Shown here: positions 1-64,000 of the stretch, piece by piece
Layout of the letters: each line of letters opens with the position of its first letter
How positions within the stretch are numbered: the first letter of the stretch is position 1
NCBI RefSeq assembly: GCF_018617485.1
Contig: NZ_JACSKH010000001.1
Location: 1,922,001 to 1,986,000, forward strand
DNA from: Exiguobacterium sp. s124
Lineage (GTDB): Bacteria; Bacillota; Bacilli; Exiguobacteriales; Exiguobacteriaceae
Length of the DNA: 64,000 nt
Direction: 5' to 3'
Notes under the pieces: model-generated
What the model was told of the DNA's origin: nothing
Databases searched by the model: none
Seen by the model: the letters and a program-made list of their open reading frames with translations, nothing else
Translations under genes and position numbers: made by a program

Positions 1-1017
1 TCCTTTCTCAGAACGGTCATCTTGTGCAGCACGTGTGTACCCTTCGACGACAGATCCAACGAATTCAAGGTGACTCGGGTTGTTCGCCAAGTTGAGACGT
101 ACTTCTTTTTGTTGCTCGACAACTTTTCGGTCAAGACCGAGGTGATATTTCACGTCGCCTGACCAACCGAAGTTGATCCCAATTGATCCTTCAGACGGAA
201 TCAATTCTTTGTTCGGTGCGTGCTGGAACTCCGCAAAGATCATCTCGTACGGCTTGCCGAGTACGTGAGCGAGTACGTTCAGACGTCCACGGTGCGCCAT
301 CCCGATGTTGATGTGTTCAGACCCGCTCGAGATGAGTCCGCCGACCATCGCGTCGAGTAACGGCACCATCGCATCCAATCCTTCGATGGAGAAGCGTTTC
401 TGTCCGACGTATGTCTTATGAAGGAATGATTCAAACAGTTCTGTCTCAGCCAGACGTTTGAACAATTCGATTTTTTCTTCTTTCGAGAAGGATTGCTTCA
501 ATGCACCTTGCTCGATTTGACGGCGAATCCACTTCTTCTCTTCCATATCGTCCAAATGGCGAAGTTCAATCGCGACCGTTCCTGTGTAGACGTCGAGCAA
601 GTGACGGAATAATTCGAGGGCACTCGCGTTCGGTTTCGGTGCATCGTCCGAAAGAAGACGAGCCGGAATTTGTTTCAAATCTTCTTCTGTCAAATCGTAA
701 CGAGACAGCTCGAATAACTCTTGTTCCCGCGGATGATCTTTCAATGGATAGATATCAGCTGCCTTATGACCGAACGCACGGATATCGTTGACGAGGCGTG
801 TCGCCGAGACGACTTTCTCCAAGTCAAACGACGGACCCGATACCGGTACTTCTGTCGGTGATGATTCTGGTGCCCCGTTCTCGTCGAAGTAACGACGTGT
901 CTCCTCATCGACCGAAGACGGGTCTTCCAAATATTGTTCGTATAGTTCAATGATGTAGCCTAAGTTAGGACCATAAAATGCTTGCGATTTCTCGTGAACA
1001 TTCGACGACTCTCCCAT
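1..1017 (-). CDS. odhA: 2-oxoglutarate dehydrogenase E1 component (3' part outside window)
   Basis: This is the thiamine-diphosphate E1 subunit of the 2-oxoglutarate dehydrogenase complex of the TCA cycle. The first 339 codons are present and the frame stays open to base 1, so the C-terminal part lies beyond the left edge. I translated it by hand. The N-terminus carries the E1 binding segment (GPNLGYIIELYEQYLEDP, about residues 15-32). Further on come FSIEGLDAMVPLLDAMV and MAHRGRLNVLAHVLGKP, both typical of OdhA/SucA. The ATG at 1017 follows an AAGGGGG ribosome binding site at a 9-base gap. A CcpA-type cre site lies just upstream, which fits carbon control of odhAB as known in Bacillus. Confidence 0.95.
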   Translation of the reverse strand, partial: MGESSNVHEKSQAFYGPNLGYIIELYEQYLEDPSSVDEETRRYFDENGAPESSPTEVPVSGPSFDLEKVVSATRLVNDIRAFGHKAADIYPLKDHPREQELFELSRYDLTEEDLKQIPARLLSDDAPKPNASALELFRHLLDVYTGTVAIELRHLDDMEEKKWIRRQIEQGALKQSFSKEEKIELFKRLAETELFESFLHKTYVGQKRFSIEGLDAMVPLLDAMVGGLISSGSEHINIGMAHRGRLNVLAHVLGKPYEMIFAEFQHAPNKELIPSEGSIGINFGWSGDVKYHLGLDRKVVEQQKEVRLNLANNPSHLEFVGSVVEGYTRAAQDDRSEKG

Positions 1018-1055
1018 TGAATAAATCCCCCTTATCCATTCCTAAACGTCCAATC

Positions 1056-1069
1056 TGTGAACGCTTTCA
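1056..1069 (-). promoter_or_regulatory. cre (CcpA) site in the odhA promoter
   Basis: Read on the minus strand this is TGAAAGCGTTCACA, one mismatch from the cre consensus TGWAANCGNTWNCA. It abuts a possible -10 (TAAAAT, minus strand, 1069-1074) and lies between that and the odhA start, a position suited to repression. CcpA control of odhAB is known in Bacillus; its use here is inferred. Confidence 0.6.
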
Positions 1070-1091
1070 TTTTAACATGTAGCCCGAAGCA

Positions 1092-1118
1092 GTTCACTCT
1101 TCTCTTACCCTAGTGAAC
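1092..1118. repeat. Inverted repeats in the odhA / ABC transporter gap
   Basis: The 336-base gap between odhA (1017) and the ABC ATPase (1354) holds no gene. It contains the dyad GTTCACT-N13-AGTGAAC (1092-1118), upstream of the odhA -10, and a second one, TCGATAAG-N5-CTTATCGA (1209-1229). Neither is followed by a T tract, so they look more like operators than terminators. No regulator can be assigned. Confidence 0.4.
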
Positions 1119-1353
1119 AAAACCAAATCTTGCCTCTTACGCTCAACTTCATACTACACCTTTCATGCGAGAAAGACCCTTACAAATTCACAATTCGTCC
1201 ATACTATTTCGATAAGTTTTGCTTATCGATAAATTGTGTCTCAACTCATTTGTTTCAACAATTTCAAAAAAGATGAAACCTTATTTCATACAAGGCCGTA
1301 GAAGGGGTGTAGGAAGCACACTAAAACTTTTAAACAGAAAGATAGGTGACCAC

Positions 1354-2286
1354 ATGTTATCCGTACAAAATGTCCATAAGAAAATGGGAAAAGCAACGGT
1401 ATTGACGAATGTCAGTTTTGATGTCGTCCCAGGTGAAATCTTTGGTTTCCTCGGGCCGAACGGCGCTGGGAAAACAACGACGATCCGAATCATTACAGGC
1501 CTCATGCCTGCAACACACGGTACCGTGACGGTCGATGGGTATGACGTCGCGAACAACCGCCAAGAGGCACTTAGTCGAATCGGAGCCATCGTCGAGAATC
1601 CGGCGTTTTATCCGTACATGACCGGTCGTGAGAACTTGATTCATGCCATGAACTTGATCCCGAACTTAAAGAAAGTCGATTTGAACGCACTTGGTGCGCT
1701 CGTCGGACTCGACGGAAAGCTCGATATGAAAGTCAAACAATACTCGCTCGGGATGAAACAGCGCCTCGGGATTGCCCGTGCCTTGTTGCATAATCCTAAA
1801 GTACTTATCCTTGATGAGCCGACAAACGGTCTCGACCCAGCCGGAATCGCCGATCTTCGAAATTACTTACGTCACCTCGCTGACCATCGCGGGATTGCCA
1901 TCCTCATTTCGAGTCACTTGTTGAGCGAAATGGAATTGATCACGGACCGCTTTGCCATCATCGACCAAGGACAAATCAAGTCGGTGGAAGACGGACAGAC
2001 GAAAGCAGATAGCGTCATCCTTTGTAAAGTCGCGAAAGAGCAGATGAGCGATGCGCTCGACGTCGCGGCTCTCGCTTTCGATGATGTGAAAATCATTCAA
2101 CAGTCTGCCGAATCGTTCATCGTGCCACGTCAGGAAACGGATATCCCTGTCTTATTGAAACAGTTGATCGAGCGTGACATCGCCGTCTACCAGATCGGGA
2201 TGAAGCACGAGTCGCTCGAAGAACAATTCTTGAAATTGACGAAAAAAGAAGGAGGTACAAACAATGCGTTCATTACTCAGCAATGA
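1354..2286 (+). CDS. ABC transporter ATP-binding protein (ABC-2 exporter type)
   Basis: This is the 310-residue cytoplasmic ATPase of an ABC-2 exporter. Visible motifs are Walker A GPNGAGKTTT (about residue 37), signature YSLGMKQRLGIARAL, Walker B VLILDEPTNGLDP and the switch His in ISSHLLSEME. The C-terminal 80 residues are the variable extension seen in BcrA/YhaQ-like ATPases. An in-frame reading frame extends upstream to 1219, but the ATG at 1354 has an AGGTGA site and starts exactly at the domain, so it is preferred. The permease gene overlaps its 3' end, so the two proteins are translationally linked. The substrate is unknown; relatives export peptides or antibiotics such as bacitracin. 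Confidence 0.88.
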   Translation: MLSVQNVHKKMGKATVLTNVSFDVVPGEIFGFLGPNGAGKTTTIRIITGLMPATHGTVTVDGYDVANNRQEALSRIGAIVENPAFYPYMTGRENLIHAMNLIPNLKKVDLNALGALVGLDGKLDMKVKQYSLGMKQRLGIARALLHNPKVLILDEPTNGLDPAGIADLRNYLRHLADHRGIAILISSHLLSEMELITDRFAIIDQGQIKSVEDGQTKADSVILCKVAKEQMSDALDVAALAFDDVKIIQQSAESFIVPRQETDIPVLLKQLIERDIAVYQIGMKHESLEEQFLKLTKKEGGTNNAFITQQ

Positions 2287-3001
2287 ATGGATGAAGTGGC
2301 GTCGCACGATTAAACCTTACGTCGCCTTAGGCGTATACACCGCGATCATTCTCATCGTATACGCCGTATTGGCGAGCGGAAATGGTACACCGGAAGCGGC
2401 ATCGTTCTTTGAATTCTCAACGATGGGCGCCATCGCCTTCCTCAGCATCTTTACCATCGTCTTCACGGCCGAGATGGTCGGGAATGAGCTGAAATTTGAT
2501 ACGTTGAAGCATCTCTTGATGAGTCCGTATTCTCGAGACCGCATCTTATTATCAAAACTCGTCATGTCCGTCCTCGTCATGTTGCTCCAATTCGTCTTTA
2601 TCCTAATCGTCGCGTTCGGGTTCTCACTCACGTTAGACGGTTCTGTCACATGGGACGTCGTGCGACCAATCCTCATCAGCGTGAGTGGACCGATCTTCAT
2701 CATCTTCTTGACGCTTATGTTCTCGGTCGTCTTCAAATCGGTCGGTGTCGTCATCGGTTTCACGGTGCTCGCGAACTTTGCCTCAAGTATTATCGGTGGT
2801 CTTCTCGTCGCCTGGAAACCTGAACTCGCAAAATGGATTGTCTTCTTGCATACCGACCTTTCGATTTATGACGTTAACCCTGAGTTTATGAAAGCGATGG
2901 ACGCTACGATGGGCTTCTCGATCTTCTATGTCGCCCTTCATATCATCGCCTTCTATCTCATCACGGCCTTTATGTTCCGTAGCAAAACGTTCGCGGAATA
3001 A
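2264..3001 (+). CDS. ABC-2 type transporter permease
   Basis: This 245-residue membrane subunit partners the preceding ATPase, which it overlaps by 23 bases; its AAGGAGGT site lies inside the ATPase gene. It has six hydrophobic segments: near residues 18-38, 52-73, 100-125, 136-160, 165-190 and 215-238. The layout, with a loop reading ELKFDTLKHLLMSPYSR after helix 2, is typical of ABC-2 permeases of the ABC-2 membrane_4 kind. A terminator follows directly. Substrate is not predictable. Confidence 0.85.
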   Translation: MRSLLSNEWMKWRRTIKPYVALGVYTAIILIVYAVLASGNGTPEAASFFEFSTMGAIAFLSIFTIVFTAEMVGNELKFDTLKHLLMSPYSRDRILLSKLVMSVLVMLLQFVFILIVAFGFSLTLDGSVTWDVVRPILISVSGPIFIIFLTLMFSVVFKSVGVVIGFTVLANFASSIIGGLLVAWKPELAKWIVFLHTDLSIYDVNPEFMKAMDATMGFSIFYVALHIIAFYLITAFMFRSKTFAE

Positions 3002-3007
3002 ACATTC

Positions 3008-3048
3008 AATCCCTTTCATTCGATTCGTTCGAGTGACAAGGGATTTTT
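3008..3048 (+). terminator. Terminator after the ABC permease
   Basis: AATCCCTT (3008-3015) pairs with AAGGGATT (3038-3045), with a further inner stem TCATTCGA/TCGAGTGA, followed by a T run to 3048. Confidence 0.8.
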
Positions 3049-3175
3049 CTTGTATGATTTTGTAAGTGTGACTCTTCTCCTTCACCTTTGTCACACAACC
3101 TCAACATTCTGTCGGAAGCCGCTTCGGTGCATACGATATGATGAAGATAACAAGTTTGGAAAAGGATGTGACAAC

Positions 3176-3370
3176 ATGGCTCTCACGATTGGGTTAGCAT
3201 TGCTCGTCTGTTTGATTGCACTCATTTTCACCATCATGGTCGGTCTCGGGAAAGACCGCTCCACGTATAGCCAAAAGAAGAGCTGGTCGATGGTTTCTTG
3301 GCTCTACATCATCTTGCTCCCTGTCTCGTTTATCGGACTCGGACTTCTCTATTATTTCATTACGAAGTAA
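3176..3370 (+). CDS. Small two-helix membrane protein, function unknown
   Basis: A 64-residue protein with two clear transmembrane helices (about residues 3-24 and 40-61) joined by a polar loop containing YSQKKSWS. The ATG at 3176 is preceded by an AAAGGATG site 6-8 bases away; an earlier in-frame start at 3050 lies in a non-coding-looking stretch and is not used. It stands alone between two terminators. I recognise no family. The short length and simple topology fit the many small membrane proteins of Bacillales. Confidence 0.6.
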   Translation: MALTIGLALLVCLIALIFTIMVGLGKDRSTYSQKKSWSMVSWLYIILLPVSFIGLGLLYYFITK

Positions 3371-3372
3371 CG

Positions 3373-3413
3373 AAAAAAATCACGATGCCAGAATATAGGC
3401 ATCGTGATTTTTT
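3373..3413. terminator. Shared bidirectional terminator
   Basis: AAATCACGATGCC and GGCATCGTGATTT form a near-perfect stem with an 8-base loop, with A and T runs on either side. It can serve both the + strand small membrane gene and the - strand exporter gene. Confidence 0.85.
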
Positions 3414-4192
3414 CATGCGATCAAGTCGCTCCAAATTTTAACGGTACTCGCTAAGATGAGTAACGCCAAAATCCATTGAAGTGCTTTTGTATTCATATTT
3501 TTCCCGACATTTGCCCCGATCGGCGCGGCGATTAGACTCGCGATGATCATGATGATAGCTGGCTCCCAAACGATTTGGTCGGTAATGATTTTACCGAACG
3601 TCGAACCAATCGACGAGATGAACGTGATAGCGAGTGAACTGGCGATTGCCATCTTCGTCGGGATCCGTAAGACGACAAGCATGATTGGCATGAGAATGAA
3701 TGCCCCCGCTGCCCCGACGATACCAGCTGCGATTCCCACGATGAACGCTGAACTTGCCGCGATCACCTTGTTGAACTGCACTTGGTCGAGTGGCATGTCG
3801 TCCACTTGTGGTTTCGGCAAGAACATCATGATCGTCGCAATCGTCGCAAGGATGGCATATACGACATTAATCATCGTCTCAGATAAAATGGTCGACCCGT
3901 ACCCTCCGATGAAGCTTCCGATCAAGACCGACACACCCATGTAAAGAATCAACTGCTTGTTTAAATATCCACCTTTACGATAGGCATAAATTCCACCGAT
4001 CGTCGCAAAGAACACTTGAATGGCGCTAATCCCTGACACCTCGTGCGCGCTAAAAGCGGCAAATCCTAAAAGCGGTGGAATATACAACAACATCGGATAT
4101 TTAATGATCGACCCACCAATCCCGACCATTCCAGAAATGAATGACCCGATAAATCCAATTAGAAAGATTGTAATGATAAACCCGAACTCCAT
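3413..4192 (-). CDS. TauE/SafE family sulfite/sulfur-anion exporter
   Basis: A 259-residue polytopic protein with about eight hydrophobic segments in two repeats. It has family sequences GFIGSFISGMVGIGGSIIKYPML at the N-terminus (Gly-rich, residues 13-35) and AAGIVGAAGAFILMPIMLV in the second half. TauE proteins carry sulfite or related organosulfur anions out of the cell. Its neighbours, two rhodaneses and a persulfide dioxygenase, make export of sulfite or thiosulfate the likely role, as for the TauE of the staphylococcal cst operon. It is co-directional with and 32 bases downstream of the membrane rhodanese, so both probably come from the operator-controlled promoter near 4632-4661. Confidence 0.85.
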   Translation of the reverse strand: MEFGFIITIFLIGFIGSFISGMVGIGGSIIKYPMLLYIPPLLGFAAFSAHEVSGISAIQVFFATIGGIYAYRKGGYLNKQLILYMGVSVLIGSFIGGYGSTILSETMINVVYAILATIATIMMFLPKPQVDDMPLDQVQFNKVIAASSAFIVGIAAGIVGAAGAFILMPIMLVVLRIPTKMAIASSLAITFISSIGSTFGKIITDQIVWEPAIIMIIASLIAAPIGANVGKNMNTKALQWILALLILASTVKIWSDLIA

Positions 4193-4224
4193 ATAGACTC
4201 CTCCATTATTTTCGTATTCTCTTC

Positions 4225-4599
4225 TTATTCAGAAGCTTCCCAAGCCATCATACCGCCAGACACGTCATAGATTTCCGTATAGCCAGCATCCTGTAATTGA
4301 CTAGCAGCCTGGGCACTTCGGTTACCACTCCGACAAATGACGTAAATCGGCTCGTCTTTCGGATAGGGTAATTGCTCTGCATCTAATGAAGAAAGTGGTG
4401 CGTTCACCGACCCTTCAATATGCCCCCCATCGTATTCCGATACTTCGCGTACATCAAGAAGCGTTATTTCCTCGTTTTCCAATTTGTTTTGTAGAGTTTC
4501 AACGTCAATTTTCATAATTCCATCCTTTTCTGATGTGATTACAAAGATAAAAATTGCGATAACAGCCAAAGTTCCGACAAATAAGGAAATTTTATTCAT
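4225..4599 (-). CDS. Membrane-anchored rhodanese-like protein
   Basis: A 124-residue protein with one N-terminal transmembrane helix (residues 4-22) and a single rhodanese domain. The catalytic Cys is at about residue 89 in VICRSGNRS, with the DVREVSEYDGGHIEGS signature before it. Rhodaneses carry sulfane sulfur as a Cys persulfide. The anchor suggests it works at the membrane, possibly next to the TauE exporter encoded downstream. The ATG at 4599 is chosen over the GTG at 4623, because the GGAGGG site lies between them, 4-5 bases before the ATG. Confidence 0.85.
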   Translation of the reverse strand: MNKISLFVGTLAVIAIFIFVITSEKDGIMKIDVETLQNKLENEEITLLDVREVSEYDGGHIEGSVNAPLSSLDAEQLPYPKDEPIYVICRSGNRSAQAASQLQDAGYTEIYDVSGGMMAWEASE

Positions 4600-4623
4600 T
4601 TTTCTCCCTCCAATTCTTTTCAC

Positions 4624-4661
4624 TTGCGCTCATTATACCTTAGGGGGTATATTAAAGCCAA
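4624..4661. promoter_or_regulatory. Divergent promoters with a CsoR/CstR-like operator
   Basis: The palindrome ATACC-TTAGGG-GGTAT lies at 4635-4650. It sits inside the spacers of two facing promoters. On the minus strand, TTGGCT (4656-4661) and TATAAT (4632-4637) are 18 bases apart. On the plus strand, TTGCGC (4624-4629) and TATATT (4648-4653) are also 18 bases apart. ATACC...GGTAT with a G tract is the form bound by CsoR-family repressors, and CstR (persulfide sensing) is the member that controls exactly this gene set in Staphylococcus. Binding here is inferred. Confidence 0.7.
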
Positions 4662-4714
4662 CGAAACATTCTCGTTGCCAAAAACCTTAAACATGAAAAG
4701 GAGATCAAAGACTC

Positions 4715-5011
4715 ATGAAGACGATTACGACTACTGAATTAGAAGCGCTACTTCAAGCAGACGACTCACTCAACCTCATCGATGTGCGAGAGGTGGACGA
4801 ATTTGCAGGAGGTCACATCAAACAAGCGAAAAATGTACCACTTTCTGAATTCGGGGCGAAAGTCGATGAGCTCGATCGCTCTAAACCGATTCACGTCATT
4901 TGCGCAGCCGGCGGACGCAGCATGAACGCATCTGCTTATCTCGACTCACTCGGGTTCGACGTCACGAACGTCGACGGTGGGATGATGAGCTGGCAAGGCG
5001 AAGTCGAATAA
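4715..5011 (+). CDS. Single-domain rhodanese
   Basis: A 98-residue cytoplasmic sulfurtransferase domain. The active-site Cys is residue 63 in VICAAGGRS, and the LIDVREVDEFAGGHI element is at residues 20-35. It has no signal or membrane segment, so it is the soluble counterpart of the anchored rhodanese on the other side of the divergent promoter. It lies 31 bases before the CstB-like gene, surely in one operon with it. CstA of the staphylococcal cst operon is a longer rhodanese-TusA-TusE protein, so this gene is similar in place but not in architecture. Confidence 0.9.
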   Translation: MKTITTTELEALLQADDSLNLIDVREVDEFAGGHIKQAKNVPLSEFGAKVDELDRSKPIHVICAAGGRSMNASAYLDSLGFDVTNVDGGMMSWQGEVE

Positions 5012-5042
5012 ACGATTACTTTACTCATAGGGGGAAATTAAT

Positions 5043-6443
5043 ATGCTATTACGTTATTTTTATGATGAGAAATTAGCACAAGCTTCATATATGGTCGGTT
5101 GCCAAATGACGGGAGAAGCGATTGTCATCGATCCGGCCCGTAACATCGAGCCTTATCTCCAAGAAGCGAAAAAAGAAGGCATGAACATTGTCGCAACGGC
5201 AGAGACGCATATCCATGCGGACTTTGTATCCGGTTCACTCGAACTCGCGAAGCACACAGGTTCGAAAGCCTATCTATCAGACGAAGGCGATGCTTCTTGG
5301 AAGTATGCATTCGCGAAAGAAATCGATGCACAACTCGTCAAAGAAGGCGACACATTCAAAATCGGTAACGTGACACTCGAAGTCATGCATACACCTGGTC
5401 ACACACCGGAACACATCTCGTTCCTTCTTTATGACCGCAACCAGACACAACCGATGGGAATCTTCACAGGTGACTTCGTCTTCGTCGGAGATATCGGTCG
5501 CCCTGACCTTCTCGAAGAAGCAGCAGGTGTGAAAGGAACGACGGCAATCGGTGCGGAACAAATGTTTGATTCGCTCAAGAAGTTCATGGCGCTTCCTGAC
5601 TTCGTTCAAGTTTGGCCAGGACACGGCGCTGGTAGCGCTTGTGGGAAAGCACTCGGTGCGATTCCAACATCGACGGTCGGTTACGAAAAAGCGACGAACT
5701 GGGCGCTTCAAATGACGGACAAAGATGCCTTCATCAAAGAGTTGACGACGGATCAACCAGAACCGCCGAACTACTTCGCCATGATGAAGAAAGTGAACAA
5801 AGAAGGCATTCAAGTGACGACAGATATCGCTCGTCCTGAAGTCGTCGGGTCGGACCGTCTTGATACACTCGTCGAAGAGACACAGGTCGTCGACACGCGT
5901 AAAGGCGAAGACTTCGCAAATGGTCACGTACCAGGGACAATCAACATCCCATACAACAATAAGTTCGTCTCTTGGGCTGGCTGGCTCGTCAACTTCGACA
6001 AAGACATCACGGTTATCGCAAGTGCAGAGAACGTTGATCAAGTACAAACCGATCTTCAATCAATCGGTCTCGATCGCCTTCGTTTCATCGTCCCTGTCGA
6101 AGAACTCGACGCATCACTCGCGACGGAAACGTATACGGACGTGACAGCAGAGGAAGCGATCGAAGCTGCCGAAAAAGGTGACGTGTTCGTCCTCGACGTT
6201 CGTAACGCGACAGAATGGAACGCAAGCCATTACGAAAAGGCAGAGCGTATCCTTCTCGGTAAACTCACACGTGATCACGAAGGGCTTCCGAAAGACCAAA
6301 CGATTGCGGTCCATTGTGCATCAGGCGTCCGCTCACGCATGGCGGCAAGTGTCCTTCAATCGCTCGGTTACAAAGATATCCACAACATCTTGGGTGGCTA
6401 CGGCGCGATGAAGACTGTCTTGAACGCTCAACAAATCAAGTAA
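5043..6443 (+). CDS. cstB: CstB-like persulfide dioxygenase-rhodanese fusion
   Basis: A 466-residue protein of three domains. Residues 1-240 form a metallo-beta-lactamase/ETHE1-type dioxygenase: the ligand motif THIHAD has His56, His58 and Asp60, with HTPGHTPEH near 116-124 and TGDFVFVGDIGRPDL at 142-156. Residues about 270-370 form a rhodanese fold whose Cys position is lost (VIASAENVDQ), a pseudo-rhodanese. Residues about 375-466 form an active rhodanese with Cys425 in VHCASGVRSRM. The order MBL, pseudo-rhodanese, rhodanese is that of staphylococcal CstB, which oxidises persulfides and yields thiosulfate. The last residue of the usual HxHxDH motif is Phe61, not His; it is not one of the iron ligands in ETHE1-type enzymes. 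Confidence 0.88.
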   Translation: MLLRYFYDEKLAQASYMVGCQMTGEAIVIDPARNIEPYLQEAKKEGMNIVATAETHIHADFVSGSLELAKHTGSKAYLSDEGDASWKYAFAKEIDAQLVKEGDTFKIGNVTLEVMHTPGHTPEHISFLLYDRNQTQPMGIFTGDFVFVGDIGRPDLLEEAAGVKGTTAIGAEQMFDSLKKFMALPDFVQVWPGHGAGSACGKALGAIPTSTVGYEKATNWALQMTDKDAFIKELTTDQPEPPNYFAMMKKVNKEGIQVTTDIARPEVVGSDRLDTLVEETQVVDTRKGEDFANGHVPGTINIPYNNKFVSWAGWLVNFDKDITVIASAENVDQVQTDLQSIGLDRLRFIVPVEELDASLATETYTDVTAEEAIEAAEKGDVFVLDVRNATEWNASHYEKAERILLGKLTRDHEGLPKDQTIAVHCASGVRSRMAASVLQSLGYKDIHNILGGYGAMKTVLNAQQIK

Positions 6444-6464
6444 TGCTATACTGACAATAAATAT

Positions 6465-6495
6465 GGCGCCCGCTTCGAGAGGGCGCCTTTTGTTT
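6465..6495 (+). terminator. Terminator after the rhodanese/cstB operon
   Basis: GGCGCCC (6465-6471) and GGGCGCC (6481-6487) form a 7-bp GC stem, followed by TTTTGTTT. Confidence 0.85.
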
Positions 6496-6508
6496 AGGAG
6501 GGAAAGAC

Positions 6509-7630
6509 GTGGTCGCTATCGGTCCACTCAACATTCGTTTCGATTTACTCTTTTTTTTAGTAAGCCTTGGTATCCTCTACGGGATCTTCCGTTTCCTCGG
6601 TTTGACGAGTAAGCAACGTGAAGCCGTCATCGGTACATGGTTTTATGGATTTCTTGTCTGGAAAGGAAGCGCGATCGTCATCGGTCTGTTGACGACACGT
6701 GACCTATCGCTTGCCCTCTATGCTACAGGAGGCGTATGGTCTCAATGGATTGCGGCTGCTGTCGTCCTTTTGTTCGTCTATCGACTCGATCGAGACCTTT
6801 TAGGATATTGGATGCTGAGTGGGCTCCTCATCTGGCTCGGGATGACACTCGCGGTTCCGGTATACGGGACGATTTTGAATTTTTCCGACCAGCCGATTCA
6901 TCTATGGAGCGCCGTCCTCATTCTTCTACTACTCGGAACGACGTGGCGATGGATGCATGCGCCAACGCGAGGACGCATTCTTTGGACCGCATTCGGCGCA
7001 TCTGGCATTTGGCTGTTTCAGTCGTATACGGTCGGGCAGGTTCAATGGTGGATGATTGGGATTGTCTTCATCCTGTTCGGGCTTTCGCTCTATGTCGCTC
7101 GCCCTTCAAAGAAAGCGATTCAAGTGAGTATCGGTGTCCTCGTCTTGCTCGCGGTCGTGAATGCTGCCCTGCCGGAACGTACTACGCAAACTGTCACCAC
7201 GGAGACGGCATCGACCGGTCTAAACATCGGGCAAATCCCCCCTTCGTTTGAGTTACAACGAACTGACGGGAGTACGTTCGACTTAGCGTCGCTACACGGC
7301 CAATACGTCGTCGTGAACTTCTGGGCGTCCTGGTGTCCTCCATGTCGCGCAGAGATGCCAGATATGGCTGCGTTTGCGAAAGAGCGAGACGACGTGACCA
7401 TCGTCGCCGTCAACACGACGACGAGCGAACGTGACCCGGACAATGCCATCTCGTTCGTCGAACCGTACGAAGACGCGTTTACTGTCGTCTATGACCGTGA
7501 CGGTCAAGTCGGGGATGCGTACCGAATTCAGGCGATGCCGACGACGTATGTGCTCGATGAATCCGGTGTGATCATCGCAAAACAATTCGGTGCCATCGAC
7601 AAGAATTGGCTCAATGCCCAACTGAACTGA
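6509..7630 (+). CDS. Polytopic membrane protein fused to a TlpA/ResA thiol-disulfide oxidoreductase
   Basis: A 373-residue protein. The first 230 residues hold about seven hydrophobic helices with an Lgt-like or DsbD-like look but no motif I can place. After a linker rich in Thr comes a thioredoxin fold of the TlpA/ResA type from about residue 240, with the redox pair Cys276-Cys279 in WASWCPPCRAEMP and the cis-Pro loop AMPTTYVLD. The domain would face outside, reducing or oxidising thiols there. It follows the persulfide operon after a terminator, so a link to extracellular sulfur chemistry is possible but not shown. The start is a GTG at 6509, 6 bases after AGGAGGG. Membrane-TlpA fusions of this form are not common. 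Confidence 0.8.
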   Translation: MVAIGPLNIRFDLLFFLVSLGILYGIFRFLGLTSKQREAVIGTWFYGFLVWKGSAIVIGLLTTRDLSLALYATGGVWSQWIAAAVVLLFVYRLDRDLLGYWMLSGLLIWLGMTLAVPVYGTILNFSDQPIHLWSAVLILLLLGTTWRWMHAPTRGRILWTAFGASGIWLFQSYTVGQVQWWMIGIVFILFGLSLYVARPSKKAIQVSIGVLVLLAVVNAALPERTTQTVTTETASTGLNIGQIPPSFELQRTDGSTFDLASLHGQYVVVNFWASWCPPCRAEMPDMAAFAKERDDVTIVAVNTTTSERDPDNAISFVEPYEDAFTVVYDRDGQVGDAYRIQAMPTTYVLDESGVIIAKQFGAIDKNWLNAQLN

Positions 7631-7634
7631 ACAT

Positions 7635-7672
7635 GACAAAACCGCCGACATTGATTTGTCGGCGGTTTTGTC
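7635..7672. terminator. Shared bidirectional terminator
   Basis: GACAAAACCGCCGACA and its exact complement flank a 6-base loop. The convergent TlpA-fusion and nfrA genes both end here. Confidence 0.9.
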
Positions 7673-8420
7673 ATTGCTTCAAATAGCCTTGTGCTTTCAA
7701 GAAATCTTTGACGTCAAGACGCGTCGATTTTGACAACATGCGCCCCATCTGTCCGGTCCACGTATCCTTACGCGGGTTCGAGCCACGAACCATATAGTAA
7801 TCGTGGATCAAGGCATCGTAATCGGAAAGTGATTGTTTGATCCGTTCCGGATTCGCCTCGTATGTGTTCTCATGATAAACATGTTGGAATGGCAAGCGCG
7901 GTTTTTGATCCTCGACTGAAGCCGGTACACCGACGGCCATCCCGAAGAGCGGAATGACCCGTTCCGGTAACCCGAGCACTTCTTTGACCGCAAAGAGGTC
8001 GTTCCGAATGCCGCCGATATAACAGATGCCGAGTCCCATCGATTCTGCCGCCACTGCCGCATTTTGTGAAGCGAGTGCAGCGTCAATCACAGCGACCAAG
8101 AGTTTCTCGTCAGTCTCAAGTGTCGCCGACACTTCTGTTTCTTGCAGTTCACCAATCACTTCATGGCGATGCAAATCCGCACAAAAGACGAAAAAGTGAC
8201 CGTTCTCAACGACATAGGACTGGTTGCCCGCAATCTCGGCAAGTCGTTTCTTCTTCGCTTCATCGGTCACCCCGATGATGGAATAGGCTTGGATAAAGCT
8301 AGACGTCGATGCGCGTTGGGCGCTCTCAACGATGGTCTGGATTTGTCCATCTGTTAATGTCTCGTCCGTAAAGTCACGGACGGAACGGTGGTTCAATAAT
8401 GTCTCAATCACTTCGTTCAT
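7671..8420 (-). CDS. nfrA: NADPH-dependent FMN nitroreductase/oxidoreductase NfrA
   Basis: A 249-residue flavoprotein of the nitroreductase family; the length equals Bacillus subtilis NfrA. Visible are the FMN-binding start NHRSVRDFTDE (residues 11-21), ASTSSFIQAYSIIGV, AAVAAESMGLGICYIGGIRND (124-144) and HENTYEANPERI. NfrA uses NADPH to reduce FMN, nitro compounds and peroxide and is a stress protein in Bacillus. The start is supported by a GGGGGAAG site 5-9 bases upstream. It is a single-gene unit on the minus strand, with no clear regulatory site seen in front. Confidence 0.9.
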   Translation of the reverse strand: MNEVIETLLNHRSVRDFTDETLTDGQIQTIVESAQRASTSSFIQAYSIIGVTDEAKKKRLAEIAGNQSYVVENGHFFVFCADLHRHEVIGELQETEVSATLETDEKLLVAVIDAALASQNAAVAAESMGLGICYIGGIRNDLFAVKEVLGLPERVIPLFGMAVGVPASVEDQKPRLPFQHVYHENTYEANPERIKQSLSDYDALIHDYYMVRGSNPRKDTWTGQMGRMLSKSTRLDVKDFLKAQGYLKQ

Positions 8421-8589
8421 ACGTTCTTCCCCCTTTTTTCAATCTTGGCACAAGCTTTATGAATCCACAAATGAGAGGAATCTATCGGGCACATTTTGAA
8501 GGGGGACGCTCACTTCTTGTTTTCTTATGCTATCATTATAGACTACATAGAAAATACGGTAGCGTAACTTCGAATAAGGGGCGAGATAT

Positions 8590-9483
8590 ATGAAAAGAAT
8601 ACCATTTTACATTCCATTCCTGCTTGGGGTACTGCTCCTCTCCGGTTGTACGGATGCCGATGTGAGCGTCCCGACGTCGACTGAAGAAACCGTCGAAGAG
8701 GAACAGACACAAGAAAAACAGACAACCGAGACGCCTTCACCTGAACAGGAAGAAGATTTATTTGAAGGCTATACGAAAATCGAGGTCGATGGCGGTGATC
8801 AGTCCGGAACACGGGAAGCGAACGTTGTCGTCGATATCGGCTTCGGCGACCGAGAGTACTGGGCGTTCACGAACGAGCATGGTCAATTGATTCGTGTCAT
8901 TGCTGATGAAATCACCCTCCAAGACGATGAGACCGAAGACGTCAATTCTTCTGGTCGTTATTATTCAGACGAGGCAAAGGTTCCGGGCGTCGAAGACCCG
9001 AACCTCGATGAAGGTCACATTATTGCCGATTCCCTCGGAGGTGTCTCGAATGCCTATAACATCACCCCACAAAACAGTGCACTCAATCGCTATGGGGATC
9101 AGGCGTTCATGGAAGACGTCATCCGAAAAGCAGGCGGGGCGAAAGACTTCGAGGCCGTCATCACCTATCCGAACACGACGACCCAGATTCCTTCCCGCTA
9201 CCAGTACACGTATACCGTACGAGGCAATACAGTGACGGATACGTATGATAACGTGGACCCGGAGGAAGTGAACGAATCGCTCGGATTGACGGATGATTCG
9301 CCACCTGCAGTGACGACGGAGCCGGTCGAGGAACGAGAATTATCCGATATCGACCTTGACGGAAACGGACAAGTGACGATCAAAGAAGCAAAAAATGCCG
9401 GATTCGAGATGCCCATCACACGTGACCATTGGTTGTATCAGTATATGGACGACCGAGACGGTGACGGGATGGTCGGTGAATAA
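8590..9483 (+). CDS. Secreted lipoprotein with DNA/RNA non-specific endonuclease domain and EF-hand-like tail
   Basis: A 297-residue protein with a lipoprotein signal (lipobox LSGC, Cys20), then an acidic, Thr- and Glu-rich linker to about residue 58. The middle domain (about 58-220) matches the NucA/Endonuclease_NS_2 type: DEGHIIADSLGG with the catalytic His, then NAYNITPQNSALNR. The C-terminus has two calcium-loop-like segments, DIDLDGNGQVTIKE and DRDGDGMVGE, the second at the very end. It probably degrades nucleic acid at the cell surface for nutrition or biofilm turnover and may depend on Ca. No immunity gene lies beside it, so a toxin role is unlikely. The start has an AAGGGGCGAG site. 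Confidence 0.82.
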   Translation: MKRIPFYIPFLLGVLLLSGCTDADVSVPTSTEETVEEEQTQEKQTTETPSPEQEEDLFEGYTKIEVDGGDQSGTREANVVVDIGFGDREYWAFTNEHGQLIRVIADEITLQDDETEDVNSSGRYYSDEAKVPGVEDPNLDEGHIIADSLGGVSNAYNITPQNSALNRYGDQAFMEDVIRKAGGAKDFEAVITYPNTTTQIPSRYQYTYTVRGNTVTDTYDNVDPEEVNESLGLTDDSPPAVTTEPVEERELSDIDLDGNGQVTIKEAKNAGFEMPITRDHWLYQYMDDRDGDGMVGE

Positions 9484-9495
9484 CGACGATAGACG

Positions 9496-9526
9496 AGACG
9501 TTTCTCCATGTGAGAGGCGTCTTTTT
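9496..9526 (+). terminator. Terminator after the lipoprotein nuclease
   Basis: An 11-bp stem AGACGTTTCTC/GAGAGGCGTCT (two G-U pairs, 5-base loop) followed by TTTT. Confidence 0.8.
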
Positions 9527-9532
9527 GCATAC

Positions 9533-9557
9533 AAAAAACCGCGGTACGTGACCGCGG
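9533..9557 (-). terminator. Terminator of katA
   Basis: CCGCGGT-N5-ACCGCGG, followed on the minus strand by a run of six T. Confidence 0.85.
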
Positions 9558-9565
9558 CTACTCGT

Positions 9566-11035
9566 TTAGTTCGACATTTGGTTCAAGAATGGTGCAAGAT
9601 CAACGTTCAACTCGTTTGAGAGACGCTCCCCGAGTTCGCGGTCTGCACGATAGAAGTTACAGATCAAGAGGAGAACCGTCTTCTCATGACGAACTTCTTT
9701 GATGTGCGCAACGAGGTTACGGATGAGCGCGTCCTTCTCTTCCTGAGAATAACGACGATATACCTCTCCAGCCTGACCAAAATCGTTTGTCTTCTCAATC
9801 TTCTGACGCCCCGTCACACCTGTGATCGGTTGCGGCGTCTCGATATAATCCGCATTCGGCTTCGGTGCATCTTCATAACGGTTCGGCTCATAGTTGACTG
9901 AACTCGTCTGTTGCTTGAACGGCATCGCTCCGTCACGCTGGTTGTTCGCGACTTGGGCAAACGGACAGTTGATCGGAAGTTGAAGGTAGTTCGGTCCGAT
10001 GCGGTGACGTTGCGTATCCGAATACGAGAAGAGACGTCCTTGAAGCATCTTGTCTTCCGACGGCTGGATTCCTGGGACGAGAACACCTGGGTTAAAGCCG
10101 ACAGACTCTGTCTCCGCGAAGAAGTTATCGACATTCTTGTTGAGTGTCATCGTTCCGACCAATTGGTACGGGATGACGTCTTCGAACCAATCTTTCGTCG
10201 CATCGAGTGGGTCGAAGTCAAAGTTGTCCATGTCCGCCGGATCTAAAATCTGTACGTACAGATCCCATTCCGGATAGTCTCCATTTTCAATCGCGTTGAA
10301 CAAATCACGTGTCGCGTGGTTGAAGTCTTCCGCTTGAATTTTCGCAGCTTCTTCCATCGATAAGTTTTGAACACCTTGCTTCGGTACCCAGCGCATCTTT
10401 ATGTACACCGTGTTTCCGAATTCATTCACCCATTTGAAAGAATGGACGGATGACCCGCGCATATGGCGATACGATGCCGGGATACCTTCATCACTGAACA
10501 AATGAAGAAGCATGTTCGTCGATTCTGGCGTGAGTGACATGAAGTCGAAGAAGCGGTCCGGGTCCTGAAGGTTCGTTTGTGGATCCGGTTTGAGCGAGTG
10601 AATCACGTCCGGGAATTTAATCGCGTCACGGATGAAGAACACTGGTAAGTTGTTTCCAACGAAATCATAGTTCCCTTCTTCCGTGTAAAACTTGACGGCG
10701 AAACCACGTGGGTCACGAAGCGTCTCTGGTGAACCTAAACCGTGAATGACGGTAGAGAAACGCGCAAAGACAGGTGTCTCTTGTCCCTCTTCTTGCAAGA
10801 ATGCTGCTTTTGTATATCGTTTCATACTATTTTTTACAGTGAAGACACCATGCGCCCCTGCCCCTCTCGCGTGAACGACACGTTCTGGTACACGTTCACG
10901 ATCGAAATGCGCTAATTTCTCAATTAGTTGGTAGTCTTCGAGAAGCGTCGGGCCCCGACGACCCGCAGTGATGGAGTTGGCGTTATCCCCGATTGGTGCG
11001 CCTTGGTTAGTAGTTAGTTGACGATGTTGATCCAT
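9566..11035 (-). CDS. katA: Monofunctional haem catalase
   Basis: A 489-residue clade-3-size catalase that breaks down hydrogen peroxide. It shows the active-site region ERVVHARGAGAHG with His55, the Asn region GNNLPVFFIRDAIKFPD, and the haem-ligand helix GRLFSYSDTQRHRIGPNY with the proximal Tyr. The ATG at 11035 is used rather than the one at 11050, because GGGAGG lies 7 bases before it. Two PerR-like boxes stand in the promoter, so induction by peroxide is expected, as for katA of Bacillus subtilis. Confidence 0.96.
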   Translation of the reverse strand: MDQHRQLTTNQGAPIGDNANSITAGRRGPTLLEDYQLIEKLAHFDRERVPERVVHARGAGAHGVFTVKNSMKRYTKAAFLQEEGQETPVFARFSTVIHGLGSPETLRDPRGFAVKFYTEEGNYDFVGNNLPVFFIRDAIKFPDVIHSLKPDPQTNLQDPDRFFDFMSLTPESTNMLLHLFSDEGIPASYRHMRGSSVHSFKWVNEFGNTVYIKMRWVPKQGVQNLSMEEAAKIQAEDFNHATRDLFNAIENGDYPEWDLYVQILDPADMDNFDFDPLDATKDWFEDVIPYQLVGTMTLNKNVDNFFAETESVGFNPGVLVPGIQPSEDKMLQGRLFSYSDTQRHRIGPNYLQLPINCPFAQVANNQRDGAMPFKQQTSSVNYEPNRYEDAPKPNADYIETPQPITGVTGRQKIEKTNDFGQAGEVYRRYSQEEKDALIRNLVAHIKEVRHEKTVLLLICNFYRADRELGERLSNELNVDLAPFLNQMSN

Positions 11036-11053
11036 ATGATTGCCTCCCATTAT

Positions 11054-11068
11054 TTATAATCATTACAA
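11054..11068. promoter_or_regulatory. PerR box 1 of katA
   Basis: TTATAATCATTACAA matches the PerR consensus TTATAATNATTATAA in 14 of 15 positions. It lies between the katA promoter and its ribosome binding site. Confidence 0.8.
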
Positions 11069-11073
11069 TCTTG

Positions 11074-11102
11074 ATATTAATAAAACATTAGAATGATTAC
11101 AA
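11074..11102 (-). promoter_or_regulatory. katA promoter with PerR box 2
   Basis: On the minus strand, TTGTAA (-35) and TAATAT (-10) are 17 bases apart. The second PerR-like box TTAGAATGATTACAA (11088-11102, 13 of 15 positions) overlaps the -35. Two boxes about 34 bases apart, centre to centre, would place bound PerR on the same face of the helix, roughly three turns apart. Confidence 0.65.
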
Positions 11103-11133
11103 ATAAAAAGCTCGTGAATCACGAACTTTTTTT
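11103..11133 (-). terminator. Terminator overlapping the 3' end of the 11119-11715 gene
   Basis: AGTTCGTG/CACGAGCT (one G-U pair) with a 3-base loop; the TGA stop of the gene starts in the loop. T-rich sequence follows on the minus strand. It lies directly beside PerR box 2. Confidence 0.65.
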
Positions 11134-11715
11134 CATGTGTCTCTTTTGTTTGGATTTTTCACGTTGATGAAGGGTGACGACGAAAAATGCGGCGAGCACT
11201 CCTCCGAGTGAACCGGCGATGATGTCGACCATTGTATCGTCGTTCCCGTTCCCTTGCATCGTCGTGTTCAAAACGACATCAGATGTGAATTCATACATCT
11301 CCCAAAGCGCCGCTCCTGCCATTGAGAAGACGACGATATAGACGAATAAAAATCGTTTCGGAATCTCGGTCCGAATGTCGTCATCGAGCCGGGAGAAGAA
11401 GTCGAACCCTAAGAATGCAAGAAAGATACCACTCAAGAGATGAAGGAACGTGTCCCACCAGCCGTTTCCGTACAATCCGACGATGGACCCTAAATACTGT
11501 GAGGCAAACAAGAACAGGATATATGCTACCTTCATCTTGCTATCGAGTTCTGTTTTAAACGTCTTTTCAATGAAAAACGGGATGAGACCTGAGATGATGC
11601 CTGCCCCCGCCACACTCGCGTCGAACCATGATTCTTCAATGATCGATGTGACAAGCATGACCGCCATGAATAAGACGAATCCGAACTCAAGGATGCGTCC
11701 TTTCGTAAGCTTCAT
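11119..11715 (-). CDS. Polytopic membrane protein, DUF2238/YjdF-like
   Basis: A 198-residue protein with about five to six hydrophobic segments. Conserved-looking polar sites lie in or beside the helices: WWDTFLHLLSG (about 85-95), ALWEMYEFTSD (about 138-148) and DTMVDIIAGSLGG (about 161-173). This spacing of H, E and D residues resembles DUF2238 membrane proteins, whose role is unknown. The C-terminus is a basic tail (KSKQKRHMKKSS). The start has a weak AAGGCGA site. Between katA and a LexA-controlled gene, but with its own terminator. Confidence 0.65.
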   Translation of the reverse strand: MKLTKGRILEFGFVLFMAVMLVTSIIEESWFDASVAGAGIISGLIPFFIEKTFKTELDSKMKVAYILFLFASQYLGSIVGLYGNGWWDTFLHLLSGIFLAFLGFDFFSRLDDDIRTEIPKRFLFVYIVVFSMAGAALWEMYEFTSDVVLNTTMQGNGNDDTMVDIIAGSLGGVLAAFFVVTLHQREKSKQKRHMKKSS

Positions 11716-11811
11716 GATACTTCGCCTTCTTTCATTTAATTTATTCTCTATAATCTCTATTCCCGACTCTCAATCGTGTTCAACCTACACAATGGAAGTT
11801 CGATGACTCGA

Positions 11812-11840
11812 TTGCATTAAACGAACATATGTTCTATAAT
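11812..11840 (+). promoter_or_regulatory. SigA promoter with a LexA (SOS) box in its spacer
   Basis: TTGCAT (11812-11817) and TATAAT (11835-11840) are exactly 17 bases apart. The spacer ends in CGAACATATGTTCT; GAACATATGTTC at 11823-11834 is a perfect dyad and fits the Bacillus LexA consensus CGAACRNRYGTTYC in 13 of 14 positions. A repressor bound here would cover the promoter. Confidence 0.8.
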
Positions 11841-11870
11841 TAATATTATGAATCCGAGGAGGAACTTGCT

Positions 11871-12284
11871 ATGCCGATCAATCCGTATCTCAACTTTAAC
11901 GGGAATTGCCGCGACGCCGTGAACTTCTATGCCAATGTGTTTAATCATGCCACTCCAGACATCATGACGTTCGGTGACCAACCCGGTCCAGATGGTCAAC
12001 CGGTCCCGAGTGAAATGGCTGATCTCGTGTTGCATACCCGACTATCGATTCACGGCTCATCACTCATGTTCTCTGATGCCATGCCTGACGGACCGGTCAA
12101 CTTTGGCGATAACGTCACGCTCGCCGTCGTCACGGATGACCTTGATGCCATCCATCGCGAGTTCGATGCACTAGCCGTGAACGGACGTGTCTTGATGCCG
12201 CTCCAAGAAACGTTTTGGAGCAAGGCGTACGGCATGCTCGAAGACCAGTTCGGTGTGCAGTGGCAGTTCAGCCACGAAGCGTAA
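11871..12284 (+). CDS. VOC (PhnB/glyoxalase-fold) family protein under a LexA-type promoter
   Basis: A 137-residue protein of the vicinal-oxygen-chelate superfamily, PhnB/3-demethylubiquinone-methyltransferase-like subgroup. The N-terminal signature is PYLNFNGNCRDAVNFYANVF (residues 5-24), with LVLHTRLSIHGSSLMFSD (about 51-68) and MLEDQFGVQWQF at the end. Members bind metals or small hydrophobic ligands; none of the strict glyoxalase I ligands can be assigned with confidence. What stands out is its control: a strong promoter with a near-perfect LexA box. That suggests a DNA-damage-induced role, perhaps binding a drug as bleomycin-resistance VOC proteins do; this is inference. The ATG has an ideal GAGGAGG site. 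Confidence 0.85.
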   Translation: MPINPYLNFNGNCRDAVNFYANVFNHATPDIMTFGDQPGPDGQPVPSEMADLVLHTRLSIHGSSLMFSDAMPDGPVNFGDNVTLAVVTDDLDAIHREFDALAVNGRVLMPLQETFWSKAYGMLEDQFGVQWQFSHEA

Positions 12285-12290
12285 CGACAA

Positions 12291-12321
12291 AAATCCCCGA
12301 TTCGTCAAGAATCGGGGATTT
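12291..12321. terminator. Shared bidirectional terminator
   Basis: AAATCCCCGATTC and its exact complement, 5-base loop, between the convergent VOC gene and the yqeM end. Confidence 0.88.
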
Positions 12322-12323
12322 GC

Positions 12324-13049
12324 TTATTTCTGGGCTACGAAGAAGATACGCTCAGCATCCGCTCCTGGTGCATGTTCGGTGAAATCAGATGTAACCGATT
12401 TGACGTGGAACCCGGCACCAATCAACCATTGCATGTACTGCCCTGGTTCATACGTCCGTTGTTCGTGCGTCTCCTCGATCCGTTCGTACGTCCCGTCTTC
12501 AATCGCGACGAAGAACGTCAAATCATGAACGACCGAAAGCGGAGCTTCTCCCGGATCGGCAAACCAGATATACGAGCAGTCTTCCCCGTTTGACGCGTAC
12601 GTCTTTTGGTTGAAGAGCGTCTGCATCTTATTCGGGGCATGGACATCAAAGATGAACAGCCCACCTGGTTTGAGTTGGTTGTAGACGGATTCGAACGTGT
12701 CAATCACGTCTGCCTCATCCTGAAGATAGCAAAGTGAGTCACAGAGGATCGTCACCGCATCGACCGGTTCCGGTAGTTCCAACTCACGCATATCTTGTTC
12801 CCAAAGCGGCAACTCGATTTCTGCTTCAAGTGCCTTTTCTTGTGCGACTTCGAGCATCGACTCCGATAAGTCGATCCCCATGACGTCGTAATGTTCGGCG
12901 AGGCGGATCGTCGCCGACCCTGTCCCGCATCCGACATCCGCGAGTGTCGCGCCATCTTCGACGTGACGACGCACGAAAGCGACCCACTCATCATACGGCG
13001 CGTCTTTCATCAACTCGTCGTATACATAGGCGAATCCTTCGTATGCCAT
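12324..13049 (-). CDS. yqeM: Class I SAM-dependent methyltransferase (YqeM)
   Basis: A 241-residue Rossmann-fold methyltransferase. Motif I is LADVGCGTGSATIRLAE (about residues 36-52), the acidic post-I residue is in VMGIDLSESML, and motif IV-like sequence is DAVTILCDSLCYL. It is the last gene of the yqe block, in the same place as yqeM of Bacillus subtilis; its ATG overlaps the rsfS stop codon by one base (TAATG). The substrate is not known in Bacillus. Confidence 0.85.
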   Translation of the reverse strand: MAYEGFAYVYDELMKDAPYDEWVAFVRRHVEDGATLADVGCGTGSATIRLAEHYDVMGIDLSESMLEVAQEKALEAEIELPLWEQDMRELELPEPVDAVTILCDSLCYLQDEADVIDTFESVYNQLKPGGLFIFDVHAPNKMQTLFNQKTYASNGEDCSYIWFADPGEAPLSVVHDLTFFVAIEDGTYERIEETHEQRTYEPGQYMQWLIGAGFHVKSVTSDFTEHAPGADAERIFFVAQK

Positions 13050-13396
13050 TAGCCGACTTCCACTTCGACGTGCGGCGCGTCAGCCCACAATTTCTCTAGG
13101 TTGTAGTAATCACGGTCGTCGCGGTGGAAAATGTGGACAACGACGTTCTCAAGGTCAGCAAGTACCCAACGCGCTGTATCCATTCCTTCAAACTTATGAA
13201 GTGGCAAGTTATTTTCGCCAGCGACGTCTTTGATTTCACGCGCGATCGCTTCAACTTGTTTCTCCGAGTTCCCGTGACAGATGACGAAATAATCCGCAAT
13301 TGGCGAGATACCTTCCATGTCGAGTACGACGATTTCCTCGGCACGTTTATCGTCAGCCGCTTTCACAATCAATTCTAATTCTTCTCTTGCAGTCAT
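13049..13396 (-). CDS. rsfS: Ribosomal silencing factor RsfS
   Basis: A 115-residue protein of the RsfS/Iojap/YbeB family, which binds uL14 on the large ribosomal subunit and blocks subunit joining. Family sequence is plain: IVVLDMEGISPIADYFVICHG (about residues 22-42), then HKFEGMDTARWVLADLENVVVHIF and the end DYYNLEKLWADAPHVE. Its normal place is between yqeK and yqeM, as here. The ATG at 13396 has a GGAGGG site. Confidence 0.95.
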   Translation of the reverse strand: MTAREELELIVKAADDKRAEEIVVLDMEGISPIADYFVICHGNSEKQVEAIAREIKDVAGENNLPLHKFEGMDTARWVLADLENVVVHIFHRDDRDYYNLEKLWADAPHVEVEVG

Positions 13397-13406
13397 ATTG
13401 ACCCTC

Positions 13407-13964
13407 CTAAGGTGTATTCACAAAATCATTATACGTATCAATCGTCAGTGGAAAAATCCGCACCGACTTCTTCAATAAAAATTCAATCGTTTGGCGCAGT
13501 GTTGCGACAACCGCCGCTTCGAGCGATTGAGCTGCTTCTGCTCGCAGGCGATCAACTCCCGGGTAATTCCGATTCGGTTCGATGGCATCGGCCACAAATA
13601 GGATTTGATCGAGACGAGACATCCCTGGCTCTCCCGTCGTATGGTTCCGAATCGCAGAGAGCACCGCTTCATCGAGGTCGTATTGACGAGCCAGCAAGAC
13701 GGCTCCGACCGGCGCATGCAACAACTCGTCCCCGTATTCAAGAAGAGCTGAATCCAGTCCTTCTTCGATGACGACTTGACGCATTTCTTCGGTGTCAACA
13801 TATTTTGCATAGTCGTGAAGCATTGCAGCAAGACGGGCCTGTTCGACGTTCTCGCCGTACTGAATCGCCATTCGCTCCGCTGTCTCAACAACACCGAGCG
13901 TATGGATATAGCGTTTTTCCGGTAGCGTTCGTTTAATCAACTCGTGCGCTTCTTCAAACGTCAT
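13407..13964 (-). CDS. yqeK: HD-domain protein YqeK (Ap4A hydrolase type)
   Basis: A 185-residue HD-domain hydrolase. The metal-binding residues can be read in RYIHTLGVVETAERMA (His of the first motif), AAMLHDYAKY (HD pair, about residue 49), HAPVGAVLLARQY and RNHTTGEPGMSRLDQILFVAD. YqeK proteins of Bacillota split symmetrical diadenosine tetraphosphate, an alarmone-like dinucleotide. It overlaps nadD by 11 bases, as in other Bacillales. Confidence 0.92.
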   Translation of the reverse strand: MTFEEAHELIKRTLPEKRYIHTLGVVETAERMAIQYGENVEQARLAAMLHDYAKYVDTEEMRQVVIEEGLDSALLEYGDELLHAPVGAVLLARQYDLDEAVLSAIRNHTTGEPGMSRLDQILFVADAIEPNRNYPGVDRLRAEAAQSLEAAVVATLRQTIEFLLKKSVRIFPLTIDTYNDFVNTP

Positions 13965-14523
13965 ACAGCTTATGCTCCTTCACATACGTCTCGACCAAAG
14001 TCGGGACCAGATATTTGATGGACTTGCCACGCTTCGCCCGCTCCCGGATATCAGTAGACGAAATCTCAAGTTGCGGCATATCGATTGGACGAACGTCCGC
14101 CTTCTCCGGAATCAAGTAACGTGTCCCGGGACGGGCGACCGCACCGAACGTGACGAGACCGATGAGCGTCTCATAGTCGTGCCACGATTCGAGTGCGACG
14201 AGCGAATCCGCTCCAATCAAGAAGTAGAACGTATCGTCTGGATGCCGTTCAATCAACCGCTTCATCGTCTCTACCGTGTAAGACGGTTCACTCCGTTCAA
14301 ACTCAATCAGGTTCAACTTGAAGTCTGACTGACCTTGAATGGCACGACGGGTCATCTCGATTCGATGGTCTGCCGAGCTGAATCCGACTTTATGTGGCGG
14401 AATCGCGGCCGGTAAAAACCAGACTTCATCGAGTTCAAGCTGTTCGCGAGCTTGTTCGGCAATCAATAGATGACCGAGATGCGGCGGGTCGAACGTGCCC
14501 CCCATCAAACCGATGCGGCTCAT
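13954..14523 (-). CDS. nadD: Nicotinate-nucleotide adenylyltransferase
   Basis: A 189-residue enzyme that joins nicotinate mononucleotide and ATP to deamido-NAD in NAD synthesis. Motifs: GGTFDPPHLGHLLIAEQA (residues 8-25) with the nucleotidyltransferase HxGH site, and the C-terminal ISSTDIRERAKRGKSIKYLVP with the SSTxxR signature. Start ATG overlaps the yhbY stop (ATGA). Normal length for the family. Confidence 0.96.
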   Translation of the reverse strand: MSRIGLMGGTFDPPHLGHLLIAEQAREQLELDEVWFLPAAIPPHKVGFSSADHRIEMTRRAIQGQSDFKLNLIEFERSEPSYTVETMKRLIERHPDDTFYFLIGADSLVALESWHDYETLIGLVTFGAVARPGTRYLIPEKADVRPIDMPQLEISSTDIRERAKRGKSIKYLVPTLVETYVKEHKLYDV

Positions 14524-14816
14524 GGGAGTTTGATTTGGCGATTTTCTTTCTCAGTCGCCTCTTTGTATAAGACGATGACTTTACCAATAACTTGAACGAC
14601 CTCAGCTCGTGTACCTTCTGACAACTCACCGGCCACGTCTTTTGGCGTGTCCATGCAGTTTTGAAGTACTTGAACTTTGATCAATTCGCGTTTCTCGAGT
14701 GCGTCCACGATATCTTTACACATCGCTTCGCTGACCCCATTCTTCCCAACTTGATAGATTGGTGAGAGATGGTGCGCTTCTGCGCGTAAAAAGCGTTTTT
14801 GTTTACCTGATAGCAT
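14520..14816 (-). CDS. yhbY: CRM-domain RNA-binding protein YhbY/YqeI
   Basis: A 98-residue protein made of one CRM domain, which binds the pre-50S ribosome. The start LSGKQKRFLRAEAHHLSPIYQVGKNGVSE includes the GxxG-type RNA-binding loop (VGKNG); ELIKVQVLQNC and VIGKVIVLYKEA follow. It is part of the conserved ribosome-assembly and metabolism block between aroE and nadD. Confidence 0.93.
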   Translation of the reverse strand: MLSGKQKRFLRAEAHHLSPIYQVGKNGVSEAMCKDIVDALEKRELIKVQVLQNCMDTPKDVAGELSEGTRAEVVQVIGKVIVLYKEATEKENRQIKLP

Positions 14817-14822
14817 AGTATA

Positions 14823-15608
14823 TTATTCCTCCAATAATCCTTCGATTAACTTTTTTCCGATGGTTTCGTCCGGTTTCACGCCCGTCCATTTCTCGAACGA
14901 GAGCGCGCCCTGACCGACGAACATGGCAACACCTGTCACAATTCTTGCTCCGCGACGTTTCGCTTCTTGAAGCATCGGGGTGACAAGTGGACGATATATG
15001 ATATCACAAACGACCGTGTTTTGTCGTAATCCTTCTAATGAAAGTGGTGTCGATCTCTCGTCCATCCCGACAGAAGTGGTCTGAATGATGACGTCATAGC
15101 GTGAGATGTCGACCTCGTCGAACGTCGTATAGGTAACGCCGAACGTGTTGGCGAGCTCTTTTGCCCGTTCAACTGTCCGATTGACGATTGATACCTGACG
15201 CGTCGGTAACGCCTGCACGATTCCACGTGCGGCACCGCCAGCACCGATGACAAGAACGTTCCCTGACCAATCCGTGAACGGCATCAATGCTTGGACGAGC
15301 CCGGCACCGTCTGTATTCGTTCCGACGAGGCGTCCGTCCCGCTTATACACCGTGTTGACGGCACCGGCCATCTTGGCAGCCTCGTCGAGCTCGTCGACAT
15401 AACGAACGACCGCTTCTTTGTATGGGATCGTTACGTTGAACCCGTCCCATTCGCCTTCCTGCATCGCTTCGAACAGGCGAGGCAGGTCGGTCTCCATCGC
15501 GTCAATGGCCTCATAACGCCCGAAAAGCCCAGACGCCCTCAACCACTGCTCGTGCAGTTGGGGAGAGAGCGAATGAGCAATCGGGTGGCCGATGACAGCC
15601 AGATTCAT
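14823..15608 (-). CDS. aroE: Shikimate dehydrogenase
   Basis: A 261-residue enzyme that reduces 3-dehydroshikimate to shikimate with NADPH, on the path to aromatic amino acids. Seen: the substrate-binding start AVIGHPIAHSLSPQLHEQW (residues 3-21), the catalytic Lys/Asp region NVTIPYKEAVVRYVDELDE, NTDGAGLV, the dinucleotide loop VIGAGGAARGI, and VTGVAMFVGQGALSFEKWTG. The ATG at 15608 overlaps the yqeH stop by four bases (ATGA), so it is chosen over a start further upstream. Confidence 0.95.
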   Translation of the reverse strand: MNLAVIGHPIAHSLSPQLHEQWLRASGLFGRYEAIDAMETDLPRLFEAMQEGEWDGFNVTIPYKEAVVRYVDELDEAAKMAGAVNTVYKRDGRLVGTNTDGAGLVQALMPFTDWSGNVLVIGAGGAARGIVQALPTRQVSIVNRTVERAKELANTFGVTYTTFDEVDISRYDVIIQTTSVGMDERSTPLSLEGLRQNTVVCDIIYRPLVTPMLQEAKRRGARIVTGVAMFVGQGALSFEKWTGVKPDETIGKKLIEGLLEE

Positions 15609-16717
15609 ACGAGCGCCTCGCGGAGTGTGACAGCGACGCCTTTCGGAGCCCAAGCCGCAATGCGACCGCCTTTACCATGAATCGCGACCCATCCGAGACC
15701 GCTAAACACGATGTCTGTCTTCACACCGTCTCGTAAACTGAATTCGTGGCGTACGAGTGGTGGTAAGATTTCGAGCGTCTTCTCGTTCGGAGGATTGAGC
15801 ATCTTCCCAATATGCTGGTCATAGAGCTCATCCGCGCGTTCGAGTTTCGTACGGTGTGCTTTCAACTCATTCGACATATAGATGACGAACGAACGTTTAT
15901 TGCCTTCCAAGTAATCCAAGCGTGCCAAACCGCCAAAGTAAAGCGTCTGTTGCGGGTTCAATTGGAATACGTGTGGCTTGATTTCTTTTTTCGGCGTGAT
16001 CGTCTTCAAATCTTTCGCATCGACATAGTGTGCCATTTGATGACGGTTGATGATTCCTGGTGTATCGTACAAGTTCGCATCATCATCGAGCGGAATGTCG
16101 ATCAAGTCAAGCGTCGTTCCCGGGAAATGACTGACGGTGATGATGGCTTCATCCTCTTCACCGAAACGTTTGATCACCTGGTTGATGAGTGTCGACTTCC
16201 CGACGTTCGTACAACCGACGACAAAGACGTCTTTTCCTTTTCGGTAATATTCAATCTTTTCAGCGAGTTCGTCGATCCCATGCCCTTTTTTCGCACTGAT
16301 CAAATGGACGTCGATTGGGTTCAAGCCGAGTTCTTTTGCTTCAGCCTTCATCCAGTTCGCCATGCGATTCGGGTTGACGGATTTCGGCAACAAGTCCACC
16401 TTGTTCCCGACTAACAGTACCGGGTTCGAGCCGACAGAACGTTGAAGTCCCGGGAGCCAGCTGCCATTGAAGTCGAAAATGTCGACAATCTTAATGACGA
16501 GCGCCTCTTTTGAACTGATTCCGTTCAAGATACGTAAGAAGTCATCATCAGATAACTCGACGTCTTGGACTTGGTTATAGTGCTTCAATTTGAAGCAACG
16601 TTGGCAAATGACAATTTCTCGGTCAAGTGCCGATTTCGGTGCGTAGCCAACCCCGTTCGGGTCTTCCGTTTGGATGGCTACACCGCACCCAGCGCAATAT
16701 CGTTTGGTTTCTTCCAT
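15605..16717 (-). CDS. yqeH: Circularly permuted GTPase YqeH
   Basis: A 370-residue GTPase for 30S ribosome assembly. A zinc finger (CAGC...CQRC, Cys9, Cys12, Cys38 and Cys41) is followed by a permuted G domain: G4 (VGNKVD), G5 (ISAKKG), then G1 (VGCTNVGKSTLINQ) and G3 (YDTPGI). The C-terminal part is the RNA-binding segment. The ATG at 16717 fits the family start, but the sequence just before it holds no good ribosome binding site. Translation may be coupled to the two tiny reading frames directly upstream. Confidence 0.95.
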   Translation of the reverse strand: MEETKRYCAGCGVAIQTEDPNGVGYAPKSALDREIVICQRCFKLKHYNQVQDVELSDDDFLRILNGISSKEALVIKIVDIFDFNGSWLPGLQRSVGSNPVLLVGNKVDLLPKSVNPNRMANWMKAEAKELGLNPIDVHLISAKKGHGIDELAEKIEYYRKGKDVFVVGCTNVGKSTLINQVIKRFGEEDEAIITVSHFPGTTLDLIDIPLDDDANLYDTPGIINRHQMAHYVDAKDLKTITPKKEIKPHVFQLNPQQTLYFGGLARLDYLEGNKRSFVIYMSNELKAHRTKLERADELYDQHIGKMLNPPNEKTLEILPPLVRHEFSLRDGVKTDIVFSGLGWVAIHGKGGRIAAWAPKGVAVTLREALV

Positions 16718-16725
16718 AGTTGTAC

Positions 16726-16817
16726 TTACTGCCGTTTAGGTTTCCCCTTCTTCATTCGCCGTAGCACCTCGCTGCTACTCCTGAAGCGTTAATTCCGACG
16801 CCTTGGTCGCCGTACAT
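16726..16817 (-). other. Two tiny coupled reading frames in the yqeG-yqeH gap
   Basis: A 21-codon frame (ATG at 16817, stop at 16752) has a strong AGGAGG site 7 bases before it. It holds a hairpin GTAGCA-N6-TGCTAC. Its TGA stop overlaps the ATG (16755) of a 9-codon frame reading MKKGKPKRQ, which ends 8 bases before the yqeH start. The chain of SD, frame, ATGA overlap and short gap looks like translational coupling into yqeH, which has no good site of its own. No homologue is known to me and the peptides may have no role as such. Confidence 0.4.
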
Positions 16818-16850
16818 GGGCAGCCTCCTTCTTCCTGTGCGTTCGAGGTC

Positions 16851-17477
16851 TTATTCATCTTTTTTATGTGAATCTTCGGAACGTGAATGCATCGCCTCGC
16901 CAATTTTTTCAGCGACTGCGACTTTCGCCCGCTGTGCATCCACAGCAAGCTCTTCCACTTTTTTCGTGATCAATACATACTTCCCGCGACGCTTCATGTG
17001 CGCGAAGACAACCTTCTCAAGCATCCGGTTGAATTTCGTGACGAGTCCGTCCGTCTTGACGACCGGTTGTACGTGGATGACGTGGATACCGGCCATATTC
17101 GCACCGAGCACGTCCGTGAACAGCTGATCTCCTAAGAAGATGGCTTCTTTCGGCGAATAGCCGTATTTCGAGAGCGCTGCTTTGAAACCAGAAGGTAACG
17201 GCTTCTTGGCACGAGCGACATAATGAAGGCCAAGCGGCTCCGTAAACGTTCGTACACGGTTCTCGTTATTATTTGATACGACAATCACATCGAAACCGTA
17301 TGATTTCACTTTTTCAAGCCACATCAATAAAAGCTCAGGCGCATGCGGGACGTCCCAGGCCACGAGTGTATTATCAAGGTCGGTCAAAATGACGCGTACC
17401 CCACGGTCTTTCAATTCTTGTAAGTCGATGTCAAACACAGTCGCGACGAACTGTTTCGGATAAAGTCGATTAAACAC
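16851..17477 (-). CDS. yqeG: HAD superfamily phosphatase YqeG
   Basis: A 208-residue HAD hydrolase of subfamily IIIA. The catalytic motif is ILTDLDNTLVAWD (Asp nucleophile about residue 30), motif II-like VVSNNNENRV, and the late acidic motif FLGDQLFTDVLGANMAG. The C-terminal 50 residues are charged and helical. It heads the yqe block as in Bacillus subtilis. The GTG at 17477 is the likely start: GGAGGA stands 8 bases before it, and a TTG at 17492 overlaps that site. Confidence 0.9.
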   Translation of the reverse strand: MFNRLYPKQFVATVFDIDLQELKDRGVRVILTDLDNTLVAWDVPHAPELLLMWLEKVKSYGFDVIVVSNNNENRVRTFTEPLGLHYVARAKKPLPSGFKAALSKYGYSPKEAIFLGDQLFTDVLGANMAGIHVIHVQPVVKTDGLVTKFNRMLEKVVFAHMKRRGKYVLITKKVEELAVDAQRAKVAVAEKIGEAMHSRSEDSHKKDE

Positions 17478-17544
17478 GTAAAATTCCTCCAATTAGCTAA
17501 ACGATTCAACTACTTATACAAGTATTGATATCCCTTCTATGGTA

Positions 17545-17584
17545 AACGAAAACCGACCAAACGACTAGTCTATCGTTCGGTCGG
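17545..17584 (-). terminator. Terminator of psd
   Basis: CCGACC-G-AACGA and TCGTT-T-GGTCGG pair around an 8-base loop, followed by TTTTCGTTT on the minus strand; it separates psd from the yqe block. Confidence 0.8.
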
Positions 17585-17602
17585 AAGAAAATTGATACAA
17601 AA

Positions 17603-18382
17603 TTAGTTGGTTTTGATCGTTCCGATGACGTCACCGAGTCGAACCGGACCCATTTTTTCACGGTCCATTTGAATCGTATCCTTCTCAAAACAAAGGACGA
17701 CAGTCGAACCGAATGAGAAGTATCCTACTTCTTGCCCTTTATCGGCTTGATCGCCATCGAGCGTCCACTCGATCGTATTCACGTTCAAGGCACCGACCAT
17801 GATATGTTCATACGTTCCAGCCGGGCTGTCAAATCGTGTCACACGACGGTAGTTGCGAGAGAGCGGTCTCACCGTCTCCGTCAACCCGATCTCGTTTACT
17901 GGCGCCGAGCGGTCCCCCAGTTCATAGTGACTGAGCACACGCCCCGAAAGCGGCGTATGGACCCGGTGATAATCGCGTGGGCTGAGGTAAAGGACGACGA
18001 CCGTTCCGTCAGCGTAGCGTCTCGCTTCTTGTTGAGAACCGAGCAACTCCGCAAGCGTGTAAGACTGTCCTTTTACTTCAAAGCGACTATCTTCCGTAAT
18101 CGATTCGATGACCGAGAGTTTCCCGTCACATGGTGAGACGAGTGTGTCGGCTGATTCATCAATCGTACGTGCCCCCGGTTTTAGGTGACGCGTGAAAAAT
18201 GCATGAAGTGACGGATAGGCGTGAAGCGGCTGTTCCGCTTCCTCCACCGCAATGTCATACACTTTGGCAAACGACGGAACCAAGTGTCGACTCACGCTCG
18301 ACTCCGCGAAGCGTTTGAGGCGCGTGGCAATCCAAGGCGAGGCGTTCAACTCAAATAACGTTTGATAAAAACGACGCTTCAT
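17603..18382 (-). CDS. psd: Phosphatidylserine decarboxylase proenzyme
   Basis: A 259-residue membrane-associated enzyme that makes phosphatidylethanolamine from phosphatidylserine. Seen: LHAFFTRHLKPGARTID, VSPCDGKLSVIE, LYLSPRDYHRVHTPLSG and the C-terminal FGSTVVLCFEKD. The GST triplet in this last motif is the self-cleavage site that creates the pyruvoyl cofactor; the usual L before it is F here. The partner enzyme PssA is encoded in the same window at 36272. Its ATG overlaps the stop of the upstream thioredoxin-like gene (ATGA). Confidence 0.95.
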   Translation of the reverse strand: MKRRFYQTLFELNASPWIATRLKRFAESSVSRHLVPSFAKVYDIAVEEAEQPLHAYPSLHAFFTRHLKPGARTIDESADTLVSPCDGKLSVIESITEDSRFEVKGQSYTLAELLGSQQEARRYADGTVVVLYLSPRDYHRVHTPLSGRVLSHYELGDRSAPVNEIGLTETVRPLSRNYRRVTRFDSPAGTYEHIMVGALNVNTIEWTLDGDQADKGQEVGYFSFGSTVVLCFEKDTIQMDREKMGPVRLGDVIGTIKTN

Positions 18383-18801
18383 TCCTCTTTTGCCTCCTCA
18401 TTCTTAAAGAACGTCTCGTATTGTTGTTCAGAGACAGCACCTTCAATGCGACCGACTTCTTTTCCATCTTCGAATCGGATGATGGTCGGTGTTCCGTTGA
18501 TGCCGTATGTTTCCCATACGTTATGGTCTGCCAAGTTGATCGATACCGCATCATATTCTTCGATGAGCGGTTCGACATATGGTTTTACTTGCTCACAATA
18601 TTCACAGCCTGTTTGCCAGAAGTAAGCGACAACCTCGCCGTCCTGGTCTAACTGTTGCTGTAATTCATCTGCAGTGACGGCATTGACGGCTTCTTCTTCA
18701 TTCGCTCCGTTTAAAAAGAACAACAGGCCGATCCCGATGACGATAATCGCTCCGATGATGGCGAACGTAATAAAATTCGCGCGTTTTTCAGGGTTTTTCA
18801 T
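18379..18801 (-). CDS. Membrane-anchored thioredoxin-like protein
   Basis: A 140-residue protein with a basic N-terminus, one transmembrane helix (about residues 10-29) and a thioredoxin fold with the redox motif TGCEYCEQVKP; the WCxxC Trp is displaced (FWQTGCEYC). The fold would lie outside, acting on extracellular thiols. cis-Pro region: GINGTPTIIRFEDG. The ATG at 18801 has an AGAGGAGG site 9 bases upstream; the ATG at 18807 is only 3 bases from that site and less likely. It is translationally coupled to psd, an odd pairing without clear functional sense. Confidence 0.85.
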   Translation of the reverse strand: MKNPEKRANFITFAIIGAIIVIGIGLLFFLNGANEEEAVNAVTADELQQQLDQDGEVVAYFWQTGCEYCEQVKPYVEPLIEEYDAVSINLADHNVWETYGINGTPTIIRFEDGKEVGRIEGAVSEQQYETFFKNEEAKEE

Positions 18802-18832
18802 ATGCATGATCCTCCTCTTATTGTTAGATAAA

Positions 18833-18862
18833 GAAAAAAGACTGACTCATGCACGAGTCAGT
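18833..18862 (-). terminator. Terminator of the 18878-19072 gene
   Basis: ACTGACTC/GAGTCAGT, 6-base loop, then a T run on the minus strand. Confidence 0.82.
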
Positions 18863-18877
18863 TTGATTGTAGACGGC

Positions 18878-19072
18878 TTACTTCTCTTGTGCAACGTCGC
18901 TGATTCCCATGTCTTGGTTTAAGACATCGAGAAGCGCAACGAAGATTGTGATGGCCACGCCAAATCCTGTCGCGAGCATCGCGTTGAACTCTACACCATC
19001 AACAGCAGAAATGATAAACACCGCTGTATTTGAGAGCACAATCGCCCAGATCAATGTCACTAAATAACGCAT
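18878..19072 (-). CDS. Small membrane protein, DUF2929 (YjzD-like)
   Basis: A 64-residue protein with two transmembrane helices (about residues 2-22 and 30-50), starting MRYLVTLIWAIVLSNTAVF, much like the short DUF2929 proteins of Bacillales. Function unknown. The ATG at 19072 has a GGAGGGG site; an earlier in-frame start at 19114 would add a stretch that includes this site. A single gene with its own terminator. Confidence 0.75.
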   Translation of the reverse strand: MRYLVTLIWAIVLSNTAVFIISAVDGVEFNAMLATGFGVAITIFVALLDVLNQDMGISDVAQEK

Positions 19073-19234
19073 TGAACGTCCCCTCCATCTCACAGATGAT
19101 TCGTAAAAATTCATACGACATTAGTATAGCATTGTTCGAATGGAATATGCGACTTCGATTGTATATTCTTTCCGTCAAATCAAAAAATGTGATACGGTCG
19201 TAGAAACATCATTGTGAAGAAAAGAGGATGACTG

Positions 19235-20047
19235 ATGTCACGTTATTTAATCGCAGTTGATTTAGATGGAACGTTATTAAGAGATGATAAAACCATTAGT
19301 GAACGAAATCTCCGTGCCCTTCAAGCGGCACGTGAAGCTGGTCATGAAGTCATGATCGCTACAGGGCGTCCAAAGCGCCACTCCATCATGTACTATGAGC
19401 AGATGGGCTTGACGACACCGCTCGTCAACTTTAACGGTGCCCTCGTGCATCACCCGAAAGATGCGAATTACGCGGTCACACATCGCCCGATTCCACTCAA
19501 GACCGCACACGATATCATTGAAGAGGTCGCCGACACGAAAGCACATAACATCGTTGTCGAAGTGACAGACCACGTTTACTTCCAAAAGGACCCGCAAGAG
19601 TTCTACAGCCCGTATGCAGAACGTGCGCTCAGCGTCACGTCGGGTAACTTGTTGACGCATCTGCAAGATGAACCGACATCCCTGTTGATTCATGCGACAA
19701 AAGATCATGTGGCGCACGTCCGCTCCCAACTCGACGACATTCATGCCGAGGCGGTATTGAATCGTCAGTGGCGTATGCCCGAGCACATGATCGAGGTCAT
19801 GAGCAAAAATACGTCGAAGGCACTCGGACTCCAGGAAGTCTCGAAGCATTTGAACATCGATCGGAAGCAGATCATCGCGTTCGGTGATGAAGAGAACGAC
19901 CTCGAGATGCTCGACTATGTCGGGACGGGCGTCGCGATGGGGAATGCCATCGACCAACTGAAAAACGTAGCCAACGAAGTGACGGCTTCGAACATGGACG
20001 ACGGGATTGCCCTCTTCCTAGAAGAACGACTTGGAATCAAGGTATAA
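19235..20047 (+). CDS. Cof-type HAD-IIB phosphatase
   Basis: A 270-residue cytoplasmic hydrolase with the HAD motif I AVDLDGTLLRDDKTIS (Asp nucleophile residue 9), motif II IATGRP, a C2B-type cap in the middle, and motif IV AFGDEENDLEMLDYVGTGVAMGN. Family members remove phosphate from sugars, nucleotides or flavin precursors; the substrate cannot be told. Start ATG has an AGAGGATG site. It ends before a strong terminator. Confidence 0.9.
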   Translation: MSRYLIAVDLDGTLLRDDKTISERNLRALQAAREAGHEVMIATGRPKRHSIMYYEQMGLTTPLVNFNGALVHHPKDANYAVTHRPIPLKTAHDIIEEVADTKAHNIVVEVTDHVYFQKDPQEFYSPYAERALSVTSGNLLTHLQDEPTSLLIHATKDHVAHVRSQLDDIHAEAVLNRQWRMPEHMIEVMSKNTSKALGLQEVSKHLNIDRKQIIAFGDEENDLEMLDYVGTGVAMGNAIDQLKNVANEVTASNMDDGIALFLEERLGIKV

Positions 20048-20085
20048 GGTATAACGAAAGCACCGACTAGAACTCAATAATTATC

Positions 20086-20130
20086 AAACAGAGGATTTTC
20101 TTCCTGATTAGGAAGAAAATCCTCTGTTTT
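20086..20130 (+). terminator. Strong terminator after the HAD gene
   Basis: A perfect 20-bp stem (20086-20105 with 20110-20129), 4-base loop, ending in TTTT. Confidence 0.92.
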
Positions 20131-20228
20131 CGTATCCATGCATCCGCCGCATTTCGCACGCCGCTTTAGGTATCCGAAATCCCAGGCGTACAAATGTCAT
20201 TTTCGTTCAGACACTCCGACTCCTATAC

Positions 20229-20900
20229 TCAAAGAAAACGAATCAAATAGTCATCAAAAATTTTAGTCATCACAACAGGCGTATTCTTCAAATACACTTC
20301 GATTTGTTCAGCATTCGAAACAATCGGATTTTCATGTCCCTCATCTTTTGGAAAGTCAGAAATACCTTTGATGATCACACATTCGACATGATTCTTTTTG
20401 CAGATATATGCAATGGCACCTGCTTCCGTATCAGCAATTGTGACCTCATGTTCGTTCAACTCTACATAATCCTTCCACATCACGACAGCCCGGTCAGCCG
20501 TTGCAATCGTCCCCGTCAAGTAATCACTGCCGTAGTGAGAAAGTGGTATGTCAACGATGAAAGATTGTTTAATCAATGGTTCTACCTCTTTCACCGTACA
20601 ATCATATTGCACGGCACGATGTGGCACGATGATATCCAAATGATTAAACGTATCATCTATTCCGGCACACGTTCCGGCAACAATCACTTTCGTTAAATCA
20701 AAACGAGAGATCATATACTGGTTCGCCCCTACTCCGTTCGCCTTTCGAACACCTGTAAAATAAAAAATCAATTCAGTATCATTTACCTTCTTTAGAAAAA
20801 AATCTCCGTACGGGTATGCACAACGTTCTTCACCATTCACTTTAAAGTAGTCTAATGTCGCTTCATATTCCCATTTCGTCGCAATGCTGACCCCAATCAT
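20229..20900 (-). CDS. Nucleoside phosphorylase superfamily protein (MTA/SAH nucleosidase-like)
   Basis: A 223-residue protein of the PNP_UDP_1 fold. It has VIVAGTCAGIDDTFNHLDIIVP (glycine-rich phosphate or ribose loop, about residues 67-88), IADTEAGAIAYICKKNHVECVIIKGISDF with the Asp/Glu pair that binds the ribose, and the late DF residues seen in MTA/SAH nucleosidases. The general architecture fits hydrolysis of a nucleoside, but sequence detail is divergent. The gene looks visibly more A+T-rich than its neighbours, which suggests recent acquisition. Start ATG at 20900 lies 7 bases after GGGAGG. Confidence 0.8.
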   Translation of the reverse strand: MIGVSIATKWEYEATLDYFKVNGEERCAYPYGDFFLKKVNDTELIFYFTGVRKANGVGANQYMISRFDLTKVIVAGTCAGIDDTFNHLDIIVPHRAVQYDCTVKEVEPLIKQSFIVDIPLSHYGSDYLTGTIATADRAVVMWKDYVELNEHEVTIADTEAGAIAYICKKNHVECVIIKGISDFPKDEGHENPIVSNAEQIEVYLKNTPVVMTKIFDDYLIRFL

Positions 20901-20945
20901 CACGTATCCTCCCCCAACCATATCTGATGTCATATATATAGAATA

Positions 20946-20971
20946 ACCCCTACTGCGTGAACAGTAGGGGT
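20946..20971 (-). terminator. Terminator of the YitT-family gene
   Basis: ACCCCTACTG/CAGTAGGGGT with a 6-base loop, followed by TTATTCT on the minus strand. Confidence 0.75.
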
Positions 20972-20975
20972 CTAG

Positions 20976-21824
20976 TTAGCGACGGAACGTACCTTCGACG
21001 TCCTCTGTCGGCAAGATATTGATCCAAACCGATGGGTCTGCATCTTTACAGATCCGTGTGATTTCACGCACCTCGTGTCGTTGCGCGACCATCATGAGCG
21101 TCGCCTTCTCGACTTTCGAGTACGTGCCGATTGCCGGCATGAGCGTGATTCCGCGGAACACGTGTTGATGCAATTCTTTCGTGACTTCATCCGGATGGTT
21201 CGTCACGATGAAGAGCGTCTGACGCTGCGTATTCGTGTAAATCTCATCGATTACTTTTGATGTCACATACAAGAAGACAATTGTGTAGAGCGCTGTCGGC
21301 CATCCGAACAAGGCACCTGCTGCGAGCGCGATCATCATGTTCATCAAGAAGAGGTAGACACCGACCGAGTTGTTCGTGAACTTCGCGAGAATCAACGCGA
21401 CGATGTCAAAGCCTCCTGTCGAGGCCCCATAACGAATCGTAATCCCTGATCCGATTGCCAAAAGCACACCGCCGAACACAGCGTTCAAGAGCGGGTCGTC
21501 CGAGAGGAGCTGCGATTGCGGAAGCATACGAATGAACAACGTGACCGAGGCGACACTGACAAGCGTATGGATCATCATATTCCGCCCGAGCATAAAATAA
21601 CTAACGACGAGCAGTGGTGCGTTCAGAATAAAGAACCAGAGTCCTTCCCCTAGTTCAAACGGTGTACCAGCAAGTAGTGCCGTCAAGATTTGGGCAAGGC
21701 CCGTAAATCCTGTCGAATAGACACCGGCTGGAATTAAAAATAATGTCATGGATAAGGCAACGAACAATCCTCCGATGATCGAGACAACCCCGATTCGTGT
21801 ATGTTCTTTAACGGCTTCCGTCAA
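20976..21824 (-). CDS. YitT family membrane protein
   Basis: A 282-residue protein: five or six transmembrane helices in the first 190 residues (DUF161/YitT domain, with GYST-like GVYSTGFTGLAQIL and YGASTGGFDIVALIL) and a cytoplasmic DUF2179 domain at the C-terminus (TLFIVTNHPDEVTKEL...). Function unknown; common in Bacillales, often in several copies. The start is a TTG at 21824 with GGGGAG 7 bases upstream. Confidence 0.85.
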   Translation of the reverse strand: MTEAVKEHTRIGVVSIIGGLFVALSMTLFLIPAGVYSTGFTGLAQILTALLAGTPFELGEGLWFFILNAPLLVVSYFMLGRNMMIHTLVSVASVTLFIRMLPQSQLLSDDPLLNAVFGGVLLAIGSGITIRYGASTGGFDIVALILAKFTNNSVGVYLFLMNMMIALAAGALFGWPTALYTIVFLYVTSKVIDEIYTNTQRQTLFIVTNHPDEVTKELHQHVFRGITLMPAIGTYSKVEKATLMMVAQRHEVREITRICKDADPSVWINILPTEDVEGTFRR

Positions 21825-21924
21825 GCTTCAACTCCCCTTTCTCAAAATAGCTAAGAATCAAGATAACATAGATTATTCATGCTGCATACAGCAAATATGC
21901 AGGAATTCCGATAAGTTTTTCACA

Positions 21925-21954
21925 CGAAAACAAGCCGACTGAGGTCGGCTTGTT
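21925..21954 (-). terminator. Terminator of mapA
   Basis: AACAAGCCGAC and GTCGGCTTGTT form an 11-bp stem with a 4-base loop; TTTTCG follows on the minus strand. Confidence 0.85.
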
Positions 21955-21970
21955 CGTACGAAGCAATTGG

Positions 21971-24268
21971 TCACGCTTTCACTGTTTCGATTGTAATCGA
22001 TTCATTTGCAGGAACCGTTACTGCATTTCCATACACCTGAAGTGTTACATCTGTACCACCTGTTTGTTTAATCGTCACTTGTTCACGCGATGATGTGACC
22101 GTCAAGTGATGACCACGCCAGAGCATGTTGAACGAGTAGCCGTTCCAGTCCTTCGGAATCATCGGGCTGAACGAGAGGTTATCCTCTTGAATGCGCATAC
22201 CCGCGAACCCGTGAACGATTGACATCCATGAGCCGACCATCGATGTGATGTGCAAGCCGTCTTCTGTATCGTTGTTGTAGTTGTCGAGGTCGAGTCGTGC
22301 CGAACGTTGATACAATTCGACCGCCTTATCCTCATAACCGACTTCTGCCGCAATGATTGAATAGACACATGGTGATAAGCTCGACTCATGAACCGTGCGT
22401 GGCTCATAGAAATCAAAGTTCGCACGTTTCTGCTCGATGGTGAAGCGATCACCGAACGTGTAGAGTCCTTGAAGTACGTCCGCTTGTTTGATGAAGTTCG
22501 AGCGGAGAATACGATCCCACGACCAGTTTTGGTTAAGTGGAAGATGTTTTGGATCGAGATCCTTCACTAAGATTTGTTCTTTATCCATGAAGCCATCCTG
22601 TTGCATAAAGACATCTGGCACGAGGTCATCTTTTGGATAGTACATCTTCGTCTGGATATCTGCCCACTTCGCGAGTTCCGCGTCCGTGATGCCGAGCGTC
22701 GACACGAGCTCTTCGAGACGTGCAGGCTCCGCTTCTTTCAAGTAGTTGTACACTTCTTGCGTATATTCGAGCGTCCACGCAGCGATCAAGTTCGTGTACC
22801 AGTTGTTGTTCACGTTGTTGTCGTATTCGTTCGGACCTGTGACGCCTAGGATCATATACACGTCTTTGTGTGGTACAAAGTTGACGCGGCTAGCCCAGTA
22901 ACGCGAGATCTCGACCAATACTTCAAGCCCGTATTGTCCAAGGTACGACTTGTCGCCTGTGAAGTTCGTGTAGTTGAAGATGGCATGGGCAATCGCACCA
23001 TTACGGTGAATCTCTTCATGTGTGATTTCCCACTCGTTGTGGCACTCTTCCCCGTTCATCGTGACCATCGGGTAAAGTGCACCTTCCATACCGACATTCT
23101 TCACAGCATTTTCTTTTGCCTGTGGTAACTGGTTGTGACGGTATTTGAGCAAGTTCCATGAGACCTCTGGTTTGGTCGTCGCCAAATAGAAGTGGAGGCA
23201 GTATGCTTCTGTATCCCAATACGTCGCACCACCATATTTCTCGCCCGTGAACCCTTTCGGTCCGATGTTGAGGCGTGAATCTTCGCCCGTGTACGTTTGG
23301 TACATGTTGAAGATGTTGAAACGAATCCCTTGTTGCGCTTCGATATCTCCATCGATTCGAACGTCCGCATCTTCCCAGCGTGCGAGCCATGCTTCCGTTT
23401 GTTCAGCGAGAAGCGTCTCGAAGCCTTTCTCAAATGCCGCTTCGACTCGTGTCATCCCTGCAGACTGAAGGTCGTCAATGGCGTGGTCGCGGTTCGTCAC
23501 GACAGATACATATTTATAGGCTGTCGCTGTTTCGCCGGCAGTCGCACTGACCGTGAATTTGTTCGCTACGAAGAGGTCTGTCGCTTCGAGTACTTCGCAA
23601 CGAGCACCTTCTACATCGGCAATCATCGACGCCGTGACGTGCCAATCGAGTTTTTTCGTTTTCGTTGTCACGAAACCAAATCGTTCTTCGATGCCACTGT
23701 CAACCGGGAGCCAGAACTTCTCATCATAGTTTGAATCTTCGTTGACGACATCGCCGTCTAAGTACGGAGTGAATTCGATTTTCGCTTCATAGTTCACCGG
23801 TGTGACATTGTAACGAATCGCCAACACTTCTTTGTCAACGATCGAGAAGAAACGGACGACCTCTACTTTTGTCTCTTCTGTACCATTCATCAATGTGAAC
23901 GTCCGTGTGAGGACACCACGCTGCATATCCAATTCACGTGTAAAATCTTTCACGTCCCATTTCGCCAAATCGACGGGTGTACCGTTGATGACGACACGTA
24001 GACCGATGACGTTTGTCGCATTCAATACTTTGGCAAAGTATTCAGGATATCCGTTCTTCCACCAACCGACACGTGTTTTGTCTGGGTAATAGACGCCCGC
24101 CACATAGAATCCTTGGTGCGTATCATTCGAGTAATCTTCCTCAAAATTACCTCGCATCCCCATGTGCCCGTTACCGAGCGATGTGATCGATTCAGCAAGA
24201 CGGTTTTCTTTCGGGTGAAGACCTTCTTCTGTTACTTTCCATTCATCGACTGCAAACAATCGTTTCAT
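21971..24268 (-). CDS. mapA: GH65 glycoside phosphorylase, probable maltose phosphorylase
   Basis: A 765-residue cytoplasmic enzyme of glycoside hydrolase family 65. It would split maltose with phosphate into glucose and beta-glucose 1-phosphate. Domain order: N-terminal beta-sandwich, (alpha/alpha)6 barrel, C-terminal sheet. The general acid is Glu481 in GVTGPNEYDNN; EITHEEIHRNGAI (about 414-426) and WDTEAYCLHFYLATTKP are other family sites. Trehalose or kojibiose specificity cannot be excluded from sequence alone, but the maltodextrin gene context favours maltose. No beta-phosphoglucomutase gene, the usual partner, is in the window. Start ATG has an AAGGAGTGG site; three LacI/CcpA-type operators stand upstream. 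Confidence 0.88.
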   Translation of the reverse strand: MKRLFAVDEWKVTEEGLHPKENRLAESITSLGNGHMGMRGNFEEDYSNDTHQGFYVAGVYYPDKTRVGWWKNGYPEYFAKVLNATNVIGLRVVINGTPVDLAKWDVKDFTRELDMQRGVLTRTFTLMNGTEETKVEVVRFFSIVDKEVLAIRYNVTPVNYEAKIEFTPYLDGDVVNEDSNYDEKFWLPVDSGIEERFGFVTTKTKKLDWHVTASMIADVEGARCEVLEATDLFVANKFTVSATAGETATAYKYVSVVTNRDHAIDDLQSAGMTRVEAAFEKGFETLLAEQTEAWLARWEDADVRIDGDIEAQQGIRFNIFNMYQTYTGEDSRLNIGPKGFTGEKYGGATYWDTEAYCLHFYLATTKPEVSWNLLKYRHNQLPQAKENAVKNVGMEGALYPMVTMNGEECHNEWEITHEEIHRNGAIAHAIFNYTNFTGDKSYLGQYGLEVLVEISRYWASRVNFVPHKDVYMILGVTGPNEYDNNVNNNWYTNLIAAWTLEYTQEVYNYLKEAEPARLEELVSTLGITDAELAKWADIQTKMYYPKDDLVPDVFMQQDGFMDKEQILVKDLDPKHLPLNQNWSWDRILRSNFIKQADVLQGLYTFGDRFTIEQKRANFDFYEPRTVHESSLSPCVYSIIAAEVGYEDKAVELYQRSARLDLDNYNNDTEDGLHITSMVGSWMSIVHGFAGMRIQEDNLSFSPMIPKDWNGYSFNMLWRGHHLTVTSSREQVTIKQTGGTDVTLQVYGNAVTVPANESITIETVKA

Positions 24269-24322
24269 CTGTCTGCCACTCCTTTTTCTCTACAAGGCTA
24301 CCTTCGACGGACAACAAGTTCG

Positions 24323-24405
24323 TGCAACCGTTTGTCTATGAAAGCGCTGTATTTAATCTCACCTTTCATTTTACACAACTGAAGAAAGAATGCAATCGTT
24401 TGCAT
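24323..24405. promoter_or_regulatory. Three LacI/CcpA-type operators upstream of mapA
   Basis: TGCAACCGTTTGTC (24323-24336), TGAAAGCGCTGTAT (24339-24352) and ATGCAATCGTTTGCAT (24390-24405, a dyad with 6-bp arms) carry the central CG and arms of LacI-family sites such as MalR operators and cre. A possible promoter, TTGCAT-N16-TAAAAT on the minus strand, starts inside the last one. No other feature is seen in the 215-base gap. Confidence 0.6.
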
Positions 24406-24442
24406 AAAACTTTTTCTTTCTTTTTTTCGTCACATTTTTAGA

Positions 24443-24473
24443 CAAAAAAGACTGCCTCTTGCAGAGTCAGTCT
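24443..24473 (-). terminator. Terminator of the YflT-like gene
   Basis: AGACTG-A-CTC and GAG-G-CAGTCT, 5-base loop, then TTTTTTG on the minus strand. Confidence 0.75.
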
Positions 24474-24483
24474 CATCCAAACT

Positions 24484-24894
24484 TCACTTATGCTTTTTTT
24501 CGCCCTCACCGAACGCCGCATTCGCCTCATGACCTTCGAATAGAGCGCTCCGACCATCATTGAACCCCGTATCTGGTTCATCGATCACGAGCGCATATCC
24601 ACCTTGTTTAATCTGTTCGTGTGCCTGATTCACCTCATCATCTGAAATGCCTAAGTCACTCAGCGCTTGTTTCATATCTTTACCTTGTGTATCGTCTTGA
24701 AGGTTGTCTAACCAAGACGTGTCACCGTTTTCCACGCTTACGTTCGTCTCCCGTTTGAGCACGTGGACAGCGTCTTCTTGTTCGGTCACGACATATAATT
24801 CTCCTTCATCGTAGCCATTTTCATTCAGTTCGTTAATTTTAGAAAGCAAACTTTCTTTCGTATCATATGTTCCAACAAATCGTCTCTGACTCAT
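24484..24894 (-). CDS. General stress protein 17M-like (YflT domain) protein
   Basis: A 136-residue soluble acidic protein. Its first 100 residues match the YflT/general stress protein 17M domain (FVGTYDTKESLLSKINEL, then YDEGELYVVTEQED and GGYALVIDEP near 105-114). A charged tail with Glu, Gly and His follows. In Bacillus such proteins belong to the sigma-B stress response; I found no convincing sigma-B promoter here. It sits between malR and mapA but has its own terminators, so it need not belong to sugar use. Start ATG at 24894 has an AAAGGATGG site. Confidence 0.75.
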   Translation of the reverse strand: MSQRRFVGTYDTKESLLSKINELNENGYDEGELYVVTEQEDAVHVLKRETNVSVENGDTSWLDNLQDDTQGKDMKQALSDLGISDDEVNQAHEQIKQGGYALVIDEPDTGFNDGRSALFEGHEANAAFGEGEKKHK

Positions 24895-24969
24895 CTCAAT
24901 CCATCCTTTCGATTTATCCATTCGTGAGTGATGTTCCCCACTTCAAAATGATTCAATCAATCGGATATG

Positions 24970-24998
24970 CAAAAAACGACCTCGCTCTCGCGAGATCG
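24970..24998 (-). terminator. Terminator of the malR unit
   Basis: ACGATCTCGC and GCGAGGTCGT (one G-U pair), 4-base loop, followed by a T run on the minus strand. Confidence 0.85.
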
Positions 24999-25007
24999 TC
25001 TAAACAA

Positions 25008-26066
25008 TCAGGAATTCGATTCTAATGTCTCGGTTACCTTGCTCTTCTTCTGGCCACACGATTGGCGGACGACCAAATAGTGCGGGACGATGACGCGCTT
25101 CCCGTAAGGTGGCGCATTATCGCTGATTTGTTCAATCAAGCAGTTCGTCGCCTCAAAACCGAGACCGAAAATGTTGATTTCGACCGATGTGAGTGGCGGG
25201 TTCGAGTGCTCCGCGATATAGACGTTGTTAAAACTGACGACGGCTACGTCCTCTGGGATTTTGAGCCCCATCTCACTCAATGTACTGATGACACCGAGTG
25301 CCATCATGTCATCACTGACGACGACCGCGGTTGGCGGCTCTTCATTTTGAAGCAACTCACGAACGGCCTTCGCCCCGCCTTTTGTCATGAATTCAGCCCG
25401 TGCGATATAGTCTTCACTTACTGGAATGCCAGCCTCCATGAGAGCCGTCGCGTATCCGTTACGGCGATCTTGCGTCACAGCGAGTTTGTCCGATCCCCCG
25501 ATGAAGGCAATGCGACGGTGACCTAGGTTATAGAGATGCTTCGTCACTTCACGACCTGCCAAATAGTTGTCCGTATCGACGTACGTAATCGAAGAAGCGT
25601 CCCCGAACGGCTTCCCGACCACGACGAACGGAAACTTCGTTTGTCGTAAGTATTGGACGACTTGGTCGTCTTCACGTGAATAGAGGACGATGACACCGTC
25701 GACGCGGCGTCCTTGTACCATCTCGATGACACCCGACAACACTTCTTCCTCTGTCACACCGGTCGTCATATAGAGTGAATAACCATTTTGGTGCGCTTTC
25801 GTGCTGATTCCTCGTAGCACTTCTGGGAAGAATGGGTTTTGGAGAGTCTTTGTCGCCGCGCTCGGCATGACGAGACCAATCGACTGTGTCGAGCGGTTGG
25901 CGAGACTTCTCGCATGGATGTTTGGATGATAACCGAGCTCTTCCATCGAGCTTCTGACCCGTTCTTTTGTCTTTTGACTGATTCTTGGGCTGTTGGCGAT
26001 GACGCGAGATACCGTCGACGGCGCGACGTTCGCATGCTTCGCAACATCTTTAATTGTGATTTGCAT
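25008..26066 (-). CDS. malR: LacI family transcriptional regulator of the maltodextrin genes
   Basis: A 352-residue repressor. The helix-turn-helix and hinge lie at residues 1-60 (TIKDVAKHANVAPSTVSRVI, then the hinge LANRSTQSIGLV), followed by a periplasmic-binding-protein-like sensor domain with VDGVIVLYSREDD and VVSDDMMALGVISTL. It is placed inside the maltodextrin locus, so a maltose-type effector and the many CG-centred palindromes around malE, malF, mapA and the GH13 gene are the likely targets; this is inference. ATG at 26066 follows a run of six G. It lies 55 bases after the amylase gene on the same strand. Confidence 0.85.
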   Translation of the reverse strand: MQITIKDVAKHANVAPSTVSRVIANSPRISQKTKERVRSSMEELGYHPNIHARSLANRSTQSIGLVMPSAATKTLQNPFFPEVLRGISTKAHQNGYSLYMTTGVTEEEVLSGVIEMVQGRRVDGVIVLYSREDDQVVQYLRQTKFPFVVVGKPFGDASSITYVDTDNYLAGREVTKHLYNLGHRRIAFIGGSDKLAVTQDRRNGYATALMEAGIPVSEDYIARAEFMTKGGAKAVRELLQNEEPPTAVVVSDDMMALGVISTLSEMGLKIPEDVAVVSFNNVYIAEHSNPPLTSVEINIFGLGFEATNCLIEQISDNAPPYGKRVIVPHYLVVRQSCGQKKSKVTETLESNS

Positions 26067-26121
26067 GGTGTTCCCCCCTGCTTCCGTGAATTCAATTCGT
26101 GCCTTTCGGCCATTCATATCT

Positions 26122-27624
26122 TTATTTGCGGCGCTTCCACATGACCAAACCTGTCAAGAAAATCGGAATCGTGACGACGAGTAAGCCCATCATCCACGGA
26201 TTTACCGATGATTCCTCGACGATGTAAGCGTTCGCACTTTCGCCAGATAGTTCAATTGTAAACGTTCCGCGTTGATCTGTGACCAGTTGTGAGAATAATA
26301 GACCGCGAAGTCTTGTATCTTCCCCGATTTCACTGACCTCGATCTCAATCTCTCGATCCTCACTGTTCATGTTGATCGCATATAATGCGACGTCATCTCC
26401 GTCTTTACGCTCAAAGACGGCCATCCCGTCTTCCGATGCAATCATGCGCTGTTCACCTGTCGCAAAGACCGGGTATTCCTCACGCATGCGGTTCATCGTT
26501 GCGACGTATTCATGTAACTCTTCATTTCCCGGGAATTCAGTCATCACTCGGTTCGCAGGATCGGCCCCGCCCGTCTGAGCATTCTCTGTTCCCTGGAAAA
26601 CGATCGGCATACCCGGTGACGCATAAAGCGCGAACAACCCGAGGCGTAACCGTCGTTCCGCTGATTCCACACCACCGAGTTCGGCCATATGCATGAACCG
26701 TTCGACATCATGGTTATCGAGGAACGTCGCCATCTGGTTCGGGTCGTTGAAGAACGTTTCGGCATAACTTGCGGCAACATCGATTTCATCAACGTTCGCC
26801 TGCTGTTGCGTCATCGTTTTCGAGACACGATCATAAAATGTAAAGTTCGTGATACTGTTGAACCCGAGGTCGTCATACTGCGCGACGTATTGTGGGTCCG
26901 GGTCAAACACTTCGGCGAGTAAGTAAAAGTCCGGATCGACCGACCGAACACCTTCGACAAAGTCTTTCCAGAACGCCTTATCGACGTGACGGACTGTGTC
27001 GAGGCGATAGCCATCGATGTCGGTTTCTTCAATCCAATACTTTGCCGCATCAATCAAATACGATTTGACTTCCGGGTCTTCTGTTTTGAAGTCCGGTAAA
27101 TCGAACAACCAATGCGTCTCGACCTGTTCTTGATCTTTCCAGAATACGATCGGCAGCTGTTCATGGAACCATTCCGGCTTTTCTTCCACCCACGGATGGT
27201 TTGGACCGACGTGGTTGACGACGAAGTCGAGAATAACTTTCATGTCTCGTTTGTGTGCCTCGTCGACGAGTTCCTGCAAATCCTCTTTCGTCCCGAATTG
27301 CGGGTCGATGTTATAAAAATCTTTAATCCAATACCCGTGATAGCCGTCTGGCATATTTTCAAAAACAGGTGTCAACCAAATCGATGTGAATCCGAGTGAC
27401 TCGATATAATCGAGCTTCTCGATGACCCCACGGATGTCTCCGCCATGAAATGCTTTCGGGTCATCTTTGTCGACCTGCTCATTGTTATCCGGATTTCCGT
27501 CAACAAATCGGTCGACCATAATAAAATACATGCGTTCTTGTTCCCAAGTAGCAGCTTCCTTTGCACCGACGACGGTCGGAAACAAAAGAAGCGACAGGAG
27601 CACGAGCACGACGCCTCGCCTCAT
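26122..27624 (-). CDS. Secreted, membrane-anchored GH13 alpha-amylase
   Basis: A 500-residue enzyme with a Sec signal peptide (residues 1-21, cleavage after VGA) and a C-terminal transmembrane anchor with basic tail (about 472-500, ending WKRRK). The GH13 barrel has all four regions: DFVVNHVG; DGYRLDTVRH with the nucleophile Asp; LLAEVFDPDP with the acid Glu; and FLDNHDVERF. It would cut starch or maltodextrins at the outer face of the membrane and so feed the MalEFG importer encoded in the same operon. Start ATG has a perfect AAGGAGG site. A C-terminal membrane anchor is less usual for an amylase than free secretion. Confidence 0.92.
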   Translation of the reverse strand: MRRGVVLVLLSLLLFPTVVGAKEAATWEQERMYFIMVDRFVDGNPDNNEQVDKDDPKAFHGGDIRGVIEKLDYIESLGFTSIWLTPVFENMPDGYHGYWIKDFYNIDPQFGTKEDLQELVDEAHKRDMKVILDFVVNHVGPNHPWVEEKPEWFHEQLPIVFWKDQEQVETHWLFDLPDFKTEDPEVKSYLIDAAKYWIEETDIDGYRLDTVRHVDKAFWKDFVEGVRSVDPDFYLLAEVFDPDPQYVAQYDDLGFNSITNFTFYDRVSKTMTQQQANVDEIDVAASYAETFFNDPNQMATFLDNHDVERFMHMAELGGVESAERRLRLGLFALYASPGMPIVFQGTENAQTGGADPANRVMTEFPGNEELHEYVATMNRMREEYPVFATGEQRMIASEDGMAVFERKDGDDVALYAINMNSEDREIEIEVSEIGEDTRLRGLLFSQLVTDQRGTFTIELSGESANAYIVEESSVNPWMMGLLVVTIPIFLTGLVMWKRRK

Positions 27625-27647
27625 ATCGCTTCCTCCTTTTACGAGTA

Positions 27648-28481
27648 TTATCCTTTCGTACCACCCGCTGTAAGGCCAGAAACGAAGTAGCGTTGGAACA
27701 TGAAGAACAAGATGACGATCGGAAGGGCTGAAAGAACCGCACCTGCCGCGAACAACGTGAAGTTGTTATCGAACTGTTTCGAAATCATGTTGTAAAGACC
27801 AACTGCCAATGTTTGTTTCTCTGGTGAACGAAGGACGAGCGATGCCAAGATAAAGTCGTTGAATGGTCCCATGAAGTTAAAGAGAGCAATCGTTGCGACA
27901 ATCGGCTTCGCAAGTGGCAAAATGATTTGCCAGAAGATTCGGAGGTGACCTGCACCATCCATGCGGGCTGCTTCGTCAAGTTCTTTCGGAATCGTGTCGA
28001 AGTACCCTTTCGCCAAGTACGTGTTCATCGGAATCGCACCACCCGCATAGAGCAAGATGAGCGCTGTATGTGTGTCAAGAAGGCCGAGCATGTTGAGCAA
28101 TACATAAATCGCGATGATCGCAACGAACTGTGGCACCATTTGAAGGACGAGGAACAAGACGAGTGAGTTCTTACGTCCGACGAAACGATAGCGTGAGAAG
28201 ACGTAACCAGTGATCGTCACCAAGACGACAGAGAGTGCCATCGTGATGAAAGCGATTTTCAACGTGTTCACATACCATAAACTATAATCCGAAATTGTTA
28301 GGTCGAACAAGTTTTTATAGTGAACAAACGTCGGGTTCGATGGAATAATCGTTGACGTAATCGTACGCCCTGGGTTGAACGATGTTCCGACAACCCAAAG
28401 CATCGGATAGAGAATGATGATCGACGCAAGCGTCAAGATGACATACGAGATCGCCAAATTGATTCGTTTTTGTTTTTTCAT
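27648..28481 (-). CDS. malG: Maltodextrin ABC transporter permease MalG
   Basis: A 277-residue inner-membrane protein with six transmembrane helices. The permease EAA loop is at about residues 171-190 (ELDEAARMDGAGHLRIFWQI), which docks to the ATPase. It is the second permease of a CUT1-type sugar importer. It starts two bases... that is, directly after malF ends, in one operon. The ATPase (MsmX-like) is not encoded here, as is usual for Bacillota that share one ATPase among several importers. Confidence 0.92.
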   Translation of the reverse strand: MKKQKRINLAISYVILTLASIIILYPMLWVVGTSFNPGRTITSTIIPSNPTFVHYKNLFDLTISDYSLWYVNTLKIAFITMALSVVLVTITGYVFSRYRFVGRKNSLVLFLVLQMVPQFVAIIAIYVLLNMLGLLDTHTALILLYAGGAIPMNTYLAKGYFDTIPKELDEAARMDGAGHLRIFWQIILPLAKPIVATIALFNFMGPFNDFILASLVLRSPEKQTLAVGLYNMISKQFDNNFTLFAAGAVLSALPIVILFFMFQRYFVSGLTAGGTKG

Positions 28482-28482
28482 A

Positions 28483-29835
28483 TCAGATCATATCCTCGTC
28501 TTTGAAAGATTTTGTCCGACGGAATTGGATCACGGCAAGCGTCATGATGAAGAATGACAAGATAAGTGTGATCGCAGCCGCAAGTCCGTATTGCGGGTTG
28601 GCACCGAGAGACAATTTGTAAATCCAAGAAATCAAGATGTCGGTACCGCCGGCCGTTTGTCCAGGTACAGCAGGGCCACCGCCATTAAAGAGATAGATGA
28701 TGTTAAAGTTGTTGAAGTTGAACGTGAACTGCGTGATCAAGATCGGTGCTGTTGCGAACAAGAGCATCGGCAATGTGATCAAGCGGAACTTATCAAAGAT
28801 GGTTGCTCCGTCAATCGTCGCTGCTTCATATAAGTCACCAGGAATCGATTGAAGAACCCCTGTCATGAGCGTCATGATGAACGGGAATCCGAGCCACCAT
28901 TGAATGAGAACAAGTGCTGTTCGTGTTGCTGTCGGATCGGTCATCCAGTTGACTGGGTCAAGACCGAGTGCCGGTAAGATCGTCGTATTAAACACCCCGA
29001 ACGATTCGTTGAACATCGAACGGAAGATCAAGATCGTGATGAATGCCGGAACTGCCCAAGACAAAATTAAGATTGAGCGGAACAAGCGACGGAAACGTAG
29101 ACCCTCTTGGTTCAAGAGCACCGCAAGGAAGATCCCGATTGCGATGACCCCTGTCGTTGAAGCGACCGTCCAGACAAGCGTCCAGCCGAGTACCCCGACG
29201 AACGTGTCACGGAAGATATCGATTTCAAAAATACGCGTGAAGTTCTCGAATCCGACCCATTCGACGAGTTTCGCTGGTGGTGCGTTGTTGTAGCGATAGT
29301 TCGTGAAGGCGATCAAGAACGTGAAGATCAATGGAAGAATAACTGTAAACACTAACAAAATGAGTGATGGGATTAACATTAAGTATGGGAATCCATGGTC
29401 ACGCAAGTTGCGAAGTTGCATTTGGAACGATGGAAGGTTTAGATGCTGATCACGAGCGCGACCGACACGATAGGCGTCACGAATGTTCCAAACATAGAAC
29501 GCGATTCCGAAGAAAAGTAAAATTAACGCGACAATCCCCTCGACCATCAAGAAGATGGAGTGGTCGTTACGAGGTCCTGGCACTTCACCAAGCGTGATCA
29601 ATCCCCAAAGTCCTCCACGGTCACCTGGTCCGGCGCCCGCCCCTTTGAAAAATAGATCATAGTTTACGGCAAAATATGATACGACGACGATAAAGAACGC
29701 TACCGCTTTCGCGTATTGTTTATTGTATAACTGTCCGAGTCCCGGAATGATGGAAAGTAGTCCCGCGTTCCGAGCATGGTTTGTAGGCTTGTCCGGGCGT
29801 TGGTCCGGTGTTTTAGGGTTCGCAATTGCAGCCAT
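28483..29835 (-). CDS. malF: Maltodextrin ABC transporter permease MalF
   Basis: A 450-residue permease, longer than plain CUT1 permeases because of an N-terminal extension of about 140 residues: NAGLLSIIPGLGQLYNKQYAKA (short hydrophobic DUF5683-like segment), a second pair of helices, then the standard six-helix permease core. The EAA loop reads YEAATIDGATIFDKFRLITLP. MdxF/MalC of Bacillus and Lactobacillus share this long N-terminus. Start ATG at 29835 after AAAGGAG. A perfect 14-bp operator and a hairpin lie between malE and this gene. Confidence 0.92.
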   Translation of the reverse strand: MAAIANPKTPDQRPDKPTNHARNAGLLSIIPGLGQLYNKQYAKAVAFFIVVVSYFAVNYDLFFKGAGAGPGDRGGLWGLITLGEVPGPRNDHSIFLMVEGIVALILLFFGIAFYVWNIRDAYRVGRARDQHLNLPSFQMQLRNLRDHGFPYLMLIPSLILLVFTVILPLIFTFLIAFTNYRYNNAPPAKLVEWVGFENFTRIFEIDIFRDTFVGVLGWTLVWTVASTTGVIAIGIFLAVLLNQEGLRFRRLFRSILILSWAVPAFITILIFRSMFNESFGVFNTTILPALGLDPVNWMTDPTATRTALVLIQWWLGFPFIMTLMTGVLQSIPGDLYEAATIDGATIFDKFRLITLPMLLFATAPILITQFTFNFNNFNIIYLFNGGGPAVPGQTAGGTDILISWIYKLSLGANPQYGLAAAITLILSFFIMTLAVIQFRRTKSFKDEDMI

Positions 29836-29871
29836 CCTCAGTTTCTCCTTTCGATTTGAGCAAATCAATCA

Positions 29872-29885
29872 AGCAAACGTTTGCT
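29872..29885. promoter_or_regulatory. Perfect MalR-type palindrome in the malE-malF gap
   Basis: AGCAAACGTTTGCT is a perfect 14-bp palindrome with the central CG of LacI-family operators. It stands 37 bases upstream of the malF start, inside the operon, where it could control an internal promoter or block elongation. Confidence 0.7.
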
Positions 29886-29902
29886 CAATGCTAGAAAATG
29901 AG

Positions 29903-29926
29903 GGGGAACGCCATATGGCGCACCCC
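29903..29926 (-). promoter_or_regulatory. Intercistronic hairpin after malE
   Basis: GGGG-N2-CGCC-ATAT-GGCG-N2-CCCC, 15-38 bases downstream of malE on the minus strand; only a weak T-rich stretch follows (CTCATTTTC). It fits a leaky terminator or mRNA-end stabiliser that makes malE more abundant than malFG. Confidence 0.6.
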
Positions 29927-29940
29927 GTCATTTCAATTCC

Positions 29941-31206
29941 TTATTGGTTGTTTGCTTGGATTTGTTGTTCGATGACTTTCACTGCATCGTCTGCAGATTT
30001 TTGTGCATCTTGTTTACCAGTCGCTACAAGCTGAAGTGCTTGTGCCATTGGCTCCCAAACTTGTCCCATTTCAGGAATGTTAGGCATTGGGATTGCGTTT
30101 GTTGCTTGATCGAATACCGCTTTCGCAACTTCGTTCGACGTGATTGTCTCGTTCGACTCGAGTGCTGCTACTGGTGGGATCTCGTTGTATGCTTCAAACA
30201 TTGCCAATGCGTTTTCTTCATTCGTCAACTCTTGAAGGAACATTTCAGCCCACTCTTGGTTTTCTGTGTAAGCTGAAAGGGCATATGTTTTCACACCCAT
30301 GAACGTCTTGATTGGCTCACCGTTCGGAAGTGTTGGCATTGGAGCCGCTCCGAGGTTCACGCCTGCATCTGTGTAACCAGCTACAGCCCAAGGTCCGTTC
30401 ATGACTGAATGAGCTTTCTTCTCAGTGAAGAGTTGGTCCATCGCCTGGCCGCCAGACTCACCGATCAATCCTTTAGGGAAGAGGCCTTCTTCGTACCATT
30501 TACCGATGTACTCGAATCCTTCAACTGCGCCTTCGTTGTTCAAACCGATGTCAGATGGGTCGAGTGCGCCACCGTCTTCTTTAAACACGTATCCGCCGAA
30601 TCCAGCGACAACACCGTGTGCGAAGTAGAAGTTATCCCAAAGTGCGAGGAATCCGTATTGACCGTCAGCTTTTACATCGTTTGACAACTTGTAAAGGTCG
30701 TCCATAGATGCTGGAGCTTCAGACATCAAGTCTTTGTTGTACATGAGAACTGGTGTCTCAACTGATTTTGGATATCCGTAAGCTTGACCATCGAACATAA
30801 CAGCTGATTTCGCAGCGTCTGTGAATGCATCAAGTGATCCTTCGTCAGCGATCGGAGCCAAGTGACCTTGGTCAGCGATTGTACCGATTTGGTCGTGTGG
30901 TACGAGAACGATGTCTGGACCTTTACCAGCTGGACCGTCAAGCGCGAGCTTGTCTTTTTGATCCGTCATCTGTACTTCGACGACTTCAACTTTTACGCCA
31001 TGCTCTTCTTCGAACGCCTTCGCAACTTCTTTCGTTGTTTCAGACTTTTCGATGTCTTCCCAGATGACGATCTTTTCAGGTTTGTTCTCGCTTGAAGAAC
31101 CACCTTCGTTAGAAGATCCGTTGTCTGTTCCGCCACCACATGCAGCAAGTGCACCGAATGCGAATACTGCTGTTGAAAGTCCTGCTACCATTTTTTTCAT
31201 CTTCAT
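29941..31206 (-). CDS. malE: Maltose/maltodextrin-binding lipoprotein MalE
   Basis: A 421-residue solute-binding lipoprotein with a type II signal (lipobox LAAC, Cys23), a Gly/Ser-rich linker and a family 1 binding-protein fold. The motif IVIWEDIEKSETTKEVAKAF starts the mature fold, and NGPWAVAGYTDAGVNLGAAPMP and FMGVKTYALSAYTENQEWA are typical of MalE/MdxE. It delivers maltodextrins to MalF-MalG. ATG at 31206 is chosen because GGGGAGG lies 9 bases before it and the signal peptide starts there. Confidence 0.93.
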   Translation of the reverse strand: MKMKKMVAGLSTAVFAFGALAACGGGTDNGSSNEGGSSSENKPEKIVIWEDIEKSETTKEVAKAFEEEHGVKVEVVEVQMTDQKDKLALDGPAGKGPDIVLVPHDQIGTIADQGHLAPIADEGSLDAFTDAAKSAVMFDGQAYGYPKSVETPVLMYNKDLMSEAPASMDDLYKLSNDVKADGQYGFLALWDNFYFAHGVVAGFGGYVFKEDGGALDPSDIGLNNEGAVEGFEYIGKWYEEGLFPKGLIGESGGQAMDQLFTEKKAHSVMNGPWAVAGYTDAGVNLGAAPMPTLPNGEPIKTFMGVKTYALSAYTENQEWAEMFLQELTNEENALAMFEAYNEIPPVAALESNETITSNEVAKAVFDQATNAIPMPNIPEMGQVWEPMAQALQLVATGKQDAQKSADDAVKVIEQQIQANNQ

Positions 31207-31301
31207 GATGAAAAACCTCCCCAAGGAAATAGTATGGTCAGATTTGCGCAATCGCACGACCACGTCAATTTTAAAACTCCGCTACGAAATTGACATGGTA
31301 G

Positions 31302-31360
31302 TGAAAACGTTTGCATCCTCACCTCAATTTTTATTATACAATTGTGAAAGCGTTTTACAA
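31302..31360 (-). promoter_or_regulatory. malE promoter with two LacI/CcpA-type operators
   Basis: On the minus strand, TTGTAA (31355-31360) and TATAAT (31333-31338) are 16 bases apart. One operator (+ strand TGAAAGCGTTTTAC, 31345-31358) fills the spacer and -35; the other (TGAAAACGTTTGCA, 31302-31315) lies just downstream of the expected start point. Repression by MalR and/or CcpA is expected. Confidence 0.7.
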
Positions 31361-31462
31361 GTCTTTTTTTACACTTTTTTTACGTCTGTTGACCCATTTA
31401 TGTAATTTATAAAATATTGTTCATAATTCCTCACTTTTTATGAGTTTCAGCAATTGACAAAA

Positions 31463-31504
31463 TGTAAACGCTTTATTACCCTTTGCTTGAGCAAACGTTT
31501 TCGC
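31463..31504 (+). promoter_or_regulatory. Operators upstream of the GH13_20 gene
   Basis: TGTAAACGCTTTAT (31463-31476) follows a TTGACA (31454-31459); GCAAACGTTTTCGC (31491-31504) lies between TTGAGC (31487-31492) and TATTCT (31511-31516), an 18-base spacer. These complete the control region of the 370-base gap between the divergent malE and GH13_20 genes. Confidence 0.6.
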
Positions 31505-31576
31505 AACACCTATTCTCTTTGATTCACAGTGTTGTAAAATGATGTCATCCCCTATAAAGAAAGGAATGTTTTCCTT

Positions 31577-33361
31577 ATGATGAAAGAAGCGATTTATCAT
31601 CGTGCCATGTCCCCGTTCGTTTACAAATATGATCGTGAGACGATTCACATTCGTTTCCATACGAAGCGTGGCGATATCGAATCGGTCGATTTGATTTGGA
31701 ACGACCCTTACGATTGGCATTCTGAAGACCCGGCGATGTGGAACTTTGATCCAGACAAACCGAGTTACTGGCGTACATACGAGACTCCAATGGAGAAAAT
31801 CGGTTTCGACGACGCCTATGACTACTGGTTTATTGCAGTTAAGCCTCCATTCCGTCGCCTTCGCTACGGATTCCGTCTGAATGACGGACAAGAGACGGCC
31901 GTCTATACCGAAAAAGGATGGTTCGAGGAAAAACCACTCGATGATACGGGCTATTACTTCTGCGTCCCGTTCATCAATCCGGTTGATATCTTCCATGCGC
32001 CGTCTTGGGTGAAAGACACGGTTTGGTATCAAATCTTCCCGGACCGCTTCGCAAATGGAGATGCTTCACTCAATCCAGAAGGCACACTTCCATGGAACTC
32101 GACAGAGCCAACGATCACAAACTTCTTCGGTGGTGATTTCCAAGGGGTGATCGACCATATTGATCACTTGGTCGAGCTCGGCATTACCGGAGTCTACTTC
32201 TGTCCAATCTTTAAAGCGACGACGAACCACAAGTACGACACGCTCGACTATATGGAAATCGATCCACAGTTCGGGACGAAAGAGAAGTTCAAAGAGATGG
32301 TCGACCTCTTACACGACAATGGCATCAAAGTGATGCTCGACGCCGTCTTCAACCATATCGGATACCATCACCCGTGGTTCCAAGATGTCGTCGAGAACGG
32401 TCCGTCTTCTGAGTACCGCGACTGGTTTTATCTTCGCGACTTCCCGGTTGTCACAGAACCGAAGCCGAACTATGATACGTTCGCGTTCGAGAAGAACATG
32501 CCGAAGATCAATACGGAGCATCCAGAATTAAAAGCTTACTTATTAGATGTTGCCCGTTACTGGGTCGAAGAGTTCGGGATCGACGGGTGGCGTCTTGACG
32601 TCGCCAACGAAGTCGACCATGCGTTCTGGCGTGACTTCCGCAAGGCAGTTAAACAAGCGAACCCAGAAGCTTATATCCTCGGGGAAATCTGGCACGATTC
32701 GCAGCCTTGGCTACAAGGTGACCAGTTCGACGCTGTTATGAACTACCCGTTCACGAACGCGAGCTTGAACTATTTTGCGCTCGACCGGACGACCGCTTCT
32801 GAGTTCCGTAATGAATTGACGCGTGTCGAGATGATGAACACGATGAACGTCAACGAAGTCACGTTCAACTTGATTGACTCACACGACACACCACGTGCGT
32901 TGACTCGGGCGAAAGGTCATAAAGGAAAGTTCAAGCTTTTGATGACCTCGATGCTCACATATACTGGTAGCCCATGCATTTACTACGGAGACGAAATCGG
33001 ACTCGAAGGCGAACAAGACCCAGGATGCCGTCGCTGTATGCCATGGGACGAATCCGTTGAAGACCGGAACCTCTTCCGCTACATCCAAAAGCTTATCCAG
33101 CTACGAAAAGATCATCCCGTGCTCGCAAATGCTGGCTCGTATCGTTTCAACTTGGTCGATGATGCCAACAACGCCGTCATCATCGAGCGGTGTTCGAAAG
33201 ATGAGACGTACTTGGTCTACTTCAACAACTCGGATTCTACTTCGAAACTAAGTCCACTCGGTTATCGTGGCGCAGCCTATGACCTATTGCACGATCGTGA
33301 TCTTGAATCACTCGAAATCGAGCTATCGCCATTCAGCGCCGCTATTCTGAAATTGAAATAA
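31577..33361 (+). CDS. GH13_20 neopullulanase/cyclomaltodextrinase/maltogenic amylase
   Basis: A 594-residue cytoplasmic enzyme without a signal peptide. Residues 1-125 are the N-terminal CBM34-type domain (EAIYHRAMSPFVYKYD), followed by a GH13 barrel with DAVFNHIG, DGWRLDVANEVDH (nucleophile Asp), LGEIWHDSQPW (acid Glu) and LIDSHDTPRAL. It would cut imported maltodextrins or cyclodextrins to maltose, which MapA then phosphorolyses. Its ribosome binding site AAGGAA (31561-31566) can pair with TTCCTT (31571-31576) right before the start, which may lower or tune translation. The second ATG at 31580 is also possible. Confidence 0.92.
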   Translation: MMKEAIYHRAMSPFVYKYDRETIHIRFHTKRGDIESVDLIWNDPYDWHSEDPAMWNFDPDKPSYWRTYETPMEKIGFDDAYDYWFIAVKPPFRRLRYGFRLNDGQETAVYTEKGWFEEKPLDDTGYYFCVPFINPVDIFHAPSWVKDTVWYQIFPDRFANGDASLNPEGTLPWNSTEPTITNFFGGDFQGVIDHIDHLVELGITGVYFCPIFKATTNHKYDTLDYMEIDPQFGTKEKFKEMVDLLHDNGIKVMLDAVFNHIGYHHPWFQDVVENGPSSEYRDWFYLRDFPVVTEPKPNYDTFAFEKNMPKINTEHPELKAYLLDVARYWVEEFGIDGWRLDVANEVDHAFWRDFRKAVKQANPEAYILGEIWHDSQPWLQGDQFDAVMNYPFTNASLNYFALDRTTASEFRNELTRVEMMNTMNVNEVTFNLIDSHDTPRALTRAKGHKGKFKLLMTSMLTYTGSPCIYYGDEIGLEGEQDPGCRRCMPWDESVEDRNLFRYIQKLIQLRKDHPVLANAGSYRFNLVDDANNAVIIERCSKDETYLVYFNNSDSTSKLSPLGYRGAAYDLLHDRDLESLEIELSPFSAAILKLK

Positions 33362-33366
33362 TTTCG

Positions 33367-33398
33367 AAAATCACCTGATTTCTTCGGGTGATTTTTTT
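33367..33398 (+). terminator. Terminator after the GH13_20 gene
   Basis: AAAATCACC/GGTGATTTT with an 11-base loop and T run. Confidence 0.85.
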
Positions 33399-33520
33399 GT
33401 TGAAAATAATTTACCAAATCCCTTTCTTTTTCATTTCATAAGGAGTAAGATGACCTTTGACATTTTTATAAAACAAATAGTTAACAGAAAGAATTATAGA
33501 GAAAAGGGAGAATACACTAC

Positions 33521-34879
33521 ATGCAGACGAAACAAACGGAACAGCTCAGCCTGTTCAAACTGTCGTGGCCGATTTTCATCGAGCTTGCCCTCCATATGGG
33601 AACCGGGATCATCGCCACATTGATGCTCGCGCACTACTCAGACGCCGCCGCTTCGGCCGTCGGGGTCGCCAACCAAATTTTAAACGTGTTCTTGATTGTC
33701 TTTAGTGTGACGTCTGTCGGCGCGACCATCTTGATTGGTCAGGCCATCGGGGCAGGGCGCATGAAGAAGAGTCGGGACTTCGCCCGCTCCGCTGTCAGTT
33801 TGAATATGTGGCTCGGTGCAATCATGGTCGTCGTCATCTTCTTGTTCGGTGAGACGTTCTTACGCCTATTCGGTCTATCGGACGAATTGTTCGCACACGG
33901 TTTGTTGTTCCTACAAATTGTCGGCTTGTCGTTATTCACCGAAGCACTCATCATGGCGCTCAGCTCAATCCTCCGGAGTCACGGTATGACGAAACACGCC
34001 ATGCTCGCAACGTTGTTGATTGATATCATCACTGCCGTCGGTGCCATCTTTGCCGTTACCGGCTTGTTCGGACTTCCGGTCACTGGTGTTGCTGGTGTCG
34101 CCTGGGCCATCGTGATTGCACGATTCGCTGCCATGATTCTGTTGTTCTGGCTCGTCAAACGGAAGCTTATGATCCGCTTCCCATTAAAAGAAGTGATTCG
34201 TCCGAAGAAAGACGACATTCAGTCGCTCCTCCAAATCGGCGTCCCTTCTGCTGGGGAGAACTTATCGTATCAGGCATCACAAATAATCATCACGGGATTC
34301 ATCGCGACGATGGGCGAGGCTTCCCTTGCTGCTCGCGTATATGTGATGAACTTGTCGATGCTCGCTTTCTTGTTCACCGTCGCCGTCGCACAAGGGACGC
34401 AACTCCTGATCGCTCGAGATATCGGAGGCAAACGTTTCAAAGAGGCGTATCATCGCGCCGTCAAAACGTTGAAAATTGCCATGTTCGCCTCGTTCGTCGC
34501 CTCTCTTGGTTTGGCGGTATTCAGCGAGTCGCTACTTGGGCTGTTCACCTCAAACCCTGATATTATCGCGGTCGGCGTGCCAATCTTATGGGCAACGCTC
34601 ATTTTAGAACCGGGTCGCGCCATGAACATCGTGTTGATGGGGTCATTGAAGTCCGTTGGGGACGTCCGTTTCCCGGTCATGATCGGAATCGCTTCGATGT
34701 GGGGCGTCGCCGTGGCGTTCAGTTACTTGTTCGGTCTTCAAATGGGACTCGGCATCCTCGGGATTTGGCTCGCCTTCTCTCTTGATGAATGGTTCCGCGG
34801 TTTCTTCGCGTTCCGCCGTTGGAAATATGGGACGTGGCAACAAAAAGGCTTCCAGTTCGAAGCAAAAACAACCACGTAA
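33521..34879 (+). CDS. MATE family efflux transporter
   Basis: A 452-residue membrane protein with twelve transmembrane helices in two six-helix halves. MATE features: LSWPIFIELALHMGTGIIATLMLAHYSD near the start, VGATILIGQAIGAGRMKKSRDFA in the first half, and the matching VAVAQGTQLLIARDIGGKRFKEA in the second. Such pumps export cationic drugs or metabolites against sodium or protons. The substrate cannot be given. Nothing nearby suggests a dedicated regulator. Ribosome binding site AAGGGAG. Confidence 0.9.
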   Translation: MQTKQTEQLSLFKLSWPIFIELALHMGTGIIATLMLAHYSDAAASAVGVANQILNVFLIVFSVTSVGATILIGQAIGAGRMKKSRDFARSAVSLNMWLGAIMVVVIFLFGETFLRLFGLSDELFAHGLLFLQIVGLSLFTEALIMALSSILRSHGMTKHAMLATLLIDIITAVGAIFAVTGLFGLPVTGVAGVAWAIVIARFAAMILLFWLVKRKLMIRFPLKEVIRPKKDDIQSLLQIGVPSAGENLSYQASQIIITGFIATMGEASLAARVYVMNLSMLAFLFTVAVAQGTQLLIARDIGGKRFKEAYHRAVKTLKIAMFASFVASLGLAVFSESLLGLFTSNPDIIAVGVPILWATLILEPGRAMNIVLMGSLKSVGDVRFPVMIGIASMWGVAVAFSYLFGLQMGLGILGIWLAFSLDEWFRGFFAFRRWKYGTWQQKGFQFEAKTTT

Positions 34880-34904
34880 AAAAGCGGCCGCGGCCGCTTT
34901 TTTT
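34880..34904. terminator. Shared bidirectional terminator
   Basis: A GC palindrome GCGGCCGCGGCCGC flanked by A and T runs, serving the convergent MATE and enoyl-CoA hydratase genes; the hydratase stop codon lies in its T tract. Confidence 0.85.
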
Positions 34905-35643
34905 ATTTCATTAAGAATGCCTGCATCGCCTGGCGGTGAACGTCTGTGTCCCCACACTTCCGTTGCCATTCGATTTCCTCACTCAGTCCCTCTTCAAACG
35001 AAGCAGCTCGCATGAGCGCCTTCATCCCTTGGACGGCGACTGGTGATTTTGCAGCAAGCGTCTCCGCGTATGATGTCAATCGTTCCGTATACATCGCATC
35101 TTCCACGAGCTCTGTGACGAGTCCGAACGTATGCGCCGCTTCTGAATCGATGGTACTGCCACTCCATAACCAATCTAAAGCGAGATCGTCTCGCATGAGA
35201 CGACGCAAGTGATATGGTCCGCCCGCATCCGCGACCAAACCGATTTTAATGAAGGCTGAACTGAACTTCGTCGATTTGGCGACAATTCGAACGTCTGCCG
35301 CAAGTGCCAAACTAAGCCCCGCCCCTGCGACGACGCCATGAATCCCCGCGATGATTGGTTTACGGCTCGAGAAAAGCGCCCGAACGAGTGGATGATACAC
35401 ATCTTCTAAATATTCCCCGTAATCTGCATCGCTCTCAATCGTTAAATCTTGCCCAGATGAGAATGCTCGCCCTTCGCCGACAAGGACGATGACGCGAACC
35501 GCGTCGTCCTGTTCAAATTCATCGATTGCCGTTTTCATTTCGCGAAGTAACGTCTCGTTCAAGGCGTTCAGCTTTTTCGGGCGGTTCAGTTTTAACCACC
35601 CTACCCCATTGTGTGTCGTCAATTGAATCGTCTCCACTTTCAT
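34903..35643 (-). CDS. Enoyl-CoA hydratase/isomerase family protein
   Basis: A 246-residue crotonase-fold enzyme. The oxyanion-hole segments are GRAFSSGQDL (about 55-64) and AGIHGVVAGAGLSLALAADVRI (about 97-118); the second catalytic region reads KIGLVADAGGPYHLRRLM, where the usual hydratase Glu is Asp/Ala. This form is closer to PaaG-like isomerases than to a classical hydratase, so the reaction is uncertain. It acts in fatty-acid or aromatic acyl-CoA breakdown. A FadR-like palindrome stands just upstream. ATG at 35643 follows AAAGGGGG. Confidence 0.85.
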   Translation of the reverse strand: MKVETIQLTTHNGVGWLKLNRPKKLNALNETLLREMKTAIDEFEQDDAVRVIVLVGEGRAFSSGQDLTIESDADYGEYLEDVYHPLVRALFSSRKPIIAGIHGVVAGAGLSLALAADVRIVAKSTKFSSAFIKIGLVADAGGPYHLRRLMRDDLALDWLWSGSTIDSEAAHTFGLVTELVEDAMYTERLTSYAETLAAKSPVAVQGMKALMRAASFEEGLSEEIEWQRKCGDTDVHRQAMQAFLMK

Positions 35644-35653
35644 TCCCCCTTTA

Positions 35654-35673
35654 AAATGAATCACTGTTCATTT
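35654..35673 (-). promoter_or_regulatory. FadR/TetR-like palindrome upstream of the enoyl-CoA hydratase gene
   Basis: AAATGAA-TCACTG-TTCATTT, a dyad with perfect 7-base arms, right before the ribosome binding site. The TGAAT...TTCA halves recall the Bacillus FadR (TetR family) operator that controls fatty-acid breakdown genes. No regulator gene is adjacent. Confidence 0.5.
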
Positions 35674-35787
35674 CTTCGTCATTCCGTCAAACTCCTTCCT
35701 TTACTGAAAAGTTTTTTGAAGTTCAATTGCCGGGCAGTTGGTTGATTTGCTATTCTAAAAGGAGTCGGTCACGAAAGGATGAGTCAG

Positions 35788-36252
35788 ATGCAACTGACAA
35801 ACGCCGCTCGGCAACTAAAACAAAAGAAGATTCCGTTCACCTATCATACGTATGAAGTCGATGAGTCTGACGTCTCCGCCAAACACGTAGCGATGACATT
35901 GCAGAAACCGCTCGATGAACTATACAAAACGATTTGTCTCATGAACGAGAAAAAACAATACGCCTTCTTTCTCATCTCCGGAGAGCGTGACATCGATTTG
36001 AAGGCAGCCGCGAAAGCTTGGGGAGCGAAAAAAGCATCCCCTGTCCCGATGAAAGAGCTTGAAGCACTGACCGGGTATATCCGAGGGGGCGTCTCTCCAA
36101 TCGGAGCGAAGAAACCTTTTCCGGTGTATTTACATGATGCAGCCAAAGAAAAAGAGACGATCACCATCTCTGCTGGGAAACGTGGCTATCAACTCGAGTT
36201 GAAGCCAGAAGATTTACTGCAATTCACAAACGGTCGCTGGTTTAGCCAATGA
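35788..36252 (+). CDS. ybaK: Cys-tRNA(Pro)/Cys-tRNA(Cys) deacylase, YbaK/EbsC family
   Basis: A 154-residue protein of the YbaK/ProX editing family, which hydrolyses cysteine or alanine mischarged on tRNA-Pro. Typical sites: KHVAMTLQKPLDELYKTICL (with the catalytic Lys region), YIRGGVSPIGAKKPFPVYL (GxxxP motif) and ISAGKRGYQLELKPEDLL. The ATG at 35788 is preferred over that at 35779, because AAAGGATGA then has a normal gap. It precedes pssA by 19 bases. Confidence 0.9.
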   Translation: MQLTNAARQLKQKKIPFTYHTYEVDESDVSAKHVAMTLQKPLDELYKTICLMNEKKQYAFFLISGERDIDLKAAAKAWGAKKASPVPMKELEALTGYIRGGVSPIGAKKPFPVYLHDAAKEKETITISAGKRGYQLELKPEDLLQFTNGRWFSQ

Positions 36253-36271
36253 CCTTACTGGGGGCAAAATT

Positions 36272-36970
36272 ATGTGGAAAGAACGCATCCGTTCGTGGGT
36301 CCCAAACTCCTTTACGTTCGGAAACTTATTTTGTGGTGTCGTCGCAATTGTATACGCCGCACGTGGTGACTTTTCAAACGCCACACTGTTAATCATCATC
36401 GCGATGATGCTCGACAGTTTAGACGGGCGCCTCGCCCGTATGCTCGGAGTCGCTGGGGACTTTGGGAAAGAGCTAGACTCGCTCGCTGACATCGTCACGT
36501 TCGGTGTCGCACCAGCGATGCTCGCCTACTATACGTTTTTCATTGATTACGGCAATTATGGATTGTTTTTTGCGGCACTGTTCCCGCTATTCGGTGCATA
36601 CCGTCTCGCCCGTTTCAACTTGTCTGCGACAAACGTTGCGGCGAGTTACTTCTCCGGTGTGCCAATCACGGCCGCTGGTGGACTTCTCGCTGTCATCACG
36701 ACGTTCGGTGACCGCGTCAGCGAACTATTGACGCCAATTTTCTTTACAGGGCTCGCCCTTTTAATGGTCAGCCGCGTCCGTATCCCGAGTTTTAAAGATG
36801 TGCCATTGCCACGCCACTCCTTTATCATCACGATCAGCCTCGTCTACGTGACGTACATGATGTTCGCACGCTGGAAAGAGTGGCCGACGTTCTGGTTTAT
36901 CGCGGTGCCGTTCTATGTCTTATTCATCGCCTTTTCGTTCGTGAAAAAACGGAAACGGATGGCCAATTAA
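36272..36970 (+). CDS. pssA: CDP-diacylglycerol-serine O-phosphatidyltransferase
   Basis: A 232-residue membrane enzyme that makes phosphatidylserine. The CDP-alcohol phosphotransferase motif is complete (DG, AR, G, D, D: DGRLARMLGVAGDFGKELDS plus LAD, about residues 50-73). About seven hydrophobic segments. With Psd (17603-18382) it supplies phosphatidylethanolamine. Start ATG has a GGGGGC site; the gene is likely co-transcribed with ybaK. Confidence 0.95.
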   Translation: MWKERIRSWVPNSFTFGNLFCGVVAIVYAARGDFSNATLLIIIAMMLDSLDGRLARMLGVAGDFGKELDSLADIVTFGVAPAMLAYYTFFIDYGNYGLFFAALFPLFGAYRLARFNLSATNVAASYFSGVPITAAGGLLAVITTFGDRVSELLTPIFFTGLALLMVSRVRIPSFKDVPLPRHSFIITISLVYVTYMMFARWKEWPTFWFIAVPFYVLFIAFSFVKKRKRMAN

Positions 36971-36997
36971 GAGTCTCGTTCGACGAGGCTCTTTTTT
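36971..36997 (+). terminator. Terminator after pssA
   Basis: GAG-T-CTCGT/ACGAG-G-CTC with a 3-base loop, then TTTTTT. Confidence 0.85.
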
Positions 36998-37011
36998 CGT
37001 ACATGCATTTG

Positions 37012-37041
37012 TTAGACGAAGACTCCGATGAGCTTTAGAAT
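37012..37041 (+). promoter_or_regulatory. Possible promoter of the + strand carotenoid operon
   Basis: TTAGAC (37012-37017) and TAGAAT (37036-37041) with an 18-base spacer, shortly before the CruF-like gene. Confidence 0.45.
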
Positions 37042-37059
37042 GAAAGAAGAGGTGATGGA

Positions 37060-37809
37060 ATGAAAGTGTATCCGTTTATTTGGAAATGGTTTATTGTCTG
37101 GTATTTCATTGGGTTAATTTTGGTTGGGTTCGACCTGCTTCCGCCTTGGCTAGAGTGGGCAAACCCTGTCTTTTTATGGCTCGCCGGTGCGATTGGCGGA
37201 ACCATTCTCTATCAAGGCGTGCGGCAAGGCGCCTGGATTGTCCCGTTTATTTTCTTTGGTTCAATCGCTGTCGAGACGCTCGGCGTGAAAACCGGGTTCC
37301 CGTTCAGTGAATACATTTATGCCGAGGCGTTTGGTCCGACGGTGTTTGGAGTCCCTGTCACAATCGGTGCGGCGTGGCTCGCCGTGATCGGTTCTAGTTT
37401 TGCCGCGGCCCGTCTCTTCACATTCCGTAACCATATTTTATGGCTCGTCCCGATTCTCGCGGTATGGCTCGATATGGCGATCGACCCGGTGGCGGCTAAC
37501 GTGAAGGGGTATTGGGAATGGGCGAACGATGGGCTGTATTATGATATTCCGACCCAAAACTTTATCGGCTGGTTCGGACTCTCTCTCATTTTCTCATGGC
37601 TGTTACAACGCCATGAACGATCCGTCGATGCTTTATTCATCCGACATGGCGTGTACTTGTTCGTCATGCTTCACGCCTTGTTCGGCGTCACAGCCGTGAA
37701 CGCAGGTCTCTATGGGATTGGTTTCCTTAGCATGTTGACGTCCGGGGTCATTCTGTTAGAAAGGAGAGGTCGCGATGATCGAGTCACACAAAAAGAGATG
37801 GTTCAATAA
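37060..37809 (+). CDS. Carotenoid biosynthesis protein (CruF/DUF422 family)
   Basis: A 249-residue membrane protein with about seven helices and the DUF422 signature region TGFPFSEYIYAEAFGPTVFG followed by PVTIGAAWL (about residues 86-114), plus WLDMAIDPVAANVKGYW. Related CruF proteins are carotenoid hydratases of C40 or C50 pathways; in Bacillota, members occur in C30 carotenoid clusters, where their exact reaction is not settled. First gene of a four-gene + strand operon; the acyltransferase gene overlaps its end. AGAGGTGATGG site. Confidence 0.78.
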   Translation: MKVYPFIWKWFIVWYFIGLILVGFDLLPPWLEWANPVFLWLAGAIGGTILYQGVRQGAWIVPFIFFGSIAVETLGVKTGFPFSEYIYAEAFGPTVFGVPVTIGAAWLAVIGSSFAAARLFTFRNHILWLVPILAVWLDMAIDPVAANVKGYWEWANDGLYYDIPTQNFIGWFGLSLIFSWLLQRHERSVDALFIRHGVYLFVMLHALFGVTAVNAGLYGIGFLSMLTSGVILLERRGRDDRVTQKEMVQ

Positions 37810-38473
37810 CGTCTTCTCAACATTCGTACGAGAACGTCAGATTCGTCCGACGTTCCACAATATTTACATACGAACTGATGATATCCCGACGCCAGGATTG
37901 ATTTTGAGTACACATAGTGCGTGGTGGGATGGGCTCGTCATGTATATGGTGAATGAATATTTTTTGAGACATGACATTCATGTATTGATGGACGAGGACG
38001 GTTTGCGCCGCTTCCCGTTCTTTCGTCACCTCGGCGCCTTCTCAGTAAAAAAGGGAAGTCTTTCCGACGTACGAGCTTCCCTCGCCTACGCGAATGAGTT
38101 GCTGACATCAGGCAAATCCGTATGGATATATCCTCAAGGTCGAGAAGTTCCACAAGAACAGCGACCTGTCGAAATCGAATCAGGAGCGACCCTTCTACTA
38201 AATGATCGCCCGATTCATTTATGCGCCATGTATTATGCATTCGAAAGCCACGCGGAACCCGTCGTCTATGTCCGATTCCGAAAGCACAACGTAACCTCGT
38301 CGACACGGAGAGGTCAGAAGCAGGAGATTGCGCAGGCACTTGAACAGCTGTATGACGACGTCAGAGATGACGTCATCACACGTTCGACCGCCTACACTGC
38401 CCTGTTTCGTTCGCGGCGTAACCTTGCCGAATGGACAGAAACGCTCGTCCGACTCGGGAGGAGGGAATCATGA
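37775..38473 (+). CDS. Lysophospholipid/carotenoid acyltransferase (PlsC-like)
   Basis: A 232-residue protein of the glycerophosphate acyltransferase (PlsC) fold, with the catalytic HX4D site in THSAWWDGLVMY (about residues 45-56) and the substrate motif IYPQGREVPQEQRP in place of the usual FPEGT. No strong transmembrane helix. In the carotenoid operon it may attach a fatty acid to a sugar-carotenoid, the step done by CrtO in staphyloxanthin synthesis, although CrtO belongs to a different family. It overlaps the CruF-like gene by 35 bases and the glycosyltransferase by 4. Confidence 0.75.
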   Translation: MIESHKKRWFNNVFSTFVRERQIRPTFHNIYIRTDDIPTPGLILSTHSAWWDGLVMYMVNEYFLRHDIHVLMDEDGLRRFPFFRHLGAFSVKKGSLSDVRASLAYANELLTSGKSVWIYPQGREVPQEQRPVEIESGATLLLNDRPIHLCAMYYAFESHAEPVVYVRFRKHNVTSSTRRGQKQEIAQALEQLYDDVRDDVITRSTAYTALFRSRRNLAEWTETLVRLGRRES

Positions 38474-39537
38474 TACTTTGGATTGTGACCCTCAGTATGC
38501 TGCTCTTCACACTCATCAATCTAGCGTTTTTACGACCGCTCGCAACTCCTGGAAAAACACCTGCGACGGCCGTCTGCATCCCGATGCGGAATGAGTCTCG
38601 ACATGTCGACCGATTGATCTCTAATTTACAAATGGCGATTCCGGAGAATACTCATGTCTACATTTATGAAGACCGCTCCGAAGATGATACATACGAAAGA
38701 TTGAATCGCGCGATTGGGGACGATGTCCGATTCACCGTCATTCAGGGAGTCCCTTTGCCTAATGACTGGGCCGGCAAAGTCCATGCCTGTCATCAACTCG
38801 CATCACGCACGACTGAACCGTATCTCCTCTTTTTAGATGCGGACGTCACGATCGATTCGAGCTTTATTGCCCGCATGCATGCCACTCTCCGTCGCGAGCA
38901 GGCTGTCTTCCTATCAGGATTCCCCCAATTTCCGACAACGACATTTCTCGGGAAATTGTTGATCCCGATGCAACACGTACTCATCGCCCAACACCTGCCT
39001 TTGTTTTGGCGTAAAGTAAAACATCCAGCATTTGCGGCAGCGAACGGAATGAACGTACTCGTCGAGCGAAACAGTTACGAGGAAGTTGGTGGGCATGCCA
39101 CGATCCGATCATCGTTAATCGATGACATCGATTTATGTCGGACGTTCAAGCGACATCGAAAAGTGACATCACTCGTTCAAGTCGCCCCGTTTATCTCATG
39201 TGATATGTATGAGACGAATGAAGAAGTATGGAGCGGGTTTTCAAAAAACGTATTCAAGGGAATGAATGAATCAGTAGGGCTTGCCTTGTACTTTTTGACG
39301 TACTACGGGATCCAGTTGACCGCCATGTTCGCATGGCTCGTTTCACCGAGTTGGCAAACAATCAGTGCGGCACTCTTCGTACTCCTCGCCCGACTTGCTG
39401 TCGATATGAGATCACATGGATCCGGTACATGGTTGCATCCACTCAGCTTAATCGCTTATCTGACCTTACTCGGGAACGCCGTCATCCGAAAATGGAGACG
39501 ACTACCTATCACGTGGAAAGGTCGCCATTATTCTTAA
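38470..39537 (+). CDS. crtQ: Family 2 glycosyltransferase, CrtQ-like
   Basis: A 355-residue membrane-bound glycosyltransferase. An N-terminal helix (residues 1-20), a GT-A domain with CIPMRNESRHVDR, YEDRSEDDTYE, the DxD-like LFLDADVTID (about 118-127), then helices near the C-terminus (about 275-330). It is similar in layout to CrtQ, which puts glucose on the carboxyl group of a diapocarotenoate. ATG at 38470 overlaps the preceding stop codon (ATGA) and has a GGAGGAGGG site. Confidence 0.8.
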   Translation: MILWIVTLSMLLFTLINLAFLRPLATPGKTPATAVCIPMRNESRHVDRLISNLQMAIPENTHVYIYEDRSEDDTYERLNRAIGDDVRFTVIQGVPLPNDWAGKVHACHQLASRTTEPYLLFLDADVTIDSSFIARMHATLRREQAVFLSGFPQFPTTTFLGKLLIPMQHVLIAQHLPLFWRKVKHPAFAAANGMNVLVERNSYEEVGGHATIRSSLIDDIDLCRTFKRHRKVTSLVQVAPFISCDMYETNEEVWSGFSKNVFKGMNESVGLALYFLTYYGIQLTAMFAWLVSPSWQTISAALFVLLARLAVDMRSHGSGTWLHPLSLIAYLTLLGNAVIRKWRRLPITWKGRHYS

Positions 39538-39567
39538 TCGAGCGTCTTATTTAAGGGGGACATATGT

Positions 39568-41034
39568 ATGAAGCAAATTGTTGTCATTGGAGCCGGACTA
39601 GGTGGACTGAGCGCTGCCGTCACGCTCGCCACACATGGCTATGACGTCACAGTCATTGAAAAGAATGAACATGTCGGCGGAAAACTTATGCCCGTCATTA
39701 CCGACGGTCATCGTTTTGACTTTGGTCCGAATACGATCACGATGCCAGATGTGTTCCGTTCCGTCATCCGAAACAGTGGTGCCAACCCGGATGACTATTT
39801 TGAATTGATCAAACTCGACCAACATACCGTCAATCATTATTCGGACGGCTCCTCGTTCACATTTAGCGCCGACCGGGCACAGCTCGAGGCGGAAGTGCGA
39901 CGTTTAACCAATGATCAAATGAAGAAAAATCAATTACAGGCTTATTTAGACGAAGCGGACAAGTTATTCCGTATCGCGAACGAACGCTTCTTCACCCGCA
40001 TGGAGACAAAATTAGACCCGGGTCTTTGGGCGGACATGGTAAAAGTGCACCCGCTCCAAAGTTTACACGCCCTTCATCAAAAGTACTTCAAAGACAAGCG
40101 CATCATCCAGGCACTTGACCGGTATGCGACATACATCGGCAGCAGCCCGTACGTGACGCCAGGAACGTTCGCGCTCATCGCGCATCTAGAATTAAATGAA
40201 GGCGTCTACTTCGCGAAGGGTGGCAACTGGAACATCGCGAAAGGGTTTGCGAAGCGAGCGAGTGAACTCGGAGTGACGTTCCGTCTCGGACACGAAGTGA
40301 CGAAAATCGAGGTCTTGAACGGGAAAGCCCATGAAGTCGTCGTCGACGACAAAGAAGTCATCTCTTGCGATGCCGTTTTGCTCAATGGCGAGCTACTCAC
40401 GCAGTATCCTCGACTTGTCGACGCGAAAGACCGTCCTTCTTTCCCGGTCCCGACACGCGACACCGTCGAACCGTCCATCTCTGCATTCGTCTTAATGATC
40501 GGACTATCGAAGCGATTGAACCTTGCTCACCATAACGTCTATTTCTCTGACGACTACAAGCGAGAATTCAAATCACTCTTTCAAGAAGAGCGCTATGCGG
40601 ACGAGCCGACTATCTATATCTCCAATTCATCCGCAACCGATTCATCGATGGGCGAGGCTGGCGACAATCTGTTCATTCTCGTCAATGCACCTGCCCATTT
40701 GACTGACATCGATGCCGACACGTATGAGCATTTAATTCGTCGTCGGTTGCGCGAGTTCGGCGTGGACTGGGAAGATGAAGAGGTCCTTTTCCATCAACGT
40801 GTGACACCGCAAGATTTAACGCGTGATTTTTATGCATACTACGGTGCACTTTACGGTACGTCGGCCAATTCGAAAAAAGGGGCATTCTTTAGACCGGCAG
40901 CTCGGTCGACGGACGTGTCAAACATCTGGTTTGCAGGTGGTTCGACTCATCCTGGAGGCGGGAGCCCAATGGTCACGCTTTCAGGACAATTCGCGGCACG
41001 ATCGATGTTAGAGGACATACCTCTGACAATATGA
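39568..41034 (+). CDS. crtP: Diaponeurosporene oxygenase-like flavoprotein (CrtP type)
   Basis: A 488-residue FAD enzyme of the carotenoid desaturase family, with the dinucleotide start VVIGAGLGGLSAAVTLATHG. Several stretches agree with staphylococcal CrtP, which oxidises the terminal methyl group of diaponeurosporene to an acid: YIGSSPYVTPGTFALIAHL, LAHHNVYFSDDY, YGALYGTSAN, and the end GGSTHPGGGSPMVTLSGQ. The assignment over a plain desaturase rests on this similarity recalled from memory. Its ribosome binding site is AAGGGGGA. It ends the operon; the hairpin-rich RNA follows 62 bases later. Confidence 0.82.
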   Translation: MKQIVVIGAGLGGLSAAVTLATHGYDVTVIEKNEHVGGKLMPVITDGHRFDFGPNTITMPDVFRSVIRNSGANPDDYFELIKLDQHTVNHYSDGSSFTFSADRAQLEAEVRRLTNDQMKKNQLQAYLDEADKLFRIANERFFTRMETKLDPGLWADMVKVHPLQSLHALHQKYFKDKRIIQALDRYATYIGSSPYVTPGTFALIAHLELNEGVYFAKGGNWNIAKGFAKRASELGVTFRLGHEVTKIEVLNGKAHEVVVDDKEVISCDAVLLNGELLTQYPRLVDAKDRPSFPVPTRDTVEPSISAFVLMIGLSKRLNLAHHNVYFSDDYKREFKSLFQEERYADEPTIYISNSSATDSSMGEAGDNLFILVNAPAHLTDIDADTYEHLIRRRLREFGVDWEDEEVLFHQRVTPQDLTRDFYAYYGALYGTSANSKKGAFFRPAARSTDVSNIWFAGGSTHPGGGSPMVTLSGQFAARSMLEDIPLTI

Positions 41035-41061
41035 ACATTTTGTGAACGCGAGTTTCGACAC

Positions 41062-41090
41062 TTGTCGACAATTGAAAGACGTGATAATAT
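41062..41090 (+). promoter_or_regulatory. Promoter of the hairpin-rich RNA
   Basis: TTGTCG (41062-41067) and TAATAT (41085-41090), spacer 17, with an extended -10 TG at 41082-41083. Expected start point near 41097. Confidence 0.6.
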
Positions 41091-41096
41091 CATATT

Positions 41097-41427
41097 CGAG
41101 TTCAAGCAGTTCTGTAACGTTTGTTGCACCTGTAGCGATCGAATGGCTTCCCCGAGCCTCATCGCGTTTTGAACTTGTCACACCCGAGAAAAAAGTGATG
41201 AGCGAGTTTCCCCACTCGTATCCCGTAGTTGAGACAGCTTGCGTATGATGTTCCCCCTTAGTCCATCAAGCATCCTGTTTCAACGAAGATGTCCCAACTG
41301 ATTCATTCCCCATGAATCCCGGCACATCTTTAGGGCTTCATCACAAATCGATTCATTCATTTCCCCGATGAATGGATCACATAACGCTTACGCCACTTTT
41401 GGTCCCCCGCCAAAAGTGGTTTTTTTT
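41097..41427 (+). ncRNA. Non-coding RNA of six hairpins with C-rich loops (unrecognised)
   Basis: No plausible gene lies here, yet a promoter stands in front and an intrinsic terminator at the end. Each hairpin shows CCCC or more in its loop. H1: GGCT-TCCCCG-AGCC inside GCGAT/ATCGC and AGTTCAA/TTGAACT (41099-41175). H2: GCGAGT-TTCCCC-ACTCGT (41202-41219). H3: a 10-bp stem at 41228-41284 topped by GATG-N13-CATC with five C in the loop. H4: AAGATGT/ACATCTT around GATTCAT-TCCCC-ATGAATC (41286-41330). H5: an 11-bp stem, loop TTCCCCG (41350-41378). H6: CCACTTTTGG-TCCCCCG-CCAAAAGTGG and eight T (41393-41427). UCCC occurs nine times. It is not 6S RNA, tmRNA, RNase P or SRP RNA as far as their hallmarks show. 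A role in pairing with GGGG ribosome binding sites is inferred. Confidence 0.75.
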
Positions 41428-41431
41428 GCGC

Positions 41432-41464
41432 AAAAAAACTGTAGACGCGAGGAGCATCTACAGT
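41432..41464 (-). terminator. Terminator of crtM
   Basis: ACTGTAGA/TCTACAGT with an 11-base loop, followed by seven T on the minus strand. It stops the crtN-crtM transcript just before the convergent RNA gene. Confidence 0.85.
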
Positions 41465-41476
41465 AGATTGGATGAC

Positions 41477-42316
41477 TTATAATTTTGCTAACAACTTTCC
41501 TTTTTGTAAGGTCGATACGTATGCCCGTTTTGTGAAGACGTCATATCCGTTTGCTCGAGCTGCATCTAAAATTCCTTCATATAGAAGAGCTGCTGCTTGA
41601 ACCGGTTTTCGACTGGCGAGCGGATAGAGGTGATGGGTCGTACGTGCCCGTTCATACAAGGACTCCGCGCGCTTCGCCAACGCCTCCCATAGCTCGATGA
41701 AGGAAGGTGTCACTTCACGTTGCTGTAACATCTCTTCACTTACGCCATACTGTCGCATCATCGTGCGTGGCAAATAGATGCGGTCTCTATTCAAATCTTC
41801 CCCGACATCTCGCAAAATATTGGTCAGTTGCATCGCAATGCCGAGGTCGATGGCGCCTTGTCGGAGCTGACGTTTCGTCTCGGCGTCTTGATTCGGGACA
41901 AGAATCGGGAGTAGCATCAGACCGACCGTACTCGCGGCATAATAGCTATACTGCTCGGTCTCTTCGAGCGTCTCATATCGTGATTTATGTAAATCCCACT
42001 TCATGCCTTCCGCTAGCTCAAAGAATGGATTGACGTCCATCTCATAGCGTTGCCATACATCTCGAAGGGCGACCCATAGCGCTTCATCCTGGTCATATCC
42101 TGCTAAAAAGCGATCGAATGCATGCAAAAACGACGCCAAACTCTCTTCTGGACGGTCTGATTCATCGACCGCATCATCAAGAGTCCGACAAAACGTATAC
42201 ACGGCCATGACCGCTTGTCGATCTGGTTTTGAGAGCAAAGAGAAGGCCCGATAAAAGGTCAACGAGCCTTTCTTCATGATTTCCTCACATTGACGATACG
42301 CTTCTTGTGTCGTCAC
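41477..42316 (-). CDS. crtM: Dehydrosqualene (4,4'-diapophytoene) synthase
   Basis: A 279-residue enzyme that joins two farnesyl diphosphates, the first step of C30 carotenoid synthesis. Both Asp-rich motifs are present: DDAVDE (about residues 47-52) and NILRDVGEDLNRDRIYLP (about 166-183). YSYYAASTVGLMLLPI is also typical of the squalene/phytoene synthase family. Placement next to crtN-type desaturases favours CrtM over a C40 phytoene synthase. The start is a GTG at 42316, inside the preceding gene; that gene overlaps by 32 bases. Confidence 0.92.
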   Translation of the reverse strand: MTTQEAYRQCEEIMKKGSLTFYRAFSLLSKPDRQAVMAVYTFCRTLDDAVDESDRPEESLASFLHAFDRFLAGYDQDEALWVALRDVWQRYEMDVNPFFELAEGMKWDLHKSRYETLEETEQYSYYAASTVGLMLLPILVPNQDAETKRQLRQGAIDLGIAMQLTNILRDVGEDLNRDRIYLPRTMMRQYGVSEEMLQQREVTPSFIELWEALAKRAESLYERARTTHHLYPLASRKPVQAAALLYEGILDAARANGYDVFTKRAYVSTLQKGKLLAKL

Positions 42317-43763
42317 GATGTATTGCCCCCATTTCTTCTTCCATTTTTTTCACAAGTAACTGTGAACCAATCATGACAATCGGCACGCCCCCACATGGAT
42401 GGACAGATGCACCAACCGCATACAATCGCTCGATTTTCGGGAACGGTCTTGCCTGTGGCTTGAAGGCGGCTGATTGAGACAATTTTGGTGCAATCCCAAA
42501 ACTTCCTCCTTCGAACAGACCAAATCGCTCGGCATCCATCGGTGTCCGTACTTTCATCTCGATGACACGGTCCCGAAAATCGGGTAATAGTGCCTCGAGT
42601 CTTCCTAATAGATGGTCAATCGTTCCTTGCGTCTCAAAGTCTTCTCGCTCCAATTTACGAGGTACCGGAACGAGGACATATAATACACTCGTCCCATTCG
42701 GCGCAAGTGTCGAATCAATCCGTGATGGATTGAACGTGTACATCGCCGGATACTCACTTAGTTTACCATCCTCAAAGATTGTTCGCATCGATCCCTCAAA
42801 ATCATTCGGTAAATCGAATTGATGGACCGGCAAATCGAGTTCCCCGCTGACCGTGAAATAAAGGAGTAGCGTACCACTGGACGGTTCATACGTCTTCGGT
42901 GTCACGCCATCAATGAGTCGTTCCATAAGCGGAAAGTCACCGTTCACGACGACCGCGTCATAAGGCACGTATTCGTCATTGACCGTGACGCCAGTGGCTA
43001 CACCGTTCGTGACGTGGACATGATTGACGGCCGCATTCATTACGAAATGAACACCTCGTCGTTTCAGCTCTTGTTCCATTTTCGCCGCGAGCGAGAAATA
43101 TCCTCCTTTTACATACCAGACTCCCTCTTCTTGTTCACGATAAGGAATGAGTCCATATAACGAGGGGGTCGCATAAGGGTTCCCACCGATATAGAGCGTC
43201 TGTAAACTGTAGGCGACACGTAAGCGTTCGTCCTCAAAAAAACGTTTCATGTTCGCATGGGCCGTTTCATATGCTTTCAAGCGCATGAGGAGAAGCAATA
43301 GTTTCGGTTCGAACAACTCTGTTTTCGATGCATAACTGCGGTCTAAAAACGTATCGAACCCAATCCGATACTCTTCTTTCTTCTGCGACATATAATGACG
43401 GAATGCGTCCCCTTCGCCGAAAGTCCGCTCGATCTCTTCTGCCTGTCGCTCGATATCCCGATATTTATAGAACGATGTCCCGTCTTGATAGCGCAAACGA
43501 TAGAGTGGATCGACTTCGAGTAATTCGACCTCACTTTCCGGTAGCCCCGCTTCCATCAACTGTTGCTTCAGTTTGCCCGGTAACAAGACGATCGTCGGAC
43601 CTTCATCGACTTTCGCTCCATTTTCAAATTCAACATAGTTTAGTCGTCCACCGACACGCGCTTCCTTCTCGTAAATCGTGATGTGAAGTGAAGGGTTTCG
43701 TTTCGTCAATAAGAGGGCGGCGTAAAGTGTGCCGACCCCGGCCCCGACAAAGCTGATGTTCAT
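42285..43763 (-). CDS. CrtN-like carotenoid desaturase/oxidase paralogue
   Basis: A 492-residue FAD-dependent protein of the CrtI/CrtN family, diverged from both other copies. Its dinucleotide motif is altered: FVGAGVGTLYAALLL in place of GxGxxG with an Ala-rich end. Family parts remain: ITIYEKEARVGGRLNYVE, TLYIGGNPYATPSLYGLIPY, GVWYVKGGYFSL, SRIDSTLAPNGTSVLYVLVPVP and GASVHPCGGVPIVMIG. It may desaturate or oxidise the other end of the chain (a CrtNb/CrtNc-like role); this cannot be settled by eye. It overlaps crtN by 4 bases and crtM by 32. Confidence 0.78.
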   Translation of the reverse strand: MNISFVGAGVGTLYAALLLTKRNPSLHITIYEKEARVGGRLNYVEFENGAKVDEGPTIVLLPGKLKQQLMEAGLPESEVELLEVDPLYRLRYQDGTSFYKYRDIERQAEEIERTFGEGDAFRHYMSQKKEEYRIGFDTFLDRSYASKTELFEPKLLLLLMRLKAYETAHANMKRFFEDERLRVAYSLQTLYIGGNPYATPSLYGLIPYREQEEGVWYVKGGYFSLAAKMEQELKRRGVHFVMNAAVNHVHVTNGVATGVTVNDEYVPYDAVVVNGDFPLMERLIDGVTPKTYEPSSGTLLLYFTVSGELDLPVHQFDLPNDFEGSMRTIFEDGKLSEYPAMYTFNPSRIDSTLAPNGTSVLYVLVPVPRKLEREDFETQGTIDHLLGRLEALLPDFRDRVIEMKVRTPMDAERFGLFEGGSFGIAPKLSQSAAFKPQARPFPKIERLYAVGASVHPCGGVPIVMIGSQLLVKKMEEEMGAIHRDDTRSVSSM

Positions 43764-45253
43764 CGGCCGACACCTGCCCGGTCACGCAACAAGTTCGTTG
43801 TGATGCGCGCTGATTCAAAGATGGTCGGAAGCCCGCTTCCTGGATGCGTCCCGCCACCGACGAGCCAGACGTTGTCGAGCTCTTCAAACTGATTGTGCGG
43901 ACGGAAATACATCATTTGCGATAGATTATGACCCAAGTTAAAGGTTGCGCCTTCGTATACCCCGAACGTTTCCCAATCCTCAGGTGTCAACGTCTCCATC
44001 ACCTCAATATGTTGGCGAATGTCTCGGTATGGTGACCGTGTCTCAAGGGCGTCGAGTACACGTTCTGTCATCGTTGGCTGCAACTCTTCCCATGGCAAAC
44101 CGGATAAGTTGTTCGGTACCGGTACGAGGACGTATAGCGACGATTTTCCTGCAGGTGCGAGCGTCGGGTCGATGCGCGAGGCGTTTTGAACGTAGAATGA
44201 GAAATCCTCGCTCAGTTTCAACTCTTGCGTCATCTCTTTGACGTTCAACTCATAATCGTCTGCGAAGTGAATCGAATGGTGTGCCACGTCTTCATAGACG
44301 TGATCGAGCCCGAGATAAAGCATGAATGTCGAGCACGAGTAGCGTTTCTTCTTCAGTTGAGCCGGACTCCACTTCGACAGTTTGCCGTCTGGGACTAATG
44401 ACGTCATCGCGTGAGCAAAGTCAGCACCAATCACGACTTCGTCGAACGCATAATGAACGCTCCCTGCTACGAGACCGGTCACTTTCTTGTCATCCATGAG
44501 AAGACGCTCTACTGGTTCACCTAAGCGAATCACGCCACCCTCTTCTTCTACGACCTTCGCCATCGCATAACAAAGTTGATTCACGCCTCCAATCGGATGA
44601 TGAACCCCGTATGCATGCTCCATATAAGATAAAATCGAGAAACCGCCTGGACATTCCCAAGCGGACATTCCTAAATATTTTGCTTGGAACGTGAACGCAT
44701 ACTTCAACTCTTCGCTCGTAAAGTACTCGGATAAGACGTCATAAAGCGACTTCCCGATTGAAAGGAACGGTAACGCTTTGAGTACGCGTAATGAGACATA
44801 GTCGGTCAGTTTGTCATGCGCGGTTTGAAGAACAGGCATCAACTTGGAGAGCTTGATCGCCTGTTCGCTCATGAACCGTTCATATCCTTCCCCATTTCCC
44901 GGGAATTGTTCTTCGATGGCTTGATGCATCTGGTCACGATCAGTCGTCATCGAGAGATGGCGCGTCCCACGATCAAAATACAAATCATACATCGGTTCTA
45001 GCCGTTTCATCTCGACGTAATCATGTAAATCACGTCCCGTTTCTTCGAAGATCTCTTCTAAAATGTAAGGCATATTTAAAAATGTAGGTCCTCGGTCAAA
45101 CGTGAACTCGCCTACTTGTAGACGTGACGTTCTGCCTCCTACAAACGGTTGTTTCTCAAATACGGTGACGTCTACGCCACGATTCGCTAGTAGCATCGCA
45201 GCAGCCAATCCACCGGGTCCTGCCCCTATTACGGCAACTCTTTGTTTCGACAC
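43760..45253 (-). CDS. crtN: Dehydrosqualene desaturase
   Basis: A 497-residue FAD enzyme that desaturates diapophytoene to diaponeurosporene. Clear CrtN features: VAVIGAGPGGLAAAMLLANRG, FDRGPTFLNMPYILEEIFEE, the YSCSTFMLYLGLD strand, SRIDPTLAPAGKSSLYVLVPVP and GGGTHPGSGLPTIFES. It is first in the minus-strand operon crtN, crtN-like, crtM. The GTG at 45253 is the likely start, since GGGAG lies 9 bases before it; TTG codons at 45262 and 45259 are too close to that site. Confidence 0.88.
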   Translation of the reverse strand: MSKQRVAVIGAGPGGLAAAMLLANRGVDVTVFEKQPFVGGRTSRLQVGEFTFDRGPTFLNMPYILEEIFEETGRDLHDYVEMKRLEPMYDLYFDRGTRHLSMTTDRDQMHQAIEEQFPGNGEGYERFMSEQAIKLSKLMPVLQTAHDKLTDYVSLRVLKALPFLSIGKSLYDVLSEYFTSEELKYAFTFQAKYLGMSAWECPGGFSILSYMEHAYGVHHPIGGVNQLCYAMAKVVEEEGGVIRLGEPVERLLMDDKKVTGLVAGSVHYAFDEVVIGADFAHAMTSLVPDGKLSKWSPAQLKKKRYSCSTFMLYLGLDHVYEDVAHHSIHFADDYELNVKEMTQELKLSEDFSFYVQNASRIDPTLAPAGKSSLYVLVPVPNNLSGLPWEELQPTMTERVLDALETRSPYRDIRQHIEVMETLTPEDWETFGVYEGATFNLGHNLSQMMYFRPHNQFEELDNVWLVGGGTHPGSGLPTIFESARITTNLLRDRAGVGR

Positions 45254-45297
45254 ACTCAACAACTCCCTATGTGAATAGTCTCTTATGCTTCTCTATC

Positions 45298-45326
45298 ATT
45301 ATAGAAATGACCGGAGACAAGTTCAA
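45298..45326 (-). promoter_or_regulatory. SigA promoter of the crtN-crtM operon
   Basis: On the minus strand, TTGAAC (45321-45326) and TATAAT (45298-45303) are 17 bases apart. The -35 overlaps the end of the upstream methyltransferase gene. Confidence 0.7.
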
Positions 45327-46354
45327 TTTTGAATCGGTTGATTGAGCAGATTCTTGTTCCCTCGCTCGGCGATGACGATATACCAAGACCCTTCTGGAAT
45401 GAACGGGATAAAGCGAATTTGTTCAAATCCGACTTCTTGCATTTGACGGCGCAATCGTGGAATGGTCGGGAGCGGATATAAGTTATCGTGAAGTGTCATG
45501 AAGGCATTGAATGCAGAAGCGAACCGTCCGCCGAGTGCCGTCTCCGCAAGTGGCGTCACAAGGACTGCGACCCCGTTCTCTTCTAAACGATTCCGAAGTC
45601 GTTCAAGCAGTTTGATTCGCTCCTCTGGTGAGAAATAATAGAGCATATTGTTCATCATGACCGCATCGAATTGTTCTTCTGTTTCCCAGTTCATGAAATC
45701 GGCGACTTCAAAATGAATATCGCCCCGTTCATCAAGAGACCGCGCTTCTTCGATAACCTCTTCCTCTAAATCGATCCCCGTCAATTCCCAATTCGGTTCG
45801 AGCGCTTGTAATTTACGTAAATAACCACCATGCCCACAACCGATATCAAGCATCGACCCGACGTTCGCCTGACGTAACAGTTGCTGTACGATCGGGAATG
45901 CGACCGTCTCGACGAGCGTCGATGTTTTCGCGACGACTTGACCGTGTTCGGCCCCATCAAACGTCTTTTGTTTCCCAGACTCTAAAAATTCTGGGTAAGC
46001 GATCAACGCAGGGATGTGAAGTTCCATCATCTCTTGGAGCATGAATCCGATGCTCCGCTCATCGTTACCAGACAACTGGTATTTTAATCCACGTGTCGGA
46101 TAGTAGCGCCATCCCCTCTTCTTCAAATGACGCACTGCGACCCCAACTTCTAACCAACGCTCTAGCGCAAGTTGCGTCAACGGGCGTTTGAGTCGTAAAT
46201 TCATCTCTGCCATACTTGCGCCACCTTGAAGTGCATCGAATAAACCAAACTTATATCCGATATAGCCGTGCCATAGTGGTAAAAATGATTCTGTTTGTTT
46301 CATCCATTTCCGTGCATGTAATACGCGTGTCCATTCCGTCATTTGTTGATCCAT
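45323..46354 (-). CDS. SAM-dependent methyltransferase with N-terminal dimerisation domain
   Basis: A 343-residue protein. Residues 1-160 are helical and resemble the winged-helix dimerisation part of O-methyltransferases (LALERWLEVGVAVRHLKKRGWRYY gives one such helix). The methyltransferase fold follows, with motif I SMLDIGCGHGGYLRKL (about 168-183), the acidic ELTGIDLEEEVIEEA and FDAVMMNNMLYYFSPEE. Directly upstream of crtN in the same direction, it could methylate a carotenoid acid, hydroxyl group or quinone; no direct evidence. The crtN operon also has its own promoter. Start ATG follows GAGGTG. Confidence 0.75.
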   Translation of the reverse strand: MDQQMTEWTRVLHARKWMKQTESFLPLWHGYIGYKFGLFDALQGGASMAEMNLRLKRPLTQLALERWLEVGVAVRHLKKRGWRYYPTRGLKYQLSGNDERSIGFMLQEMMELHIPALIAYPEFLESGKQKTFDGAEHGQVVAKTSTLVETVAFPIVQQLLRQANVGSMLDIGCGHGGYLRKLQALEPNWELTGIDLEEEVIEEARSLDERGDIHFEVADFMNWETEEQFDAVMMNNMLYYFSPEERIKLLERLRNRLEENGVAVLVTPLAETALGGRFASAFNAFMTLHDNLYPLPTIPRLRRQMQEVGFEQIRFIPFIPEGSWYIVIAERGNKNLLNQPIQN

Positions 46355-46417
46355 CGTTTCACCTCATCGTCATGATTACTGATTTTTTTATTTTCCCCTA
46401 ATAATTTGTGTACAAAC

Positions 46418-46450
46418 AAAAAATTCCCACTTCGGTGTGCGAAGTGGGAA
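46418..46450 (-). terminator. Terminator of yisL
   Basis: TTCCCACTTCG/CGAAGTGGGAA, 5-base loop, T run on the minus strand. Confidence 0.88.
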
Positions 46451-46454
46451 AGTC

Positions 46455-46838
46455 TTATTGAATGAAGCTGTTGAAGAAAGATTGTCCGTATGGTAATGCG
46501 TAACCGATAAAGATTGTCACGAGTGCCAATACGATAAATCCGCCGAAAAAGGCGTTCGATGGTTTGTTCTTTTTCACTTTGACAAGTGTCATCTCACCGA
46601 AAATCAATGCCAGTAACCCGACTGTGATTTTCACGTGATAGAACGTGCCGCCTCCGTTCAATTGAAGGTAGAGATAAAGTCCTGTTCCGAATGCGATGAG
46701 TAACATGAGTCGAAACGCCATATGTGCGATCTTTCCACTCTTGTTGCCGTTCTTGTAACCAATATAGGCTACGGCAAATAAGATAAGTAACAAAATCCAG
46801 CTCGTGACGTGTGTGTGCAAGAATGCAATCAGTGGCAT
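46455..46838 (-). CDS. yisL: YisL family membrane protein (DUF1516)
   Basis: A 127-residue protein with four transmembrane helices (about residues 10-28, 38-60, 68-86, 97-116). The start FLHTHVTSWILLLILFAVAY and the KVKKNKPSNAFFGGFIVL region match YisL of Bacillus subtilis. Function unknown. ATG at 46838 has a GGGGGGC site. Confidence 0.85.
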   Translation of the reverse strand: MPLIAFLHTHVTSWILLLILFAVAYIGYKNGNKSGKIAHMAFRLMLLIAFGTGLYLYLQLNGGGTFYHVKITVGLLALIFGEMTLVKVKKNKPSNAFFGGFIVLALVTIFIGYALPYGQSFFNSFIQ

Positions 46839-46918
46839 TCTAATGCCCCCCTTTATGTTGTTGTACAGTCTTCATTGTACACGAACCCTCTCCTGATTGG
46901 TCAAGCGAACGCTTTCCT

Positions 46919-46948
46919 AAAAAAAGAGCCATCCTTCGAGGATGACTC
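46919..46948 (-). terminator. Terminator of the two-component operon
   Basis: GAG-T-CATCCT/AGGATG-G-CTC with a 3-base loop, then TTTTTT on the minus strand. Confidence 0.85.
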
Positions 46949-46954
46949 CATTCA

Positions 46955-49513
46955 TTATACTGGTGTTGTCTCTGCCTCTTGGACAGCGTATTCATAGCTA
47001 GGAATTTCAACGATGAAGGTCGACCCCTCATGTTGAATCGATTCCACATGAATTTGACCGTTATGACCTCGGACGATTTCTTGACAGATTGGTAAACCAA
47101 GACCCGTCCCGCCGATCTCACGGCTGTCGGAATTATCGACGCGATAGAACTTATCAAATAATCGGTCGAGCGCGTCGCTCGGAATTCCAATTCCTTCGTC
47201 CTTCACTTTGATGGACACGATTTGCTCATGATGAGCAAGCTCTACCGTGATTTTTCCACCACGTGGAGAATACTTCACTGCGTTTGACAAGAGATTACTC
47301 ATCAACTGCTTGAACTTCTGGCAGTCGACGAACAATTCGTAAGGACGTGCATCATCCGCAATCAATTCGAATTCGTGCTTCAAAGATGACGCTTCATAGA
47401 ACGTCAACATGTCTCGGACGACCGGTTCGATATCGAGTTGTTCCCGGTCGTACATTTGACTACCGGATTCCATCCGCTGCACATCAAGGAAATCATTGAC
47501 GAGATGCGTCAGACGTTCCGTCTCCGCATGGATTGTCTCTAAATATTTTGCTTGTTTCTCATTTGGTAACTGCTTTTTCACCATCAATTCTGTGAATCCG
47601 TAAATGGACGAGAGCGGTGTCCGCAATTCATGAGAAATCGTTGAGATGAATTCACTCTTCAATCGTTCAGCCTCTGTCTCACTTGTGATATCCCGGAAGA
47701 CGAGAAGCGTCCCTTTCGATAGACCGCCGACAATAATCCGTTCAGCATACATCTGCAAGTTCATTTCACCTTTACGGATTGAGAAGCTCACACTGTCATG
47801 TGGGAAGTCTTCCGTGAACAATCGATTTGTATACTTCGTAAAGTCTTCTGCTTGGTCCACCGTTTCGACAAGGCGATTACGCCACTCTTCCCATGTTTCT
47901 TCTTCAAGGTCCTGTGTGCTGACGTCACTCAGTTCCGGGAACATTTCATAAAGTGGACGGTTGACGAATACATCATCTGTCGCATGTTCGATATAGACGA
48001 CCGCCTCTCGAATCGAGTCGAGGATGCGTTCTGTCTTCCCTTTCTCGCGTTTCATCTCTTCGAATAGACGCATCCGTAAGAGCGAGAGTGAAAGCTGACG
48101 AGCGAACGACATGATGTCACCCATCTGTGTCTGTGTGAAACGGTCTTTATAGCGGACCAAATAGATGAACGCGATAATCGAATCGTCCGTCGGGTCATGG
48201 ACCGGTACCGCCGTTTCGAACATATAGTACGGGTAAGGAAGCGGATGGTCGCTCGCAACTTGTTTCGCTGAGTGTACCGTCGTCTTCAACGTCATCGCCC
48301 GCGTTAACACAGAATTCTCACTATCGAGCAATTGACGGGACAACGTGTCATTCAAACCATGGCTCGTCACGCGGTACGTGCCCGATTCATCGACGAAGAC
48401 GAGTGCACCGACTTCCGAGTCCGTAATCGTAACGAGTTTCTCGATAATCTCTGGATACGCCGTAAGCGAATCACGTGACGCTAACGTCTCCGTCAATTCG
48501 TTTCGGTAAGCGAGATGTTGTTCGTTTTGTTGAGTCTGCTCGAGAATCTCTTCAAGCTCTTGTTGCTGTGCCTGAAGCTCTTCTTGTTGGGCAATCAATT
48601 CTTCTTGTTGCGCCTGAAGTTCATGGTTCTTTTCAATCAAATGACGTTCGTTGTCACGAAGTGTCTCGGCCATCTTATGGAACGAGCGAGACATCGTACC
48701 AATCTCATCTTCTCGTTTCATTTGATCACTCAAGTCGACGATCTCACCTTTCAACAAACGGTTCGATGCGATTGAGAGTTTTGAAATCAAGCGTGTTTGA
48801 CGACGAAGGAACGGTTGGACGAATAACAAAATCAATGCAGCGAATGAGGCAATACTCATAATCCACAAGAATTGAAGCATGTTATTGTTTTGGCGCCATT
48901 CCGCGTAGACCGCCTCTTTTTCAGAAGCCATCAATTTACGATAGTTTTCTAACGAGGATTCGACTTCATCAATCGGCCCTAAAATATCGATGCCACGCTC
49001 CGGATTAAATTGGACGACACCTTGATCAATCAATCGTTGCGCCGTCGGTAACTCGGCGATTGTTTCAGCATCGATAAACGTTTCCGTTACATCACCATCA
49101 AGCTGTGCCTGCGCATACTCATACGTCACCGGAATGATGACGTCGTAGTAAAAGTCATGGAACTGCTGCAAATCTTCTGCGAACAACTCACCTTGACGAG
49201 TAGTGACTTGCGTTTTAAACCAATTGATTTCTTGTTGGAACTTCGCTTCGTTCGCACTTGAACGTTCTAGCGACGCCGTATCACCAAACAAGAGATAGCC
49301 ACGTGTGTCATACTGATCGGCCTGCCATTCATCCCAAAGCGTCGTCAAACGATTGACGCGTTCGTCTACTTGACGTAAACGAGCCTCATTCGCTTCGAGT
49401 CGATTCTCGATATACACATAGGTCAGAACCGATCCGACCAACGCGATGGCGAGGAACGAATAGAGGACGACCATGATGTCGCGCCCAAGTTTTTGTTTAA
49501 ACCACCTTTTCAC
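46955..49513 (-). CDS. Large sensor histidine kinase (CHASE3-HAMP-coiled coil-GAF-PAS-HisKA-HATPase)
   Basis: An 852-residue membrane kinase. Helices at about 14-36 and 212-233 enclose an extracellular CHASE3-like helical domain. HAMP follows (about 234-290), then a Gln/Glu-rich coiled coil of repeated QQEEL units (about 296-338), a GAF-like domain (about 345-490) and a PAS-like region (about 500-605). The HisKA has the phospho-acceptor His628 in ISHELRTPL, and the ATPase has NLLSNAVKYSP, DEGIGIP and GGTGLGLPIC. It overlaps its response regulator by four bases (GTGA) and starts with GTG. The signal is unknown; GAF and coiled coil suggest both cytoplasmic and outside inputs. Confidence 0.88.
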   Translation of the reverse strand: MKRWFKQKLGRDIMVVLYSFLAIALVGSVLTYVYIENRLEANEARLRQVDERVNRLTTLWDEWQADQYDTRGYLLFGDTASLERSSANEAKFQQEINWFKTQVTTRQGELFAEDLQQFHDFYYDVIIPVTYEYAQAQLDGDVTETFIDAETIAELPTAQRLIDQGVVQFNPERGIDILGPIDEVESSLENYRKLMASEKEAVYAEWRQNNNMLQFLWIMSIASFAALILLFVQPFLRRQTRLISKLSIASNRLLKGEIVDLSDQMKREDEIGTMSRSFHKMAETLRDNERHLIEKNHELQAQQEELIAQQEELQAQQQELEEILEQTQQNEQHLAYRNELTETLASRDSLTAYPEIIEKLVTITDSEVGALVFVDESGTYRVTSHGLNDTLSRQLLDSENSVLTRAMTLKTTVHSAKQVASDHPLPYPYYMFETAVPVHDPTDDSIIAFIYLVRYKDRFTQTQMGDIMSFARQLSLSLLRMRLFEEMKREKGKTERILDSIREAVVYIEHATDDVFVNRPLYEMFPELSDVSTQDLEEETWEEWRNRLVETVDQAEDFTKYTNRLFTEDFPHDSVSFSIRKGEMNLQMYAERIIVGGLSKGTLLVFRDITSETEAERLKSEFISTISHELRTPLSSIYGFTELMVKKQLPNEKQAKYLETIHAETERLTHLVNDFLDVQRMESGSQMYDREQLDIEPVVRDMLTFYEASSLKHEFELIADDARPYELFVDCQKFKQLMSNLLSNAVKYSPRGGKITVELAHHEQIVSIKVKDEGIGIPSDALDRLFDKFYRVDNSDSREIGGTGLGLPICQEIVRGHNGQIHVESIQHEGSTFIVEIPSYEYAVQEAETTPV

Positions 49514-49872
49514 TTCACGATGCCTCCTATGATTTTGACAAGTTCAAGTGGGCTGAACGGTTTTGAAATGAAGTAGTCGACACCAATCTCATTCGCGCAA
49601 TCACGGTCAGATTGTTGGCTTTTCGCTGTCAACATCATCACTTTCGTATCTTGTCGCCCTGGTAACTTCCTTACTTTTTCAATGACCTCAAGCCCTGTCA
49701 TCCCGGGCATCATATGGTCCACAATCACCAAATCATATTCGTTCTCTTCAATCAATCGATAGGCCTCTACTCCATCTTGAGCCTCATCGATGTCATATCC
49801 TTCGTCTTCTAATGTATCCATAACGAGCATGCGTAGTACTTCTTCGTCTTCCGCAAGTAAGATTTTTACCAT
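49510..49872 (-). CDS. Single-domain (CheY-like) response regulator
   Basis: A 120-residue receiver domain with acidic pocket AEDEE, phospho-acceptor Asp52 in VIVDHMMPG, the Thr of MLTAKS and Lys of SKPFSP. It has no DNA-binding or enzymatic output domain, so it must act by protein contact or phosphotransfer. It heads the operon with the histidine kinase. The promoter is in the short gap after the terminator at 49931-49972. Confidence 0.92.
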   Translation of the reverse strand: MVKILLAEDEEVLRMLVMDTLEDEGYDIDEAQDGVEAYRLIEENEYDLVIVDHMMPGMTGLEVIEKVRKLPGRQDTKVMMLTAKSQQSDRDCANEIGVDYFISKPFSPLELVKIIGGIVK

Positions 49873-49930
49873 AATCGTTCCTCCATTTTTTATCCCATTT
49901 TTTTATTTTAACGGATTTGTAATTGTTACA

Positions 49931-49972
49931 CAAAATAAAAAGACGTACGAAACTCATCTTCGTACGTCTTTT
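49931..49972 (-). terminator. Terminator of the MarR-ABC operon
   Basis: AAAAGACGTACGAA and its complement with a 7-base loop, then TTTTATTTTG on the minus strand. Confidence 0.85.
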
Positions 49973-50006
49973 GCCTAATCGCCTGGCCGTAAAACCTATA
50001 TTCTTC

Positions 50007-51878
50007 TTATACAACTTCTTTTTCAGCAAACTGACTGTTGTACAAATCTTCATAAAAACCACCGGCTTCAAGCAGCGACTCATGTGTCCCTTGTTCGATG
50101 ACACGACCTTGGTCCATCACTAAGATCAAGTCTGCATCTTTAATCGTCGATAACCGGTGGGCGATGACGAAACTCGTTCGTCCTTTCATCAACCGCTTCA
50201 TCGCCTGTTGAATCAAAATCTCGGTACGCGTATCTACACTTGATGTTGCCTCATCCAAAATCATTATCGGTGGATTCGCGAGTACCGCTCGCGCAATCGT
50301 CAGCAATTGCTTCTGTCCTTGTGAGATGTTATTCGCTTCTTCGTTCAAGACCGTGTCATATCCGTCCGGCAACGTCCGAATGAATGAATCCGCATGCGCC
50401 GTCTTCGCTGCGTTGACGATTTCCGCTTCCGTCGCACCCACTTTTCCGTAAGCGATGTTGTCACGGATTGTCCCATTAAAGAGCCACGTATCCTGTAAGA
50501 CCATCCCGAACGTATGACGTAAATCTTCTCTCGACATGTGTCTCGAATCTTTACCGTCAATCAGAATCTCTCCACCGTTCAATTCATAGAAACGCATGAG
50601 GAGATTGATCAATGTCGTTTTCCCAGCACCGGTCGGCCCGACGATTGCCACTGTTTGTCCCGTCTTCACGTCGAGGTTCATGTCTTGAATAAGGAGATTG
50701 TCCCCGTATCCAAAGTCGACGTGACGGAATGCGACATTCCCTTCGGCCCGGTCTAGGCGATACGTCGTCACCTCTTTCACTTCTTCCTCTTCGTCTAACA
50801 ACTCAAATACCCGTTCTGCTGCAGCGACCGTCGACTGGACGATGTTTGCGATGTTCGCTGTTTGCGTAATCGGTTGGGTGAACTGCCGCGTATACGTGAT
50901 AAACGCTTGAATATCCCCGATCGAGATGCTTCGTTGTGTGACTAAAATCCCACCGACAACACTGATTAACACATAGCTGATGTTTCCGATGAACATCGTC
51001 ATCGGCATAATGATCCCTGAGATAAATTGCGCCTTGCGCCCGGCATCATAGAGTTCTTCGTTCACCTCATCAAACTCACGGACAGCTGTCTCTTCACGCC
51101 CGAACGCTTTAACAACCGCGTGTCCGGTATACATTTCCTCCACATGACCATTCAATCGTCCTAGATGACGCTGTTGATCGGAGAAGTATTGTTGCGAACG
51201 TTTTAAAATCGGACGAATTGCAAAGATTGTCAGTGGTAATGACACAAGCGAGATGACCGTCAAAAGGGGGCTGATGGACAGCATCATAATCAAGATCCCG
51301 ATAATCGTGACAATTGATGTAATGAATGACGTCACACTTTGTTGAAGCGTGCTCCCAATCAAGTCAATATCGTTCGTCACTCGGCTTAACGTCTCCCCAT
51401 TTGAACGTCCATCATAATATTTAAGCGGTAGTCGTTCCAATTTTTTGTTGACGTCTTCTCGCAAATCATAAACGGTCTTCTGGGCAACGCCAGACATCAA
51501 ATACTGTTGAACGTAATTGAATAGACTACTGATGACGTAAAGTCCTGCGAGCAAGGACAAGATTTGTCCGATTCTCGTGAAATCGATCTCTGCGCCCGGC
51601 ACACCTGTAAATTTCGCATAGGCACCTTCAAAGAGTTCCGTGATGGCAATCCCCATGATCTTTGGACCAGCAATCATGAATACCGTACTTAGAATGGCTG
51701 CGACGAAAACCGCAATCAACGTGTTCCGTCGTGGTTTCAAATAGGCGAGCAGACGACGGAATGTGACTTTGAACGCCTTCGGCTTCTCACCCATCATCAT
51801 CATATTCCCACCGCCAGGACCTCCTGGGCCACCATGCCCGCCATGAGTTTGTCGCGTCGTTGTTTGTTTCTCACTCAT
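50007..51878 (-). CDS. ABC exporter subunit, membrane plus ATPase (second half-transporter)
   Basis: A 623-residue half-transporter: six helices (about 50-330), then an ATPase with Walker A VGPTGAGKTTLINLL, signature ISQGQKQLLTIARA and Walker B PIMILDEATSSVD. The first 28 residues are unusual: polar and rich in Gly, His and Pro (THGGHGGPGGPGGG), with four Met after them. With the next upstream gene it forms a heterodimeric drug exporter like YheI-YheH (BmrCD) of Bacillus. Its ATG overlaps the stop of its partner (ATGA). Confidence 0.9.
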   Translation of the reverse strand: MSEKQTTTRQTHGGHGGPGGPGGGNMMMMGEKPKAFKVTFRRLLAYLKPRRNTLIAVFVAAILSTVFMIAGPKIMGIAITELFEGAYAKFTGVPGAEIDFTRIGQILSLLAGLYVISSLFNYVQQYLMSGVAQKTVYDLREDVNKKLERLPLKYYDGRSNGETLSRVTNDIDLIGSTLQQSVTSFITSIVTIIGILIMMLSISPLLTVISLVSLPLTIFAIRPILKRSQQYFSDQQRHLGRLNGHVEEMYTGHAVVKAFGREETAVREFDEVNEELYDAGRKAQFISGIIMPMTMFIGNISYVLISVVGGILVTQRSISIGDIQAFITYTRQFTQPITQTANIANIVQSTVAAAERVFELLDEEEEVKEVTTYRLDRAEGNVAFRHVDFGYGDNLLIQDMNLDVKTGQTVAIVGPTGAGKTTLINLLMRFYELNGGEILIDGKDSRHMSREDLRHTFGMVLQDTWLFNGTIRDNIAYGKVGATEAEIVNAAKTAHADSFIRTLPDGYDTVLNEEANNISQGQKQLLTIARAVLANPPIMILDEATSSVDTRTEILIQQAMKRLMKGRTSFVIAHRLSTIKDADLILVMDQGRVIEQGTHESLLEAGGFYEDLYNSQFAEKEVV

Positions 51879-53599
51879 GCGATTTCCTCCTCAGACAGCT
51901 GCGACTTCACGATTTCTTGATATACCGCATTCGTCGCAAACAATTCTTCATGTGTACCGATTCCGGCCACACTTCCTTCTTCGAGTACGATGATGCGATC
52001 AGCATCCATGATCGTACTCACCCGTTGTGCGACAATCAATACGGTCGCATCTTTCGTTTCTTCTTTTAACGCCTTGCGTAACGCGGCATCCGTCTTGAAA
52101 TCGAGTGCCGAAAAGCTGTCGTCGAATACATACAAATCTGGTTTTCGAACGAGCGCCCGGGCGATGGAGAGGCGTTGCTTTTGTCCACCCGACACGTTCG
52201 ACCCACCTTGCTCAATCACAGATTCATATCGATCTGGCATCTTCTCGATAAAGTCGCTCGCCTGTGCGATCGATGCGGCATGTATGACTTCTTCGGTCGA
52301 CGCATCGGCTTTCCCGTATCGAATGTTCTCTGCAATCGTTCCCGTGAACAGCAACGCCTTTTGCGGCACGTACCCGATTTTTGAACGGAGCTCTTCTTGC
52401 GATACGGCTTGAACATCGACCCCGTTCACACGAATTTCTCCAGACGTCACATCATAAAATCGTGGAATCAGATTAACGAGTGTCGATTTCCCAGATCCGG
52501 TCCCACCAATCACAGCTGTGACTTCACCCGGGTTCGCTGAAAAACTGACATGTGATAATGCCGGTTCCTCGGCACCGGGGTAAAAGAACGTGACATCATC
52601 AAACACGAGTGTCCCGTGCTCAGCATCCGCCGCTTTTGTGCCTTCATCAACTAGTGAAGGTGTCATCTCGAGCACTTCATTGATTCGGTTCGCCGATACC
52701 GACGCCCGCGGAATCATGATGAACATGACAGAAGCCATGACGAGCGCGAACATGATTTGCATGACATATTGAATGAACGCCATCAAATCCCCGATTTGCA
52801 TCGCCCCGTTATCGATTCGGATGCCACCGAACCAAATGACGCCGACAACGGTCAAGTTCATGACGAGCATCATGACCGGCATGAGAAACGCCATGATTTG
52901 GTTGACTTTGATTGAGACATCCGTCAATCGCTCATTCGCCTCTGTCAAACGGACTTGTTCTTCTTTTTCACGATTGAAGGCCCGAATGACTCGAATGCCT
53001 GTCAAGTTTTCTCGGAGGACAAGATTCAAACGATCCAATCGCTTCTGTACTTTCTTAAAGAGCGGCATCGCTTTCCAAAAAATAAGGAAGATCGAGATGA
53101 CGAGAAAAGGCATGGCGGCAACGATGACGAGTGACAACGTGGCATCTTTCGACGTCGCCATGATCAAACCACCGACAAACATGATCGGTGCACTGACGAC
53201 CATCCGAAGCATCATGATAATGACTTGTTGGACTTGCGTGATGTCATTCGTCGTCCGCGTGATGAGCGAGGCTGTTCCGACACGGTCGAACTCTTCGAGC
53301 GAGAAACGCTCGACATGGTTAAAGACGCGTCTTCGTAAATCACGACCGAATCCCATCGCCGCTTTCGATGAATAAAAACTTGCCACGACTGCCGCGAGTG
53401 CCCCAAGTCCGGTCACACCGAGCATGATCCCACCCATTTGCCAAATATAGCCGGTGTCTCCTGTCACGACCCCGTTATCGATGATATCCGCCATTAATGT
53501 CGGTAAGAATAAATCTGCTAGCGACTGTGCGAACACAAATAACAAGACCATGAGGACGGCCCATTTATAAGTAATCAAACGTTTTAATAACTTAATCAT
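51875..53599 (-). CDS. ABC exporter subunit, membrane plus ATPase (first half-transporter)
   Basis: A 574-residue half-transporter with six helices, followed by an ATPase with Walker A GGTGSGKSTLVNLI and signature VSGGQKQRLSIARA. Its Walker B reads LYVFDDSFSALD, where the catalytic Glu is Asp-Ser. That is the degenerate site of heterodimeric exporters, so the pair works as one consensus plus one degenerate site. The ATG at 53599 is chosen: AAGGGGG lies 8 bases before it, and it overlaps the MarR gene by 8 bases. Confidence 0.9.
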   Translation of the reverse strand: MIKLLKRLITYKWAVLMVLLFVFAQSLADLFLPTLMADIIDNGVVTGDTGYIWQMGGIMLGVTGLGALAAVVASFYSSKAAMGFGRDLRRRVFNHVERFSLEEFDRVGTASLITRTTNDITQVQQVIIMMLRMVVSAPIMFVGGLIMATSKDATLSLVIVAAMPFLVISIFLIFWKAMPLFKKVQKRLDRLNLVLRENLTGIRVIRAFNREKEEQVRLTEANERLTDVSIKVNQIMAFLMPVMMLVMNLTVVGVIWFGGIRIDNGAMQIGDLMAFIQYVMQIMFALVMASVMFIMIPRASVSANRINEVLEMTPSLVDEGTKAADAEHGTLVFDDVTFFYPGAEEPALSHVSFSANPGEVTAVIGGTGSGKSTLVNLIPRFYDVTSGEIRVNGVDVQAVSQEELRSKIGYVPQKALLFTGTIAENIRYGKADASTEEVIHAASIAQASDFIEKMPDRYESVIEQGGSNVSGGQKQRLSIARALVRKPDLYVFDDSFSALDFKTDAALRKALKEETKDATVLIVAQRVSTIMDADRIIVLEEGSVAGIGTHEELFATNAVYQEIVKSQLSEEEIA

Positions 53600-54074
53600 G
53601 ACGACATCCCCCTTCACAATCTGTGAATCCTTCATTTAATCCATCTGCAATCTGTTGATGGGCTTCAATCATATGACGATACGTCTCCTCATCTAAGTGA
53701 GACAAGATTTGATTCAACTGTTGTTCGGTCCCTTCCTCTTGTTGTTCAATCTCATCAATCAATTGTTTGCCAGATTGATCAATCGTCAATACCACTTCGC
53801 GGCGATTATCCGGATTGATGTCTCGTCGAATCAATCCTCTCTCCACTAGACCATCCAATGATTGACTCAACGTACTCTTCGGCATCCTTGTGCGCCGCAC
53901 TAATTCTTTTTGTGTGATCGCACCCTGTTCATTCAACATCATCAGTCCATGAAGTTGTGGCAAGGTAAGGTCGTTTTGTTGGGCCGTCTGATGCATGAGG
54001 CGAATCAAGACGCGCTGTACGCGCCAAAACGATTTCATCATTTCCCGCGCTCTTGTTGCACTCATCTCGGTCAT
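53592..54074 (-). CDS. MarR family transcriptional regulator
   Basis: A 160-residue winged-helix repressor with the recognition segment GAITQKELVRRTRMPKSTLSQ plus SLDGLVERGLIRRD (about residues 50-84) and the wing NRREVVLTIDQSG. The C-terminus ends in a His/Cys-rich tail (DCEGGCRHD) that might bind a metal or react with oxidants. It heads the operon of the heterodimeric ABC exporter and most likely controls it by binding the palindrome upstream. Start ATG follows AAGGAG. Confidence 0.88.
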   Translation of the reverse strand: MTEMSATRAREMMKSFWRVQRVLIRLMHQTAQQNDLTLPQLHGLMMLNEQGAITQKELVRRTRMPKSTLSQSLDGLVERGLIRRDINPDNRREVVLTIDQSGKQLIDEIEQQEEGTEQQLNQILSHLDEETYRHMIEAHQQIADGLNEGFTDCEGGCRHD

Positions 54075-54106
54075 GCTACTTCACTCCTTATATCGTTCCG
54101 ACTCGG

Positions 54107-54126
54107 ATTGTTCTATATGGAACAAT
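54107..54126 (-). promoter_or_regulatory. Probable MarR operator
   Basis: ATTGTTC-TATATG-GAACAAT, 7-base perfect arms with a 6-base centre, 33-52 bases before the marR start. Its place and form fit auto-regulation of the exporter operon. Confidence 0.65.
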
Positions 54127-54195
54127 TACTTATATAAAATAAATTACTCCTCCGCCTCTTACTTGTCAACGATTTAGAATGTGAAAATGCACATA

Positions 54196-54232
54196 ATAAA
54201 AAGAGCGATGTCATATAACTGACATCGCTCTT
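54196..54232 (-). terminator. Terminator of addBA
   Basis: AAGAGCGATGTCA and its exact complement with a 6-base loop, followed by T-rich sequence on the minus strand. Confidence 0.88.
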
Positions 54233-54242
54233 GGCTTGCTCT

Positions 54243-57200
54243 TTATGAGGTGGCCACTGTTACGATTTCTTGTAAGTCGAGTGAGTAAATAAGCGTCTGC
54301 TCGACACGAATATCCCAAATCGTCTCAATCGCTTCTCGGTACAGTTGCAATTGAATCGCGTAACGATCCCGAAGCCGTTGATGTGCGTCTTCACGGGATC
54401 CGGATAAATGAACGACGGTGTCTGATTTATAGTCCAACAGGATATAAGATGTCCCATCGAAATACAGACAGTCGATAATCCCTTGAATCAGTACGTCTTC
54501 ATCGGTAAACTGCCCATCTGGGTTGACCCGTTCAGCCGGTACGGTATAGGTGAATGGCAGTTCTCGCCAAGCGGTACCCTGCTTGAGCGCCTCGGCGAGC
54601 GCCTGTCCGACCTCGGTACGGAAAAACGCCTCTACGTCAGGAATGGCGAGACGTGCCGTTTCAGCCTCGACCGGGCTAAGCATCCCTTGTCTCTCCCATT
54701 GATCGATTTGATCGACAATCGGTTGATTCGGATCAGCCATTTGGAAAATCAGATGTAACGTAGTCCCGCGTTCGGCACCGCTCTGTTTCACTTGACGCCA
54801 TTTCGGCTCCCGATAAGGTGTATCGATTGGTCGAACCGGGTCTTCAAAGGCGGCTTGTTCCAGTTGCATCGCTCGTTTCAATTCCGTCACCGTTTGTTTC
54901 GCCGCCGTGCGTACGGCATCTTGAGCCGGATATGCATATGTCAATGCTTGGTGAATGGCATGAATCGTCGCTTCCTCATTTTGAATAGGGAAATCAATCG
55001 CTTCAAACTGTTGAACATGATGTAGCTGCGCCATCATCTCTTGTAGTGTCGCAACCTCCGCCAAATCAGCTTCACCAATCATACGGTACGTCCAAGAAGA
55101 CGACTCATAGAATGTAGCGGCTGTAGTGAATCCGAACGATTCGATAAATGGCGAGGCACTTGGTAGACGTAAGAGTGCTGGCGCAATCCAATCCAAGTAC
55201 GTTTTCGCTTCACGTCTCGCCTCACTCGCTAACAATTCTCCAGATTGTTCGACTTGTAGCCACTGTTGGAGCTGTTTGAGCGAATCCCCGACCGTTCCGA
55301 CGAGAATCAATTTCTCTTTTGCCCGTGTCAACGCGACATAGAGGACACGCATCTCTTCTGCTTTCATCGTCGCGTCTAAATCTCGTCGAATCATCGCTTT
55401 CACGAACGTCTCCGCCTTTGTACGTGTCACGACATCGATTGCATCAAGTGAAATTCCATACTGCTTATGGAAAATGACTCGCTGTTTCTGATCGAGTGTA
55501 TTGAACTGTTTTCCGAGCTGGGCGACAATCGTTACCGGGAACTCGAGACCTTTTGACTTATGCACAGTCATGATACGAACGACGTTTTCTTCGTCGCCGA
55601 GAGACCGCGCCTCGGATAGATCTTCCCCCGTATCTTGTAAACGGTCCATGACACGTAAAAAGCGATACAGTCCACGATAGCCGCTTCGTTCATAAGAGAG
55701 CGCGCGGTCATAGAGCGCCTTCAAATTTTCTTGGCGCCCTTTTCCACCAGGCAATCCACCGGAAAAGTCATAAAATCCAGTGTCGTTGAACAACTGTTGA
55801 ATCAATTCGGATAAGCTATGATTGCGCGCATAGGTACGCCAGCGGGAAAGACGATCGAGAAAGTCTCCACACTTCACACCGAGCTCGTCATCATCATCCG
55901 CTTTCGCCTTCAGCGCCTCATAGAACGAATCTTCGGACTCGAGTCGGATTCGTGCTAGCTCACCATCATCGAATCGAAACATCGGGGAACGGAGCGCTCC
56001 GGCGAGCGGAATATCCTGAAGCGGGTTATCAATTACTTTCAAGAGAGCAAGAATCATGCGAATCTCTGTCGCTTGAAAATAACCGCCATCGGAATCCGTA
56101 TAAGCTGGAATATTGTACTGAGTCAAAATGTCCATCAACTGCTCGACTCGTCCTTTTTTTGAACGGACGAGAATCACGATGTCCCGATACTCACAGTTCC
56201 TGAGTTGTCCCGTCGCTTCATCCGTCACTTTGAACGGTTCATCTCCAGACACTAGCTCTAAAATTCGGGTCGCGATGGCTCGTCCTTCGACTTCCTGTTT
56301 CGATAATTCACGACTCGCTCCGTCGACAATCATCAATTCGGGATTCGCTGGGATCGGTTCATACTCACGACCCGGAACGAGTTGAGCGGCCTCATCATAA
56401 GCGATTTCTCCGACCTCTTCGTCCATGAGCTGAACGAACAAGTCATTGATCCCATGAAGCACCTCTGCCCGACTACGGAAGTTTTGGGAGAGATCGATTC
56501 GTTTTCCCGTGTCCGCCTGTTTGAAGCGTGTCGCCTTATCGATGAAGAGACCTGGCTCCGCATGACGGAACCGATAAATGGATTGCTTGATGTCTCCAAC
56601 CATAAACAAGTTCCCGATTTCTTCCCGTTCATTTGCGACAAGATTGATGATGGTTTCTTGAATTTCGTTCGTATCTTGATACTCATCGACCAGTACCTCG
56701 ACAAAGCGTTCTTTGTACAGAGCCGCGACATCAGACGGTCCATCTTCCTGCCGTAAGATGGCGAGCGCATAATGTTCCAAGTCGCTGAAGTCGACGAAGG
56801 CTCGGTCGCGCTTCGCTTGTTCATATGCTTTTCCGAACGCACGAACCGTTTGGACGAGCGTCTTGACGAGAGGTTGTTGCATCGAGACGCTTTCCAATAA
56901 ATCCGCCCCGCTGACACGTGCCTGCTCAACAGCCGCCGTCAATTTTTTCTTCGCTTGATCATACGCCGGTTTGAGCACCTCATGATAAATCTGGTGTTCC
57001 TCTTTTTTAGGAACGGATTTCATCGTGCCAAACTTCATCGCACGTGCAGCCGTCTCGAGTTCGCTCCAGACGACGGCTTCCCCTTCTAACTGTTCTAACG
57101 GGAAAATTGCCTGACGGATGTTTTCCGACTGGGGTTCATATCCTGCAACCCGAAGCTCCGCCTCAAGCTTCCGAAGATTACGCACCGCTTTTTCGATGTC

Positions 57201-57854
57201 TTGCCACAACATGTGGCCAAATTCGATGAGGATGGCTTCCCGATCCGGGTCATCTCCGAACGTATACATCGAAATGAGGTTATCTAAATAGGCGTCGGGG
57301 TCCGGAAGTGTACGGGCATAATGATATAGACCGAGAATGAGGTCTTCGATTTCACTGTCCCCGCGATCTGATGTGTAAGCATCGACAAGGGCGAAGAAAT
57401 CTGTATCCTGCTTCCCGTACTCTTCTTCAAGCACTTCTTCTAACACATCATCTTGTAACAACACGAGATCTCGCTCTTCCGCAATCTTGAATGCCGGATC
57501 TAAGTCCAATAAATAGTAATTTTCGCGAATCACTTCTAAACAGAACGAGTGGATGGTTGTAATGAGTGCCCGGTTCAACATTTGTCGCTGTTTCCGGACA
57601 TACTCATTCGTTGGGTCGTCACGCAACGCCTCTTCCAGCGCCTTTGCGATGCGTCGCTTCATTTCTGCCGCTGCCGCGTTTGTAAATGTCACGACGAGCA
57701 TACGATCTGCCGTCAATTCATCTGCTTCATCGAGCAATCGGCTAGACAACCGCTCGACGAGAACTGCTGTCTTCCCCGATCCGGCCGCAGCCGAGACGAG
57801 GACGTGACTTCCCCTCGCTTCAATTGCGGCGAACTGGTCATTCGTCCATTTCAC
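54243..57854 (-). CDS. addA: ATP-dependent helicase/nuclease subunit A (AddA)
   Basis: A 1203-residue UvrD-type helicase with a C-terminal RecB-like nuclease. Motif I is AAAGSGKTAVLVERL (about 21-35); motif II is LVDEYQDTNEIQ; motif VI reads LYVALTRAKEKLILVG. The nuclease has YILLDYKSDTVVH (metal-binding Asp and catalytic Lys). With AddB it processes double-strand breaks for recombination and stops at Chi. The gene overlaps addB. An ATG at 57860 stands only 2 bases from AGGAGG, so the GTG at 57854 (gap 8) is the likely start. Confidence 0.94.
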   Translation of the reverse strand: MKWTNDQFAAIEARGSHVLVSAAAGSGKTAVLVERLSSRLLDEADELTADRMLVVTFTNAAAAEMKRRIAKALEEALRDDPTNEYVRKQRQMLNRALITTIHSFCLEVIRENYYLLDLDPAFKIAEERDLVLLQDDVLEEVLEEEYGKQDTDFFALVDAYTSDRGDSEIEDLILGLYHYARTLPDPDAYLDNLISMYTFGDDPDREAILIEFGHMLWQDIEKAVRNLRKLEAELRVAGYEPQSENIRQAIFPLEQLEGEAVVWSELETAARAMKFGTMKSVPKKEEHQIYHEVLKPAYDQAKKKLTAAVEQARVSGADLLESVSMQQPLVKTLVQTVRAFGKAYEQAKRDRAFVDFSDLEHYALAILRQEDGPSDVAALYKERFVEVLVDEYQDTNEIQETIINLVANEREEIGNLFMVGDIKQSIYRFRHAEPGLFIDKATRFKQADTGKRIDLSQNFRSRAEVLHGINDLFVQLMDEEVGEIAYDEAAQLVPGREYEPIPANPELMIVDGASRELSKQEVEGRAIATRILELVSGDEPFKVTDEATGQLRNCEYRDIVILVRSKKGRVEQLMDILTQYNIPAYTDSDGGYFQATEIRMILALLKVIDNPLQDIPLAGALRSPMFRFDDGELARIRLESEDSFYEALKAKADDDDELGVKCGDFLDRLSRWRTYARNHSLSELIQQLFNDTGFYDFSGGLPGGKGRQENLKALYDRALSYERSGYRGLYRFLRVMDRLQDTGEDLSEARSLGDEENVVRIMTVHKSKGLEFPVTIVAQLGKQFNTLDQKQRVIFHKQYGISLDAIDVVTRTKAETFVKAMIRRDLDATMKAEEMRVLYVALTRAKEKLILVGTVGDSLKQLQQWLQVEQSGELLASEARREAKTYLDWIAPALLRLPSASPFIESFGFTTAATFYESSSWTYRMIGEADLAEVATLQEMMAQLHHVQQFEAIDFPIQNEEATIHAIHQALTYAYPAQDAVRTAAKQTVTELKRAMQLEQAAFEDPVRPIDTPYREPKWRQVKQSGAERGTTLHLIFQMADPNQPIVDQIDQWERQGMLSPVEAETARLAIPDVEAFFRTEVGQALAEALKQGTAWRELPFTYTVPAERVNPDGQFTDEDVLIQGIIDCLYFDGTSYILLDYKSDTVVHLSGSREDAHQRLRDRYAIQLQLYREAIETIWDIRVEQTLIYSLDLQEIVTVATS

Positions 57855-60800
57855 GGTCATCCCCTCCTAACTCCTGAAATACATCTTCTTTCTCTAACTT
57901 TTTCAATTTGCGAGGTTCATTCGAGAGCGCCTCGTCAAAATGACAGACACTCTGATACGGACATGTCTGACACGGTCGCCGTTCTTTATATTCGTACGGC
58001 TCTACGTCTATTTTTCCGTCATACATCTCCTCGGCACTCGATTTGACGACATCAAACGCATGGTCCATCAACTGTTCGAGTTGAGGCGGTGTGACGATTT
58101 TCTTCAACGTATTCGCGTCAGGCGTCCCATCTTTTTTATATTTGACCGGGATGACAATCGATTTTTTCGAAGATTCTTTTGCGGAACGGTCCATCATCTC
58201 CAAAATCTTCGGGTCGTCGACCAATAGCCCTTGCATCTGATAAGACTCCAACACTTTTTGTCGCGTCTCTTCATCAGAACCTGCCGGTGGTACGAGTGGG
58301 CGATGGACGTGGAAATACAGTGCCGCAGCCGGCGCCACGTTCTCTTTCGTCCATACCTCCGCCTGCTCAATCAACACTTTCAAATAAATGAGCATTTGCA
58401 TCGCGAGACCGTAATAAATTTCCGCAAAATCGACTTCGCGCTTGCTCGACTTGTAATCAACGATGCGAACGTACAGCTGGTCATGAACCATTGCCGTGTC
58501 GACACGATCGATTCGACCAATGAGCTCACACGTCGCCCCATTCGACAACGTGAATGAGACAGGTGGAAACTGACCGCTCCCGAATGCAAGTTCAAACGCT
58601 TTCGGGTCGAAACCGTCCCGTTTCGACTGTTCAATCAATACCTCTGCCGTCTTGCTGACGACATCCGTCAATTTTTTCTTCAAATAGGCGTATCGGTTTG
58701 AACTCATCAGAATCGCATGTTGGATTTCAGGCGTCACAAGTTCTACCGCCTGTTCCGCTAAGTTCACACATTCATCTGGCGCCACGTCCCGCCATTCTTT
58801 TCCGTCCATCTTCACCGTCTGTGACATATGTTCAATCGTTCGGTGATAGAGGTTTCCGATATCCGGTGCTTCGAGTCGATACAGACGACGTTCTTTTAAA
58901 CGCAATCCATAACTTGCAAAATGCTTGAACGGACACGCTTGGAACGTCTCGAGTCGCGAGACACTCGCCCGAATCGATGGCGTGTAAAGCGATTTGGCGA
59001 CATCGTCGTCTAATGATTTCGGGATATTTTGATAAAACAAGGCGCTCGTCAACAATTGCAATCGCTCGCGACCGTCCGGATGTTTCAACAGTTCGTTATA
59101 GACGGCGAACCACATATCTTGAATCGGATAATGACGACTTAAACGCTGAAGTTCGAGAGCCGTGACCGCTGCTGTCTGGTTCACATTCGTCAAAAAGGCG
59201 AATTGGTCACGCGGTCGGTGTTCCCCGGCTTCAGCAAAATGGGTCTTGATGACGTTTTTATGGAGACGGGCCTTTAAATCCGCAATGAAGCGCGCCGGTT
59301 GAATCGCCTTACCTGTTCTATCGACGAGGGCATAACTAATGTAGAGACGCTCACTCGGTGCCGTCACTGCTTTATATAAGTAATACGTTTCATCATCAAA
59401 CAAGTGCTCGGTCGCTTTTCCAGCACGCAGACCGTTCTCATGCATGAAATCCAAGTCGTGATCGGTCAATAGCTTGGACTGTGTCGTGACGAGAGGAATT
59501 TGATCTTCATTCGCCCCGAGCAAGAACACCACTTTCTTATCAATTAATCGACCACGGACGTAGTCCGTCACCGTCAATTGATCGAGTGAAGGTGGAATAA
59601 GCGCATAGCGAAGACTATCTAGACCCGTGTCCATCATCTGGAGAAACAGTTCCGTCGACAAAGTCTCTTCTGGAGCTGCCGCTTCTAACTGTTCGAGTAA
59701 ATGTAAGACCGCGTCCCACACTTGGGTATGTTCACGTGCTTCGAGCAACTGCGCTTCTTCAATCGCTTCGTCACGCCAATGAGTCAGACAGTCCGATACA
59801 CCGATTCGTTCTAAGAAGGCATACATGGCATGCGTGTAGGCTTGCATCGTCTTCGCCTGTTTCAAATCCGACAGCAAGGGATCAAACGTTTCGATGACGC
59901 GTTCCCGGTAGCGATTCAACTCCACTTCAACATCTAGCTCTTCACTCGTCAGTCGCGCTTCTTCTCCTGTACGACGACGTAACTGCCATGCATCGTGCCA
60001 ATGGTAGTGTTTGATGCCACGTTCAATAACGAACGCTTCGAGGCGGTCGACAGACGTGCGTCGGTGCGTCGGGTCGAGGACGACGAGCTCCGTCTTCAAT
60101 GCCCGAAAAACAGCTTCCTCCCGATAGCTACGCAATGCGATGTCGATGGTGGCTTTCAACAATTCAACGAGCGGATGGTCAAGCATCGGCTGCCGTTCAT
60201 CTAAGAAGTAGGGCAGCCCCATCTTTTGTAACGCTTGTGATGCCAGGTCGCCATATTCATCGAGTGAACGCGAGATGAGCGCAATGTCTCGGTAACGATA
60301 TCCTTCTTCACGCGTGAGTCGGATGACCTCGCGAACAGCCGCCTCCACCTCGACAGTCCGGTCGACGGCAGCGTGCAAGTCGACACGATTCTCCGTCCCG
60401 GTGTATGGCTCCGCCGTCATCTGGTCAAAGGTCGCCTCTAAATAACGAAGACTTGGATGTGTGTAGCGATATACGTTGTCATACGTTTTGTCGACCGATA
60501 GAAGTTGTCGTTCCGACAAGAGTTCCTTGAAGCGCATGAGCGTACGCTGTGTCGGTCCAAACAATGGATCCGGACGATACATGGATGAGGGATCAAGCGT
60601 CAACAACACATCGACGTCGACCTTTTCTGCAAGACCGACGAGGACGGCTAGTTCCTGCTCTGAAAACTCATTAAATCCGTCCACATATACATGGACTCCC
60701 GTCAAATCCGTCTCCGGTAACAGTTGCAACAGGACGTTGAAATAGTCCTCCGCGTGTAGCGACTTACCTTCCGTCATCTTCAAAAACCCTTCATAGATGA

Positions 60801-61275
60801 TGGAGAGATCCTGTAACTTTAAGGCACGATGTTGCGCTTGTTCACTTAAGCGTAATAGATGCTCCGGTTCAACAAGTCCTCGCTTCAACATGGAAATCAA
60901 TTGGTTCAACTCTTCATAAAATCCGAACTGGTTCATCGTTCGACGGAACAAGGTCAGCCGCTCCTCGCTCATCTCGACGACTCTCCGTAACAACAGATGC
61001 GTCCCCGTCTGATCTAAGAATTGGTCCGTTGCCACTCCCGCATCTCGCATCATTAAGAATGCGAGACGGCGCATCGACAGCACTTGGATCCTTGTCGAGC
61101 CGCGCAGACCGTCCACTGTAGCCATCTTCTTCTCCATCTCAAACGACATTTGGTCCGGCACGATCATATAAATCGTTGGTCCGCTCGGGTTCTGTTTTAA
61201 ATCCTGAATGACTTGTTCAATCATCCGTTCACTTTTCCCCGTTCCCGATCGACCAACGTGAAAGGTTACTGTCAT
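57838..61275 (-). CDS. addB: ATP-dependent helicase/deoxyribonuclease subunit B (AddB)
   Basis: A 1145-residue protein with a Walker A motif VGRSGTGKSERMIEQ at residues 6-20 and an inactive helicase-like body that reads Chi, followed by a nuclease with RIVDYKSSKREVDF. The iron-sulfur Cys set is in place: one in FQACPFKHFASYGL and three in PCQTCPYQSVCHF near the C-terminus. Start at 61275 fits the family N-terminus; a longer frame up to 61317 has no support. No LexA box seen in front. Confidence 0.94.
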   Translation of the reverse strand: MTVTFHVGRSGTGKSERMIEQVIQDLKQNPSGPTIYMIVPDQMSFEMEKKMATVDGLRGSTRIQVLSMRRLAFLMMRDAGVATDQFLDQTGTHLLLRRVVEMSEERLTLFRRTMNQFGFYEELNQLISMLKRGLVEPEHLLRLSEQAQHRALKLQDLSIIYEGFLKMTEGKSLHAEDYFNVLLQLLPETDLTGVHVYVDGFNEFSEQELAVLVGLAEKVDVDVLLTLDPSSMYRPDPLFGPTQRTLMRFKELLSERQLLSVDKTYDNVYRYTHPSLRYLEATFDQMTAEPYTGTENRVDLHAAVDRTVEVEAAVREVIRLTREEGYRYRDIALISRSLDEYGDLASQALQKMGLPYFLDERQPMLDHPLVELLKATIDIALRSYREEAVFRALKTELVVLDPTHRRTSVDRLEAFVIERGIKHYHWHDAWQLRRRTGEEARLTSEELDVEVELNRYRERVIETFDPLLSDLKQAKTMQAYTHAMYAFLERIGVSDCLTHWRDEAIEEAQLLEAREHTQVWDAVLHLLEQLEAAAPEETLSTELFLQMMDTGLDSLRYALIPPSLDQLTVTDYVRGRLIDKKVVFLLGANEDQIPLVTTQSKLLTDHDLDFMHENGLRAGKATEHLFDDETYYLYKAVTAPSERLYISYALVDRTGKAIQPARFIADLKARLHKNVIKTHFAEAGEHRPRDQFAFLTNVNQTAAVTALELQRLSRHYPIQDMWFAVYNELLKHPDGRERLQLLTSALFYQNIPKSLDDDVAKSLYTPSIRASVSRLETFQACPFKHFASYGLRLKERRLYRLEAPDIGNLYHRTIEHMSQTVKMDGKEWRDVAPDECVNLAEQAVELVTPEIQHAILMSSNRYAYLKKKLTDVVSKTAEVLIEQSKRDGFDPKAFELAFGSGQFPPVSFTLSNGATCELIGRIDRVDTAMVHDQLYVRIVDYKSSKREVDFAEIYYGLAMQMLIYLKVLIEQAEVWTKENVAPAAALYFHVHRPLVPPAGSDEETRQKVLESYQMQGLLVDDPKILEMMDRSAKESSKKSIVIPVKYKKDGTPDANTLKKIVTPPQLEQLMDHAFDVVKSSAEEMYDGKIDVEPYEYKERRPCQTCPYQSVCHFDEALSNEPRKLKKLEKEDVFQELGGDDREMDE

Positions 61276-61433
61276 TTTAGCGAACACTCCTTCCCTTTTT
61301 TCTTCATTATGAACCATCTCCCTTCATTTGTAGAGGGAAACCTCCTCTTCACCCCACTAAAAAAAGTTATAGCCTGCATCGTTCCCATTTTTGTTCAAAA
61401 TCGATTAGACTGAACGTATGAGGGGGAATGAAT

Positions 61434-61814
61434 GTGAGTGCCTATGAACAATTTGGAGGCGAAAGCGGCGTTCAACAACTTGTTGACGCGTTTTATGACC
61501 TCGTCTATGCCGACCCGATTTTACTACCGCTATTTCCGGCAGACAAAGATCGGGTGAAACAACATCAATTTGAATTTCTAACCCAGTTGCTAGGTGGTCC
61601 AAAGTTATATTCGGAACGTCGCGGTGGCGGGAATTTAGCGATGATTCATCATGAGCATCCGATTTCTGAGACACATGCCGGGCATTGGCTCGGATGCATG
61701 GAGCAAGCGCTCAAGACGGTCGATGCGCCGGAATCAATCAAACGCCAACTCTTCCAGCGACTAATCATGTCGTCCTCGAATGTTGTCCGCGTTTGCTCGC
61801 ATCATTTTGAGTAG
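61434..61814 (+). CDS. Group II truncated haemoglobin
   Basis: A 126-residue haem protein of the YjbI/trHbO type: YEQFGGESGVQQLVDAFYDL at the start, QFEFLTQLLGGPKLYSER in the middle, the proximal His in HHEHPISETHAGHWLGCM with the Trp of group II (WLGCM). Bacillus homologues bind oxygen or nitric oxide and protect against nitrosative stress. The GTG at 61434 has AGGGGGA at a 7-base gap; the ATG at 61428 touches that site and is less likely. Confidence 0.9.
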   Translation: MSAYEQFGGESGVQQLVDAFYDLVYADPILLPLFPADKDRVKQHQFEFLTQLLGGPKLYSERRGGGNLAMIHHEHPISETHAGHWLGCMEQALKTVDAPESIKRQLFQRLIMSSSNVVRVCSHHFE

Positions 61815-61869
61815 TCACAACTATAAAAAGTGGGTATGATAGGAAAGTAAGTAAAGGAGGTCGTTTCAC

Positions 61870-62259
61870 ATGACAGAAGAAGAAAAAAAAGAAGTCGTCT
61901 CATCTGAGGAAGAGGGGACGGAAGAAAAAGAAGAAACGGTAGTCCTCGCCGACGCGCTTGATGAAGCTAACCAAGCAGCTGAAGCAGAAGAAGATGAGGA
62001 CGATGATGAGGATCAGCCGGAAGAGAAGAACATGGATCACATCAAAGGCGTCTTCAACTTCGACCATGAAAATGGCCGTGAGTACCGTGTCGTCTTTTAC
62101 AACGATCGCAAAAACTTAGTGTTCCGTGAACTTGGAAACGGCAAAGTCGAATTTGTCGGTCGTTTCTCGGACGACGCATACGATGAAGAAAATGAGGCAG
62201 AAATGCGTGAACTCGGGCAACGTGAACTCGAGCGCATTCTAGCTGAACGCTTCAAATAA
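61870..62259 (+). CDS. Acidic cytoplasmic protein, function unknown
   Basis: A 129-residue protein. The first 55 residues are almost wholly Glu/Asp/Lys/Ser/Ala with long acidic runs, hence disordered. The rest looks folded: DHIKGVFNFDHENGREYRVVFY, NLVFRELGNGKVEFVGRF, then a charged helix. The perfect AAGGAGGT site and terminator argue for a strongly expressed real gene. No family recognised. Confidence 0.7.
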   Translation: MTEEEKKEVVSSEEEGTEEKEETVVLADALDEANQAAEAEEDEDDDEDQPEEKNMDHIKGVFNFDHENGREYRVVFYNDRKNLVFRELGNGKVEFVGRFSDDAYDEENEAEMRELGQRELERILAERFK

Positions 62260-62260
62260 A

Positions 62261-62290
62261 AAAATCGCCGAATTTTTCGGCGATTTTTTT
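62261..62290. terminator. Shared bidirectional terminator
   Basis: AATCGCCGAA/TTCGGCGATT with a 3-base loop and A/T runs on both sides. Confidence 0.85.
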
Positions 62291-62700
62291 TAGTTCTTCT
62301 TATTTCGTTTCTTTTTACGAAGTGCATACGCCACACCGGCAATCCCACCGACGACAGCAAGTCCAGCGACGACTGGGACGAGCACACGCTTCGTTGGAAT
62401 CATCTCTTTCACACGCTCATAAGGCGTTGGTGTCGAGAACTCTAATTGTACGGCTGTATCACCGTGTCCATGCGCCCGCGCCTTACGTGACGCATCTGTG
62501 ACGACCACACGCCCCGTCGTCCAGCGACGATTGCCGTACTCGTCTACGTACGGACGACGTACACGTTTCACGTCGCGTACCATCTTCCCACGCGCACGAT
62601 CTGGTCGAACGACACGCTCACTGGACCAAGAGCGGCTTCCTGTCACACTATACGCAGGTCGTACTTTCCTACGATTGAGCCAAGTATATGAATCGTTCAT
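62290..62700 (-). CDS. Basic protein with C-terminal membrane anchor, function unknown
   Basis: A 136-residue protein, very Arg-rich in residues 8-80 (for example RPDRARGKMVRDVKRVRRPY), with a TM helix VLVPVVAGLAVVGGIAGVAY near residues 106-125 and a basic tail. The charge and tail anchor suggest contact with nucleic acid, polyphosphate or the membrane surface; I know no family. ATG at 62700 has GGGAGGGA 7 bases upstream. Confidence 0.7.
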   Translation of the reverse strand: MNDSYTWLNRRKVRPAYSVTGSRSWSSERVVRPDRARGKMVRDVKRVRRPYVDEYGNRRWTTGRVVVTDASRKARAHGHGDTAVQLEFSTPTPYERVKEMIPTKRVLVPVVAGLAVVGGIAGVAYALRKKKRNKKN

Positions 62701-62783
62701 CTTCAATTCCCTCCCATACTGTTCAAAACCTCTCTTCTAATTATACCCATACAACATCACCCAAAACATGTGACAAATGGTCC

Positions 62784-62819
62784 AAAAAAAGGTGTGACAC
62801 CATTTAGGCGTCACACCTT
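62784..62819 (-). terminator. Terminator of the RND pump gene
   Basis: AAGGTGTGAC/GTCACACCTT around an 11-base loop, T run on the minus strand. Confidence 0.85.
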
Positions 62820-62827
62820 CTCAAGAT

Positions 62828-64000
62828 TCATTCTGTAAATGGTTTGTCCTTATGACGACGTTTCGCCAAAATCAGGTAATACGCCGGCACAAGCACGAGA
62901 GTCAACACAGTCGAGAATAGAATACCCGACACGATTCCGATCGCAAGCGGTTTGAAGAGCGGATCTTCTCCAAGTGCGACTGGTAAAAGGGCAACGACTG
63001 CCGTGAGCGCTGTCAAGAGAATCGGACGAATCCGAGCCCGTCCGGCCTCATATACAGCGGTTGTGACCGGTAATCCTTCACGAATGCGTTGTTCGATAAA
63101 CTCGAACAGAACGACTGCGTTCCGAACGACGATTCCCGCAAGCGATACCATCCCCATTGATGCCATGAAACTGAACGGCGTCTGTGTCACGAACAATCCG
63201 ACGACCGCTCCAGCAATCGCAAGGTAAATCGTGAACAACACGAGAAGTGGTAGCGACAATGAGTTGAACTGGAATGCGATAATCAAGTAAATCAAGAACA
63301 AGACGACGACGAACAATGTCGCAAGCTCTAAGAAGAACTCGTTTTGTGTGTCGCTCGCGCCAGTCTGGTCGAACGTAATTCCTTCATCCTCTAACCCAGA
63401 CTTCGCATCTTCCAACACTTGCTCAACATCTTGCTTGAACGCATCTTCGTCCATGCCCTCACTCGCATAAATTTGGAGTGTGACCGAACGCTCCCCGTTT
63501 TCACGAGGGATTTGTTGGATTTGTTCCGTTGTCGTCTCCGTCACAAACGTGCTGAGTGGTGCAACAGGTGGACCTGCTTCCGTTTCGACAGGAACTAAAA
63601 TGTCATCAAGGGCAAGTGCTTCGCGATTCGCTTCCGCATCGATGACAATTTTCACGTCACGCTGTTCTACCCCATCATCGAACGTGCCGATTGGAATACC
63701 GTCTGTGACGAGTCGAATTTGATCACTAATGGCTTTCGCCGTCACGCCCGCTTGTGCCATCTCCTCACGATTCAACTCGTATGTGAGGGTTTGGAACGGT
63801 TCTTTAATGTTATCGAGGACGATTGCGCCATCGATTTCTTCCAAGTCTGCTTTCACTTGGTCACGTGCAGCGACGAGCTGATCAATCGTTTCGCTACGCA
63901 TCGTGAATTCGACAGGAGCCGATGCCGGCGGTCCTTGTTGTTGCGTATCTAAGAAGATTTCGGCGTCTGGATAGTCTTCACGCAACACGTTTGTGTATTT
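62828..64000 (-). CDS. RND family efflux transporter, C-terminal part
   Basis: 391 codons of an AcrB/SwrC-type pump; the frame is open at base 64000, so the N-terminal part is outside the window. It covers the second pore and docking domains (FLDTQQQGPPASAPVEFTMR, GVTAKAISDQIRLVTDGIPI) and the last six helices, with MASMGMVSLAGIVVRNAVVLFEFI and ARIRPILLTALTAVVALLPVALG. In Bacillus, SwrC (YerP) of this type exports surfactin and other amphiphiles. Substrate here unknown. Confidence 0.9.
   Translation of the reverse strand, partial: KYTNVLREDYPDAEIFLDTQQQGPPASAPVEFTMRSETIDQLVAARDQVKADLEEIDGAIVLDNIKEPFQTLTYELNREEMAQAGVTAKAISDQIRLVTDGIPIGTFDDGVEQRDVKIVIDAEANREALALDDILVPVETEAGPPVAPLSTFVTETTTEQIQQIPRENGERSVTLQIYASEGMDEDAFKQDVEQVLEDAKSGLEDEGITFDQTGASDTQNEFFLELATLFVVVLFLIYLIIAFQFNSLSLPLLVLFTIYLAIAGAVVGLFVTQTPFSFMASMGMVSLAGIVVRNAVVLFEFIEQRIREGLPVTTAVYEAGRARIRPILLTALTAVVALLPVALGEDPLFKPLAIGIVSGILFSTVLTLVLVPAYYLILAKRRHKDKPFTE

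Follow-up and report, generated by a model that had tools for sequence, protein, structure and literature searches.

The window analysed here is a stretch of 64,000 nucleotides from Exiguobacterium sp. s124 (contig NZ_JACSKH010000001.1, positions 1,922,001 to 1,986,000). Between the genes of two carotenoid enzymes, crtP and crtM, its + strand is predicted to encode a structured RNA with a C-rich sequence in the loop of each of six hairpins (Table 1). Comparisons were made across the 38 genomes of the Exiguobacterium family, 19 from the Exiguobacterium genus of the window (g1, which includes the window's own genome, G000) and 19 from a sister genus (g2, which includes G030); the predicted RNA is about 331 nt long in g1 and up to 365 nt in g2. 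It lies between crtP and crtM in every one of the 38 genomes, always 65-86 bases past crtP, and crtM is less than 200 bases past the RNA in 37 of them. The sole exception is G011 (locus L017), where about 1.1 kb of other DNA after position 1891 separates the RNA from crtM. A reading of the window made earlier from the sequence alone (the sequence-only reading) had seen no credible gene in this gap. The alignment agrees, and a hidden protein gene was rejected: indels whose length is not a multiple of three occur throughout.

Table 1. Features of the crtP-crtM interval, in positions of the window.
Feature	Position	Strand	Remarks
crtP, amine-oxidase-type carotenoid enzyme	39568..41034	+	flanks the RNA in 38/38 genomes; not claimed as a target
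Box TGAACATTTTGTGAAC, ResD-site-like	41032..41047	+	about -65 to -50 of the predicted start
Predicted promoter, TTGTCG (41062-41067), 17 bases, TAATAT (41085-41090)	41062..41090	+	TGA ahead of the -10
Predicted whole RNA, 331 nt	41097..41427	+	start approximate, placed from its distance to the -10
5' three-way-junction domain, modelled as R1	41097..41177	+	predicted fold
Hairpin 1, loop TTCCCCGA	41145..41158	+	C-run 41150-41153; CCCC loop closed by U.G
Hairpin 2, loop TTTCCCCAC	41202..41219	+	C-run 41210-41213; UUCCCC in g1
Hairpin 3, 13-nt loop with TTCCCCCTTAG	41228..41284	+	C-run 41253-41257
Hairpin 4, loop ATTCCCCAT (UCCCC)	41285..41331	+	C-run 41308-41311
Hairpin 5, loop TTTCCCCGA	41350..41378	+	C-run 41363-41366; UCCCC loop closed by U.G
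Hairpin 6, terminator, loop GGTCCCCCGCC then T8	41392..41427	+	C-run 41404-41408; CCCCC loop closed by U.G; hairpin itself 41392-41420
crtM, squalene/phytoene synthase family	41477..42316	-	other flank of the RNA

The promoter with an extended -10 that the sequence-only reading had proposed stands in part. It is present, and it falls within sequence conserved in both genera (alignments of 19 g1 and 19 g2 loci), its g2 counterpart being TTGTAC, 17 bases and (TGA)TACGAT. However, TTGTCG-17-TAATAT is a weak match to the consensus and was passed over by a mechanical promoter scan, which preferred an overlapping pair three bases downstream, TCGACA (41065-41070) and TATCAT (41088-41093) with 17 bases between them (10/12). 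Because of this overlapping pair, the start near 41097 is only approximate. A Fur box at the -10 was also considered and rejected, since the g1 palindrome TGATAATATCA is not retained in g2 (by eye). At the other end, hairpin 6 had been called a terminator with eight T, and it is indeed the only + strand terminator that a terminator scan found within 40900-41500. A - strand terminator hairpin with a T-run, for the crtM operon, lies back to back with it (41433-41464).

Hairpin 6 would also terminate transcripts of the crtP operon, and crtP transcripts could run into the RNA. Could the whole element then be a structured 3' untranslated region or terminator of the crtP operon, which protects the mRNA and has no role in trans? 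The position 65-86 bases past crtP in 38/38 genomes is in keeping with this explanation, and so is the scan of the window, which shows no + strand terminator separating the two. Yet both genera have a conserved promoter region (weak consensus match as it is) and a box in the space that separates crtP from the RNA, and stability does not need invariant unpaired C-loops. We consider such a role very unlikely.

The minimum free energy of the + strand from 41097 to 41427 is -113.9 kcal/mol, as against -69.8 +/- 4.4 for 100 dinucleotide shuffles (z -10). All six C-loop hairpins of the sequence-only reading recur in the fold with their loops at the same positions. Every run of four or five C in the RNA falls in a loop, with mean unpaired probabilities of 0.86-1.00 across the six. 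The loops had been argued not to be a product of chance. In the minimum free energy structure all six C-runs have at least four unpaired bases, whereas 300 shuffles average 1.46 such runs and never exceed 5. The hairpins are not, however, separate from one another as had been claimed. Hairpin 1 is held within a three-way junction closed by 41097-41105/41169-41177, and hairpins 2-4 within a multibranch domain closed by 41195-41201/41338-41344; only hairpins 5 and 6 are free of both enclosing domains. When both strands of 0.8 Mb of G000 and 1.6 Mb of G030 were scanned for C-loop hairpins, the locus proved to be the densest cluster per 330 nt (five hairpins in G000, four in G030), followed by a four-hairpin stretch at G000 1579648 and then by three-hairpin stretches that include the RoxS-like RNA described below. 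The four-hairpin stretch (G000:C1:1579648, +) lies on the strand opposite to a serine-dehydratase-like gene (by eye).

The sequence-only reading had named loops that are not conserved, on stems that drift freely, as the outcome that would speak against it. The 38 genomes show the opposite, with loops that are nearly fixed and stems that covary. All 38 genomes share TTCCCCGA in loop 1 and TTCCCCCTTAG in loop 3; UCCCC(C)G persists in loops 5 and 6 on stems that have changed, with compensatory changes in the stem of hairpin 5; and the U.G closing pair of hairpins 1, 5 and 6 is invariant in both genera. Loop 2 in g2 is GACCCAC in 18 genomes, which leaves only CCC, and GCCCCAC in the remaining one, and loop 4 is CCCT in one of the 19 g1 genomes (L017). 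An extra CCCC is found in the 5' domain of g2. The most divergent g2 genome (G024; RNA at 1158-1484 of L040) has seven C-runs of at least four bases, including a CCCCC in loop 4.

Covariation was counted within each genus. Two-sided changes affect 9 pairs and 29 cells in g1 (4.5 and 8.0 in shuffles) and 12 pairs and 50 cells in g2 (6.8 and 17.2 in shuffles); 0/500 shuffles reach these values in either genus, and both genera exceed slid-partner controls. The 102 pairs of the g1 structure are 99.5% paired and the 71 of the g2 structure 98.6%, and the number of further pair types is matched by 6/500 shuffles in g1 and by 395/500 in g2. The locus contains a conserved RNA-like fold with selected loops, along with a conserved promoter region and box.

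A DNA search finds the RNA once per genome in 19/19 g1 genomes and in 0/19 g2 genomes, and inspection of the region beside crtM reveals an RNA of the same plan in 19/19 of the latter. The covariance search that had been suggested for this fold was also run. A model of the 5' domain (Infernal, stricter filters) matches 38 of the 398 genomes of the class, which are exactly the family, and gives no match in the 360 class genomes outside it. A pattern of the loop-3 hairpin matches 24 stretches in a collection with one genome per species (84,980 species), all of them in Exiguobacterium, and none in viral contigs. Spread beyond the family was thus rejected, both the 5'-domain model and the loop-3 pattern being confined to it.

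Rfam offers no family for the RNA; there is no match, and three permissive hits, of an unrelated kind, are far under the cut-off. By computation, the RNA shows the trait of the class of C-rich SD-pairing sRNAs, namely C-runs that are conserved, unpaired and complementary to the Shine-Dalgarno sequences (SDs) of putative targets. RNAIII of Staphylococcus aureus, which also encodes a peptide, is one large relative in design. Like the studied RNA it is structured, and its C-rich hairpin loops 7, 13 and 14 contact G-rich SDs (PMC2837412, excerpt). The differences are that the window has no Rfam match, that the studied RNA has more C-loops, and that its putative targets are metabolic rather than virulence genes. 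In LhrC of Listeria, three redundant UCCC sites bind a G-rich ribosome binding site (PMC4132741, excerpt). LhrC and the streptococcal csRNAs, however, are short RNAs from five gene copies, whereas a single gene here supplies six or seven C-runs. The 6C RNA of Actinobacteria, another phylum, has C-run loops on two hairpins; the studied RNA has six, and again the window has no Rfam match. As far as the literature consulted goes, the statement that no RNA with six such loops is known still stands, but several C-loops per RNA are known, as in RNAIII and LhrC (PMC2837412 and PMC4132741, excerpts).

The repetition of one loop motif on many stems also recalls a different mode of action. The decoys CsrB and RsmZ repeat GGA loops for CsrA, whereas the loops of the studied RNA carry C-runs. 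By analogy, the repeated UCCCCG hairpins with their conserved U.G would bind a C-binding protein and remove it. Such a decoy would fit the many stems of one loop type, as well as the U.G pair that closes hairpins 1, 5 and 6 without exception in both genera, and the loop G is unnecessary for pairing with AGGGGGA. On the other hand, loop 3 is long and sequence-specific, the SD conservation described below is left unexplained, and we know of no C-specific binding protein in these bacteria, which counts against the idea. A protein decoy is, in our estimate, distinctly improbable.

The closest likeness is to RoxS/RsaE (RF01820), which also has unpaired C-rich runs complementary to SDs. The RF01820 model, however, has no match in the window at the gathering threshold and none in 41030-41480 at E up to 10. 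At 112 positions, the model has about a third of the length of the studied RNA, which stands at crtP-crtM in 38/38 genomes while another RNA fills the place beside pepF and a YjbH-like gene. From 41097 onward there is no Rex-type palindrome (by eye), whereas the RNA in that other place starts with one in g1 (TGTGAAATCAATCACA). Given the missing model match, the different locus and the lack of a Rex-type site, the studied RNA is not a member of RF01820.

The other RNA is read as a diverged RoxS from its sequence and setting (G000:C1:1705266, - strand; loci L100-L103 and L124-L148). The Rfam RsaE model puts no genome of the family above its cut-off, and its four weak hits are all of one locus kind, between pepF and a thioredoxin-family ORF that we take to be YjbH. 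RoxS of Bacillus subtilis is also located between pepF and the YjbH gene. A pattern of the 5' end detects the RoxS-like gene in 25/38 genomes (19 g1, 6 g2), always with both neighbours, and a script added a 26th in G030, which brings the totals to 19/19 g1 and 7/19 g2; neither the RsaE model nor the 5'-end pattern gives a RoxS-like match in the other 12 g2 genomes. In g1 this RNA has UCCCCG loops in addition to the Rex-type palindrome at its start. The Rfam RsaE cut-off therefore misses the diverged RoxS-like gene of the Exiguobacterium family.

A second likeness to RoxS lies upstream. It was a conserved stretch of 8 nt at around -65 of B. subtilis roxS that led to the discovery of increased roxS expression through ResDE (PMC4409812, excerpt); a similar box, ResD-site-like by sequence, precedes the studied RNA. 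The box starts inside the crtP stop codon and is aligned in all 19 g1 and 19 g2 loci, the g2 version being TGAACGTTATGTGAA at -64 to -50. Ahead of the g1 RoxS-like RNA, GTGAACATTATGTGAC or a near form is found at -67 to -52; the box is looser ahead of the g2 RoxS-like genes. A pattern search of four genomes (G000, G009, G023 and G030; two g1 and two g2) found the exact box only ahead of the studied RNA. Other sites with one mismatch number 9, 6, 6 and 6, respectively, compared with 3, 1, 1 and 2 matches for a reversed control pattern, the box being short. These one-mismatch sites lie ahead of the RoxS-like RNA in 2/2 g1 genomes, ahead of cydA in 4/4 genomes (cydA was profile-tested in two and judged by eye in two) and ahead of a pyridine-nucleotide oxidoreductase in both g2 genomes (one tested); the rest appear unrelated or intragenic (by eye). 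Ahead of cydA in g2 the box overlaps a Rex-like TTGTGAA...ATCAC (by eye; cydA loci L169, L166, L168 and L171). G000 has genes for ResA-like, ResB and ResC-like (by eye) proteins, a response regulator and a kinase in a resABCDE-like order. The box resembles a ResD site, and ResD may control the RNA.

What would the C-loops pair with? The sequence-only reading had proposed a multi-target repressor of genes with GGGGG-type SDs, and the conservation and identity of these genes support that part of the proposal. The script used to assign gene starts gives preference to strong anti-SD pairing. In a first sample, GGGGG occurred in the SD of 79/760 and 78/751 genes (about 10%). Of 450 reciprocal best hits between the genera, 61 with inconsistent starts were removed before counting; among the 389 remaining pairs, 24 orthologues have a GGGGG SD in both genera where 5.7 are expected (odds ratio 14.2, 7.0-28.7). 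In the same pairs AGGAGG gives 3.3 (1.9-5.7), and other SD motifs are also high (GGTG, 7.9; GGAGGT, 9.6). A first sample of 84 orthologues, mostly non-syntenic and without the filter for consistent starts, was too small: one shared GGGGG against 0.5 expected, not significant. One of the examples listed as GGGGG genes did not prove conserved, namely crtP. Its SD is AAGGGGGAC in the window but AAGGAGGAA in G030, the one g2 genome compared, and crtP was rejected as a conserved target. Since its GGGGG SD is not kept there, the carotenoid genes look like neighbours rather than conserved targets, and the location beside them seems incidental.

By profile, the 24 include pyruvate carboxylase, fumarase, both succinyl-CoA ligase subunits, SdhC, a lipoyl E2 (labelled from a 48-residue piece), terminal oxidase subunit I, a Rieske protein (from a 140-residue piece), EtfA, EtfB, NAD kinase, OppA-like, Opp3B, Opp3C, FtsZ, PyrF, Ndk and Hfq; one (A448) stayed unnamed. 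The hfq gene itself (L187:14321-14566) is thus among the genes whose GGGGG SD is common to both genera. TCA-cycle, anaplerotic or respiratory functions account for 10/24 of this set and for 0/30 random orthologues without GGGGG (p 8e-5), with labels that were not assigned blind and with operon-mates (sucCD, etfBA, opp) counted singly, so that the 24 are not fully independent. The 24 were scanned partly at E 1e-10 and partly at 1e-50, four by Pfam only, and the 30 background proteins at 1e-50; 13 of the background that were unnamed at 1e-50 were taken to Pfam at 1e-4, which named 11, none of them TCA or respiratory, and left two unnamed. In S. aureus, RsaE targets opp genes. The NAD kinase gene lies some 2.3 kb from the RoxS-like gene and, by the gene order, may be the counterpart of PpnKA and not of the RoxS target PpnKB. 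There is overlap with RoxS: B. subtilis genes lowered by RoxS include ppnKB (an NAD kinase), sucC, sucD, sdhC, odhB and pyc (tables of PMC10433868, in part), and processed RsaE binds sucCD (PMC6435200, excerpt). The conserved GGGGG-SD gene set is of the RoxS type.

Loop 3 allows a more specific comparison. Its exact complement, CTAAGGGGGAA, is the sucC SD in 3/3 g1 genomes examined, and sucD has one mismatch. In a search of loci cut from six genomes, exact complements among the matches listed are also the SDs of ribF-like, lipoyl-E2, leucine-dehydrogenase-like, EtfA-like, PTS and cytochrome-c-like genes (by eye), and one (L092) precedes just a 30-aa frame. Ranking by loop-3 pairing energy places etfB, ndk, etfA, sucD, fumC and sucC first, and thus puts the conserved set on top, which ranking by anti-SD pairing does not. 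The between-genus correlation of pairing energies is not in favour of loop 3 (0.378, against 0.395 for the anti-SD), and it is just above the best of 30 shuffled loops (mean 0.227, best 0.351); loop 1, at 0.218, is no better than the shuffled loops.

A RoxS-like RNA with CCCC loops in the same genomes could by itself maintain the GGGGG SDs and explain the target signal. The studied RNA would then do another job, for example on a few targets, or as a competitor of RoxS for a common factor or for an RoxS sponge. The presence of the RoxS-like gene beside pepF and the YjbH-like gene in 19/19 g1 and 7/19 g2 genomes, the UCCCC loops of its g1 form and the RoxS type of the gene set all speak for this explanation. 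Against it, the studied RNA has more C-loops, one of them with an 11-nt complement in sucC SDs, as well as a similar box, and its loops are among its most conserved parts. We regard regulation by the RoxS-like RNA alone as rather unlikely.

The explanation that we favour, and consider probable on the strength of these sequence comparisons, is that the locus encodes a second, larger C-loop sRNA that works alongside RoxS at ribosome binding sites of the GGGGG type; our confidence is slightly reduced by the weak promoter match and by the ambiguity of the NAD kinase. The gene would be that of a trans-acting sRNA with its own promoter and terminator, carrying six C-loops (seven C-runs in one g2 genome), mostly UCCCC, on independent stems. 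Activity of ResDE, a two-component system of respiration, would bring about joint synthesis of the RNA and the RoxS/RsaE orthologue, and the C-loops of the RNA would pair with GGGGGA Shine-Dalgarno sequences, loop 3 (UUCCCCCUUAG) being able to form perhaps 11 pairs with sucC. Pairing would block translation of mRNAs for the TCA cycle, the respiratory chain, electron-transfer flavoprotein, NAD kinase and oligopeptide uptake, and with several loops in each molecule, a single RNA would be able to engage many different mRNAs, or more than one simultaneously. Transcription, ResD binding, RNA-RNA pairing, repression and the division of work between the two RNAs are steps that we infer.

Exiguobacterium is a widespread genus according to the title of PMC10837837, the consulted portion of which gives sRNA counts per clade and no loci, and among the publications searched none treats Exiguobacterium together with RsaE. 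The RNA described here is undescribed, is absent from Rfam and is a candidate for a new family. It is probably regulatory, and it may help RoxS to turn down enzymes of respiration and energy metabolism. Its design poses a testable question, namely why one RNA retains six or seven near-identical target-binding loops. We would suggest, tentatively and with more doubt than belief, that Exiguobacterium has two SD spellings, AGGAGG and AGGGGG, which the ribosome accepts alike, and that the latter serves as an address: under limited respiration, a two-RNA system with one multivalent hub of six or seven C-loops would switch off the AGGGGG genes together, as a single metabolic regulon. The regulons of sRNAs may be readable from the SD spelling that is conserved between genera.
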